Positions 1 through 42,189 of a DNA stretch of 42,189 nucleotides are shown piece by piece. Under the pieces are notes generated by a model. It did no database searches and was not told where the DNA came from. It was given only the letters and a program-made list of their open reading frames with translations. Numbering within the stretch: position 1 is the first letter of the stretch; each line of letters begins with the position of its first letter. A program made the position numbers and the translations under genes. The DNA comes from an uncultured Bacillota bacterium (GTDB taxonomy: Bacteria > Bacillota > Clostridia > Oscillospirales > Oscillospiraceae), in contig CAMTMZ010000024.1 in NCBI GenBank assembly GCA_947073765.1, forward strand, positions 1-42,189, written 5' to 3'.

Positions 1-936
1 GACGCTGATGAGGCTCTCCTTGGCGTGCTGCTGGCCTGGGGCGGCTGGCTGGGGCGGCGCTTTAGAGGGGGCCGCAGGAGCCGCCTTGGGGGCCTCGCTG
101 GCGGCGGGGGCCTCCGGGGCTTTGGGGGCCTCGCTGGCGGCAGGGGAAGGCGCGGGCGAGGCGGGCTTGGCGGCGTCTACCGGCTGATATTCCCGCACGG
201 AGCCGCCGTGCTTGACTGCGGGCAGGGCGCTGTCCCGCTCCTCAGCGGTGCGGAACCACACCAGGAAGCCCTGGTCGGCAATGATCTCGGAGGTAGAGGG
301 GTCGGCCTCTACATTGTCGGGGAAGGTGATGAAATCGCCGCAGTAGTCCTTCACCCCGTTGATGAGCATAAAAGCACGCAGATTTTCCATGCCGCTGCCC
401 TCGTCGAAAAAGACATGGACGCCGTAGGGATAGTCCTGATTCACAGCGTCTACCGCGGGGGCGGGGGCCTCGGCCGCGGGGGCGGCGGAGGCCTGGGCGC
501 CGGCGTCTGCCGGGGAGGTGGGATTACCCTGAATTTTATCGATCAGGCTATTAATTTTATAAACTATGTGGTCGATAGACTGAGAGAGTGGTTCGTCATT
601 TTCAACCTTCTCAATTTCGCCGCGGAAAAAGTCTACGGCCTGAAACAGCATGTCGAACAGATCCGGGCGGGTCTGCTCGGGAACCACGTCCATGCCCTTC
701 TCCCGGACCAGGAAGAACAGATCCTCGATCCGGTGGGCCACCGTCATCAGTGAGCTGAACTCCATCATGGCGGAGGAGCCCTTGATTGTGTGCATGATGC
801 GGAATATCTCGTTGACACTGTCCTCGGAGAACGTATCCGCCTGCTCCGCCGCCAGCAGGATGCCGTCGAGCTGTTCCAGCAGGGTGTTGGTCTCATACAA
901 GTACATGTCCAGGATACTGTCGTTGCCGCTGCCCAT
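1..936 (-). CDS. cheA: Chemotaxis histidine kinase CheA, N-terminal part (cut by window edge)
   Basis: Phosphodonor kinase of the chemotaxis pathway; it receives signals from methyl-accepting receptors and phosphorylates CheY. The 312 visible codons hold an Hpt (P1) domain at about residues 1-125 with the phosphorylatable histidine (about H49) in the motif MHTIKGSSAMMEF, then an Ala/Pro-rich linker, a P2-like CheY-binding domain at about 170-250, and the start of a second long Ala/Pro/Lys linker. Dimerization, ATPase and CheW-like domains would lie to the left of the window. The start is the ATG at 936, with AGGTGG a few bases upstream. It diverges from the FliK-like/FlhB-like/PilZ genes. A sigma-28-like and a sigma-A-like promoter overlap at 1019-1057. 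Confidence 0.9.
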   Translation of the reverse strand, partial: MGSGNDSILDMYLYETNTLLEQLDGILLAAEQADTFSEDSVNEIFRIMHTIKGSSAMMEFSSLMTVAHRIEDLFFLVREKGMDVVPEQTRPDLFDMLFQAVDFFRGEIEKVENDEPLSQSIDHIVYKINSLIDKIQGNPTSPADAGAQASAAPAAEAPAPAVDAVNQDYPYGVHVFFDEGSGMENLRAFMLINGVKDYCGDFITFPDNVEADPSTSEIIADQGFLVWFRTAEERDSALPAVKHGGSVREYQPVDAAKPASPAPSPAASEAPKAPEAPAASEAPKAAPAAPSKAPPQPAAPGQQHAKESLISV

Positions 937-1018
937 ATAAAACGCCACCTTTTCTCATTTGGTTTTGGTTGGAGCGGGGTAGAGGTCCGCAAAGGCATAA
1001 TACGCCCGCCCATATCTA

Positions 1019-1046
1019 ATCATACTCGATATATCGGCAGTGTCAA
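1019..1046 (-). promoter_or_regulatory. Sigma-A-like promoter for cheA
   Basis: TTGACA (1041-1046) and TATGAT (1019-1024) on the minus strand with a 16-base spacer. The spacer contains the perfect 10-bp palindrome CGATATATCG. It overlaps the sigma-28-like element, so the two polymerases could not use the site at once. Confidence 0.6.
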
Positions 1047-1057
1047 TGAATAAATTA
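1031..1057 (-). promoter_or_regulatory. Sigma-28 (SigD/FliA)-like promoter for cheA
   Basis: On the minus strand the octamer GCCGATAT (1031-1038) is an exact match to the flagellar sigma -10 consensus. It is preceded at 15 bases by TAAT (1054-1057), three of four bases of the TAAA -35 element. Placement about 95 bases upstream of a chemotaxis kinase makes functional sense. Inferred from consensus only. Confidence 0.6.
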
Positions 1058-1082
1058 AGTTTTTCGAAAAAAAAACTGGGGA

Positions 1083-1111
1083 TGGACTTTTTGCCGGAGC
1101 CGGGCTAAAAT
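1083..1111 (+). promoter_or_regulatory. Possible promoter for the FliK-like operon
   Basis: TGGACT (1083-1088) and TAAAAT (1106-1111) with a 17-base spacer, about 88 bases before the ATG at 1199. The -35 is weak, so this is a tentative call. The rest of 1112-1198 is GC-rich with no obvious feature. Confidence 0.35.
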
Positions 1112-1198
1112 AAATTGAACTGGGGCCGGCCTGTTTTTTGCCCCGCCGGGCGCGCGCGCGGGCCCGCCTCTACTTGAAATTGGAATGGAGTGTCGCCA

Positions 1199-2638
1199 AT
1201 GCCAGACCTGCTTGGTGTGACCAACCCGGTGCCGGGGCATGACAGCAGCAATGTGAACCGAAATATCCCTGTTTCGCCCGGCGACCCCCGGATTCAGAAC
1301 GCGCCGGACTTAAACAGGGTGTCCCGGCCGGACAACCGAACAGAGCGGCAGGACACCGGGGACAGCGCCGGCTCCAGCCAGGGACTGCGGTATGACTCCA
1401 ACTTTGCCGCCTTCCTCCAGCGTTTGGCCTCCACCCCCGATCTGCGGGAGAGCCTGTCGGTGCTGTTCGCCATGTACGAGGGCACGGTGGTGTCCTCCGG
1501 CATTGAGGAGGGGCTGGCCGCGGAGATGGGCGCCCTGCTCAACATGCTGAAGATGGATGAGGGGCAGCTGAGAAAGTTCCTCAACTCACAGATGGCCAAC
1601 GGCACCCGCTTTGGCGGGGCGCTGTTCAATATCCTGCGGGAGGCCTTTTCCTCCGGCAACTCGGAGGCGGCGCGGGGCAATATCCTGCAGTTTTTGAAAA
1701 AGTATACCGACTTTTCTTCCACCAACCACATTCAGGGCAACCTGCTGCGCACCCTGACAAGGCTGACCAGGGCAATCCCGGCCAGTTATGGCAGCCAGCT
1801 GCTGCCCATGGTGTCGGAGCTGGAGGAGAAGATGAACGGCGGGAACCGGTCGGGGGCGCTGAAGCTGCTTCAGGGCAGCATCCTCCCCTTCCTGTCCGGC
1901 TACACCAGCAAGACCAACGACATGGGGCTGTCCCGCACGCTGATCTCCATGCTGGCCCTGGACGTATCCCGCTATGAGAACGGCAGTGAGGACAGCCTGC
2001 TCCAGGCCTTCCACCAGCTCAACAGCAGTCCCGGCCTGCGGGAGAAGCTGAGCGGGCTGAGCGACGAGGGGTTGCTGCGGCTGCTCCGGAGCACCAGCTT
2101 TGCCAAGGCGGCCGACGGCGACCAGTTTGCCGCCCAACTGGCCAAGGCGGCCCACTCCGCTCTGCAGAACGGGGCGGGCAAGGAGGTGCAGGAGGCCTTT
2201 CGCAATATTGTGTCCGCCTTCCTGGTGAACGAGAGCGTGCATATGCCCTTGAATCATATCCTGCTGCCTATGGAGTGGGACGGGCGGATGGCGTTTTCGG
2301 AGATGTGGGTGGACCCGGACGCCGAGGAGAATATGAAGCGGGGCAGAGGAGACCGGGAAAACGTGCTGCGCTTCCTGTTTAAAATCGACATTCAGGACCT
2401 GGGCTTTTTCGATATGGTGCTCACCAGCCAGGGGGAAAAAGTGGATGTTCAGGTCTTCTGCCCGGACAAGGTGGCTCCCTTTACCCAGCTGGTTCAGGGG
2501 GAGCTGCAGCGCATCATTACCGACAACGGCCTGTCCGCCGGGGCGGTGCAGGTGCAGAGGATGGACCGGCCGCTGACCATATCCGGGGTGTTCCCACGGA
2601 TATTTGAGGGGGAGAACAGCATCAATGTCAAGATATGA
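1199..2638 (+). CDS. FliK-like flagellar hook-length-control-type protein
   Basis: A 479-residue protein with a polar, Asn/Ser/Pro-rich N-terminus (about 1-65), a long Leu-rich alpha-helical middle, and a C-terminal region (about 375-475) that resembles the Flg_hook domain of FliK: alternating strands ending in a segment with LGFFDMVLTSQGEKVDVQVF and a following helix. FliK-type proteins bind FlhB and switch export specificity of the flagellar type III apparatus. Directly after it, overlapping by 14 bases, lies a FlhB C-domain-like gene, the expected partner. The ATG at 1199 is preceded by TGGAG; a GTG at 1190 is the alternative. Family assignment rests on C-terminal pattern and gene context, so it is moderate. 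Confidence 0.6.
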   Translation: MPDLLGVTNPVPGHDSSNVNRNIPVSPGDPRIQNAPDLNRVSRPDNRTERQDTGDSAGSSQGLRYDSNFAAFLQRLASTPDLRESLSVLFAMYEGTVVSSGIEEGLAAEMGALLNMLKMDEGQLRKFLNSQMANGTRFGGALFNILREAFSSGNSEAARGNILQFLKKYTDFSSTNHIQGNLLRTLTRLTRAIPASYGSQLLPMVSELEEKMNGGNRSGALKLLQGSILPFLSGYTSKTNDMGLSRTLISMLALDVSRYENGSEDSLLQAFHQLNSSPGLREKLSGLSDEGLLRLLRSTSFAKAADGDQFAAQLAKAAHSALQNGAGKEVQEAFRNIVSAFLVNESVHMPLNHILLPMEWDGRMAFSEMWVDPDAEENMKRGRGDRENVLRFLFKIDIQDLGFFDMVLTSQGEKVDVQVFCPDKVAPFTQLVQGELQRIITDNGLSAGAVQVQRMDRPLTISGVFPRIFEGENSINVKI

Positions 2639-2984
2639 TAACCGCGCAACCAACCGGGCGGTGGCCCTGCGCTATGAGGGAGAGGGCGCGCCGGTGGTGG
2701 TGGCCTCTGGCATGGGATACCTGGCCGAGCGCATGATAGAGGTGGCCACCGAGAGCGGCGTGCCTGTGTATGAGGACAACTCTCTGGCCACCATGCTCAG
2801 CCAGCTGGCCCTGGGCCAGGAGATTCCCGACGCGCTGTATCAGGCTATTGTGGAAATTTATGTATATTTTTTGAATTTTGATCCCAACGACCCGGATAAG
2901 GCCCGGCGTCAGCGTCGGGAGCTGGCCGATCAGGCCGACCGGGGGGCTGCGCCTGTCCCCGGGCGAGAGAAAGGAGCGATTTAA
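2625..2984 (+). CDS. FlhB C-terminal-domain-like protein (EscU/YscU/FhlB family)
   Basis: A 119-residue soluble protein matching the cytoplasmic C-domain of FlhB: AVALRYEGEGAPVVVASGMG, then LAERMIEVATESGVPVYED, then LATMLSQLALGQEIPDALYQA. No membrane domain is present, and the autocleavage motif NPTH of full-length FlhB is replaced by ATNR, so self-cleavage is not expected. Such stand-alone proteins (for example Bacillus YlqH) are known as FlhB homologues. The ATG at 2625 lies inside the end of the upstream gene, with GGGGGAG before it, suggesting translational coupling. The C-terminal 25 residues are Arg/Asp-rich and likely disordered. It directly abuts the PilZ gene. Confidence 0.8.
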   Translation: MSRYDNRATNRAVALRYEGEGAPVVVASGMGYLAERMIEVATESGVPVYEDNSLATMLSQLALGQEIPDALYQAIVEIYVYFLNFDPNDPDKARRQRRELADQADRGAAPVPGREKGAI

Positions 2985-3572
2985 ATGGCGGCAGAACGGC
3001 TTTATTTGATTTTGGACAGCAAAGGCACTCCCCTGGCCAACGCGGTATTGGAGTCACCCCCGAACTCGGAGGTGCTCCAGATCCGCATTCTGGGCGGCAA
3101 AGAGGAGGCGGTGGCCGCCCATCGGGAGATTCAGCTCATCGGAATGGACGACTCCACCCCCAACCGGGTGGGAGTTATCATCCGGCAGCGGGATGATAAG
3201 ATGGTGATTCAGCCCACCGCCGCCCTGGGCCCCGCGGCCCGGGAAAATCTGCGTATTTTGACCGACTTTGAAAGCGTGATGTATCCCGTTACCGGCCGGT
3301 GGAAAGGGCAGCGGACCTTTAAGGCAAAGGATTTAAGCTGCGGCGGCATCGCTTTCTGGTCCGGAATCCCCCTGGAGGAGCGGGAGATTGTGGAGATGGT
3401 GCTGCCTGTGACCGATTCCCCGCTGGTGGTGAAGACCCAGGTCCTCCGGAGGCTGGAGGACGACAGCACGGAGCTGCCGCTGTACGCGTCTAAGTTTGTG
3501 GATCTGATTCAGGACGAGGAGAGCCTGATCCGCAAAGCGGTGTTCAGCATCCAGATTGATTCCGCGGACTAA
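2985..3572 (+). CDS. PilZ domain protein (putative cyclic-di-GMP receptor)
   Basis: A 195-residue protein with a beta-rich N-terminal part (1-80) and a C-terminal PilZ domain (about 85-185). The two cyclic-di-GMP-binding signatures are visible: RxxxR as RENLR at residues 86-90, and DxSxxG as DLSCGG at 116-121. YcgR-type proteins of this layout act on the flagellar motor or other surface machinery when c-di-GMP rises. The ATG follows the stop of the FlhB-like gene without a gap, with AAGGAG in the end of that gene, so these are one transcription unit. Position next to cheA and FliK/FlhB-like genes favours a motility role; target is unknown. Confidence 0.85.
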   Translation: MAAERLYLILDSKGTPLANAVLESPPNSEVLQIRILGGKEEAVAAHREIQLIGMDDSTPNRVGVIIRQRDDKMVIQPTAALGPAARENLRILTDFESVMYPVTGRWKGQRTFKAKDLSCGGIAFWSGIPLEEREIVEMVLPVTDSPLVVKTQVLRRLEDDSTELPLYASKFVDLIQDEESLIRKAVFSIQIDSAD

Positions 3573-3629
3573 AGCGCCGCGGGCTGCCTGTACCGCTTTC
3601 CCTTGGAACACAGAAAGGAGTACCTCAAT

Positions 3630-6600
3630 ATGTCCCACACAACCGGAACACAGCGCGCCGCCTGGCATAAGCGGGCGCTTTCCCTGCTTCTGGCCGCCGT
3701 GATGCTGATTGGGCTTGTGCCCGGGCTGGCCCTGCCCGCCAAGGCGGAGCACTGGGCCGACAGCTACCTGGATCAGCTGGTGGACTGGGGCGTCATTCGG
3801 GCGGACCAGACCGCCAACCCCGACGCCCCCCTCACCCGGGCGGAGTTTATGGCCGTGATCAACCGGGCTTACGGCTACAGCGAGAAGGGGCCCATCCCGT
3901 TTGAGGATGTGCTGGAGACGGACTGGTTTTATGATGATGTGTCCATCGCCTACACCGCCGGGTATATGGCCGGCACTTCGGAGATTACCGCCTCCCCCAA
4001 CGCAACCCTCACCCGGGAGGAGGCGGTGTGCATCCTGGGCCGGAACATGATGATGAAGGACACACCCGGCGAGAGCCTGGCCTTTGCCGACAGCCGGGAC
4101 GTGAGCACCTGGGCCCAGGGCACCATCAAGACCGCGGTGGACCACGATATTATTTCCGGCTACCCAGACAACACCTTCCACCCCCAGGCGGCGGTTTCCA
4201 AGGGGCAGATGGCTGTGCTCATCACCCAGTGCCTGGGTATGCCGATTCAGGCCAGCGGCGACTATGAGCTGGGCGGTGTGTATGGCAATGTGACCATTAC
4301 CTCCCCCAATGTCACCCTGCGCAACACTACCATCAGCGGGGATTTGTATATTTCCGGCGGCGTGGGCCTTGGGGGCATCCGGCTGGAGAACGTGAATGTT
4401 CTGGGGCGGATTATTGTCAGCGGCACCGGTGAAAGCGAGGCCGGCGCGGCCAGCGTTGTGATGCGCAATGTGGCCGCTGAGGAGATGCTGGTGGACAATA
4501 TGCGCAAGAAGACGGTGACCATCCGGGCCGACGGCATTACCGACATCGCCAAGACGGTGGTGCGCACCTCCGCCTATCTGGAGGACAACAACACCGATGA
4601 CAAGGGCCTGATGCACGTTGAGCTGGACGGGGATTCGGGCGCCCACCTGACCCTGGCCGGCCGGATTAAAGAGGTTGTGAATAAGACCCCCAACTCCATG
4701 GTGCAGGTGGCCAAGGGGACGGTGGCCAAGCTCACCGTGGATGAGGCGGCTGTCAACTCCACTGTGCAGCTGGACCGAAACACCCAGGTGAAGGAGATGA
4801 ACCTGGATGTGGCCACCAATGTAACTGGCGACGGCGACATTGGCAAGCTGAATGTCAACGCCCCGGGCAGTGTGGTGTCTACGCTGCCGGACCATATTTA
4901 CATCCGGCCGGGCATTACCGGCAATATCAACGGGGTTGTGATGGACCACGTGGCGGCGGAGGAGGGCTCCCTTGACCCGCGGCTGCTGGCCGGCTACCCG
5001 GCCGCCAAGGACATTACCCCCACCGGCCTGCGGGCCGACTTCGCGGGCAACAAGAAGGGAACCATATACTGGGCGGTGAGCAGCATTACCGACGGCTCCA
5101 TCGGCGCGGACGACCTGATCGCTCCGCCCTCTTACGGCTCCAAGGCCGTGCGCAACGGATCTCTGGCGGCTCCCAGCGGCGGCGGTGAGGTCAGCGCCCA
5201 GATTACCGGCTTGACTGTGGGCGGGGCCTACTATCTGTCCGCTGTCCTGGTGGATGACCAGGGCAACCGCAGCCCCGTGAAGGTGATCTCCTTCACCACT
5301 CCGGACAACTCTGTGCCGGCCTTCGGCCAGGGCTACCCCTATATGTCCTTTGTGGGCAAGGAGAGCGAGTTCTCCGCCGGGATTACCGCCCAGGTGGCGG
5401 TGCTGGCCACCAAGAGCTGCAAGATGTACTACACCGTGCTGGACGCCGGAGCAGCGGCGCCCACCGTGGATGAGCTGAAAGCCGCCGCTGTCAGCGGAAA
5501 CTTTGGCTACGGCGTGGTGGATTTGAAGAAAAATGAGGCCTGGACCGGCGATGAGGCCATTATCGTGAGCCGCCGGCTGCAGGAGCAGAAGAACTACGTG
5601 CTCTACCTATGGCTTACCGACGGGGTGAACAGCTCCGACGTGACCAGCCTGGCCTTTACCACCCCTGATGTGACCCCGCCGGAGTTTGTGATGCACCCCC
5701 AGGCCAACGGAGAGGTGCAAGCCACCTCCGTGCCCATGGCGGCCACGCTGAGTGAGAACGGCACCATCTTCTGGGTGGTGGTGGAGTCCGGGGCGGACTA
5801 CCCCAAGCCCCACCCCAGCAACGACAAGGAGAACGCCGAGGACGGCAAGACCGCCCTGCTGACCAGCAGCTACGCCAAGCTGCAGGTGTCCAACGGGATG
5901 AACGCGGTGCGCAGCGGCCGGGTGACCGCCACAGGCAATACCCAGGTAAACCTGAATATCACCGGACTGGAGGCGGAGAAGTCCTACGACCTGTATTACA
6001 TGGCCCGGGATACCGCCGGAAACGACACCATTCAGGTATACAAGCTGCAGGGCGGCATTCGTACCAAGGATGAGAATGCCCCCACTGTGCGGCAGTTCTT
6101 TACCAGCGTGGACCCCCAGGACCCCACCCGGCCCAGGCGGAATACCTCCATTGTGCTGGAATTCAGCGAGAATGTGCGCCTGGGCGGCAGCCAGAAAGAC
6201 CTGCTGAGCCTGTATCAGGCGACCCAGGAGGGCACGACCACTGAGAAGGAAACGGCCCTGGCGGAGTTTGTGGAGGCGCTGCGGAAGAACATCAACATGA
6301 AGATTAAGGAGAACGCCCAGGGAATCTCCGTGGTCCGGGGAAACGAGGGAGTGAGCGAGGATAAGTGGGCGGTGGACTTCGCCAAGGCCCAGGTGAAAAA
6401 TGTGGGCGGAAAGGTTCAGCTCACTTTCCCCAATAAGGTGGGCGAAGAGTATGGACTGCGGCTGGAGAGCGGCGGAACCTACTTCTTTGAGGTGAATATC
6501 GACCCGGCCAACAAGATCACTGATCTGAGCGGGTACGAGATGGAGCCCACGCCCATCGTCCTGGATGAGTTCCCCATTGTGTTCGCCCAGATCGGGATGA

Positions 6601-9401
6601 CCTCCACCGACTTCAGGCTGATGGACGAGCACCGGCCCGAGGCCATCGATAAGGAGAATGAGAACAACCAGGGGATGAACATCGGCGTATATAAGGTCGA
6701 CATGAAATTCCGGCTGAGGCCGGAGGACACCGAGCTGGTGGCCGACGGCATCGCCTATGACCTGATTTTGTGGACGAACACTGATATCACCTACGATCTG
6801 TATTACCGGGCGGTGACCGGGGATGCGGGAAAGGAAAGGGTGCTCACCGCGGAGCGGGACGACACAGGAAAGTTTATCTATGGGATGCCCAATATGCCGG
6901 TGACGCCCGACAAAAACGGCTGGGTGAAGCTGGGCAACAGCGGCTCTTATGTCTTCGGAAATCAGGCCCAGGGGCGGCCGGGCAAGCGGTTGCACTATAC
7001 CTTTAACAACTGCCAAAGCGGCACAGGCGACGGCCTGCCCAACCTGAACACACTGCGCAGCAAGACCGGTCCAGAGGACGGACAGCAGCAGGTATTTTAC
7101 GACTTTGTCATTGTGGTGCGCAGCGTAAAGGGCCAGACAAACCCGGACGCCTGGGGCGACGAAGTGAAGTTCTATGTGGATGTGGCGGCCGGCTACCCCT
7201 CGAACCTGGCGAATCTGAAAGAGAATGTTTTTATCGGTACGTGGGATAAGTTCCGGGAGGATAAGCTGAACGGCGGCGGCGGCGAGTCGCTGGGCCTGCC
7301 GGACCGGTATGAGACTGATCCCAGGCAGTTGTACATGAACTGGAGCCCGGAGGACTCGCTACAGCCCGAATTCAGTTCCACGATGCCTGAGTTCGTGTCC
7401 GATCCTCTGGATGAGACCAAGATGAGCATGTGGCTGGGCCTGGCCGACAACCGAGCCGGAACCATTTACTATGTGGTGGGCTACGCCAATAGGAATATCA
7501 ATGTGCCGGAAACCCTGGATACATCGATGTGGGAGCCCTCGGTGACCACAAAGCTGGAGGACGGCAGTACGATTACGCCGGATCTGGTGCCCGGCGGCGG
7601 AAGGGACAGAGAACTGCAAGATCCGGATCTGCCCACGCTGGACGAGAACGCCCCCCTGGCCACCAATATCCAGAGCCCTAACGGAAGCTGGATTCAGGAA
7701 AACATGGTGGTGGCGAACGGGTCTATTGACTATGAGCCGGGCGCCCCCAGAGAGGTGAAGCTGGAGAACCTGATGCCGGACCGGACCTATTATGTCTACT
7801 TTGTGATCACCGGCTCCAGTGACGTGCCCTCCGCCGTGGAGATCTATAAGTTTAAAACCGACCCGGTGAGCCGGCCGGAGCTGAGGATTGGCAAGGACGA
7901 CGCCGCCAATCCCGGCCGAGCCAGCATAGTCTCCATCAACATGGATGCAACACTGTCCTATAAGATCCTCTCCAAGCAAAGAGCGGAAAATGAGCCGTTC
8001 TGGGGTGCGGTGACTCTGGGTTCCCCGCTGACGGCGGCAATGGATCTGGAGAGCAGGAGCCTTCTGCCCAAGGCCTATCAGGACTGGACGATTTATGACG
8101 CGCTGTGGCGCACATATGACTATAAAACGGCGTCCAGCGAGGGCAAGGAGGGGTATTTCCCCACTGTGGGCACGGGCAGCCCGGAAAATTACAGCAAGGA
8201 GTACTCCGTATTTGATATCTACGCCTCCGTCGCCGCGAAAACGGCGCTGAAGGAATGGATTGAGAAGCTGAACACGAACCCGGTGGATGAGGCGGATAAG
8301 CAGAACAGGACGGCTAACGCTGTTCTGTGGGGACAGTACAAGCTGTATCACAACGAGGAGTACTACGTGGTCGCTATGGGTGTGAAGTACCCGGAGGACG
8401 TGACCGATCAGCAAAAGGACATCAGCCAGCGATACTCCTTCAAGGGCGAGGAGCTGAAGCTGGGGCTTGAGGGTACGCCTGTGCTAGACAGCGCCAACGG
8501 AAGCTTTACAGTTGCTGAAAATGCTACTACGAATGTAAAAGAAGTGACAGGGGGTACAATTATCCTGACCTTTGACAGGCGGCTGTATAAGACTGATAAA
8601 ACGGAGATCACCACAGCCAACCTGGCAAGCGTTTTCACCATGTCGGATGGCATTGACTTTAATGACCCTGCTACCGGAGTGTCGGTGGGTACAAATGGAG
8701 CAACAACCGTCACGCTGAAGCTAAAGGGGCCCACAGTCAACGCCATGATCGGAGCAAGCCATCTGGCCAACTCCGGCGGCACGGGAGCGCCGGAGTCGCT
8801 GTTCATTCAGCATTCAAGAACGAAGTGGCCGGACAGCGCCAACAGTGATGAGAACCAGGGCACATATATCATCAACGTGTTCTGGGGAACAGGCAATGTT
8901 ACTGCGAACGAAGCAAACGCGATGCCCGTATACGGCACAGGCCCGGGGATACCGGCACCTATCACCAGAACGTCCGTGCCGAAAGCGCAGGCGGCGAGCT
9001 CGAGATTTAATGTGAACAGCGCCAACACAGTGGACGGAGTCAGCCAAATCACATTTGACGCGCCGCTGTACTTGGGTGAGGAGACTCCGGTTACCAGCGT
9101 CAAGCAGCTGCTGGATATCGCCGACGAGGTGAAGGGCATTGACGTGAGCAGGAGCCAGGTGGTCAGCTCCGAGGACGGGACGACGCTGATTCTCAGGCTG
9201 AACGGAAAGGCGGAGGACGTGTCTCTGAAGATCAAGGGCGGAAAGCTGACCAACTCCACAGGAGAAGCCGCGTCGGAGCCGCTGAGCGTGCAGATAGACA
9301 AACGCGTTGAGACAAACCAGGCGAATATGAAGGTCAACAGTTTCTACACAGACGTCTCCTGGGGCGACAAGACCTGGACAGACAAGGGAACCAATAAGTG
9401 A
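3630..9401 (+). CDS. Giant SLH-domain surface protein with beta-helix-like stalk
   Basis: A secreted cell-wall-associated protein of 1923 residues. A signal peptide ends near residue 39 (LALPAKA/EHW). Three SLH domains follow (about 40-85, 95-142, 150-200; e.g. DNTFHPQAAVSKGQMAVLI), which in this family bind pyruvylated wall polymer. Residues about 210-440 are short repeating strands (NVTITSPNVTLRNTTISGDL) resembling a right-handed beta-helix or bactofilin-like stalk. The remaining ~1450 residues are tandem Ig/fibronectin-like sandwiches (repeated ITGL..G..YYLSAV / LEAEKSYDLYYMA patterns) and SbsA-type Ig domains (FSENVRLGG, FDRRLYKTD). No enzyme motif seen. Start: ATG 3630 after AAAGGAG; an upstream TTG at 3603 is unlikely. 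Codon use becomes more AT-rich near 8480-8720. Confidence 0.85.
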   Translation: MSHTTGTQRAAWHKRALSLLLAAVMLIGLVPGLALPAKAEHWADSYLDQLVDWGVIRADQTANPDAPLTRAEFMAVINRAYGYSEKGPIPFEDVLETDWFYDDVSIAYTAGYMAGTSEITASPNATLTREEAVCILGRNMMMKDTPGESLAFADSRDVSTWAQGTIKTAVDHDIISGYPDNTFHPQAAVSKGQMAVLITQCLGMPIQASGDYELGGVYGNVTITSPNVTLRNTTISGDLYISGGVGLGGIRLENVNVLGRIIVSGTGESEAGAASVVMRNVAAEEMLVDNMRKKTVTIRADGITDIAKTVVRTSAYLEDNNTDDKGLMHVELDGDSGAHLTLAGRIKEVVNKTPNSMVQVAKGTVAKLTVDEAAVNSTVQLDRNTQVKEMNLDVATNVTGDGDIGKLNVNAPGSVVSTLPDHIYIRPGITGNINGVVMDHVAAEEGSLDPRLLAGYPAAKDITPTGLRADFAGNKKGTIYWAVSSITDGSIGADDLIAPPSYGSKAVRNGSLAAPSGGGEVSAQITGLTVGGAYYLSAVLVDDQGNRSPVKVISFTTPDNSVPAFGQGYPYMSFVGKESEFSAGITAQVAVLATKSCKMYYTVLDAGAAAPTVDELKAAAVSGNFGYGVVDLKKNEAWTGDEAIIVSRRLQEQKNYVLYLWLTDGVNSSDVTSLAFTTPDVTPPEFVMHPQANGEVQATSVPMAATLSENGTIFWVVVESGADYPKPHPSNDKENAEDGKTALLTSSYAKLQVSNGMNAVRSGRVTATGNTQVNLNITGLEAEKSYDLYYMARDTAGNDTIQVYKLQGGIRTKDENAPTVRQFFTSVDPQDPTRPRRNTSIVLEFSENVRLGGSQKDLLSLYQATQEGTTTEKETALAEFVEALRKNINMKIKENAQGISVVRGNEGVSEDKWAVDFAKAQVKNVGGKVQLTFPNKVGEEYGLRLESGGTYFFEVNIDPANKITDLSGYEMEPTPIVLDEFPIVFAQIGMTSTDFRLMDEHRPEAIDKENENNQGMNIGVYKVDMKFRLRPEDTELVADGIAYDLILWTNTDITYDLYYRAVTGDAGKERVLTAERDDTGKFIYGMPNMPVTPDKNGWVKLGNSGSYVFGNQAQGRPGKRLHYTFNNCQSGTGDGLPNLNTLRSKTGPEDGQQQVFYDFVIVVRSVKGQTNPDAWGDEVKFYVDVAAGYPSNLANLKENVFIGTWDKFREDKLNGGGGESLGLPDRYETDPRQLYMNWSPEDSLQPEFSSTMPEFVSDPLDETKMSMWLGLADNRAGTIYYVVGYANRNINVPETLDTSMWEPSVTTKLEDGSTITPDLVPGGGRDRELQDPDLPTLDENAPLATNIQSPNGSWIQENMVVANGSIDYEPGAPREVKLENLMPDRTYYVYFVITGSSDVPSAVEIYKFKTDPVSRPELRIGKDDAANPGRASIVSINMDATLSYKILSKQRAENEPFWGAVTLGSPLTAAMDLESRSLLPKAYQDWTIYDALWRTYDYKTASSEGKEGYFPTVGTGSPENYSKEYSVFDIYASVAAKTALKEWIEKLNTNPVDEADKQNRTANAVLWGQYKLYHNEEYYVVAMGVKYPEDVTDQQKDISQRYSFKGEELKLGLEGTPVLDSANGSFTVAENATTNVKEVTGGTIILTFDRRLYKTDKTEITTANLASVFTMSDGIDFNDPATGVSVGTNGATTVTLKLKGPTVNAMIGASHLANSGGTGAPESLFIQHSRTKWPDSANSDENQGTYIINVFWGTGNVTANEANAMPVYGTGPGIPAPITRTSVPKAQAASSRFNVNSANTVDGVSQITFDAPLYLGEETPVTSVKQLLDIADEVKGIDVSRSQVVSSEDGTTLILRLNGKAEDVSLKIKGGKLTNSTGEAASEPLSVQIDKRVETNQANMKVNSFYTDVSWGDKTWTDKGTNK

Positions 9402-9410
9402 TCCCAACAC

Positions 9411-9435
9411 GGGAGCGGGCCCCCGGTCCGCTCCC
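9411..9435 (+). terminator. Hairpin between the two SLH genes
   Basis: GGGAGCGG (9411-9418) pairs perfectly with CCGCTCCC (9428-9435). There is no real T tract behind it, so it may be a weak terminator or a processing/stability hairpin. Confidence 0.4.
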
Positions 9436-9469
9436 GCCGCATTATTTGGATTGAAAAAGGAGTGCTTTT

Positions 9470-12400
9470 ATGAGGAAAACCTTTGTCCGCCGCTGGCTGG
9501 CGGCGCTGCTCACCCTGGCCGTGGCCGCTTCCCTTGCCCCGGCGGCGCTGGCGGCCTCGACGATTTCAATTAGCCCAGCGACTCTGACGCTGAAAGTGGG
9601 GGAGGAAAAGAAACTTACGGCCACCGCAGCGGATACAACTGGAAACCCTGTGACGACAGGGATAACCTGGACGAGTGACGATAACGATGTCGCGACGGTC
9701 TCAAATGGCACTGTTACGGGAAAGAAGGTCGGGACGGCCAGGATTACGGCGTCATATGACGGCAAAACAGCCACCAGCACGGTTACGGTGACCCGCCCGG
9801 ATATTCAGGTGCGCGTTGGTGGGCTGCCCGCCTCGATTCCTGTAGGCAGCAAGGAGGAACTGACCGCCACGGTTACGGTGAACGGCCAAACGCAAACCAA
9901 TGCCGGCATCACGTGGAGCAGTTCAAATCCAGCTGTTGCCAAGGTCGTTGATGATGGCAGTGGTATGTATCAGGTGGAAGGCGTGAAAAGCGGCAGCGCC
10001 ACCATGACAGCGCTCTATACACACACGGACGGCACAGAAGCAGAGGGCAAGGTGAACGTTAAGGTTGTCTTGGCCTCGGTAGATAAGCTGGAGCTGGAGA
10101 TCGGCGGACAAGACGGAACGACAGAAGATACGACCGCGACCCTGAATACCGCGGTCAGTGAGAGTCTTTTTGCGGAGGTGGACGTAACTCCCACCTGGAG
10201 CCAAGACAATAAGACCGGCTTTACAGACGGAGAGTGGGCGAGAGTGGAGTGGAGTGCTGAAGTTATCAGCGGAAAAGAGTACATCAGCCTGCCGTATAAA
10301 AAAGGAAGCGGAAAGCCCAGGGTCAGGGTGGACGGCGTGAAGCAGACGCTAAATGCTGCAAAGGCCGAGATTGAAATTAAGGTTACCTATAAAAACGTGG
10401 GCGCCGGCGTTGGGGACAAGACCGAGACCATTCGATGCTATGTTACGGTGGGTTCCACCACCAGGGTGGTGATCACGGAGTATCAGGTTGCCACACGGGA
10501 GATCAAGCTGATCAAAGGAGGATCGGCCAAGACGCTCAAAGCGTATGTGGCTGTAGACAACGGATTGGTGGAGATCGAGAACGACAATGACCTGGTCTGG
10601 TCGCTGTCAAAATCGGGAATTGTTTCCATCACGCCGAATAAGGGCAGTGAAATTAAGGTTACCGCGGTGGAGAAGGGCGAGGTGACGCTTACCGCCAAAT
10701 ACAAGAATGGTGAAGAGCAGTCAGTGACCTGTATTGTAGAGACGGAATCCACTGACGACAACGAGCCGGGCGGCGAGGATCCGGGCACTCCGCCCGCCGG
10801 CGATAAGCTGCCTGATGGGGTTAATGTGGAGGTGACAATTCAGGCCCCGGCATCCCCCCACACCATGGACCTGGGCGCGACGGAGGACATCAAGCTGTTG
10901 GTTACCTTCAAGAAGGGAAATGGTCCTGCCTCGGAAGGGGGCCGGGAGTGGTCTGCGGCGAAAAATATGGGATACGCCGTGTATATAGACGCAGATGACG
11001 GCGACAAGCGGTATGAGGTTCCTATTATATGGTCCAGCAGCAATGAGAACAGCAATGAGAAGGTGGTCAAGGTCAACACGGTGATCTCCGGCAACAGCGG
11101 CAGATATGTGCTGGCGGCAGAACGGGCCGGGGAGGCCACACTGGAAGTATCCGTCAACGGGGTGAAGGCGGAGCTGGAGGTTACCGTGAAGGGCTTTGAG
11201 CTGCGGGACGGCAACGATAAGATCACCATGTATGAGAACGAGACCCGGGGGCTGACAGAGGGAGAGGACAGTATCCTCAAGGTCTACGGAAACGCCGACA
11301 CCGCCGGACTGACCGCCTGGCCGGACAACTCCACTGTGGCCAGCTATGAGGAGCGCAAGATCGTGGCCCGGAACCCCGGCACAACAAAGTTTACCGTAAG
11401 CGCGAACAAAGGGGCCTGGCAGACCACCTTTGAGGTGGAGGTGAAGCCTGACCCCAACTCCACCATCAACGCGGGCACCATCAAGAGCTCAGAGACGCTG
11501 AAATTCAGCCGCCTGCGCTCCGATTTCCAAAAGCAGGCGGGGGGCAGCTTGTCTCACATTACCGGCCTGAATGTGGATCCCAGCCAGGGCACGCTGTACT
11601 ACCAGTACAGGTCGGAGCTGCAGCCCGGCACCGGCGTGGGCGCGGGCAGCTATTACCTAAACCCCACCGCCGGGCAGATGGGACTGGAGGATATCACCTT
11701 TGTGCCTAACCCCTCCTTCATCGGCGGACAGGTGGATATCAATTACACCGCCGTGTCCACAGGAGGACAGAACTACGGGTGCAGAATTATTGTGATAGTA
11801 GATCCCCAGGGGGGCTCCAAGGCCGGCATCTCCCTGGAGACCAAGTACAACACCCCCCTGAAGTTTTCCGGCGCCGAGTTTGACCGGGTGTGCCGGGAGC
11901 GCCTGGGAGCAAAGCTGAGCTATGTCACCTTCTCCCAGCCGCCGGAGCGCCAGGGCACCCTGTACACCAGCTATCAGGGGGCGGGAAACTTCGGCAGCGT
12001 GGTGGATATGCGCACGCACTACGACGTGAAGGCCCTGGACAACGTGTGGTTTGTCCCCGCCCCGGGCTACAGCGGACAGGTTACGGTATACTATACCGCC
12101 CACGCCGTGGGGGCCAATGGCGGCTCCTTCAGCGGCAGGGTGGATATCACCGTGGGCTATGAGGACGGCGTAGCCATCGGCGGGCTGGCCTACGACATAA
12201 ACACCGGCGGCGTGGCCCGCTTTGACGACGTGGACTTTAACCGCTACTGCAGGCAGATTCTGGAGGAGGAGTATTGGGTGGACCGGCAGACGCTCAGCTA
12301 TGTCCGGTTTGATGTGCTGCCCGACTCCACGGAGGGGGTGCTGTATTACGACTACCGCTCCGCCTCCAATCCGGGCAGCCGGGCGTCTGCCGGGACCAGC

Positions 12401-13459
12401 TACTACTACGGCTCCCGCACCCCCCGGATCGACCTGCTCACCTTTGCCCCGGCCCCGGGCTATGTGGGGACCATCAAGCTCCCCTTTACCGGCTGGACCA
12501 TTGATGGCACCCGGTTTAACGGCAATGTGGAGATCAACGTGCGCGGAGGCTCCAGCGCGGGGGATATTGTCTATATCTGCGCGCCTGGAAAGTCGGTAGA
12601 CTTTGATGACAGGGACTTCAATGACCTGTCCCGGGATCTGACCAACAGCAGCCTGAACTACATTCAATTTACACGGCTGCCCGGCAGTTCCTCCGGAACG
12701 CTGTACTACAACAACAGCCGGGTTTCTACCTCCACCCGCTATCGCAACGGGAACAGCACGCCCCGTATTGACAACCTCTCCTTCCGGGCGTCCAGCAATT
12801 TCTCCGGCTCGGTGGACATCCCCTTTGAGGGCCGTTCCACCAGCGGAGAGCTGTTCCACGGGGTTGTGACCGTGAGCACCAGCGCCACCGGGAACGGGTC
12901 CACCCAGAACACGGTGTTTACCGACATGGGGGGGTACAGCGACGCCCAGCGGGCGGCGGTGAATTTCCTCTATGAGCGGGGGATTACACGGGGGGTTACC
13001 ACCACCCAGTATGGGCCGGAACAGACCATTCGCCGGGGGGATTTTGCCCGGATGCTCTACCTGGCCTTTGAGTTCACGCCGTCTACCAACACCAGGGCCT
13101 TTCAGGATGTGGCGCCCAGCGCCTACTACGCCCAGGCGGTAAATGCCCTCCACGCCCGGGGGATTGTCAGCGGAATCGGCGGGGGGCTGTATGATCCGGA
13201 TGGCACGCTCTCCCGGCAGGACGCGGTGTGCATGGTGCAGCGGGCCATGCGGTCTATTGGCTGGAGCGCTAATGACGGCCCTGTCAGCACGCTGTACAGC
13301 TATCTGGACGGGGGCAGTGTGGACGGCTACGCCCAGGGGGCGATGTCTTTTGCGGTGCAGCGGGGGTATCTGCCCACCCGCTACGGCATGCTCAGCCCCA
13401 CCCAGGCGCTGACCCGAGTTGATATGGCGGAGATCATTCACAGAGTGCTGACCTATTAA
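9470..13459 (+). CDS. Large SLH-domain surface protein with Big_2 domains and four copies of a ~120-residue module
   Basis: Secreted, wall-associated protein of 1329 residues. Signal peptide about 1-29 (AAALAA before STISISP). Big_2 Ig-like domains begin at about 31 (SPATLTLKVGEEKKLTATA) and 109, with more divergent ones to about 660. Four modules of ~120 residues begin near 671, 794, 913 and 1040; each has an acidic/helical entry (F..xDFxRxC), LSYVxFxxLPxxxxGTLYY, and a late strand pair like LTFxPAPGYxGTxxxPFTG. That end resembles bacterial cadherin-like/Big_9 repeats. Three SLH domains close the protein (about 1149-1325), so it is anchored by the opposite end to its upstream neighbour. Start: ATG 9470 behind AAAAAGGAG. 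Codons in the first ~1.3 kb are less GC-rich than in the modules. Confidence 0.85.
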   Translation: MRKTFVRRWLAALLTLAVAASLAPAALAASTISISPATLTLKVGEEKKLTATAADTTGNPVTTGITWTSDDNDVATVSNGTVTGKKVGTARITASYDGKTATSTVTVTRPDIQVRVGGLPASIPVGSKEELTATVTVNGQTQTNAGITWSSSNPAVAKVVDDGSGMYQVEGVKSGSATMTALYTHTDGTEAEGKVNVKVVLASVDKLELEIGGQDGTTEDTTATLNTAVSESLFAEVDVTPTWSQDNKTGFTDGEWARVEWSAEVISGKEYISLPYKKGSGKPRVRVDGVKQTLNAAKAEIEIKVTYKNVGAGVGDKTETIRCYVTVGSTTRVVITEYQVATREIKLIKGGSAKTLKAYVAVDNGLVEIENDNDLVWSLSKSGIVSITPNKGSEIKVTAVEKGEVTLTAKYKNGEEQSVTCIVETESTDDNEPGGEDPGTPPAGDKLPDGVNVEVTIQAPASPHTMDLGATEDIKLLVTFKKGNGPASEGGREWSAAKNMGYAVYIDADDGDKRYEVPIIWSSSNENSNEKVVKVNTVISGNSGRYVLAAERAGEATLEVSVNGVKAELEVTVKGFELRDGNDKITMYENETRGLTEGEDSILKVYGNADTAGLTAWPDNSTVASYEERKIVARNPGTTKFTVSANKGAWQTTFEVEVKPDPNSTINAGTIKSSETLKFSRLRSDFQKQAGGSLSHITGLNVDPSQGTLYYQYRSELQPGTGVGAGSYYLNPTAGQMGLEDITFVPNPSFIGGQVDINYTAVSTGGQNYGCRIIVIVDPQGGSKAGISLETKYNTPLKFSGAEFDRVCRERLGAKLSYVTFSQPPERQGTLYTSYQGAGNFGSVVDMRTHYDVKALDNVWFVPAPGYSGQVTVYYTAHAVGANGGSFSGRVDITVGYEDGVAIGGLAYDINTGGVARFDDVDFNRYCRQILEEEYWVDRQTLSYVRFDVLPDSTEGVLYYDYRSASNPGSRASAGTSYYYGSRTPRIDLLTFAPAPGYVGTIKLPFTGWTIDGTRFNGNVEINVRGGSSAGDIVYICAPGKSVDFDDRDFNDLSRDLTNSSLNYIQFTRLPGSSSGTLYYNNSRVSTSTRYRNGNSTPRIDNLSFRASSNFSGSVDIPFEGRSTSGELFHGVVTVSTSATGNGSTQNTVFTDMGGYSDAQRAAVNFLYERGITRGVTTTQYGPEQTIRRGDFARMLYLAFEFTPSTNTRAFQDVAPSAYYAQAVNALHARGIVSGIGGGLYDPDGTLSRQDAVCMVQRAMRSIGWSANDGPVSTLYSYLDGGSVDGYAQGAMSFAVQRGYLPTRYGMLSPTQALTRVDMAEIIHRVLTY

Positions 13460-13463
13460 AAAC

Positions 13464-13501
13464 AAAGCAGCCGCCCCGGCCATGGCCGGGGCGGCTGCTT
13501 T
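13464..13501. terminator. Bidirectional terminator
   Basis: A perfect palindrome with 18-bp arms: AAAGCAGCCGCCCCGGCC at 13464-13481 and its complement at 13484-13501. It separates the convergent SLH gene and the P-type-ATPase-like gene. Confidence 0.9.
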
Positions 13502-13503
13502 GC

Positions 13504-15639
13504 TTAAAACCGGTGGACCCATCCGGATAAAAGCCAGACGGGGAGAAGCCAGAGCGACAGATAGATGAGCAAATTCAGAGGGGAGAGGGAGGTATAGGCC
13601 CCCACAGAGGTGAGGTAGGCGGCCAGAGCCAGACCCAGCAGGGAGGAGGCACAGCACAGAGCGGCGCCCAGACGGGCGGCCCAGCGCAGCCGCTTGGCGG
13701 CGGTGATGGCCTCGGCGAAGGGAAGAAGTCCCTCCCGGCACAGAAGGGCGGTGAGGACGCCGTTGTGCTCCTGATCCGGACTGGACAGCTCCCTCCGGCG
13801 CGCTATGCCGGGGAAAGCCATTTTGTCTGCCGCCAGCTTGAAGCGCTGCTGGAGCATGGCGGGGATGAGATTGAAGTCGCGGGTGGCCAGTACCGGCTCC
13901 ACCTTTTCCAGGAACAGGGCCTCCAGGGCGGGGAACACAGTATCGGGCAGAGTATAGCTCAGAGCGAAAATGCCGGCAAGGGAGCCGTCAATGGTGCAGA
14001 AAACGGCGTTTTTCACGTTCAGGCCCTGGGGGAGGCGGACCTCCATCAGCTTCATGAAGGCGGCGGAGCCAACCAGCACCTGCTCGCCTCGGATGTTGGC
14101 GGACAGGCCGCCCCCCTCGTGAAACTGGAGGTGGTCGGCGTTGCGCATCAGTCCGCCCATGGAGCGCAGCTGGTTGTGGAACAGGGTGGTAAGACCGCTG
14201 CCTGAGTCGCGGATCAGTGTGGCGGTGTAGGCCACTACCCGCTCAGCGGGGTGGTCGGCCATGACCTTAAAGCCGTTGAGCTCCACGTAGCCGGGAGGAA
14301 AGAGGTCGCCGTCGGTGAGGAGGACGCACTGGCCCCGGCGGGAGGCGGCGATCCCTGTCCAGCCGGCCAGGGCGGCCCCCCCGGAAGACAGGCGGCGGGC
14401 CGTTTTGTGGAAGGCCCGGCCATAGGCCAGGGAAGCGCCAAAGGCAGTGGTGGCGGTGAACAGGGCGGACAGGGCCCAGATGAGCCGCTCCGGGTGGCCG
14501 CCGCCGGTGGAGGCCATGAGAGCGAAAGCGATGTCCCCAATAAGAAGGAGGGGACAGAACCGGCGAAATGCCCGCTGGACGCCGTCGTCCGCCTGAATCT
14601 GGCTGCCGAAAAGCTCCTGATCACCGGACCACTTGGTGTAGGTATCCTTATCGTTCCACTTACCCTCGTCCAGGGTAATGCGGTAGGGCGCGGAGGCGGA
14701 GGCGGCGGTGCGGCAGGACAGACGCAGCGCGCATTTTTTGTGGTAGGAGCCGTGAAGGAGAAAAAACAGCCCTGTCAGGCAGACCAGAGTGTAGGGAAGG
14801 CGCAGGGGTTCCTCCTCGGCCAGCACAAGAGCTACCCCGTCGGCCAGGGTGAACGCGCAGGCCAGAACAGACAGGGTGTCCATGCCGAATTTGAGAAAGC
14901 AGGCCCGGACGGCGCCGGTAAACAGCACATCCAGGCACAGCAGCATCCCCAGTCCCAGCAGAACGGCGGAGGCGACGCACTGGTACCTGGGCTGGTCCAG
15001 AGGCGGGGCAAGAGTGAGGCCGGCCAGGGGGGAGAGGGTCTGTATCAGAGCAAGCAGGGCCAGAAGAGAGACGAGCAGCACCCGGGTGCGCATCCATTTC
15101 AGGCCCTTGCCGTACCGCCGGGCCAGCTCCTGCGGCGGAACATCGGGGGGCGGGGGCTCCTGCCGCCTGGGTCTGCGCCACTGGCGGGCCGCTTCGTCCA
15201 CCTCCTCCCGGTCAGTGCCGGGGATAAGGCGCTCCAGACGGCGAACCTCCGCCTTGTCGATGGACTCATCCTCCTCAAACATATGGTCGGCGTAGTCGTC
15301 CGCCCGGCGGTTCAGGTTGTGGACCAGGGAGGACAGGGGGCCGCGCTTTTTGGGGAAGGGGGTTACATTGACGGGGGAGGGAGGGGGTTCCTCCAGAGGG
15401 GACGGCGGGGGATACTCCTCCGGGAAGTCCTCATCCATCTCCTCCGGTGTATCCGGAGGGGGGGCGTGAACGCCGGGAAAGGCCACCACGTTGCTGGGGC
15501 GTTCCTCCGATGGTGAGGCGGGGAGGCCGTACTCGGCCAGAATGTCGTCCAGGGTGAAGTCGCCGCCGTCGGCGTCCCCTATGAGGGATTTGATGTCGAT
15601 CAGCTCGCCCTTGTTCAGTTTTTTGTCTCGGTCGCTCAT
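13504..15639 (-). CDS. Membrane protein resembling a degenerate P-type ATPase (no catalytic motifs)
   Basis: 711 residues: a ~185-residue acidic/Pro-rich cytoplasmic tail, four membrane helices (about 187-297), a short loop, two helices (about 360-402), a soluble part (about 405-650) and two terminal helices (about 655-706). This is the topology of P1B-type ATPases. Local matches support it: GGGLSANIRGEQVLVGSAAFM (about 509-529) is like the nucleotide-domain GxG..A.V.G..v.vGn..fM, followed by AVFCTIDGSLAGIFALSYTL. But DKTGT is replaced by TDGDL near 442, TGDN by ATRDFN near 585, and GDGxND and CPC are missing, so ion pumping is not expected. Function unknown. It starts at ATG 15639 behind AAGGAG, 16 bases after rlmB, likely cotranscribed. 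Confidence 0.65.
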   Translation of the reverse strand: MSDRDKKLNKGELIDIKSLIGDADGGDFTLDDILAEYGLPASPSEERPSNVVAFPGVHAPPPDTPEEMDEDFPEEYPPPSPLEEPPPSPVNVTPFPKKRGPLSSLVHNLNRRADDYADHMFEEDESIDKAEVRRLERLIPGTDREEVDEAARQWRRPRRQEPPPPDVPPQELARRYGKGLKWMRTRVLLVSLLALLALIQTLSPLAGLTLAPPLDQPRYQCVASAVLLGLGMLLCLDVLFTGAVRACFLKFGMDTLSVLACAFTLADGVALVLAEEEPLRLPYTLVCLTGLFFLLHGSYHKKCALRLSCRTAASASAPYRITLDEGKWNDKDTYTKWSGDQELFGSQIQADDGVQRAFRRFCPLLLIGDIAFALMASTGGGHPERLIWALSALFTATTAFGASLAYGRAFHKTARRLSSGGAALAGWTGIAASRRGQCVLLTDGDLFPPGYVELNGFKVMADHPAERVVAYTATLIRDSGSGLTTLFHNQLRSMGGLMRNADHLQFHEGGGLSANIRGEQVLVGSAAFMKLMEVRLPQGLNVKNAVFCTIDGSLAGIFALSYTLPDTVFPALEALFLEKVEPVLATRDFNLIPAMLQQRFKLAADKMAFPGIARRRELSSPDQEHNGVLTALLCREGLLPFAEAITAAKRLRWAARLGAALCCASSLLGLALAAYLTSVGAYTSLSPLNLLIYLSLWLLPVWLLSGWVHRF

Positions 15640-15655
15640 GGGCGGGACTCCTTGC

Positions 15656-16438
15656 TCAGTTCAGTCTTTGCCGGACGGCTTCGTACAACAGCACTGCCGC
15701 CGCGGCGGAGGCGTTGAGGGAGTTGATTTTGCCAAACATGGGGATGGATACGGTAAAGTCGCAGGTTTCCTCCACCAGGCGGCCCAGGCCGGCCCCCTCG
15801 CTGCCGATAACAATGGCGGCGGGGCCTTTTAAATCCGCCTGGTACAGAGGGGTGGAGCCCGTCATGGCCGCGCCGAACACCCACACCCCCGCGTCCTTCA
15901 GCTCCCGAAGCAGGGAGGGCAGGTTGGGCACCCGGGCCACCGGAACGTGGGCCACCGCCCCGGCAGAGGTTTTGCCCACGACAGCCGTGAGTCCGGCGGA
16001 GCGGCGCTTCGGGATGATCACGCCGTGGGCTCCGGCGGCGTCAGCGGTGCGGATGACCGCCCCCAAATTGTGGGGGTCGGACAGCTCGTCGCACACCAGG
16101 ATCAGGGGAGGCTCCCCCCGATCCCGGGCGGCGGAGAGAATGTCGTCCACGCTGGCGTATTCCCGGACGGCGGCCAGGGCAATGACCCCCTGGTGGGAGT
16201 GGGTGCGGCTCATACCGTCCAGCTTGCGCCGGTCAGCGTCTACCACCACAACGCCCTTTTCCCGGGCGGTGGAGGCGATATGGCCCAGAGCGGAGTCGGT
16301 CTCCCCCCTGGCGATAAAAATCTTGTCGATGGCTACCCCGGCCCGCAGGGCCTCAATGACCGCGTTGCGGCCCTCGATGACGCCGTCGTTTTCCTGCTCC
16401 ACAGGGGCGGAGCGGCGCAGTGGGGGACGTTTGTTCAT
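15656..16438 (-). CDS. rlmB: 23S rRNA (guanosine-2'-O-)-methyltransferase RlmB-type (TrmH/SpoU family)
   Basis: 260 residues, normal for the family. A short substrate-binding N-domain (GVIEGRNAVIEALRAG) is followed by the knotted SPOUT catalytic domain with all three motifs: NLGAVIRTADAAGAHGVI (motif 1), IVIGSEGAGLGRL (motif 2) and IPMFGKINSLNASAAAAVLLYE (motif 3). The family uses S-adenosylmethionine to 2'-O-methylate a guanosine in 23S rRNA (or tRNA), so the exact target is inferred. Start ATG 16438. Upstream lies the barnase-like gene with a 93-base gap; downstream, 16 bases away, is the P-type-ATPase-like gene. Confidence 0.9.
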   Translation of the reverse strand: MNKRPPLRRSAPVEQENDGVIEGRNAVIEALRAGVAIDKIFIARGETDSALGHIASTAREKGVVVVDADRRKLDGMSRTHSHQGVIALAAVREYASVDDILSAARDRGEPPLILVCDELSDPHNLGAVIRTADAAGAHGVIIPKRRSAGLTAVVGKTSAGAVAHVPVARVPNLPSLLRELKDAGVWVFGAAMTGSTPLYQADLKGPAAIVIGSEGAGLGRLVEETCDFTVSIPMFGKINSLNASAAAAVLLYEAVRQRLN

Positions 16439-16531
16439 ATGATTCCAATCCTTCCGCTGTCAAATCATGTACAAAGTATATTCTATCACACTTGTCCTAT
16501 GGAGGGAAGCGGAAATTCACCGCCTGCCGCT

Positions 16532-17176
16532 TTATGGCTGTCCGTACAGCAGCTCAAAGCTCTCATAGTGGTCGTCGGTGTAGTAAACAAGGCCGTCGTT
16601 GGAAAAGACAATGCGCTTGGCCCCCCGGGAGTTGGAGCCCGGGGTGTCGATGTCGCACTCTGTATAGGTTCTCCCCTGCTCTTTAGGAAGCAGGCCCTCC
16701 CGGTTGCCGAAGCGGGACCCGCCGATGGCGGTGCCCTCGCCGGTATATCGCTCCACATTTCCGCCGCTCCAGCCCGCGTCCTCCGCCTCGTCTTTGGTGA
16801 CGTAGTTGTTGGGCAGATCGCCGTAAAGATGGATATACAGGGCTACCTCCTCTTTGGAGGTATACCAGCCATCCTCATCGACGGAGGCGTTGCCCTCGTC
16901 GCTCTTGCCGTCGGGACGGTTGCCCTCGGCCTCATTTCCGCTCAGCTCTTGGTTGGAGGGGGCCTGATTTCCATCCGGGGCGTTCTGGCCCTCATCGGGA
17001 AGGTTCCCGTCCTCCGGCTCCTGGACGGGCAGGCTTACCACTCCGCTGCCGTCCGGGACAACGGACCAGATCGCGTCGTTGGATACCTCGGGAGCAAAGC
17101 CCGGCTCCCCGCCGCAGGCGGCGAGAGTCAGCAGAAGCAGCAGGGACAGCACAAATGCGGAAAACCGTCTTTTCAT
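16532..17176 (-). CDS. Lipoprotein with a barnase-family ribonuclease domain
   Basis: 214 residues. A lipoprotein signal ends in LTLAAC (Cys21). Residues about 30-100 are an Asn/Glu/Gly/Pro-rich linker. Residues about 104-212 match barnase closely: LYGDLPNNYVTKDEAEDAGW, IGGSRFGNREGLLP, GRTYTECDID, KRIVFSNDGLVYYTDDHYESF. The equivalents of barnase Lys27, Glu73, Arg83, Arg87 and His102 are K128, E173, R184, R188 and H203, so the enzyme should be active on RNA after G. It would sit outside the membrane. No barstar-like inhibitor gene is visible in the window. Start chosen at ATG 17176, six bases after the ruvX stop; a GTG at 17179 is an alternative. Confidence 0.85.
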   Translation of the reverse strand: MKRRFSAFVLSLLLLLTLAACGGEPGFAPEVSNDAIWSVVPDGSGVVSLPVQEPEDGNLPDEGQNAPDGNQAPSNQELSGNEAEGNRPDGKSDEGNASVDEDGWYTSKEEVALYIHLYGDLPNNYVTKDEAEDAGWSGGNVERYTGEGTAIGGSRFGNREGLLPKEQGRTYTECDIDTPGSNSRGAKRIVFSNDGLVYYTDDHYESFELLYGQP

Positions 17177-17182
17177 CACAAA

Positions 17183-17605
17183 TCACTCTCTTTTCAGTCT
17201 TTTATAGTCCAGATAGTTCTCCAGAATCAGGGAGGCGGCCACGGCGTCTACAATTTTTTTCCGCTTTCGCCCGTCCTTGCCCTGATTGAAAAGAAGCTGG
17301 TGGGCGGCTACGGTGGTGCGCCGCTCGTCCCAGAGAATGATGGGCGTTCCGGACGCCTCCTCCAGACGGACGGCGAAGTCTCGATAGAGCTGGGCCCGGG
17401 GGCCGTCGGTGCCGTCCATGTTTTTTGGCAGGCCCATCACCACCTCATCTGGGCAGTGCAGCCGGATCAGCTTGACCAGCTCCTCCGCTACCACTTCCGG
17501 CCGCCGGCTGTGGATGGTGGTGGTGCTTCCCACCAGAAAGCCGGTGGGGTCGGACAGAGCTACTCCTGTGTGGGCGTCGCCATAGTCGATGGCCATGATG
17601 CGCAT
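17183..17605 (-). CDS. ruvX: Putative pre-16S rRNA nuclease / Holliday junction resolvase YqgF (RuvX)
   Basis: 140 residues with the RNase H-like fold signatures of YqgF: MAIDYGDAHTGVALSD at the N-terminus, EVVMGLPKNMDG in the middle, LWDERRTTVAAH, and the closing helix KKIVDAVAASLILENYLD with the conserved acidic residue. The family matures the 5' end of 16S rRNA and has been linked to junction resolution and transcription. ATG 17605 is preceded by GAGGAGG. A good promoter lies at 17655-17683 and a small hairpin (CCCCC/GGGGG, about 17627-17642) sits in the 5' leader. It heads a unit with the barnase-like gene and perhaps rlmB. Confidence 0.9.
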   Translation of the reverse strand: MRIMAIDYGDAHTGVALSDPTGFLVGSTTTIHSRRPEVVAEELVKLIRLHCPDEVVMGLPKNMDGTDGPRAQLYRDFAVRLEEASGTPIILWDERRTTVAAHQLLFNQGKDGRKRKKIVDAVAASLILENYLDYKRLKRE

Positions 17606-17654
17606 GGAAGTGCCTCCTCGCAAAGTCCCCCGTTGAAGGGGGAATATAATCCCT

Positions 17655-17683
17655 ATTATACCGTAAGTTTTGGAAAAGGGCAA
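17655..17683 (-). promoter_or_regulatory. Sigma-A-like promoter for ruvX
   Basis: TTGCCC (17678-17683) and TATAAT (17655-17660) on the minus strand with a 17-base spacer. It is arranged back-to-back with the promoter at 17696-17724. Confidence 0.75.
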
Positions 17684-17695
17684 CTCAAATCCCCA

Positions 17696-17724
17696 TTGAC
17701 TTCTTGGGTGTAAACCTGCATAAT
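17696..17724 (+). promoter_or_regulatory. Sigma-A-like promoter for the pyruvate-kinase-like gene
   Basis: TTGACT (17696-17701) and CATAAT (17719-17724) with a 17-base spacer, 31 bases before the start codon. Confidence 0.7.
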
Positions 17725-17755
17725 AGTAAAAAATAGCGAATCGGGGGAAAATCGT

Positions 17756-18739
17756 ATGGACTTCTACGCTACCCTGGGGGATCCCTGCGCCAAGCGGGAT
17801 ATTCTGGATAAGCTGTTTCGGGCGGGAATGACAGGCATCCGGGTGAATTTGTCCCACACCAGCCTGGACAAATGCGCCCCTCTGCTGGAGCGGCTGTACT
17901 GGCCCGCCGCCCGGGCGGCGGGGCGGCCGGACGCCCACCTGATCCTGGATCTTCAGGGGCCGGAGCTGCGGGTGGGAGAGCTGCCCAGGCCGATCCCCCT
18001 CCGGGAAGGGGATGAGGTGCTGCTGGGGGACGGAGGAATCCCTGTCCCCAAAAGCATTCTCAGCGCCGCGCGCCGGGGACAGGAGATTGCCATTGACGAC
18101 GGCGCTCTTCTTCTGGAGGTCCGCCGCTCCAGCGCCGCTGTGCTGCTGTGCCGGGTGGTTCGGGGCGGGCCGCTGCACAGCAAAAAGAGCCTTTCCCTGC
18201 TGGGGGCGGAGGTGGACACCCCCACCCTCACTGACGCAGACCTGGACAACCTGGCCCTGGCCGGGCGCTGCGGCGCCACTCACATTTTGCAGCCCTTTGT
18301 TCGGAATCGGAGGGACATTGATGTGCTGCGGCAGACGCTGGACGGGCTGGGGCTGAGAGAAGTGCGGATTATGGCCAAGATAGAGGAGCAGCAGGGGTAC
18401 GGGAATCTGGACGAGATTCTGCCGGCGGCGGACCAAGTTTGTATTGCCCGGGGCGACCTGGGCAACACACTGCCCCTGTGGAAGCTCCCCGCCATCCAGA
18501 AGGACGTTGCCCGGAGGTGCCGGAAAGCGGGACGGCCCTTCTGCCTGGTGACCCAGCTGCTGTGGTCTATGGAGCAGAGGCCTGTTCCAACCCGGGCGGA
18601 GGTGTGCGACATTTACAACGGCGTACTGGATGGGGCGTCTTCCTTGATGCTTACCGGTGAGACCGCCGCCGGAAAGTGGCCCGTTCAGGCGATGGAGTAC
18701 CTGGTGCGCACGGCCGGCGAGGCGTTAAAAGGGGAATAG
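17756..18739 (+). CDS. Short pyruvate-kinase-like protein
   Basis: 327 residues against about 470 for normal pyruvate kinases: the barrel and a small B-like domain are present and the C-terminal allosteric domain is missing. Active-site landmarks are kept: R29 and RVNLSH, IMAKIEEQ with K208 and E210, ARGDLG at 231-236, LVTQ with T266, and SLMLTGETAAGKWPVQAMEYL. One change stands out: the usual DTKGPEIRTG is DLQGPELRVG, so the Lys after Asp65 is Gln67. It could be a divergent pyruvate kinase or a relative using another enol/phosphate substrate. Own promoter; GGGGGA precedes ATG 17756. Terminated by the hairpin at 18741. Confidence 0.8.
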   Translation: MDFYATLGDPCAKRDILDKLFRAGMTGIRVNLSHTSLDKCAPLLERLYWPAARAAGRPDAHLILDLQGPELRVGELPRPIPLREGDEVLLGDGGIPVPKSILSAARRGQEIAIDDGALLLEVRRSSAAVLLCRVVRGGPLHSKKSLSLLGAEVDTPTLTDADLDNLALAGRCGATHILQPFVRNRRDIDVLRQTLDGLGLREVRIMAKIEEQQGYGNLDEILPAADQVCIARGDLGNTLPLWKLPAIQKDVARRCRKAGRPFCLVTQLLWSMEQRPVPTRAEVCDIYNGVLDGASSLMLTGETAAGKWPVQAMEYLVRTAGEALKGE

Positions 18740-18740
18740 A

Positions 18741-18768
18741 AAAGCGCCGCCCGTAAGGGCGGCGCTTT
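18741..18768. terminator. Bidirectional terminator
   Basis: AAAGCGCCGCCC (18741-18752) and its complement (18757-18768) around a GTAA loop, between the convergent pyruvate-kinase-like gene and ftsH. Confidence 0.9.
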
Positions 18769-18771
18769 CGA

Positions 18772-20895
18772 TTATTTGGATTCGTCCTCGTTCTGATCAG
18801 CAGGAGCGGTTTCCTCCTCGGGGGGCTGTTCCTCCTTAGGGGGCTCCTCCAGCGCCGCGGGGGGCTTGATCTCCTCACTGACGATGTGGATAGCCTTGGC
18901 GGGAGGCTCGATGTCCCCGGACAGGGCCTTATTCTTGGAGCGGGTAGAGGCATAGGCGTCCTCCACCAGGGAGGGATCCCGGCCCTCGATAATGGCCACC
19001 ATCTCGCCGCCGGTAATGGTCTCCTTCTCCAGCAAATAGGCCACCACTTTGTCCATGTCCTCCCGGTTGGCCTTGATGACCTCCACGGCCTCCTGATAGC
19101 ACACGTCCAAAATGGCCTTGACGGCCTTATCCATAACAGCGGCGGTGTCCTGGGCACAGTCCAGGCCGTACCCCCCCTCCAGATACTGGTTTCGGACGGA
19201 CCCCAGGGCCATCATGCCGAACTCCTCGCTCATGCCGTACATGGCCACCATGTTCCGGGCAATGTTGGTGGCCTCCTGAATGTCCTGGGAGGCGCCGTTG
19301 GTCATGGTGTCCATGATCACCTCCTCGGCGGCCCGGCCGCCCATGGAGACGGCGATCTTGGCCATCAGCTCTTCCTTGGTGCGCAGGTTGGTTTTGTCCT
19401 CCTCGGGCATGAGCAGGGTGTAGCCCAGGGAGCCCTCGGTGTGGGGAACGATGGTGATTTTCTGCACCGGCTCGGCGTTTTTCTGCTTATAGGCCACCAT
19501 GGCATGGCCCACCTCATGGTAGGCCACCAGTTTGCGCTCGAACTGGGTGAGGACGGAGTTTTTCTTCTCGCTGCCGGCGATGACGAACTCGAAGGAGGCC
19601 AAAAGGTCCTCCTGGTTGACGGCCCTACGGCCGTGGCGGACGGCCCGGAGAGCGGCTTCGTTGACCAGGTTGGCCAGGTCGGCGCCTACGGTTCCGGCGG
19701 TGGCCAGAGCGATTTTCTTCAGGTCCACGTCCTCGCTGAGACGGATGTTCCGGGTGTGGACCTGGAGGGTGGACAGACGGCCGGCCAGGTTGGGCCGGTC
19801 AATGGTGATCCTGCGGTCGAAGCGGCCGGGGCGGAGCAGGGCCTTGTCCAGCACTTCGGGGCGGTTGGTGGCCCCCAGGACGATGACACCCTTGCCGGGG
19901 TCAAAGCCGTCCAGCTCGGCCAGCAGCTGGTTGAGGGTCTGCTCCCGCTCATCGTTGCCCCCCATGCGGTTGTCACGGGACTTGCCGATGGTGTCGATCT
20001 CGTCGATGAAGATGATGCAGGGGGCCATTTTGCTGGCCTCTTTAAAGAGGTCGCGGACACGGGAAGCGCCCACGCCTACAAACATCTCCACAAAGTCGGA
20101 GCCGGAGATGGAGAAGAAGGGCACCCCCGCCTCCCCGGCCACAGCCTTGGCCAGCAGGGTTTTGCCGGTGCCCGGAGGGCCCACCAGCAGAGCGCCCTTG
20201 GGCAGCTTGGCGCCGATCTCGGTGTACTTCTGGGGATTGTGGAGGATGTCGATAATCTCCTCCAGACTCTCCTTGGCCTCGTCCTGGCCGGCCACGTCCC
20301 GGAAGGTGACGCCGGTTTTTTTCTCCACATAGACCTTGGCGTTGGCCTTGCCCACGCCGCCGATGCCGCCCATGCCCCCCTTGCCGCCGATGCCCCGCAT
20401 GAGGAACACCATGGCGCCCACCATGATGACGATGGGCAGGACGGTGGTGAGCAGCAAATAGAGGATTTGAGAGGAGTTGTCAACCGGCGGGGTGTGGTAA
20501 TATACCCCGTGTTCCTTCATCAGGTCATAGATGCCCAGGTCGGCTACAGGGGGCGGGGTGGTGACGTACTCGGTCTCCCGGTCATTTTGGATGGGCATCC
20601 AGGAGAACATATTGTTCATTGGCTGCTGGCCCTCATCCTGGTGGATATAGGACAAAGCCTCCTCCTCCACACCCTCCTTGAGGGTGATGGTGTACAGCCC
20701 GCTCTCCATTCTGACGGACTCCACCAGCTCCGCCACCACCCACTGGTGGAAGACGGAGTAGTCCACCTGGACCTGATTGGAGCTGTTGTAGGAGCTGGTG
20801 CAGCTGCGGAAGAGCAGCGTCAGCATCAGCGCCCACAAAATCAGCGAGATCAGGCCAAAGGTGTTTTTTCGATTATTTCCTTTATCTGGTTTCAA
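18772..20895 (-). CDS. ftsH: ATP-dependent zinc metalloprotease FtsH
   Basis: 707 residues. Membrane AAA+ protease for misfolded membrane proteins and regulators; in Bacillus it is needed for sporulation. Order: TM1 about 13-30, an extracytoplasmic domain, TM2 about 143-165, a Gly-rich linker, the AAA domain with Walker A GPPGTGKT (239-246), Walker B IIFIDEID (about 294-301) and the second region of homology ([21 protein letters not shown]), then the M41 protease with HEVGH (460-464) and the third metal ligand Asp in [13 protein letters not shown]. The C-terminal ~60 residues are Glu/Pro/Lys-rich. The start is TTG 20895, supported by GGAGG at good spacing; no in-frame ATG fits. Confidence 0.97.
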
Positions 20896-20944
20896 AGGAG
20901 CGTACCTCCAATTTTCGCGTTTTTCTTAAAACAGGTCAGAGGGT

Positions 20945-20973
20945 ATCATACCACAGGAGGGAAATAAAAACAA
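20945..20973 (-). promoter_or_regulatory. Sigma-A-like promoter for ftsH
   Basis: TTGTTT (20968-20973) and TATGAT (20945-20950) on the minus strand, 17-base spacer, with a TG-G extended -10. Confidence 0.65.
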
Positions 20974-21016
20974 GAAAATACCGTGTAAACTTCCAGTAAA
21001 CTTTCTGTGACCGATT

Positions 21017-21023
21017 TTCGACA
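21017..21023 (-). promoter_or_regulatory. Candidate Spo0A box upstream of ftsH
   Basis: Exact TGTCGAA on the minus strand, 44 bases upstream of the ftsH -35. A heptamer can arise by chance; see the finding on Spo0A boxes. Confidence 0.4.
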
Positions 21024-21030
21024 GGATGGC

Positions 21031-21060
21031 ACAGGCCCCGCCAAAGCCGGCGGGGCCTGT
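21031..21060. terminator. Hairpin behind the amylase gene
   Basis: Perfect 12-bp arms, ACAGGCCCCGCC (21031-21042) and its complement (21049-21060). The T run is on the plus-strand side; for the minus-strand amylase there is only the hairpin, so its terminator efficiency is uncertain. Confidence 0.7.
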
Positions 21061-21071
21061 TTTCGGGGATG

Positions 21072-22385
21072 TTACCGCTCCATTTTCCAGAAAAAGGCGC
21101 TGTAAGGGGGCAGCTCACTGCCGCCGCCGAAGTCGTGGGGCTGACCGGTGATGAGGTCCACCGCCCGGCCGCAGCCGGCGTCGAAGTGGGCGGTATAGGG
21201 GGCGGCGTCGGCGTTGATGGCCACCAGCACACGCTCGCCGTCGCAAGCCCGCTCGAAGATGATCTGCTTGTTGGTGAGCACTACATTCCGGTAAGCCCCG
21301 TAACACAGGGCTTTGCTCCCCTTTTTAGCCTCGGCCAGCCGGGAGATCCAGTCGGTGAGGGCGGTGCGCTCCGGCTTCTCAATGGCGGGCCGGAGGGCCG
21401 CGTCGCTGCCCTGGCCCTTGGAGCCGGTGAGGCCCCACTCGCTGCCATAGTAGATGGAGGGCACCCCGGGCATCCCGAAGACCATGGCCCAGGCCGGGCG
21501 CAGATGGTCAGGGTTGGCGAGCTGTGAGGCGATGCGGGTGACATCGTGGTTATCCAGGAAGGAGAGGAGGCGCTTCCCCTTGTACAGCGTCCACTGCTCC
21601 GGACCGAACTGCCGGGCCAGGGAGTGGCCGATCTCAAACATATTCATGGAATTGAAAGCGGACCACAGCCCCTTGTAGCACTCGTAGTTGGTCACCGAGT
21701 GGCACATGTCATCGGCCATCCAGCGGTTGTAATCCCCGTGAAGGGTCTCGCCCATGAGGACAAAATCAGGCTTGAGGCCGTTGACAAAGCCCCGCAGCTG
21801 CTTTAAATACTCCGGGGGCAGGCAGTAGGCTACATCCAGCCGCAGGCCGTCCACCCCAAAGCGGTCCACCCAGGAGCGGATGGCCTCGAACTGGTGCTCC
21901 ACCACCGCCGGGTTGAACAGGTTCAGCTTGACCAGCTCGTTGTGGCCCTCCCAGCCCTCGTACCAGAAGCCGTCGTTGTAGTTGGTGTCGCCGTCGAAAT
22001 TGATGTGGAACCAGTCCTTGTAGGGGCTGTCCCACTTTTTCTCCCGCACGTCCCGGAAGGCCCAGAAGCCCCGGCCTACGTGGTTGAACACCCCATCCAG
22101 CATTACCCGAAGGCCCGCGTTATGGAAGGCTTCGCACACCTGAGCAAGGTCGCTGTCGGTGCCCAGGCGGGGATCGGTGTGGAAATAATCCCGGGTGTCG
22201 TAGCCGTGGCGGTCGCTGTCAAAAGCCGGGTTGAGCAGAACTGTGTCCGCCCCAACGGCTTTGATATGGTCCACCCAGTCCAGCAGGCGCAGGACCCGGG
22301 GCTTGGTGTTTCCGTCGTTTTCCTCCGGCGCGCCGCACAGGCCCAGAGGGTAGATCTGATAAATGACTGATTCATCGAACCACAT
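21072..22385 (-). CDS. GH13 alpha-amylase family glycoside hydrolase, cytoplasmic
   Basis: 437 residues, no signal peptide, so it acts on internal or imported alpha-glucans. The (beta/alpha)8 barrel starts at once (VIYQIYPLGLCGAP). GH13 motifs: DGVFNHVG (about 97-104), GLRLDVAYCL with the nucleophile D184, LMGETLHG with the acid/base E213, and FLDNHDVTR with D278. A short C-terminal beta domain closes it. The ATG at 22385 follows AAAGGAG and a strong promoter. Substrate preference (maltodextrin, cyclodextrin, trehalose-type) cannot be told from motifs; the small size resembles cytoplasmic maltodextrin-active enzymes. Confidence 0.92.
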   Translation of the reverse strand: MWFDESVIYQIYPLGLCGAPEENDGNTKPRVLRLLDWVDHIKAVGADTVLLNPAFDSDRHGYDTRDYFHTDPRLGTDSDLAQVCEAFHNAGLRVMLDGVFNHVGRGFWAFRDVREKKWDSPYKDWFHINFDGDTNYNDGFWYEGWEGHNELVKLNLFNPAVVEHQFEAIRSWVDRFGVDGLRLDVAYCLPPEYLKQLRGFVNGLKPDFVLMGETLHGDYNRWMADDMCHSVTNYECYKGLWSAFNSMNMFEIGHSLARQFGPEQWTLYKGKRLLSFLDNHDVTRIASQLANPDHLRPAWAMVFGMPGVPSIYYGSEWGLTGSKGQGSDAALRPAIEKPERTALTDWISRLAEAKKGSKALCYGAYRNVVLTNKQIIFERACDGERVLVAINADAAPYTAHFDAGCGRAVDLITGQPHDFGGGSELPPYSAFFWKMER

Positions 22386-22432
22386 GATTAGATATCTCTC
22401 CTTTCGCCCAAAGACGATTTATTGTCTGATAC

Positions 22433-22461
22433 ATCATACTACGGGGGCGGGGGTTCGTCAA
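22433..22461 (-). promoter_or_regulatory. Sigma-A-like promoter for the amylase gene
   Basis: TTGACG (22456-22461) and TATGAT (22433-22438) on the minus strand with a 17-base spacer. It sits just behind the integrase stop codon. Confidence 0.75.
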
Positions 22462-22486
22462 GGGCGGGGGAGGACGGCGCGGCAGG

Positions 22487-23617
22487 TTACTTCAGGGCGT
22501 CAGATACCTTCAGGAGGGTGTCGGCGTGGGTGTGGTCCACCAGGTGGGTGTAGATTTTGCCGGTGGTGGCGGGGGTAGCGTGGCCGAGGGCCTTACCAAT
22601 ATCGAACAGAGGCACCCCCTGGAAGGAGGCCACGGTGGCAAAGGAGTGGCGCAGGCCGTGGAGGGTGACCCGGGGCAAACCGTTTTTCTTGACAAAGCGG
22701 GTAAAGGCCAGGGACAGAGCGTTGGGGGAGTAGGGCCAGCCCTTGTGGTCCAGCACCACGAACTGGCTGGGCTCGGACAGCCGCCCTGTCCGGAACAGCT
22801 CGATCTGCCGCTCCTGCTCGGCCCGGAGCAGCCGGACGACGTCGTCCGGCATATACAGGGTGCGCACCGAGGAGCGGGTTTTGGTCTCCTTCTGCACAAT
22901 GGTGGCCCCGAAGGCGGTGCGGGCCTCCCGGATGGAGAGCAGCTGGCGCTGGTAGTCGATGCACTCCCACTTCAGCCCGCAGATTTCCTCCCGGCGCATC
23001 CCCAGGCTGCCGGCCAGCTTGGCGCACAGCTCCAGCGGGTGGCCCTCCAGCAGGGTGTACAGCTGCTTGAGCTCCTCCGGGCGGTAGTAGGAGGCCTCCT
23101 TCTGCTTGGCGCGGGGTGGCTCCACCCGGTCCATGGGGGAGAGAAGCAGCTTGTCCTGCCGCACCGCGGAGCGCAGGGAGGAGGAGAGCAGATCGTGGTG
23201 CCGGCGCAGGGTGTTGGAGGACAGGCTGGCGTTCTGCTGAACCTGAATGTAATACTGCTGGATATCCATGGGGGTGAGCTTGAGCAGAGGGATGTCCCCC
23301 AGGGCAGGGACAAGGTGGTTGTCGATGATCTTCTGATAGCCGTATACAGTAGTCTCCGCCCGGGTGGGGCGGACAATATTGTCCATCCAGCTCTCCAGCC
23401 AGTCGGCCAGGGTCAGTTCATGCCGGGGGGTGCGCAATTCCTCCTCCCGATGGGTGAGAAAGTTCCGAAGGCCCATCCGGGCGGCGTAGAGGGTGCGGTA
23501 GGTCTGATAGCGCTTTATCCGTCTGCCGGCCTGGTCCTTGCCCAGGTCCATGCTGACGTAATAGAGTTTGCGCTGGTCGTCATAGGAAATGTTGCGCTCC
23601 ACAGTTTTTCTTGCCAT
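22487..23617 (-). CDS. Solitary tyrosine recombinase / site-specific integrase
   Basis: 376 residues: an N-terminal arm-binding-like domain (1-60), a SAM-like core-binding domain (about 68-165) and a catalytic domain (about 175-370). All catalytic residues are visible: R208 (GMRREEICGLKW), H320 and R323 (LHGLRHSFAT), H346 (GHATPATTGKIYTH) and the nucleophile Y356. The ATG at 23617 follows GGAGGT. It is flanked by amylase and oxidoreductase genes; no excisionase, phage or conjugation genes, tRNA or repeated att core is visible, so it may be a remnant, a domesticated recombinase or a resident regulator. A 36-bp palindrome lies 30 bases upstream of its start. Confidence 0.92.
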   Translation of the reverse strand: MARKTVERNISYDDQRKLYYVSMDLGKDQAGRRIKRYQTYRTLYAARMGLRNFLTHREEELRTPRHELTLADWLESWMDNIVRPTRAETTVYGYQKIIDNHLVPALGDIPLLKLTPMDIQQYYIQVQQNASLSSNTLRRHHDLLSSSLRSAVRQDKLLLSPMDRVEPPRAKQKEASYYRPEELKQLYTLLEGHPLELCAKLAGSLGMRREEICGLKWECIDYQRQLLSIREARTAFGATIVQKETKTRSSVRTLYMPDDVVRLLRAEQERQIELFRTGRLSEPSQFVVLDHKGWPYSPNALSLAFTRFVKKNGLPRVTLHGLRHSFATVASFQGVPLFDIGKALGHATPATTGKIYTHLVDHTHADTLLKVSDALK

Positions 23618-23646
23618 AGTGATTTACCTCCATAATCTTTATCTAC

Positions 23647-23682
23647 GGAGAATTTTCCCCCAAATTTGGTGGAAAATTCTCC
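23647..23682. repeat. 36-bp near-perfect palindrome in the recombinase leader
   Basis: Outer arms GGAGAATTTTCC (23647-23658) and GGAAAATTCTCC (23671-23682) are exact inverted repeats, and the centre CCAAATTTGG-like core is also palindromic; only the pair 23659/23670 fails. It lies just downstream of a putative minus-strand promoter (23692-23720). It has no T tract, so it is not a terminator. It could be an operator for autorepression or a recombination core site. Confidence 0.7.
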
Positions 23683-23691
23683 CTAAATGAA

Positions 23692-23720
23692 ACTATGGGG
23701 CATAACAGTGGATGAGGCAA
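23692..23720 (-). promoter_or_regulatory. Possible promoter for the recombinase gene
   Basis: TTGCCT (23715-23720) and CATAGT (23692-23697) on the minus strand, 17-base spacer. The expected start is about ten bases further, at the edge of the palindrome. Confidence 0.45.
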
Positions 23721-23739
23721 GCACAAATTGTTCTAAATT

Positions 23740-23788
23740 GACAAAATTTGTCGAAAAACTTTCAGTGGCGCAAATTCTGTGGTAAAAT
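23740..23788 (+). promoter_or_regulatory. Promoter region of the FAD oxidoreductase gene with inverted repeat and Spo0A-box heptamer
   Basis: Extended -10 TGGTAAAAT (-10 hexamer 23783-23788) with a poor -35 (TTTCAG, 23760-23765). Just upstream is GACAAA-A-TTTGTC (23740-23752), overlapping an exact TGTCGAA (23749-23755). The weak -35 plus an adjacent repeat suggests an activated or regulated promoter. Confidence 0.45.
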
Positions 23789-23813
23789 AAAGAGATGATA
23801 AGGAGGGAGTTGG

Positions 23814-25403
23814 ATGCTGCGGATTGGGAATTTACCCCTGCCCATTGAAGGCGGGGAGGAGCAGCTGCGCAAGCGAGCCGCCCGGGCGCTGGGGGTGCGC
23901 CCCGGGGCGCTGGGCGAGCTGGAGATTGTACGGCAATCGATCGACGCCAGAAATAAAAACGACGTGCGCTATGTGTATACTGTGGAGGTGGCCATGCCCA
24001 ATGAGGCAGCCCTGCTCCGCTCCGCCCCGGGGAGGAATATTGACCTGATCCAGCGCGTCCCCTATGTCTTTCCCCAGGTAAAGCGGCGCTCCTCCCTGAT
24101 GCCGGTGGTGGTGGGCATGGGGCCGGCGGGGCTGTTCGCCGCCCTGTTCCTTGCCAGGAGCGGTCTGCCCTGCGTGGTGCTGGAGCGGGGCCGGGATGTG
24201 GACAGCCGTGCCCGGGACGTGGAGGCGTTCTGGGCAGGAGGAGAGCTGGATGAGGGGTCCAATGTCCAGTTTGGAGAAGGGGGAGCGGGGACCTTTTCTG
24301 ACGGCAAGCTGACCACCGGCACACACGATCCCCGGATATCCGCCGTGCTGGACACGCTGGTGGAGGCGGGGGCTCCCGCTGATGTAAAATACTCCCACAA
24401 GCCCCATATCGGCACCGATGTGCTGCGGGAGGTGGTAAAAACAATCCGAACGGAACTGATCGCTCTGGGGTGCGACGTCCGATTCGGTCATAAGCTTACC
24501 GGATTGACTGTCGGCACCGGGACGCTGGCCGGGATAGAGGCGGAGGGGGCCCAGGGGCGGTATCTCCTGCCCGCCGACGCGCTGGTGCTGGCTCCGGGGC
24601 ACTCCGCCAGGGATACCTTCGCCATGCTCCGGGAGGCAGGGGCGCCCATGGAGCGCAAAGGCTTTGCTGTCGGTGTCCGGCTGGAGCACCGGCAGCGGGA
24701 TATCAGCTCCTGCCAGTTCGGGCCCGCCTGGGAGCGGCTGCCTCCCTCCGACTACAAACTGGCCTGCCACCTGCCCGGCGGCCGGTCTGCCTTTACTTTC
24801 TGTGTCTGCCCCGGGGGAGAGGTGGTGGCCGCCGCCTCTCAGCGGGGGGGTGTGGTGACCAACGGAATGAGCCGCCGGGCCAGAGATGGGGAGAACATCA
24901 ATGGCGGGCTGCTGGTGGGGGTGGGGCCGGAGGACTTTCCCGGGGAGGACGCACTGGCCGGTGTCCGCTTTCAGGAGCAGTGGGAGAGGGCCGCGTTTCG
25001 GCTGGGCGGTGGGGCGTTCCGGGCCCCGGCCCAGCGGGTGGAGGACTTTCTCCAGAACCGGCCCTCGGAGGGACCGGGAGCGGTTGCTCCCACCTACCGC
25101 CCTGGTGTTGCCTGGACGGAGCTGACCCCCTGTCTGCCCGGCTATGTGACGGATACCCTGGCCAAGGCGCTGCCTCTGCTGGACCGGAAGCTGCGGGGCT
25201 TTGCCGCGCCTGACGCTGTGCTCACCGGAGTAGAGACCCGGTCCTCGTCCCCGGTGCGGATTTTGCGGGACGAGAGCTTTCAGTCGGCGATCCGGGGGCT
25301 GTACCCCTGCGGAGAGGGGGCGGGCTATGCAGGGGGGATTGTGTCCGCCGCCGTGGATGGCATCTGGGTGGCGGAGGCGGTGGCGGCACAGGAATTTTTT
25401 TGA
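23814..25403 (+). CDS. FAD-dependent oxidoreductase, COG2509-type
   Basis: 529 residues. An N-terminal ~95-residue domain typical of this family (LRIGNLPLPI... then IDLIQRVPYVFPQVKRR) precedes a Rossmann FAD-binding fold with VVVGMGPAGLFAALFLARSG and the acidic end VVLERG. Further landmarks are FGEGGAGTFSDGKL, a second nucleotide-type motif LVLAPGHSARDTF, and the C-terminal GLYPCGEGAGYAGGIVSAAVDG. The reaction and substrate of the family are not established; members are often annotated as NAD(FAD)-utilizing dehydrogenases. Start ATG 23814 with AGGAGGGAG. Its promoter region faces the recombinase gene. Confidence 0.85.
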   Translation: MLRIGNLPLPIEGGEEQLRKRAARALGVRPGALGELEIVRQSIDARNKNDVRYVYTVEVAMPNEAALLRSAPGRNIDLIQRVPYVFPQVKRRSSLMPVVVGMGPAGLFAALFLARSGLPCVVLERGRDVDSRARDVEAFWAGGELDEGSNVQFGEGGAGTFSDGKLTTGTHDPRISAVLDTLVEAGAPADVKYSHKPHIGTDVLREVVKTIRTELIALGCDVRFGHKLTGLTVGTGTLAGIEAEGAQGRYLLPADALVLAPGHSARDTFAMLREAGAPMERKGFAVGVRLEHRQRDISSCQFGPAWERLPPSDYKLACHLPGGRSAFTFCVCPGGEVVAAASQRGGVVTNGMSRRARDGENINGGLLVGVGPEDFPGEDALAGVRFQEQWERAAFRLGGGAFRAPAQRVEDFLQNRPSEGPGAVAPTYRPGVAWTELTPCLPGYVTDTLAKALPLLDRKLRGFAAPDAVLTGVETRSSSPVRILRDESFQSAIRGLYPCGEGAGYAGGIVSAAVDGIWVAEAVAAQEFF

Positions 25404-25449
25404 GGGGATGGGGTACACTAAGGACATCCAAAACAAGGAGGTCTTACCC

Positions 25450-25617
25450 ATGAGCAAAGGAAAAAAGCAGCAGGCGCGGGATCCCCGCACCGGCCGGGAC
25501 CTGCGGGGCTCCGCCCCCATCGCTGGCCAGAACCGCACCGACACCGCAACCAACGCCCAGGACCCTATGGCCGATCCCCTGGAGATGAGGATGAAGCGGG
25601 AAGGACATGATATGTAA
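25450..25617 (+). CDS. Small hypothetical protein (55 aa), polar
   Basis: Not recognised. The short ORF has a textbook AAGGAGG (25435-25441) eight bases before its ATG and is followed four bases later by a strong terminator, both of which support real expression. The product is basic and hydrophilic (starts MSKGKKQQARDPRTGRD), has no cysteine or membrane segment, and is probably disordered. It lies 46 bases behind the FAD oxidoreductase gene and may share its transcript. Confidence 0.65.
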   Translation: MSKGKKQQARDPRTGRDLRGSAPIAGQNRTDTATNAQDPMADPLEMRMKREGHDM

Positions 25618-25620
25618 AAA

Positions 25621-25654
25621 ATGCCGGGACGGTGGAAGCTGTCCCGGCATTCTT
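25621..25654 (+). terminator. Intrinsic terminator
   Basis: ATGCCGGGAC (25621-25630) pairs perfectly with GTCCCGGCAT (25641-25650), followed by TCTT; closes the small gene and the oxidoreductase. Confidence 0.8.
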
Positions 25655-25749
25655 CATAAATTCTTTACAAAAAGTTCCAAGTATGGTGAAGATTGAATGG
25701 GGGAGGCGTGGTATCCTATGGGCAGATCAAGCAGCTGATTTGGTTTCTC

Positions 25750-25824
25750 ATTCCGCGTAAATTACGCGGCCCTACTGCCGCCCCGCAGGCCGGGGTTCCG
25801 GTTACCGGCGCGGCAGACCAGAGA
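25750..25824. ncRNA. Structured noncoding element, possible small RNA or palindromic unit
   Basis: In a 315-base gene-free stretch, several helices are predicted by eye: CCGCGTAA/TTACGCGG (25753-25769), then an outer CTGCCGC/GCGGCAG helix enclosing CCCCG..CGGGG and CCGGT.ACCGG hairpins, i.e. a three-way-junction shape. It does not match a tRNA, riboswitch or 6S pattern I can recall. No convincing protein reads through it. It could be an sRNA, a REP-like unit, or chance GC-rich pairing. Confidence 0.35.
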
Positions 25825-25881
25825 TTCCCGTCCTGGACGGTTTATCATATAGAATGGCCTCTTTCTCTTTTTCTCCTTTCA

Positions 25882-25923
25882 ACAGGGAAGCGCCCGCCGG
25901 TTTTCCGGCGGGCGCTTCCCTGT
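25882..25923. terminator. Strong bidirectional terminator
   Basis: 19-bp perfect arms, 25882-25900 and 25905-25923, around a TTTT loop. It closes the minus-strand LtaS-like gene and would stop plus-strand transcription through the preceding noncoding stretch. Confidence 0.9.
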
Positions 25924-25932
25924 TTCACACCG

Positions 25933-28002
25933 TTAGTTTCTCTCGCCGGCGATCATGCCGGCGCGCTCCAGAACCAGACGGTAATAGTCAGTATCTAAAA
26001 TAGTGGCCGAGTAAGCCACCCGGTTTTGAACCTCGGCGACCATCTGGGCCACCTCAGCCAGGTCGGGCTCCTGGCCGTCCCACCGGATGAACTGGTCCAG
26101 AATGGAGTTGTAGCAGCCATCCTGATTGATAAAGCTGTAGTTGGCAAAGATGACCAGAGGCTCCTCGCCGGAAAGGATGTCGGAGCCTATGATGAGCCGG
26201 GAGTCGTAGTCCAGGCCGAACAGGTTGGACAAGGTGGGCATGACGTCCAGAGAGGAGCAGTATTTATCCACCTGGACGGAGGCGCCTTCCATGTCGCCGC
26301 TCCAGAGGATAAGGGTGTTTTGAAAAATCTCAAAGACGGGGTCTGCCGTGTGGCCGAACAGCTCGCTGTACTGTTCATCCGTCAGGCCGTAGGGGTAGTG
26401 GTCGGCGGAAAGGACGATTACCGTATCCTTCAGCTTGCCAGCCTCATCCAGCTGGTCCAGGAGGGACTCTATCGCGTACTCAAGCTCAAGCTGGCAGGCC
26501 AGATAGCAGCGGACCTCCTCGCTGTAGGGCAGACCGGCTACCTGGTCCCAGTGCCGGGCGGACATGGCGTTAGACGCGCGGGTATAGTTCAGGTGGCCGC
26601 TGACGGTGAGGCAGTAGACCATGAACTTATCCTCCTGGATGAACATGGGGACAATTTTCTCCATCATCTCCAGATCGGAGGGGGGCCAGACCTCCTCCAG
26701 CTCCAGCCCCTGGCCCAGGGCGTAGTAGTCATAACCCATGTTGGGGTGAGATTTGTCCCGGTCGTAATAATTATAGAGGTAGTCGTGAAAAGCAAAGGTG
26801 GAGTAGCCCGCCTTGCGGAACTGATTGCCCAGGGCGAAGGGCATATAGTTCTCTGAGGACAAGGAGTAGCTCCATACCCCTGATTTGGGGATGAGGCCGG
26901 TGGTGGTGACATACTCCCCGTCAGAGGTGGACACCCCCCACAGAGGGGTGTAGAAGTTATCAAAAACAAAGCCCTGGTGGGACAGCTTCCACAGGGTGGG
27001 AGTGCGCTGGGGATCCATGGCCAGGGTGGAGAAGCCCTCGGCGACAATCCAGATCAGGTTTTTGCCCTCGAAATAGCCTGTCCACAGGTTTTCCGGGGTA
27101 GGCCTGCGCTGGGAAAACCACTGGTGGGCGGCCTTGAGCCCCTCGTCCTCCTCGTTGGCGATGAGGGTGTCAAAATCGATGGGGAGGGTGTGGTAGCCGG
27201 AAACGGCCTCCGGGCGGAAGACGCTGCCCTCGGGCGGCGGGGCATCCTCCGGCGGCAGGGTGGGCTCCAGATCGGGCGGGGCCTTGTCAGGCTCGGGCTC
27301 GGCGCTGACGTCAGGGCTGTCCGGCTTGATGCCGAAGAGCACCCGGCTCAGCTCCAGCTGGGTCTGGGTGAACACGCCGAAGTTCTGAACCTCCAGCTCC
27401 GGGGTGGCGGTGCGGTAGTAGATATACCGCAATGACAGCACCCCGCCGCCGCACAGCAGCACCAGGCCCATGGAGATGAGCTGGACGGCGGCGGCCATGG
27501 CCGCCCAGCGCAGACGCCGGCCGGGGCCGGCGTCGAGGCCGTCAGGAATCAGCCTGTTCCGGAACAGCCAGGCCAGAACGGTGGGGATGACCATCATCAG
27601 AATGGGGAACCAGCTGGCCAGTACATTGCCCACCGCCATTTCCCCGAAGGACTGGGCCACCATGGCCATTTTGGTGAGAGAAAAGATGGTAAGAAAGGCC
27701 TTAAACAGGTGGTAATACACCAGCTGGGCGCCGATCCAAAGGGAGACCAGGCCGGTGCACAGCACCAGAAGAATCCGTCCGCGCCTGGGCGCCACACCGC
27801 CGCACAGCAGTCCCAGCAGCAGGGCGGCGGGAAGGGTGAACAAAAAGGTGAAGAAAGCACCCTCTGCCGTGAGGGAGCGGAAGCAGTATAGCTTCAGGAA
27901 CAGTTCCTCATAATAGATGACCCCCAGCAGAAAGAGGGAGGGGAGGGACAGCCGTTTCCATTGCAGCCACAGAGAAGGAGGGCTGTTTCCATTATTGTCC
28001 AA
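25933..28002 (-). CDS. LTA-synthase-family sulfatase-fold membrane enzyme
   Basis: 689 residues. About five N-terminal membrane helices (about 18-200), an acidic/Pro-rich linker, then an extracellular alkaline-phosphatase-like domain from about 300. Landmarks of phosphoglycerol/phosphoethanolamine transferases: NLIWIVAEGFST (metal Glu), FDNFYTPLWGVSTSDGEY with the likely catalytic Thr in STSD, and VIVLSADHYPYGL with metal Asp/His. The family polymerises or transfers glycerol-phosphate from phosphatidylglycerol onto envelope glycolipids; whether this makes true lipoteichoic acid is unknown. The start is TTG 28002, nine bases after AAGGAGG; the nearby ATG is out of frame. Good promoter at 28035-28063. 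Confidence 0.88.
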   Translation of the reverse strand: MDNNGNSPPSLWLQWKRLSLPSLFLLGVIYYEELFLKLYCFRSLTAEGAFFTFLFTLPAALLLGLLCGGVAPRRGRILLVLCTGLVSLWIGAQLVYYHLFKAFLTIFSLTKMAMVAQSFGEMAVGNVLASWFPILMMVIPTVLAWLFRNRLIPDGLDAGPGRRLRWAAMAAAVQLISMGLVLLCGGGVLSLRYIYYRTATPELEVQNFGVFTQTQLELSRVLFGIKPDSPDVSAEPEPDKAPPDLEPTLPPEDAPPPEGSVFRPEAVSGYHTLPIDFDTLIANEEDEGLKAAHQWFSQRRPTPENLWTGYFEGKNLIWIVAEGFSTLAMDPQRTPTLWKLSHQGFVFDNFYTPLWGVSTSDGEYVTTTGLIPKSGVWSYSLSSENYMPFALGNQFRKAGYSTFAFHDYLYNYYDRDKSHPNMGYDYYALGQGLELEEVWPPSDLEMMEKIVPMFIQEDKFMVYCLTVSGHLNYTRASNAMSARHWDQVAGLPYSEEVRCYLACQLELEYAIESLLDQLDEAGKLKDTVIVLSADHYPYGLTDEQYSELFGHTADPVFEIFQNTLILWSGDMEGASVQVDKYCSSLDVMPTLSNLFGLDYDSRLIIGSDILSGEEPLVIFANYSFINQDGCYNSILDQFIRWDGQEPDLAEVAQMVAEVQNRVAYSATILDTDYYRLVLERAGMIAGERN

Positions 28003-28034
28003 AGGCAGTCGCCTCCTTAAACTTAATTTGAACC

Positions 28035-28063
28035 ATTGTACTGTATCACTGCCCGCTTGTCAA
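28035..28063 (-). promoter_or_regulatory. Sigma-A promoter for the LtaS-like gene
   Basis: TTGACA (28058-28063) and TACAAT (28035-28040) on the minus strand, 17-base spacer. Divergent from the promoter at 28153. Confidence 0.8.
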
Positions 28064-28152
28064 CGGAGGATACTTTTGCAAAGCTGTGCATTAAAGAAAA
28101 AAAGAGGATAAGAAAAGCGTGTATTTTGTGCATATGAACTAATTACTTTTCC

Positions 28153-28181
28153 TTGAAAAACCAGGAGCAATCTGGTATGAT
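28153..28181 (+). promoter_or_regulatory. Sigma-A promoter for the hypothetical gene and cstA
   Basis: TTGAAA (28153-28158) and TATGAT (28176-28181), 17-base spacer. Because this promoter covers the upstream in-frame TTG and ATG codons, the GTG at 28243 is the better start for the downstream gene. Confidence 0.75.
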
Positions 28182-28242
28182 TATTGTGCTTTACAGTTTA
28201 TTCATAAAGTCCCGCCAGCGGGAGAGAAAGAGAGGAACGGAA

Positions 28243-28761
28243 GTGTCTCAGCGCAGCGAAAAGGTGATTCAGGGACTGAAAAAGGCCTACACCGCCTACT
28301 TTGACATTGAGGAGATTGATGACGGTACGGCCCTGAGGGCCCGATGCGCCTACCACATGCGGGATAGTCAGTATGTGCTGGTGAAAAAGGCAGAGCTGTG
28401 GGCGGCGGAGTGCCATGAATATCTCTACCTATGGGACGCAGGCTCTCTGGACGGGAAACAGCTGGAGGAGATCGTCCGCCGCACCCTGGAGGACGGAGAG
28501 CCCCGGGTGACGCCCCACGCCCAGCACATGTATACCTATTTAACCGCCGTGACACTGTATGACAGTGCCCAACCGGACGCCCTGGAACAGCTGAAAAAGC
28601 TAAGGAAGCGCCGGGAGTATAAGCTATCACTCCATGGATGGATGGAGTTCAGAATAGCCGCCGTGGACCTGTCCACCGGCGAAATTACCGTCAACCGGGC
28701 CGGGAAAACCTTGGTAAAGGACCTGAAACGGCTGACGGACAGCATGATCTCTGCAAACTAA
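28243..28761 (+). CDS. Hypothetical protein (172 aa) upstream of cstA
   Basis: Not recognised. Soluble, charged protein with mixed helix and strand, no signal peptide or metal motif. The first part (KVIQGLKKAYTAYFDIEEIDD) is helical; the middle holds AYHMRDSQYVLVKKAELWAAECHEYLYLW, and the C-terminus a strand-rich stretch (WMEFRIAAVDLSTGEITVNRAGKTL). The GTG start at 28243 is preceded by AGAGGAA and fits the promoter at 28153. It ends 23 bases before cstA and is probably cotranscribed, so a role linked to the transporter (for example sensing or folding) is possible but unproven. Confidence 0.7.
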   Translation: MSQRSEKVIQGLKKAYTAYFDIEEIDDGTALRARCAYHMRDSQYVLVKKAELWAAECHEYLYLWDAGSLDGKQLEEIVRRTLEDGEPRVTPHAQHMYTYLTAVTLYDSAQPDALEQLKKLRKRREYKLSLHGWMEFRIAAVDLSTGEITVNRAGKTLVKDLKRLTDSMISAN

Positions 28762-28784
28762 ATATAAGGAGAGGAGAAAACCCA

Positions 28785-30518
28785 ATGAACGCAATGCTAG
28801 TTGTCACCGTTGGCATCGCCATTCTGGTCGTAGGCTATATCTTCTACGGCGGCTGGCTGGCCAAGCAGTGGGGCGTGGACGACGCCAAGACCACCCCAGC
28901 TCATGAGCTGGAGGATGGCATGGACTACGTCCCTGCCAAAGCCCCCGTCCTGATGGGACACCACTTTTCCTCCATCGCCGGCGCCGGCCCCATCAACGGT
29001 CCCATTCAGGCGGCCGTCTTCGGCTGGGTGCCTGTGGTGCTGTGGATTCTGATCGGCGGTATCTTCTTTGGCGCCGTCCATGATTATGGCGCTCTGTTCG
29101 CCTCCATCCGCCACAAGGGCCAGTCCCTGGGCGAGGTGGTGGCCGTGAACATCGGCGAGCGGGCCAAGAAGCTCTTCCTGGTCTTCTCTTACCTGACCCT
29201 GGTGCTGGTGGTGGCCGCTTTCGCCTCCATCGTGGCCGGCACCTTTGAGGCCAAATACACCGAGGCCGGCGCTGTGGATCTGGCGGCTTCCGCCACCAAC
29301 GCCTCCGTGGCCATGATTTCCATCTTGTTCATCCTGATGGCCATTGTTTTCGGTCTGCTGGTGTACCGCCGGGGCGCCCCCCTGTCCGTGGCCACCGTGG
29401 CCGGTGTGGTGGGCATCATCGTCTGTCTGGTGATCGGCCTGAACTTCCACCCTGTGTATCTGTCCAACACCGCCTGGATGTGGATCATCGCGGTGTACAT
29501 TCTGATCGCCTCTGTAGCTCCGGTGTGGATTCTGCTCCAGCCCCGTGACTACCTCAGCTCCTTCCTGCTCTACGGCATGATGATCATCGCCGCCGTGGGC
29601 GTGATTGGCGCGGGCCTCACCGGCGCGGACGCCGCCCACATGGATATGCCCGCCTTTACCGAGTGGAAGGACCCCATCACCTCTCTGGGCACCATGTTCC
29701 CCGCCCTGTTCGTCACCATCGCCTGCGGCGCTATCTCCGGTTTCCACTCTCTGGTTGGCTCCGGCACCACCGCCAAGCAGCTGGACCATGAGAAGGACGC
29801 CAAGCCCATCGCCTACGGCGGTATGCTCATCGAGTGCGCCCTGGCCCTGATCTCTCTGGCTGCCGTCTCCTTTATCTGGCAGGAGTACAAGGCCGGCGAT
29901 ATCCGGGTGCCTACCCAAGTGTTTGCTACCGGTATCTCCCGGATGGTCGCTTCCATCCCCGGACTGGAGGCCACCCAGACTACCGTGAGCTCCCTGCTGG
30001 TGCTCACCGTGTCCGCTTTTTGCTTGACCTCTCTGGATACGGCCACCCGTTTGGCCCGGTACATGTTCCAGGAGTTCTGGCTTAAGCCCGGCGAGACCTA
30101 TAAGGATGTTACCGGCATCAAGGCCACCCTGTGCAATCCCTTCGTGGCCACCGCCATCACCGTGGTGCTGGGCGTTGGCCTGGGCATGACCGGCTACGGC
30201 AAGATTTGGCCTCTGTTCGGCGCCGCCAACCAGCTGCTGGCCGCTCTGGCCCTGCTCACTGTGTGCGCCTGGCTGGGCAACATCGGCCGGAACAACAAGA
30301 TGTTCTACATCCCCATGGTTTTCATGCTCATCGTGACCCTGACTTCCCTGTTCCAGACGATTACCAGCCGCGTTGGCATGATTACCGCCGGCGCTGAAAA
30401 TGTTGACTGGGGTACTTATGCGCAGGCTATTCTGGGCGCCCTGCTCTTCGTGCTGGCAATTGTGCTGACGATTGAGGGCGGCATGACCGTTTTTGGTAAG
30501 GGCAAGAAGAAAGCCTAA
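28785..30518 (+). CDS. cstA: Carbon starvation protein A family transporter
   Basis: 577 residues with about 14-16 membrane helices. The CstA signature is near the N-terminus: PVLMGHHFSSIAGAGPINGPIQAAVFGW. Other family blocks are FFGAVHDYGALFASIRHKGQSLGEV, SGFHSLVGSGTTAKQLDHEKDAKPIAYGGML and LTSLDTATRLARYMFQE. Members import peptides or pyruvate during starvation; which one applies here is open. The ATG at 28785 follows AGGAGAGGAG. Codon use is strongly biased to C-ending codons compared with neighbours, as in highly expressed genes. Closed by the terminator at 30547. Confidence 0.95.
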   Translation: MNAMLVVTVGIAILVVGYIFYGGWLAKQWGVDDAKTTPAHELEDGMDYVPAKAPVLMGHHFSSIAGAGPINGPIQAAVFGWVPVVLWILIGGIFFGAVHDYGALFASIRHKGQSLGEVVAVNIGERAKKLFLVFSYLTLVLVVAAFASIVAGTFEAKYTEAGAVDLAASATNASVAMISILFILMAIVFGLLVYRRGAPLSVATVAGVVGIIVCLVIGLNFHPVYLSNTAWMWIIAVYILIASVAPVWILLQPRDYLSSFLLYGMMIIAAVGVIGAGLTGADAAHMDMPAFTEWKDPITSLGTMFPALFVTIACGAISGFHSLVGSGTTAKQLDHEKDAKPIAYGGMLIECALALISLAAVSFIWQEYKAGDIRVPTQVFATGISRMVASIPGLEATQTTVSSLLVLTVSAFCLTSLDTATRLARYMFQEFWLKPGETYKDVTGIKATLCNPFVATAITVVLGVGLGMTGYGKIWPLFGAANQLLAALALLTVCAWLGNIGRNNKMFYIPMVFMLIVTLTSLFQTITSRVGMITAGAENVDWGTYAQAILGALLFVLAIVLTIEGGMTVFGKGKKKA

Positions 30519-30546
30519 AATTCCCTGTTCCATCCAAACAGAGCAA

Positions 30547-30578
30547 AAAGCGGGCCCGGAGTACCGGGCCCGCTTTCT
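30547..30578 (+). terminator. Intrinsic terminator after cstA
   Basis: AAAGCGGGCCCGG (30547-30559) and its complement (30564-30576) around an AGTA loop. Confidence 0.85.
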
Positions 30579-30580
30579 GA

Positions 30581-30609
30581 TTGCCCGGGAGCGGACTTTG
30601 TGATAGAAT
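30581..30609 (+). promoter_or_regulatory. Promoter for the DUF1461 gene
   Basis: TTGCCC (30581-30586) and TAGAAT (30604-30609), 17-base spacer, directly behind the cstA terminator. Confidence 0.65.
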
Positions 30610-30660
30610 ATAGGGGCGGCTGCAGGCCGCCGCTAGATAGAGTGATCGGAGGACTTACCC

Positions 30661-31323
30661 ATGAAAACCAGCAAGTTTCTGTCTGTGCTGCTGTCTGTCC
30701 TTACTGCCCTGGTGGTGCTGACGGGCTCTATCGCCGTACCGCTTCTGTGCCGGAGCTTTTACTATGCCCACATCGGGCCCATGGGCTTGGAGGGGTACGG
30801 ATTAAGTCGGGAGGAGATCGAGACCGCCTACGACGAGATGATGGACTTCTGCCTGGGCAGGCGGGAGGACTTTTCAGCCGGGGTGCTGGCCTTCTCCCAG
30901 TCCGGGGCGGATCACTTCGCTGATGTGCGGGGGCTGTTTCTGCTGGACCTGCGGGTACTGCTGGCGGCGCTGATCCTGCTGCTGGCGGCGCTGGCCATTT
31001 GTAAAATGAAGCGTGTGCGCCCCTTCCGGTTCCGGGGACATGGGCCAGGCTTTTGGGCGGCGGCAGGTCTGGGAGTATCCTTTCTGGTGGTGGGCGGCCT
31101 GGCTGCTCTGAACTTTGACCGTGCCTTTGTGATGTTCCACGCCCTGTTTTTCCCGGGAAAGGACAACTGGATTTTTGATTGGCAGAACGACCCCATCATC
31201 CTCTTCCTGCCCCAGGACTTCTTCCGCAACTGCGCTCTGCTTATTCTGGCCCTTCTGCTGATCTGGTGCGGTGCGCTCATTGCCGCCGACTGGTGGGAGA
31301 GAAACCGGCGGCGGAAGAGCTGA
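30661..31323 (+). CDS. TIGR01906/DUF1461 family integral membrane protein
   Basis: 220 residues with four membrane helices (about 8-30, 97-116, 128-150, 190-212). The extracytoplasmic stretch after TM1 has the family pattern: YGLSREEIETAYDEMMDFC, then FSQSGADHFADVRGLF. Function of the family is unknown; homologues are widespread single-gene units in Firmicutes. ATG 30661 is preceded by GGAGGA. The gene is monocistronic by its promoter (30581) and terminator (31350). Confidence 0.85.
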   Translation: MKTSKFLSVLLSVLTALVVLTGSIAVPLLCRSFYYAHIGPMGLEGYGLSREEIETAYDEMMDFCLGRREDFSAGVLAFSQSGADHFADVRGLFLLDLRVLLAALILLLAALAICKMKRVRPFRFRGHGPGFWAAAGLGVSFLVVGGLAALNFDRAFVMFHALFFPGKDNWIFDWQNDPIILFLPQDFFRNCALLILALLLIWCGALIAADWWERNRRRKS

Positions 31324-31349
31324 AATTTGTGTAAACCGCTAAAACTGAA

Positions 31350-31389
31350 AAAACTGCCCGGTTTCCCTTGCGGAACCGGGCAGTTTTTG
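31350..31389 (+). terminator. Terminator of the DUF1461 gene, overlapping the uraA promoter
   Basis: AAAACTGCCCGGTT (31350-31363) and its complement (31374-31387) followed by a T run. The loop carries the -35 and the 3' arm is the spacer of the uraA promoter. Confidence 0.85.
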
Positions 31390-31396
31390 GTATAAT
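31368..31396 (+). promoter_or_regulatory. Promoter for the uraA leader
   Basis: TTGCGG (31368-31373) and a consensus TATAAT (31391-31396) with a 17-base spacer and a TG-G extended -10. Expected transcription start is near 31403. Confidence 0.75.
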
Positions 31397-31423
31397 GCCC
31401 CGGATAGAAAAGGAGGGATTGCC

Positions 31424-31483
31424 ATGTTCGCGCTGATGTATCTTAGCCCGGTGCTTGGCGGTCTGTCTGTTTCTATTCGTTGA
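31424..31483 (+). CDS. Putative leader peptide (19 aa) of uraA
   Basis: A 19-codon ORF (starting MFALMYLSP, ending SVSIR) with an AAGGAGGG ribosome binding site six bases before its ATG, about 20 bases behind the expected transcription start. Its stop TGA (31481-31483) lies three bases before the terminator hairpin at 31487, and its last third is U-rich in RNA (12 of 22 bases at 31461-31482). This is the layout of a translation-coupled attenuator like the rph-pyrE or pyrBI leaders of enterobacteria. No run of a regulatory codon is seen. Confidence 0.55.
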   Translation: MFALMYLSPVLGGLSVSIR

Positions 31484-31486
31484 CGG

Positions 31487-31512
31487 CAATCACGTTTGTG
31501 ATTGTTTTTTTT
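31487..31512 (+). terminator. Intrinsic terminator in the uraA leader (putative attenuator)
   Basis: CAATCAC (31487-31493), GTTT loop, GTGATTG (31498-31504), then eight T. It sits between the promoter and the uraA start, so unless bypassed it would block uraA. A ribosome stalled or terminating at the leader stop would cover the 5' arm. Confidence 0.7.
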
Positions 31513-31540
31513 ATGTGTACGAGAGAGAAAGGAGAACAAA

Positions 31541-32887
31541 ATGAACAACAACCAACCCATCCGCGACGCCCTGCAGCTGGGATTGCCCAAGATGCTGATT
31601 TTGGGCCTGCAGCACATGTTTGCCATGTTTGGGGCCACTGTTCTGGTGCCCATTCTGGTGCAGGGCTATGGACTGCCCCTGTCGATTCAGACCACCCTGC
31701 TTTTTGCCGGCCTGGGCACCCTGTTTTTCCACTTTTGCACCAAGTGGAAGGTGCCCGCGTTTCTTGGCTCCTCCTTCGCCTATCTGGGCGGTTTCGCCGC
31801 CGTAGCGGAGCTGGACTCCGGCATCTACGCCGGTATGTCCGGGGAGGAGAAACTGCCCTACGCCTTGGGCGGCATTGTAGTGGCCGGCCTGCTGTATCTG
31901 GCGCTGGCCGGACTGATCAAGGCGGTGGGTGTGCGCAAGGTGATGCGCTTTCTGCCCCCGGTGGTCACCGGACCCATTATTATTCTGATCGGACTGTCTC
32001 TGGCGCCCAGCGCCATCAATAACGCCTCCACCAACTGGTGGCTGGCTGTTTTGTCCATCGCTGTGATTGTGGCCGCCAACATCTGGGGCAGGGGCATGGT
32101 AAAGATTATTCCCATTCTGCTGGGGGTGCTGATCCCCTACGCTGTGGCCCTGGTTACCAGGCAGGTGGACTTCTCCGGTGTGGCCGCTGCCAACGCCGTG
32201 GGCATCCACCCCTTTGTACTGGCTAAGTTTGACGTGACCGCCGTTCTGGTGATGGCCCCCATCGCCATTGCCGCCATGATGGAGCACATTGGGGATATGT
32301 CCGCCATCTCCGCCACGGTGGAGGAGAACTTTATTGAGGACCCCGGCCTGCACCGCACCCTCATCGGCGACGGCGTGGCCACCTCCATCGCCGGCATGTT
32401 CGGCGGCCCCGCCAACACAACCTATGGTGAGAACACCGGCGTGCTGGAGCTGTCTCAGGTCTTTGATCCCAAGGTGGTCCGCCTGGCCGCGGTTTATGCG
32501 GTGGTGCTCTCCTTCTCTCCCAAATTTGCAGCGGTGATCAACTCTATCCCCACCGCCATTATCGGCGGGGTGTCCTTTATCCTCTACGGTATGATCTCCG
32601 CCATCGGCGTGCGCAACGTGGTGGAAAACCGGGTGGACTTTACCAACTCCCGGAATCTGATTATCGCTGCTGTCATCATGGTATGCGGCCTGGGATTTAA
32701 AATCTGGGGCTTCAGCAACGAGTTCTCCGGCCTAACCTTTACGGTTGGCGGCACCTCCATTACCCTGACCTCTCTGGCCATTGCCGCCATTGCCGGAATT
32801 GCCCTGAACGCTGTGCTCCCCGGCAAGGACTATGAGTTTGGATCCGACGTAACCAAGGGCCGCTCCGGCGACTTTGGACGGTATTGA
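31541..32887 (+). CDS. uraA: Uracil permease, NCS2 family
   Basis: 448 residues, 14 membrane segments expected. It imports uracil with protons. The uracil-type signatures are present: GLQHMFAMFGATVLVP near the start, MMEHIGD with E248/H249, and GGPANTTYGENTGV with E297, spaced exactly like E241 and E290 of E. coli UraA; xanthine permeases have a different motif here. The ATG at 31541 follows AAAGGAG by six bases. Expression is likely governed by the leader ORF and terminator at 31424-31512. No PyrR-binding loop is recognised. No other pyrimidine gene follows; a terminator closes the unit at 32893. Confidence 0.95.
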   Translation: MNNNQPIRDALQLGLPKMLILGLQHMFAMFGATVLVPILVQGYGLPLSIQTTLLFAGLGTLFFHFCTKWKVPAFLGSSFAYLGGFAAVAELDSGIYAGMSGEEKLPYALGGIVVAGLLYLALAGLIKAVGVRKVMRFLPPVVTGPIIILIGLSLAPSAINNASTNWWLAVLSIAVIVAANIWGRGMVKIIPILLGVLIPYAVALVTRQVDFSGVAAANAVGIHPFVLAKFDVTAVLVMAPIAIAAMMEHIGDMSAISATVEENFIEDPGLHRTLIGDGVATSIAGMFGGPANTTYGENTGVLELSQVFDPKVVRLAAVYAVVLSFSPKFAAVINSIPTAIIGGVSFILYGMISAIGVRNVVENRVDFTNSRNLIIAAVIMVCGLGFKIWGFSNEFSGLTFTVGGTSITLTSLAIAAIAGIALNAVLPGKDYEFGSDVTKGRSGDFGRY

Positions 32888-32892
32888 GCCCT

Positions 32893-32919
32893 AAGCCCCC
32901 TGTACAAGGGGGCTTTTTT
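32893..32919 (+). terminator. Terminator of uraA
   Basis: AAGCCCCC (32893-32900) and GGGGGCTT (32908-32915) followed by T6. Confidence 0.9.
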
Positions 32920-32981
32920 GCGGACAGATGAAACAGAGCTGTAGATGAGATGAAAAAATTATTAAATAAAGCTGAATCCCC

Positions 32982-33010
32982 TTGCACCCGGAGGGGAAAT
33001 CGGATAGAAT
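32982..33010 (+). promoter_or_regulatory. Promoter for the coiled-coil gene
   Basis: TTGCAC (32982-32987) and TAGAAT (33005-33010), 17-base spacer. Confidence 0.7.
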
Positions 33011-33053
33011 AGAGGCAGCAAGCGGGAAACCGTAATTTAAGGAGGTCACAAGC

Positions 33054-33455
33054 ATGGATCTGAAGAGTACGTTTGAAACCTTAAAGGACAGAGCCACCGA
33101 CCTGGCTCAGGCGGGCGTGGCTCAGTCCAAGCGGCTGGCCGAGATTGCCAAGCTGAAAACCGCCAACATGGCGGAGGAGGACGCCATCAGGAAGGCCTAT
33201 ATTGAGATCGGTAAGCTGTATTATGCCGAGCAGGGTGTTGCACCTGACGGGGCCTACGCCGCCGCCTGCGAGCGGATCACCGCCTCGAAGGCCCTTATCG
33301 AGACCAACAACGAGCGCATCGCGGAGCTGAAGCAGCCCGGGGACCCTGAGCCTGAGGCGGAGGCTGCCGCCGAGGCGGTGGAGGAGGCTGTGGCCGATGC
33401 CGTGGAATCCGCGGTCGAGGCCGTGGCTGACGCTGTGGAGGATAAGCAGGACTGA
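33054..33455 (+). CDS. Small helical/coiled-coil protein (133 aa)
   Basis: Not assigned to a named family. Residues 1-95 are almost all charged amphipathic helix (TFETLKDRATDLAQAG, then AEEDAIRKAYIEIGKLYYAEQG), and a second helix (YAAACERITASKALIETNNERIAELK). The tail from about 96 is low-complexity Ala/Glu/Val in short repeats (EAVADAVE-like units). No signal peptide or membrane segment. The IRKAYIEIGKLYYAE segment resembles one seen in clostridial zinc-ribbon proteins, but the ribbon itself is missing. Own promoter and terminator; ATG preceded by GGAGGT. Confidence 0.7.
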   Translation: MDLKSTFETLKDRATDLAQAGVAQSKRLAEIAKLKTANMAEEDAIRKAYIEIGKLYYAEQGVAPDGAYAAACERITASKALIETNNERIAELKQPGDPEPEAEAAAEAVEEAVADAVESAVEAVADAVEDKQD

Positions 33456-33460
33456 GCGTT

Positions 33461-33495
33461 AGGGAGACTGCCCCGCGGGCAGCCTCCCTTTTTGT
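33461..33495 (+). terminator. Terminator
   Basis: AGGGAG-CTGCCC (33461-33473, one mismatch) pairs with GGGCAG-CTCCCT, followed by T5. Confidence 0.85.
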
Positions 33496-33541
33496 ATTTT
33501 TGGGCCTGGTCCCGGGCAAACTGGAGCCGGGAGGAGAGGCT

Positions 33542-33718
33542 GTGGAACAGTTTGAGCAGTATTACCGTTTGCCGCAGGATGTAGTGGGCCACGACGCCGC
33601 TTTGCTGTCCTATTGGGACACCATGCCGGCCAGGGCGCGGCTGCGGCTGCTGGAGAGCGATATTTCCGTTTCTACCCTGGGGGAGCTGAAAATGCTGGCT
33701 GAGAGATTTGGGGAATAG
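33542..33718 (+). CDS. Small hypothetical protein (58 aa)
   Basis: Not recognised. A short acidic helical product (VEQFEQYYRLPQDVVGHDAALLSYWD) with no cysteine cluster or membrane segment. The GTG at 33542 has a strong GGGAGGAGAGG upstream. There is no obvious promoter; it may depend on read-through of the terminator at 33461. Reality of the gene is fairly likely but not certain. Confidence 0.5.
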   Translation: MEQFEQYYRLPQDVVGHDAALLSYWDTMPARARLRLLESDISVSTLGELKMLAERFGE

Positions 33719-33719
33719 C

Positions 33720-33748
33720 TTGCGCAATTTGTAAAAACATGGTACGAT
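33720..33748 (+). promoter_or_regulatory. Promoter for the Spx/ArsC-like gene
   Basis: TTGCGC (33720-33725) and TACGAT (33743-33748), 17-base spacer. Confidence 0.65.
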
Positions 33749-33775
33749 GGAAAAAATAAAAAGGAGCGTGGCGCT

Positions 33776-34123
33776 ATGCTGTTTCTATGGTACCCCAAAT
33801 GCACGACCTGTCAGAGGGCCAAAAAATTCCTGGACGAGCGGGGAGTGGAGTATACCCCGCGGCACATCAAGGAGGATAATCCCTGCGCAGATGAGCTGCG
33901 GGAATGGTTTAAGAGGAGCGGTTTGCCGCTGAAAAAATTTTTTAACACTTCTGGAATACAGTACCGGGCCCTGGAGCTGAAGGACAAGCTGCCGGCCATG
34001 AGCGAGGAGGAGCAGCTGGAACTGCTGGCCAGCGACGGGATGCTGGTGAAGCGGCCTGTTCTGGTAGGTGATGGCTTTGTGCTTACCGGATTCCGGCAAA
34101 GTGAGTGGGAGGAAAAGCTGTAA
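33776..34123 (+). CDS. ArsC/Spx family thioredoxin-fold protein
   Basis: 115 residues, usual family length. N-terminal redox motif CTTC (Cys9, Cys12) in WYPKCTTCQRAKKFLDERG, then YTPRHIKEDNP, FFNTSG and a C-terminal RPVLVGDGFVLTGFRQSEW. The pattern fits the YusI/MgsR/ArsC-like group. True arsenate reductases and the transcription factor Spx share this fold; the lack of an ars context and the generic motif leave the function open. ATG 33776 behind AAGGAG. Monocistronic by promoter and terminator. Confidence 0.85.
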   Translation: MLFLWYPKCTTCQRAKKFLDERGVEYTPRHIKEDNPCADELREWFKRSGLPLKKFFNTSGIQYRALELKDKLPAMSEEEQLELLASDGMLVKRPVLVGDGFVLTGFRQSEWEEKL

Positions 34124-34161
34124 TTTCTCCCCACGGTTGAATCGGGATAACTCCGGCCATA

Positions 34162-34199
34162 ATGAGAGGGCGGGCGGCTTGTCCGCCCGCTCTTTTTTT
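34162..34199 (+). terminator. Terminator of the Spx/ArsC-like gene
   Basis: Core stem GCGGGCGG (34170-34177) with CCGCCCGC (34183-34190), followed by a seven-T run. Confidence 0.9.
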
Positions 34200-34222
34200 A
34201 TTTCTGGCAAGGGGGTGGAATT

Positions 34223-35323
34223 TTGGAACAGGAAAAGAAAAAAGGCCCCGGAGTGCTGGCCTTGGCTGTTTTGGGGGCGGCGGTGTGCCTGTCGCTGGCG
34301 CTGGCGGGAGACCGGGCCGCGGCGGCCTCCGCCCCGGCGGTGATGGCAATGGCGCCGCAGGGGGCTGCCCCAGCCGCTCCGGCGGCAGTGGGGCGCACCG
34401 TGATTCCTCTGGGAAAGGCGGTGGGTATTAAGCTGTTCTCCGACGGCGTGCTGGTGGTGGGCCTGTCTCCGGTGGAGACGGAGGAGGGCGCCTGCAGTCC
34501 CGGCCGGGACTGCGGCCTGAAAACAGGGGACGTTATCACCCATATCAACGGCGGCGAGGTGGACACCATTGAGGAGGTTCAGGCCCTGGTGACCAGGGCG
34601 GAGGACGAGCCGCTCACCATTCAGGCGGTACGGGGGCAGCGGCAGCTGCAGCTGACAGCGGCGGCGGTGGAAAACAACCAGGGGGTCTGGCAGCTGGGAG
34701 TGTGGCTGCGGGACTCCATGGCAGGCATCGGCACGATGACCTTCTACGATCCGGCCAGCGGTGTGTTTGGGGCGCTGGGCCACGGCATCAACGATGTGGA
34801 CACCGCAATGCTCATGCCTCTGGAGTCGGGCAGCATCATGCCGGCCAGCGTGTCGGAGGTGAAAAAGGGAGCCAGCGGGGCCCCCGGCGAGCTCCACGGG
34901 GTATTTGACCTGAAGCGGGACCTGGGCACTCTGTACGCCAACACCAACCTGGGAATTTTTGGGCAGATGCCCAGAGAGACGGTGGGCACGGCGGTGGAGC
35001 CGGTGGAGGTGGCCGGCCGTGACCAGGTGGAGACCGGACCGGCTACCATTCTCTCCAACATCCGTGGAGACGAGGTGGAGGAGTTTGATGTGACCATTAC
35101 CCATCTGTATCCCGAGGGGGATGGCACACGGGGGATGATGGTGCAGGTCACCGACCCGGAGCTGCTGGCTGCCACCGGAGGCATCGTGCAGGGGATGTCC
35201 GGCTCCCCCATCCTGCAAAACGGCAGGCTTGTGGGGGCGGTGACCCATGTGCTCATCAATGACCCCACCCGGGGCTACGGCATTCTGGCGGAGAATATGC
35301 TCAGGCAGGCGACAGGCGGATAG
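34223..35323 (+). CDS. spoIVB: SpoIVB peptidase
   Basis: 366 residues. Serine peptidase of family S55 made in the forespore; it signals to the mother cell to activate pro-sigma-K processing. Order: membrane anchor/signal about 9-30, Ala/Pro-rich spacer, PDZ domain about 70-140 (DCGLKTGDVITHINGGEV), peptidase domain to the end. The triad is recognisable: H187 in GALGHGIND, D312 in VTDPELL, S327 in VQGMSGSP, with Asp-Ser spacing as in Bacillus. The start is TTG 34223 after GGGGGTGG. Upstream, GGCCATAATG (34156-34165) matches a SigF -10 (GGnnAnAHTR), but the -35 is unclear. Normally next to spo0A; here a reversed gene intervenes. Confidence 0.93.
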   Translation: MEQEKKKGPGVLALAVLGAAVCLSLALAGDRAAAASAPAVMAMAPQGAAPAAPAAVGRTVIPLGKAVGIKLFSDGVLVVGLSPVETEEGACSPGRDCGLKTGDVITHINGGEVDTIEEVQALVTRAEDEPLTIQAVRGQRQLQLTAAAVENNQGVWQLGVWLRDSMAGIGTMTFYDPASGVFGALGHGINDVDTAMLMPLESGSIMPASVSEVKKGASGAPGELHGVFDLKRDLGTLYANTNLGIFGQMPRETVGTAVEPVEVAGRDQVETGPATILSNIRGDEVEEFDVTITHLYPEGDGTRGMMVQVTDPELLAATGGIVQGMSGSPILQNGRLVGAVTHVLINDPTRGYGILAENMLRQATGG

Positions 35324-35330
35324 AGCCGGC

Positions 35331-35366
35331 AAACCCGGGAGATGGTATTGGCCATCTTCCGGGTTT
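35331..35366. terminator. Bidirectional terminator
   Basis: 15-base arms AAACCCGGGAGATGG (35331-35345) and CCATCTTCCGGGTTT (35352-35366) with wobble pairs; between convergent spoIVB and the RelA/SpoT-domain gene. Confidence 0.8.
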
Positions 35367-35386
35367 GTATGAGGGGATTGGTTGTG

Positions 35387-36442
35387 TCAAAGCTTATCAA
35401 TATCTAAATAATCAGAATCACTACTATCCTTTATTGATATGTATTGATTTAATTTATCTATATTTACACCCAGTTTTTTCCAAAAGTCCAGAGAGGAACG
35501 TTCAAGGCAACCCCAATTCTCGTTCCAGGCATCTCTAAAATATTTTTTTGCGTCCTTCAGAATCATAGCGTTACGCAAGATTCCGAGGTAGTTGGGATCA
35601 GGTTCGGAGGCCCATATTTTGGCGGGCTTTTGCCGCAATAAAGCGTCCAGATCCTTTAAGGTGAAGATTCCAAAATCCGATAACTCCTCAATTACAGTGT
35701 TGTTTCTAATAGAGTAATTGTAGGACAGGGCTTCCGGGTCGCAGGACTCAAAATATTTGTCCAGGAACTGGAGCAGCGATGTGGAGTCGATGGGGATATC
35801 CAGTTCCCCTTTTTCCGTCTGCTCGGTTACCATGTGAGCGTAGCTGTCAATTTCGCCGGACAGGGCGCAGAACTCCTGGTCCATCAGCTCCAGCGTGCCG
35901 GCGATCAGATAGAATTTTCTTTGAATTTCGGTGGGAAGTATGCCGGCAAATTTATAGCCGCGGTCGTGTTCAATTTCCGCCCAGGCGTGCTGAAGCAGAG
36001 AACGCACCTGAATTTCAAAGCACATATTGTTGAACCGCTCATATTCAGGCAGCTTTAGACGGTCCGGGCTCAATGTGACAATGTAGTGTACCGAAAGGTA
36101 ACCTACCTTATCAACGCCCATGTCCTGGGACTTATCCCCGGAGTTTTGAGCATCGACGGCAAATTCTTGCTTGATAACCTCGCACACCCGTTGAACCTCC
36201 GCCGTGGTATGGGTGATGATGCGAAGCCCCGCCACATCCATGATCTGCTCCGGCGCGGTGTATTTCTTGCGGTTCCATTTGTCTAAAAAGCTGGTCCTGT
36301 CTTTCAGTCGTCCGCTGACGCTGTGATATGGGATATCCTTCCGCCGCAGGAGCGTGGTCAGCAGGGTGGCCGTGGTGTCGATCAGATCCTGATACCGGGA
36401 AGCATTTTGGTCATACCAGGCTTCAATATGGAAGCGGTCCAT
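35387..36442 (-). CDS. Stand-alone RelA/SpoT-type alarmone synthetase-domain protein
   Basis: 351 residues. The synthetase domain fills about 1-220 with all expected motifs: SGRLKDRTSF (R45, K47), IMDVAGLRII (D69), GYLSVHY (114-120), CFEIQVRSLLQHAWAEIEHDRGYK (about 141-164, with the catalytic Glu). There is no HD hydrolase and no TGS/ACT. It should make (p)ppGpp or a related pyrophosphorylated nucleotide. The last ~130 residues (LLQFLDKYFESCDPEAL...) are of unknown function. Codons are much more AT-rich than in the flanking genes, suggesting transfer. Start ATG 36442 with AAGGTGG. No adjacent antitoxin gene is visible. Confidence 0.88.
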   Translation of the reverse strand: MDRFHIEAWYDQNASRYQDLIDTTATLLTTLLRRKDIPYHSVSGRLKDRTSFLDKWNRKKYTAPEQIMDVAGLRIITHTTAEVQRVCEVIKQEFAVDAQNSGDKSQDMGVDKVGYLSVHYIVTLSPDRLKLPEYERFNNMCFEIQVRSLLQHAWAEIEHDRGYKFAGILPTEIQRKFYLIAGTLELMDQEFCALSGEIDSYAHMVTEQTEKGELDIPIDSTSLLQFLDKYFESCDPEALSYNYSIRNNTVIEELSDFGIFTLKDLDALLRQKPAKIWASEPDPNYLGILRNAMILKDAKKYFRDAWNENWGCLERSSLDFWKKLGVNIDKLNQYISIKDSSDSDYLDIDKL

Positions 36443-36485
36443 ACAGTGTTCCACCTTTCTGTGAAAAATTTTTCTATATATTGAC

Positions 36486-36514
36486 ATTATAGCAGAAAAA
36501 GTGGAAACGATCAA
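36486..36514 (-). promoter_or_regulatory. Promoter for the RelA/SpoT-domain gene
   Basis: TTGATC (36509-36514) and consensus TATAAT (36486-36491) on the minus strand, 17-base spacer, with TGC extended -10. Confidence 0.75.
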
Positions 36515-36722
36515 GAAATCTGGGGAATTTTATCGTATTTTGACATCACCTCCACTTGTTTTTTATTTAGAAAGTGGTTCGCTGCCAATGTATATGCTTT
36601 TTCGACAGGGCATAAGGAAGTGACGGGCGATTTAAACCCGTATTTTTGGAGATAAGTTGTATATATGTAGAAAAATGGTCGAATAATCTGATAAAAAGTC
36701 CTATAAAACATGAAAAAATGAC
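36515..36722. other. AT-rich gene-free stretch upstream of spo0A
   Basis: Part of a 399-base intergenic region (36443-36841). Besides the promoter at 36486 and the spo0A promoter at 36723, it holds one exact Spo0A box (36601-36607). I see no convincing gene; a short minus-strand reading frame ending in KYDKIPQIS overlaps it but lacks support. Confidence 0.5.
36601..36607 (-). promoter_or_regulatory. Candidate Spo0A box upstream of spo0A
   Basis: Exact TGTCGAA on the minus strand, about 115 bases upstream of the spo0A -35. Autoregulation of spo0A through such boxes is established in Bacillus. Confidence 0.45.
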
Positions 36723-36751
36723 TTGCATATTTTGCCGTAATGTGATAGATT
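36723..36751 (+). promoter_or_regulatory. Promoter for spo0A
   Basis: TTGCAT (36723-36728) and TAGATT (36746-36751), 17-base spacer. No clear SigH promoter was recognised. Confidence 0.6.
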
Positions 36752-36841
36752 GTAGGCGGCCGGTCGAAATGCACCGTATATGCTCAAGTCGGGAACTTTT
36801 ACCGGTCATCTCAGATTTTATGAAGAAAGGAAGATCAACGA

Positions 36842-37606
36842 ATGGAGAACACGAAACGAATCGTGGTGGCCGATACGGGGATGGAATTTAGGAAAAACCT
36901 GATCCGGGCGCTGTCGGAGGAACCGGACTTTCAGATCGTGGGCGAGACCGGAGATGGCAGCGAACTGATGCGCATGGTCCAGAGGGACCGTCCGGACGCG
37001 GTGATTATGGACGTGGTGCTGACCGGTGGGATGGATGGAATGGATGTGCTGGACGCTATGTCTAAGCTGGCGGAGCGGCCCAAGGTGCTGATTTTGTCCG
37101 GCTATATCAAGGGCAGCGTGGTGGACGCGGCGGCGGCCAAGGGGGCGGACTTTTTTGTGACCAAGCCCTGCCGGATCACCGCGGTGGGAGAGCGGCTGCG
37201 GCAGGTTATGACCCCCGGCGGAACCGAACCGGAAGTGGACCGGGGAACCAGCCTGGAGAGCCAGGTGACCGCCATTATCCACGAGGTGGGAGTTCCCGCC
37301 CACATCAAGGGGTACCAGTATCTGCGGGAGGCCATTATCATCGCCGTGAATGACATGGATGTGATTAACGCGGTGACCAAGGTGCTCTATCCTGAGGTAG
37401 CCAAGCGGTTTGGCACGACGCCCAGCCGGGTGGAGCGGGCCATCCGCCACGCCATTGAGGTGGCTTGGGACCGGGGTGATCTGGAGACGCTGCAGAAGTA
37501 TTTTGGCTATACCGTGTCCAACGCCAAGGGAAAGCCCACCAACAGTGAGTTTATCGCCATGATCGCCGACAGGCTCCAGCTGGCCAGGCGGAAGCAGGCC
37601 CTGTGA
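36842..37606 (+). CDS. spo0A: Sporulation master regulator Spo0A
   Basis: 254 residues. Receiver domain 1-125 with phospho-acceptor D57 (AVIMDVVL), S86 and K108 (FFVTKPC). The usual acidic pair is D11-T12 rather than Asp-Asp. The effector domain (about 140-254) has the highly conserved DNA-binding block: [42 protein letters not shown] and [16 protein letters not shown]. It binds TGTCGAA boxes and starts sporulation. ATG 36842 follows AAAGGAAG. Its promoter is at 36723 and the TSCPD gene with its own promoter follows 123 bases later. Confidence 0.97.
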
Positions 37607-37617
37607 GGATGGAGTGC

Positions 37618-37646
37618 TTGCCATTGACGGAAATATGTGGTATGAT
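37618..37646 (+). promoter_or_regulatory. Promoter for the TSCPD gene
   Basis: TTGCCA (37618-37623) and TATGAT (37641-37646), 17-base spacer. Confidence 0.7.
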
Positions 37647-37688
37647 GCCCATTATACCGTTTGAGGGATGGCGAGGATAATCGCAATC

Positions 37689-37695
37689 TGTCGAA
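37689..37695 (+). promoter_or_regulatory. Candidate Spo0A box between promoter and start of the TSCPD gene
   Basis: Exact TGTCGAA, 43 bases downstream of the -10 and 35 bases before the start codon; in this place bound Spo0A would repress. Confidence 0.4.
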
Positions 37696-37729
37696 GGTCG
37701 ATCGATTTTGAGAGAAAGGCGGCTGCGAT

Positions 37730-37972
37730 ATGACCATAGACTACACTCCCCGGGGCACCTGTGCCCGGCGCTTTGAGATCCAGGTGGAGGAGGGCGTGAT
37801 TCAGGACGTTCAGGTGGAGGGGGGATGCAGCGGCAACCTCCAGGGCCTGTCCTCCCTGCTGAAGGGAATGAGGGTGGAGGAGGCGATCCGGCGCATGGAG
37901 GGTATCCGGTGCGGCATGAAGCCCACCTCCTGCCCCGACCAGATGGCCCAGGCGCTGAAAGAGGCGCTGTGA
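37730..37972 (+). CDS. TSCPD-domain small protein (TIGR03905 family)
   Basis: 80 residues. The name-giving motif is TSCPDQ (residues about 66-71), with further conserved GTCARRFEIQ near the start, GGCSGNLQGLSSLLKGM and GIRCGMKPTSCPD. The cysteines suggest metal or redox binding. The TSCPD domain also occurs at the C-terminus of B12-dependent ribonucleotide reductases; the stand-alone family has no established function. AAAGGCGG precedes ATG 37730. The transcript ends in the terminator at 37981. Confidence 0.9.
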   Translation: MTIDYTPRGTCARRFEIQVEEGVIQDVQVEGGCSGNLQGLSSLLKGMRVEEAIRRMEGIRCGMKPTSCPDQMAQALKEAL

Positions 37973-37980
37973 ATTATGAG

Positions 37981-38012
37981 AAGGCCCGGAACCGTCAGCG
38001 GTTCCGGGCCTT
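37981..38012. terminator. Bidirectional terminator
   Basis: AAGGCCCGGAACCG (37981-37994), TCAG loop, complement (37999-38012); between the convergent TSCPD and acyltransferase genes. Confidence 0.9.
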
Positions 38013-38016
38013 AAAT

Positions 38017-39066
38017 TCATGTCAGACGGCGCCCTATGCCGGGGATGAGACAGATCAGCCAGGCGAAGGGGAGGGAGAGAAGGAAGAAGAGCAGGGCGAA
38101 CAGGGGAACCGACAGCACCGGGGAGAAGGACAGCGCAGTTACCCCGAACCAGCGTAGCGCCAGAGCCCACAGCTGATGGAACAGGTAGATGCCAAAGGCG
38201 TAGGCGCCAATCTCATTGACCGCCCGGCGGCGGGAGCGCTCCTCGCTGATGCCCAGCACGTAGCGGAACAGGGCGCAGAAAGCGGCGGCCGTGAGCACCA
38301 CGTTGGGGGCGGTGTACTGCCGCAGAAGGGCTGGACTGTAGACGGGGAACGTGGGGGACATTACGGTGAGCACAAGGCCAAGAACACCTAGTATGTACAG
38401 CAGATACTCCGCGGCGCGGCTGATGGTGTAGTGCCGCAGATACCAGCCCCCCACGTAGCACCCCGTCCAGCCCAGCACCAGATGGACCCCCAGCCGCTCC
38501 AGCTGGGCGGCGATGGTGTGAAGAGGGGCGCTGGAGACGGACAGCAGGGGGAGCAGGGAGGAGAAGAGAAAGCACAGGGCCAGAAAGTAGCGCACTTCTC
38601 CCCGACTGGCGGAGGAGGTGAACCGGTGGAGCACTGGGTGGACCAGATACAGTCCAATAAGGGGATAGAGAGGCCAGAGATGGAAGTAGGTATTTCCGCG
38701 GGCGGCGGACACCAGGGCGGTCCACACTCCGCTCAAGCTCAGCGCGCCGCCCCCCAGCAGATGGGAGACAACGGCGTACACCGCCCCCCAGATTACCAGC
38801 AGGCAGAAAGCGGGCAGGGCCAGGCCTAAAAGACTGGCGGAGACCAGGGGCCTGCCCTCCTCCAGGGCGGACATGCCCCACAGCATGAACAGGGCGGGAA
38901 ACGCCCAGCAGGTGAGCCCCTCATATACAGAAAATACCTGCCAGCCGCCTGACCCGGCCGCGGTAAGTCCCTGGCCCTCCTGAGCCAGCAGGAGCATAAG
39001 GGCGCACAGAACGGTGAATACCCGGAAAAAGCCGGGCCAGCCAAGATTGCGGTCTCCCTTAGCCAT
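38017..39066 (-). CDS. Acyltransferase-3-like integral membrane protein
   Basis: 349 residues with about ten membrane helices spread over the whole length, as in acyltransferase family 3 (OafA/WecH-like). Landmarks: FFRVFTVLCALMLLL at the start, HLWPLYPLIGLYLVHPVLHRF in the middle and AYAFGIYLFHQLWALAL near the end. The usual N-terminal His (LRxxA.l.VvxxH) is not seen at its usual place, so activity is uncertain. Members O-acylate sugars of the envelope. Its ATG overlaps the stop of the VOC gene (TAATG), indicating translational coupling and one operon with VOC and ClC. Confidence 0.75.
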   Translation of the reverse strand: MAKGDRNLGWPGFFRVFTVLCALMLLLAQEGQGLTAAGSGGWQVFSVYEGLTCWAFPALFMLWGMSALEEGRPLVSASLLGLALPAFCLLVIWGAVYAVVSHLLGGGALSLSGVWTALVSAARGNTYFHLWPLYPLIGLYLVHPVLHRFTSSASRGEVRYFLALCFLFSSLLPLLSVSSAPLHTIAAQLERLGVHLVLGWTGCYVGGWYLRHYTISRAAEYLLYILGVLGLVLTVMSPTFPVYSPALLRQYTAPNVVLTAAAFCALFRYVLGISEERSRRRAVNEIGAYAFGIYLFHQLWALALRWFGVTALSFSPVLSVPLFALLFFLLSLPFAWLICLIPGIGRRLT

Positions 39067-39437
39067 TACCGCTTCTCCGGAACGATCTCGATCCAGTATC
39101 CATCCGGGTCGGAGATGAAGTAGATGCCCATGTCCGGGTTTTCAAAGCAGATACAGCCCATCGCCTTGTGCTTTTGATACAGCGCGCTGTACTCGGTGGT
39201 GCGGAAAGCCAGGTGGAATTCGCACTCCCCCAGGTTGTAGGCTGTTGTCCGGTCTCGGAGCCAGGTGAGCTCCAGCTGGAAGGGGGATCCCACTTCGTCT
39301 CCCAGAAAGACCAGCTTGAAAGAACCGTCTTCCGCTTCCTTCTCCCGCAGGGGGGAGAGGTTCAGGGCCTCACGGTAGAAGGACAGGCTGCGGTTTAAGT
39401 CCAGGACGTTGAAGTTGAAATGATAGAAAGTTGTCAT
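39066..39437 (-). CDS. VOC/glyoxalase-fold protein
   Basis: 123 residues forming one VOC module pair. Metal ligands expected of glyoxalase-I-like enzymes are in place: H6 (FYHFNFNV), E56 (QLELTW), H75 (EFHLAF) and E117 (YWIEIVP). The closest described type is lactoylglutathione lyase, but Firmicutes of this kind often lack glutathione, so the substrate is open. Start ATG 39437 with AAAGGAG. It lies 14 bases behind the ClC gene and overlaps the acyltransferase start by one base. Confidence 0.85.
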   Translation of the reverse strand: MTTFYHFNFNVLDLNRSLSFYREALNLSPLREKEAEDGSFKLVFLGDEVGSPFQLELTWLRDRTTAYNLGECEFHLAFRTTEYSALYQKHKAMGCICFENPDMGIYFISDPDGYWIEIVPEKR

Positions 39438-39451
39438 GCCGTATACTCCTT

Positions 39452-40711
39452 TTAATGTGTTTTTTTGTCAATCCACTGGGGTTTGAATTTGGAATAAATA
39501 ATCTTCTGCTCGCTGTACAGCCCGTAATAGCCTGACAGCATGTAAGACGCCCCGCAGCACAGCGCATACAGGGGCAGGCCGTCTCCGCCAAAGAGCTCGA
39601 AGGCCAGGAAAATAGAGCTGAGGGGACAGTTGGTGGCCCCACAGAAGGCGGCAGCCATTCCCAGCGCCCCGGAAAAGCTGTGGGGCAGCCCCAGCATGGG
39701 GCCGGCCCAGACGCCGAAAGCGCAGCCAGTGAACAGCACAGGGACAATTTCTCCTCCTCGGAAACCGGCCCCAAGAGTGAGCGCGGTGAAGAGAATCTTC
39801 AGGGCGAAGGCCTCAGGAATGGTGTCCCCGGCCAGCAGACGGCGGATCACCGAGTCCCCGGCGCCGTTGTAGGTCTGGCTCCCTGTCAGCAGGGTGAGCA
39901 GCAGCACCAGGGTTCCGCCCGCTGCCGCCCGGACGAGGGGGTTGGGAAGATATTTGGCGTAGAGCCTGGGGGCGGCATGCATGGAGACGCAGAACACAAT
40001 GGACAGCACCGCGCACCCTATGCCCAGAGCGGATACCTGTAGGATGGGGAGAAGGCTAAGATCCAGGGCGTCATGGACAGGATAGCCGTGAATGGCGTGG
40101 AGATTGAAGCCGTGGGCCACCAGCGCCGCGGTGTAGGAGGACACCATGCAGGGCACCATGGCGGCGTAGTACATCCGGCCCACCGTGACAACCTCCATGG
40201 CGAAGACGGCGGCGGTGAGCGGGGTGCCGAAAAGGGCGGAGAAGGCGGCGGCCATGCCGCACATCACCACAATGCGGCCGTCATTCTCGTCCAGCCGCAG
40301 CAGGCGGCCTATGTAGGCGGACAGGGACGCCCCAAGCTGGAGAGCGGCGCCCTCCCGGCCGGCGGAGCCCCCCGCTAGATGGGTGAGGATGGTGGACAGA
40401 AAAATCAGAGGGGCGGTGCGCAGCTTCAGACGCTCCGCGTCCCTCACCGCGACCAGCACCAGATTGGTGCCCCGGTCCTTTTCCATTCCGCACCAGCGGT
40501 ACATCAGGATGATGGCCGGGCCGGCAATGGGCAGCAGCCAGATGATTTGGGGATGCTCCCCCCGCAGCTCAGAGGCCAGATCGATGCCGATGTGGAAAGC
40601 CACCGCCACCAGGCCTACCGCCACCCCGATCAGACAGGAATACAGCAGCCATTTGACGAAGGCCGCGGCGTTTTCCACACTGGCACGCGCCCGGCCAGAC
40701 AGATGGGGCAT
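39452..40711 (-). CDS. ClC-family anion/proton transporter, fluoride (CLC-F)-like subfamily
   Basis: 419 residues, about 10-12 membrane helices, no CBS domains. Instead of the chloride motif GSGIP it has GTNLVLVAVR, followed by GGSAGREGAALQLGASL (gating Glu E120) and AGFRGGEIVPVLFTGCAFG in place of GxFxP. This set fits the EriC-F/CLC-F branch that exports fluoride rather than classical chloride antiporters; that assignment is from motif memory. No fluoride riboswitch is seen in the 40712-40860 leader. The ATG at 40711 follows AAAGGAGGAG. First gene of the ClC-VOC-acyltransferase operon. Confidence 0.85.
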   Translation of the reverse strand: MPHLSGRARASVENAAAFVKWLLYSCLIGVAVGLVAVAFHIGIDLASELRGEHPQIIWLLPIAGPAIILMYRWCGMEKDRGTNLVLVAVRDAERLKLRTAPLIFLSTILTHLAGGSAGREGAALQLGASLSAYIGRLLRLDENDGRIVVMCGMAAAFSALFGTPLTAAVFAMEVVTVGRMYYAAMVPCMVSSYTAALVAHGFNLHAIHGYPVHDALDLSLLPILQVSALGIGCAVLSIVFCVSMHAAPRLYAKYLPNPLVRAAAGGTLVLLLTLLTGSQTYNGAGDSVIRRLLAGDTIPEAFALKILFTALTLGAGFRGGEIVPVLFTGCAFGVWAGPMLGLPHSFSGALGMAAAFCGATNCPLSSIFLAFELFGGDGLPLYALCCGASYMLSGYYGLYSEQKIIYSKFKPQWIDKKTH

Positions 40712-40809
40712 GTTCCATCTCCTCCTTTTACGGAATGGGTCAAGTATATCATATTTCGGAAAAATTTACACCCCCAATTCGATTTTCCGCTGAAAACGCT
40801 GGCCACCCC

Positions 40810-40838
40810 TTGCAATGACCGGGCGTTTGTGCTATGAT
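40810..40838 (+). promoter_or_regulatory. Promoter for the CBS-domain gene
   Basis: TTGCAA (40810-40815) and TATGAT (40833-40838), 17-base spacer, with TGC extended -10. Confidence 0.75.
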
Positions 40839-40883
40839 GCAGGCGTATCCATCAAGTTTCACCTTTAAAAGGAGGTCATTTCC

Positions 40884-41786
40884 GTGGAGGACGGCCATAT
40901 ATGGCTGGCACTTTTTATCATCAGCCTTTGCCTCAATATTGTTCAGCTGCTTTGGAGACCCATCCTGAACCTGTTGCACCGAAAGAGCCAGGTGTCAGAG
41001 GACAACATCATGGCCATGGTGGAGGAGGGGGAGGAGTCCGGAGCAATTCAGAGCAATGAGAAAGAGTTCATCGAAAACGTGCTGGAGTTTGACAACAACA
41101 CCGCCAAAGACGTGATGATTCACCGCACCGACATGGTTACCCTCTCCGCCGATGCCGGGGAGGGGGAGATTCTGGACGCCATCCGGCAGTCGGGGCTTTC
41201 CCGTTTCCCGGTGTATGGGGAGGACGCCGACGATATTCTGGGGGTGCTGTCCACCCGGGACTACTTACTGAACTTTCATCAGCCTGAACCGCTGCCCCTG
41301 AAGCAGCTGCTCCGGCCGGCCTATTTTGTGCCGGAGACGGTGTCCGCCGATGTGCTCTTTCGTGACATGCAGGGTAAAAAAACCCACCTGGCTCTGGTGG
41401 TGGACGAGTACGGCGGAACCAGCGGCCTGGTGACCCTGGAGGACTTGCTGGAGGAGCTGGTGGGCAACATCTATGACGAGTTCGACCCCCAGGAGGAGCA
41501 GGAGATTATCAAGCTGGACGACGGCCGGTGGCGGGTGTCCGGCTCGGCGGACCTGGAGGAGCTGGCGGAGGCCATGGACTTTGAGCTCCCCGAGGATGAG
41601 GAGCGGGACTACGACACCCTGGGCGGACTGGTGTTCTCCCAGCTGTCTGTGATCCCGGAGGACGGCAGCCGCCCCCTTGTGGAGGCCCTGGGCCTGCGCA
41701 TTCAGGTGGAGGAGCTGTGTGAGCGCCGGGTGGAGTGGGCCCTGGTGGAAAGGCTGGAGCCCGAGGAGGAACAGGGCGCGGAATAA
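40884..41786 (+). CDS. CBS-domain/CorC_HlyC protein with one membrane helix
   Basis: 300 residues. Only one N-terminal helix (about 6-25, LALFIISLCLNIVQLLW) stands in for the three- to four-helix DUF21 domain of full hemolysin-type CorB/C proteins. A CBS pair follows (about 75-190: AKDVMIHRTDMVTL, LSRFPVYGEDADDILGVLSTRDYL, ALVVDEYGGTSGLVTLEDLLEELVGNI), then a CorC_HlyC domain (about 205-290). The family affects Mg2+/Co2+ efflux and binds adenine nucleotides. The start is GTG 40884 with AAAGGAGGT. Monocistronic with its own promoter and terminator. Confidence 0.9.
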   Translation: MEDGHIWLALFIISLCLNIVQLLWRPILNLLHRKSQVSEDNIMAMVEEGEESGAIQSNEKEFIENVLEFDNNTAKDVMIHRTDMVTLSADAGEGEILDAIRQSGLSRFPVYGEDADDILGVLSTRDYLLNFHQPEPLPLKQLLRPAYFVPETVSADVLFRDMQGKKTHLALVVDEYGGTSGLVTLEDLLEELVGNIYDEFDPQEEQEIIKLDDGRWRVSGSADLEELAEAMDFELPEDEERDYDTLGGLVFSQLSVIPEDGSRPLVEALGLRIQVEELCERRVEWALVERLEPEEEQGAE

Positions 41787-41792
41787 GCGCAT

Positions 41793-41826
41793 AAAAATCC
41801 CGTCAGCTGGGCTGACGGGATTTTTT
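41793..41826. terminator. Bidirectional terminator
   Basis: AAAAATCCCGTCAGC (41793-41807), TGG loop, complement (41811-41825), T run; between the convergent CBS and ferredoxin genes. Confidence 0.9.
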
Positions 41827-42011
41827 CACCGCACCTCGATGGCGCTTACCGGGCAGCCGTCGGCCGCAGCCTGGACCTGGTCGGCCAGATCGTCGCCTAC
41901 CTCCGGGGAGAAGGCGGCGGCGGTGCCGCCGTCGGTCATGAAAAACTCGTGGGGGCAGGCGGCGGCGCACATGCCGCAGCCGATGCACTCGCCGTTGACA
42001 TGGACCTGCAT
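41826..42011 (-). CDS. Small [4Fe-4S] ferredoxin
   Basis: 61 residues. Cluster ligands C9, C12 and C15 in ECIGCGMCAAACP and C53 in DGCPVSAIEV, the single-cluster pattern; C19 is an extra cysteine. The rest is acidic, as in electron-transfer ferredoxins of anaerobes. The start is ATG 42011 with AAGGAGGT; a longer reading frame begins upstream at 42068 but lacks a ribosome binding site. Partner enzymes are not in the window. Confidence 0.93.
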   Translation of the reverse strand: MQVHVNGECIGCGMCAAACPHEFFMTDGGTAAAFSPEVGDDLADQVQAAADGCPVSAIEVR

Positions 42012-42112
42012 GGGGGATACCTCCTTTAGAGATTTACAGGAAAGTATGCCCGGAAGAATAAATATCATTCATATGGGCAATGCGCATAAAGAAGTTTTGC
42101 CTATTGGGAGCG

Positions 42113-42144
42113 CAACCGCATGATGCTGTGGTGTCATGCGGTTG
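42113..42144. repeat. Inverted repeat at the right edge
   Basis: CAACCGCATGA (42113-42123) and its exact complement (42134-42144) around a 10-base loop, followed by TCGTTTTG. It may be a terminator of something outside the window; no plus-strand gene lies directly before it. Confidence 0.4.
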
Positions 42145-42189
42145 TCGTTTTGCTGTACCGGCTAAATTCCGGGGAAAAATCAACCTCCC

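Follow-up and report, generated by a model that had tools for sequence, protein, structure and literature searches.

A conserved leader reading frame and terminator before uraA in Oscillospiraceae, with a candidate self-locking ribosome site

In the pyrBI and rph-pyrE operons of E. coli, low UTP makes RNA polymerase pause in U-rich RNA so that a trailing ribosome covers the terminator. Wild-type rph ends about 10 nt before its terminator. In the E. coli trp leader, a downstream segment limits translation of its own leader peptide, trpL, and the 1:2 hairpin holds RNA polymerase until it is melted by the first ribosome. Firmicute leader ORFs that control termination include those of bmrCD and tlrB in B. 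subtilis, as described in portions of PMC4191407 and PMC12288461. The open-literature matches listed contain no uraA leader attenuator in Clostridia and no locking of a Shine-Dalgarno sequence to a U-tract in a pyrimidine attenuator, a scope outside which much older pyrBI work lies.

Here we describe a leader found ahead of uraA in Oscillospiraceae of the gut, where the leader gene is short and rapidly changing. We consider it probable that this leader attenuates transcription by means of a ribosome site that locks itself, in a race that senses the supply of UTP and CTP.

The leader locus and its occurrence

The window, the whole stretch of 42,189 nucleotides that was analysed, has a GC content of 60%. 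The features of the locus are as follows.

31368..31373, + strand: -35-like element TTGCGG, with a 17-nt spacer to the -10 (read from the sequence)
31388..31396, + strand: extended -10 element TGG-TATAAT (read from the sequence)
31401..31424, + strand: P strand, comprising the 5′ UTR, the Shine-Dalgarno sequence and the first base of the ATG; 5′ arm of the predicted lock helix (MFE and centroid fold, co-variation)
31410..31417, + strand: Shine-Dalgarno sequence AAGGAGGG of the leader ORF (read from the sequence)
31424..31483, + strand: leader ORF MFALMYLSPVLGGLSVSIR-stop, ATG at 31424, 19 codons, TGA at 31481-31483 (sequence, detector, frame test)
31456..31479, + strand: Y strand, the U-rich stretch that closes the leader ORF; forms the anti-Shine-Dalgarno side of the predicted lock helix (fold)
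31485..31512, + strand: intrinsic terminator, stem 31485-31493/31498-31506, T8 at 31505-31512 (terminator scan, fold, compensatory changes, arm swap test)
31529..31534, + strand: Shine-Dalgarno sequence AAGGAG of uraA (read from the sequence)
31541..32887, + strand: uraA, NCS2 uracil permease, the regulated gene (TIGR00801 and PRK10720 scores)

A sequence-only reading had listed an extended -10, a 19-codon ORF with a Shine-Dalgarno sequence and a U-rich end, a stop 3 nt before a hairpin (CAATCAC/GTGATTG core, to which the folded stem adds two pairs), a T8 run and then uraA, all of which the sequence and the terminator scan confirm. The -35-like element and its spacer were missing from that list. 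Transcription would start at about 31402-31404, as placed from the promoter. Across 67 representative leaders the best upstream -10-like hexamer matches 5-6 of 6 positions in 52, TGn is present in 40, and the -35 core seen most often is TTGC, each being the best match per search stretch with no chance control.

The uraA product scores 321 bits against TIGR00801 (cut-off 291.8), which makes it an NCS2 permease. Its best specific model is the uracil permease PRK10720 (302 bits); this score is under the cut-off of 477, so the name uraA is likely rather than curated. The gene has its own terminator, beginning 10 nt past its stop codon. The distance from the T run of the leader terminator to the uraA ATG is 28 nt, which leaves little room for a promoter. 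In an Rfam scan of the window no family reached its gathering score. When the entire window was scanned for this design, three candidates emerged: the present leader, 19433-19475, which is antisense to an ORF that we take to be FtsH, and the end of the ORF at 33054-33455.

UraA was searched for in 60 relatives, in 250 genomes of the family and in a named genome collection (best 80 matches), and further stretches were fetched. The pooled upstream regions number 199, some being repeats of one locus. Our detector asks for a hairpin (6 pairs or more) and T-run no more than 130 nt from uraA, and for a Shine-Dalgarno sequence and start followed by at least 10 codons, the stop falling no earlier than 30 nt ahead of the stem and no later than 12 nt past it. 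It accepts 110 of the 199 regions (102 distinct leaders, or 67 representatives under 70% identity), finds a terminator only in 16 and no terminator in 73. By source, the leader occurs in 27/30 regions from the 60 relatives, 27/29 from the 250 family genomes, 30/80 from the best 80 named-collection matches and 26/60 of the fetched stretches. Of the named loci, the 56 at the greatest distance (L086-L141, many of which carry the title Lachnospiraceae) include 7 that pass, L087 among them being unconvincing. The detector also misses leaders, one through a misplaced uraA start (L089) and five because the ORF end is outside the limits or the Shine-Dalgarno sequence is absent (L054, L081, L155, L208, L258).

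A search across the whole order, with three genus hits, yielded 35 loci, some of them seen before, and the leader is present in 13, other families of the order included. We derived a covariance model from 15 leaders of the window's genus; run over 64 genomes of that genus, it gave 45 matches in 44 of them at E ≤0.0023. We viewed the neighbours of seven model hits: the four strong ones precede uraA and the three weak ones (E ≥0.0115) do not. The leader is absent, as judged by eye, from the pyrB and pyrE upstream regions of leader-type genomes (11 + 11, 330 nt each), and all collected copies are located before uraA. We conclude that the leader architecture before uraA is real, conserved and beyond chance, as the sequence-only reading had expected of the ORF and terminator. 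The accompanying suggestion that it had arisen in this lineage is not supported as worded: the leader is spread over many genera of the family and reaches further families within the order.

The open frame, the stop position, the pyrimidine-rich end and the terminator are conserved; the peptide is not. The frame test covered 117 distinct terminator-bearing loci, 105 with a Shine-Dalgarno sequence and start picked blind to frame and 12 without. A stop more than 12 nt before the stem occurs in the ORF frame in 4/105, compared with 48/105 in the +1 frame and 25/105 in the +2 frame. The most frequent placement of the stop codon, in 15/67 representatives, overlaps two bases at the start of the stem, and the codon is UGA in 55/67. 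No shared peptide motif is visible, even among species whose UraA proteins are 92-95% identical, and the stretch between P and Y is poorly conserved. The third codon positions are so rich in U at the end of the ORF (0.50 in the tract, 0.24 in the earlier ORF, 0.11 in uraA) that the RNA, not the peptide, appears to be under selection. A riboswitch or T-box was rejected on the lack of an Rfam family match in the window and the poor conservation from P to Y.

PyrR was looked for as protein and as RNA. The window's genome (estimated 96% complete) has no match to the protein at E 0.001, none of 15 leader-type genomes has a PyrR over the NF003549 cut-off and none of 12 genomes has the PyrR RNA (RF00515) over its cut-off, one of them having a sub-threshold match of 43.8 bits against 54. 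The earlier observation that no PyrR site was recognisable thus holds, and PyrR control of the window's uraA was rejected, there being neither protein nor binding RNA in the genome and no Rfam match in the window. Of 250 family genomes, 40 have PyrR over the cut-off (41 at E 1e-20). Among the 89 loci of this draw, PyrR is in the genome of 1/53 with the leader and 13/36 without it, a near exclusion (Fisher 1.7e-5, uncorrected for kinship). In 12 of the 13 PyrR-bearing loci without a leader, pyrR by position lies directly before uraA. One genome (G293) has both leader and PyrR, and 15/89 loci have neither terminator nor PyrR; we count both against a race.

Pairing of the ribosome site with the end of its own ORF

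An RNAalifold analysis of close relatives first suggested a helix between the Shine-Dalgarno strand P and the U-rich strand Y. In the fold of the window's leader, P (31401-31424) pairs with Y (31456-31479), burying the leader Shine-Dalgarno sequence and start, with the terminator downstream; leader and terminator fold at -49.1 kcal/mol (z -6.23). In a swap test, partners were exchanged between leaders and the pairing energy compared with that of a strand's own partner. For P:Y in 60 leaders, own pairs average -21.04 kcal/mol and swapped pairs -17.61 (z -8.2), with 0/2000 permutations as good. The two terminator arms also gave 0/2000. Control pairings gave no such signal: Y with the uraA Shine-Dalgarno region (1463/2000), the ORF middle (1785/2000) or upstream DNA (599/2000); P with the ORF middle (1840/2000), the uraA Shine-Dalgarno sequence (731/2000) or the terminator (1242/2000); and the uraA Shine-Dalgarno sequence with the terminator (1695/2000). 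The lack of co-variation between the uraA Shine-Dalgarno sequence and Y disfavours generic purine/pyrimidine complementarity. Against its own coding region, at 44 loci, the uraA Shine-Dalgarno sequence pairs no better than swaps, and even worse nearer in (1996/2000, 1603/2000).

Seven representatives were left out of the 60-leader tests before any pairing was computed: L087, L159, L182 and L184 have an unconvincing leader, L073 and L156 a wrong start or hairpin, and in L035 the P:Y helix is the terminator hairpin itself. L024 was retained despite a misassigned start. With all 67 kept, P:Y has z -7.9. Own P:Y is better than GC-matched partners in 46/60 leaders (p 4e-6), swaps are as good as own in 0/2000 for the 15 close relatives, and nine later leaders, unlike the first set, gave 72/5000.

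In the alignment of the 15 close relatives, double changes occupy 28 cells, 11 of them in the lock and 17 in the terminator, where shuffles give 9.8 (0/500). Nine pairs show a double change, matched by 14/500 shuffles; further pair types are not unusual in this alignment (115/500). The compensatory-change score is 0.49 in the true register and 0.10-0.25 in slid versions. At least 8 P:Y pairs are present in the MFE of 55/60 leaders, and at least 6 Shine-Dalgarno bases pair with Y in 50/60; we count the five leaders with fewer than 8 pairs, of which L024 is one, against a race. The P side of the helix lies at about -24 to 0 relative to the leader ATG. The helix ends a median of 4.5 nt before the terminator stem, so lock and terminator are able to coexist.

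The Y strand is rich in U beyond what this pairing asks for. In 61 representatives the U fraction is 0.448 in the last 30 nt of the ORF and 0.254 earlier, being higher at the end in 56/61 (Wilcoxon 9e-11). At equal length (31 nt), Y has a U fraction of 0.452 and the reverse complement of P one of 0.331; opposite a P-side G, U stands in place of C at 189/530 positions compared with 121/548 on comparison strands (p 1e-6). Unpaired Y has a U fraction of 0.35 and the spacer before the terminator 0.47. The motif TTNTTT is found at equal length in 32/60 Y strands and 9/60 reverse complements of P (p 2e-5), and 33 times against 17.1 in shuffles. According to the part of PMC12288461 seen, it is the pause motif of Firmicute-type NusG, which stimulates pausing there, the motif alone being insufficient. 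Counted against a race are the reverse complement of the uraA 5′ UTR, which is nearly as U-rich (0.431; TTNTTT in 17/60), the lack of TTNTTT in the window's own tract, and one leader (L022) without a U-rich tract.

The U-rich third is a co-evolving anti-Shine-Dalgarno strand, more than a pause tract, to judge from these comparisons. Because it co-evolves in this way, U-richness alone is no evidence of UTP sensing. U-richness is partly due to complementarity with the Shine-Dalgarno strand, and the remaining preference for U exceeds pairing needs. This residue favours, without proving it, a readout of polymerase speed in a UTP-hungry stretch. The sequence-only reading took the U-rich third for a pause tract. 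Its U-richness is real (56/61), but the strand also co-evolves with the Shine-Dalgarno sequence (0/2000). That the U-rich tract complements the leader's own Shine-Dalgarno strand, the main feature of the locus, had been missed.

A proposed race and its alternatives

In the race that we propose, RNA polymerase would first make P and the start codon of the leader, go on through about 20 codons whose last part is Y, and then make the terminator, with its stem at the leader stop. If Y is made before a ribosome has loaded, it would pair with P, the leader would stay untranslated, the terminator would fold and uraA would be off. When UTP (and CTP) is scarce, the polymerase would linger in Y and a ribosome could load and translate to the stop codon, where it would cover the 5′ arm of the terminator and allow uraA to be transcribed. 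The slow-down within Y would buy the ribosome time, and the lock would make lateness irreversible. We infer three things: translation of the leader, read-through as its consequence, and pyrimidine nucleotides as the signal. The purpose is probably to turn on uracil uptake only under low pyrimidine supply.

For P, for Y and for the middle of the ORF, pairing with the terminator arms is no stronger within a leader than between swapped leaders, and an RNA antiterminator upstream of the terminator was rejected on this result. With none of these segments marked out as a partner of the arms, something sitting on the RNA seems to be required for read-through, and it is at this point that the leader ORF finishes. 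The simplest such agent would be a ribosome halted at the leader's stop codon, given the lack of arm pairing beyond swaps, the 28-nt gap and a stop at the stem. The region after the terminator pairs with the terminator 5′ arm better than most swaps (12/2000), and slightly so with Y (74/2000). We count both pairings against a race; being made too late, the region cannot decide termination. In E. coli, a terminator several bp past a gene is almost fully repressed (PMC4824070, seen in part). According to the portions seen of PMC13323073 and PMC7858274, the ribosome lags behind RNA polymerase in B. subtilis and many low-GC Gram-positives, and terminators are placed close behind stop codons, as PMC7858274 describes for uncoupled organisms; we count this against a race. 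The window has 60% GC, but the terminator of uraA itself has such a placement, 10 nt past the stop. If transcription is uncoupled here too, the ribosome would normally be late and antitermination would need a real slow-down. A late ribosome, a slow-down in Y and an irreversible lock together lead us to propose a race.

The same self-locking attenuator could answer to a signal other than UTP and CTP, such as initiation capacity, general polymerase speed or an unknown factor, with Y U-rich mainly as the complement of the Shine-Dalgarno sequence. P:Y complementarity does explain much of the U-richness, and the leader has a variable peptide and no conserved sensor domain, but U is favoured over C past pairing needs, strong model matches are seen only before uracil permease genes and the leader seldom shares a genome with PyrR. 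We therefore regard a different signal as unlikely. Less credit still goes to a plain UTP-sensitive coupled attenuator in which P:Y is incidental to a purine Shine-Dalgarno sequence and a pyrimidine tract. The leader ORF, U-rich end and terminator at the stop codon are all present as it asks, yet P co-varies with its own Y when the equally purine-rich uraA Shine-Dalgarno sequence does not (1463/2000), and we find it improbable. About as doubtful, or slightly more so, is that P:Y acts, in the manner of the trp 1:2 hairpin, as a pause hairpin from which the polymerase is freed when a first ribosome opens it, while NusG causes pausing at T-rich DNA and the nucleotide level is secondary. The short distance from helix to terminator stem (median 4.5 nt) would suit it, as would the enrichment of a motif at which Firmicute-type NusG stimulates pausing (PMC12288461, in part). 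A helix that hides the Shine-Dalgarno sequence would, however, exclude the ribosome needed to free the polymerase; the window's tract is without TTNTTT, and the same portion of PMC12288461 gives the motif alone as not enough for pausing.

Two further explanations are less likely still. That the ORF is a separate small gene, with a terminator that belongs to it and no role in uraA control, would agree with the terminators found close behind stop codons in uncoupled organisms (PMC7858274, in part). It is very hard to reconcile with a peptide that is unconserved even at 92-95% UraA identity, with the little promoter room left by the 28 nt from T run to uraA ATG in the window, and with a position before uraA in every collected copy. 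An attenuator working through an amino acid or peptide stalling would likewise have a leader peptide and a terminator, as here, and was rejected with the lowest standing of all: regulatory codons are not conserved, there is no conserved run of a single amino acid (the top adjacent pair, Leu-Leu, is in 17/60 leaders), the peptide varies and no upstream antiterminator pairing was found.

For the race with a self-locking ribosome site, we tentatively suggest a distinct attenuator logic, a "snap-shut" timer in which one pyrimidine-rich strand may serve both as nucleotide sensor and as lock on the leader's ribosome site. If true, it would make coupled attenuation workable where the polymerase normally outruns the ribosome, because only ribosome loading during the slow-down would count. 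The leader also offers a short defined RNA in which to measure how ribosome loading competes with polymerase speed, and names a likely control of uracil uptake for gut bacteria without PyrR.

Comparison with known attenuators

At the sequence level, the locus has an ORF with a ribosome site that runs up to a terminator before a pyrimidine gene, a U-rich tract shortly before that terminator (in part through Shine-Dalgarno complementarity) and no alternative RNA antiterminator, as expected of a UTP-sensitive coupled attenuator. PyrR attenuation (RF00515) also controls pyrimidine genes by a terminator; the difference is that the window's genome has neither PyrR protein nor binding RNA. The bmrCD and tlrB leaders share with the uraA leader a Firmicute leader ORF that governs termination. 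They differ in that both answer to ribosome-targeting antibiotics, and bmrCD has a predicted alternative antiterminator. As in trp, the downstream segment of the uraA leader would restrain translation of its own leader peptide, whereas trp senses an amino acid via tandem Trp codons and an antiterminator.

The sequence-only reading had called the element a pyrE-like attenuator. What fits is an ORF that ends before a terminator preceding a pyrimidine gene (the truncated rph of K-12 ends about 34 nt before its terminator). In rph-pyrE, however, the upstream ORF is a whole gene, so that, by gene layout, a short self-locking leader has no counterpart there. The anatomy is nearer to pyrBI, and by its sequence the uraA element is a candidate pyrBI-type attenuator. 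E. coli pyrBI, with its leader pyrL, is likewise a pyrimidine locus with a short leader ORF and a U-rich tract just before an intrinsic terminator. It differs in that pyrL passes through the terminator, whereas the uraA leader ORF usually stops at the 5′ base of the stem, in serving synthesis rather than uptake, and in its phylum.

The MFE of K-12 pyrBI pairs the leader Shine-Dalgarno sequence CGGGAGGA with the U-rich tract. Judged by eye from the dot-brackets, such a helix is present in E. coli, Klebsiella, Proteus and Photobacterium and partial in Aeromonas. Co-variation of P and Y is strong in the uraA leaders, whereas the swap test is not significant in these five gamma-proteobacterial pyrBI leaders (23/120 permutations), which we count against a race. 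Even so, the lock may have escaped notice in pyrBI of E. coli, the classical case, and the uraA leader would then point to a step in the best-known UTP attenuator that can be tested and may have been overlooked.

Promoter and terminators around uraA

Window 31349-31390: terminator-like inverted repeat in the sequence 3′ of the upstream TIGR01906-family gene.

The -35 element of the leader (TTGCGG) is placed within the loop and 3′ arm of this inverted repeat, so the promoter and the upstream terminator overlap. An arrangement of similar look occurs in several close relatives. The 40 nt 3′ of the leader terminator pair with the terminator 5′ arm better than most partners exchanged between leaders (12 of 2000 permutations at or below the own pairing, swap test). 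The terminator of uraA itself (window 32897-32912) starts 10 nt past the uraA stop codon; published work uses a terminator closely 3′ of a stop codon as a proxy for uncoupled transcription.

Variation among uraA loci

Two upstream regions, L035 and L194, have the Shine-Dalgarno strand paired with a strand that the T-run directly follows, and thus the lock over the Shine-Dalgarno doubles as the terminator. A leader ORF is not clearly recognisable in L194, and PyrR is present in the genome of this locus. Four leaders (L197, L199, L200, and L174) have another type of terminator, with stems around AATTGT/ACAATT, and the ORF extends into it; in three of the four, the minimum-free-energy fold contains fewer than 8 pairs between the Shine-Dalgarno strand and the U-rich ORF end.

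We found pyrR directly 5′ of uraA, without the leader, in 12 PyrR-bearing genomes of the family; uraA seems to have exchanged one control system for another.

pyrR-before-uraA loci: L169, L176, L178, L183, L190-L192, L198, L202, L204-L206.

One bin, G324, contains two uraA copies (L256 and L253), each preceded by a leader, one of which is identical to the window leader. This bin is possibly mixed.

Comparison with pyrBI leaders

L150 3400-3600, minus strand: predicted fold of the pyrBI leader from E. coli K-12.

In this fold the pyrL Shine-Dalgarno is paired with the U-rich tract, and the minimum-free-energy folds of the Klebsiella, Proteus, and Photobacterium pyrBI leaders likewise contain this pairing.
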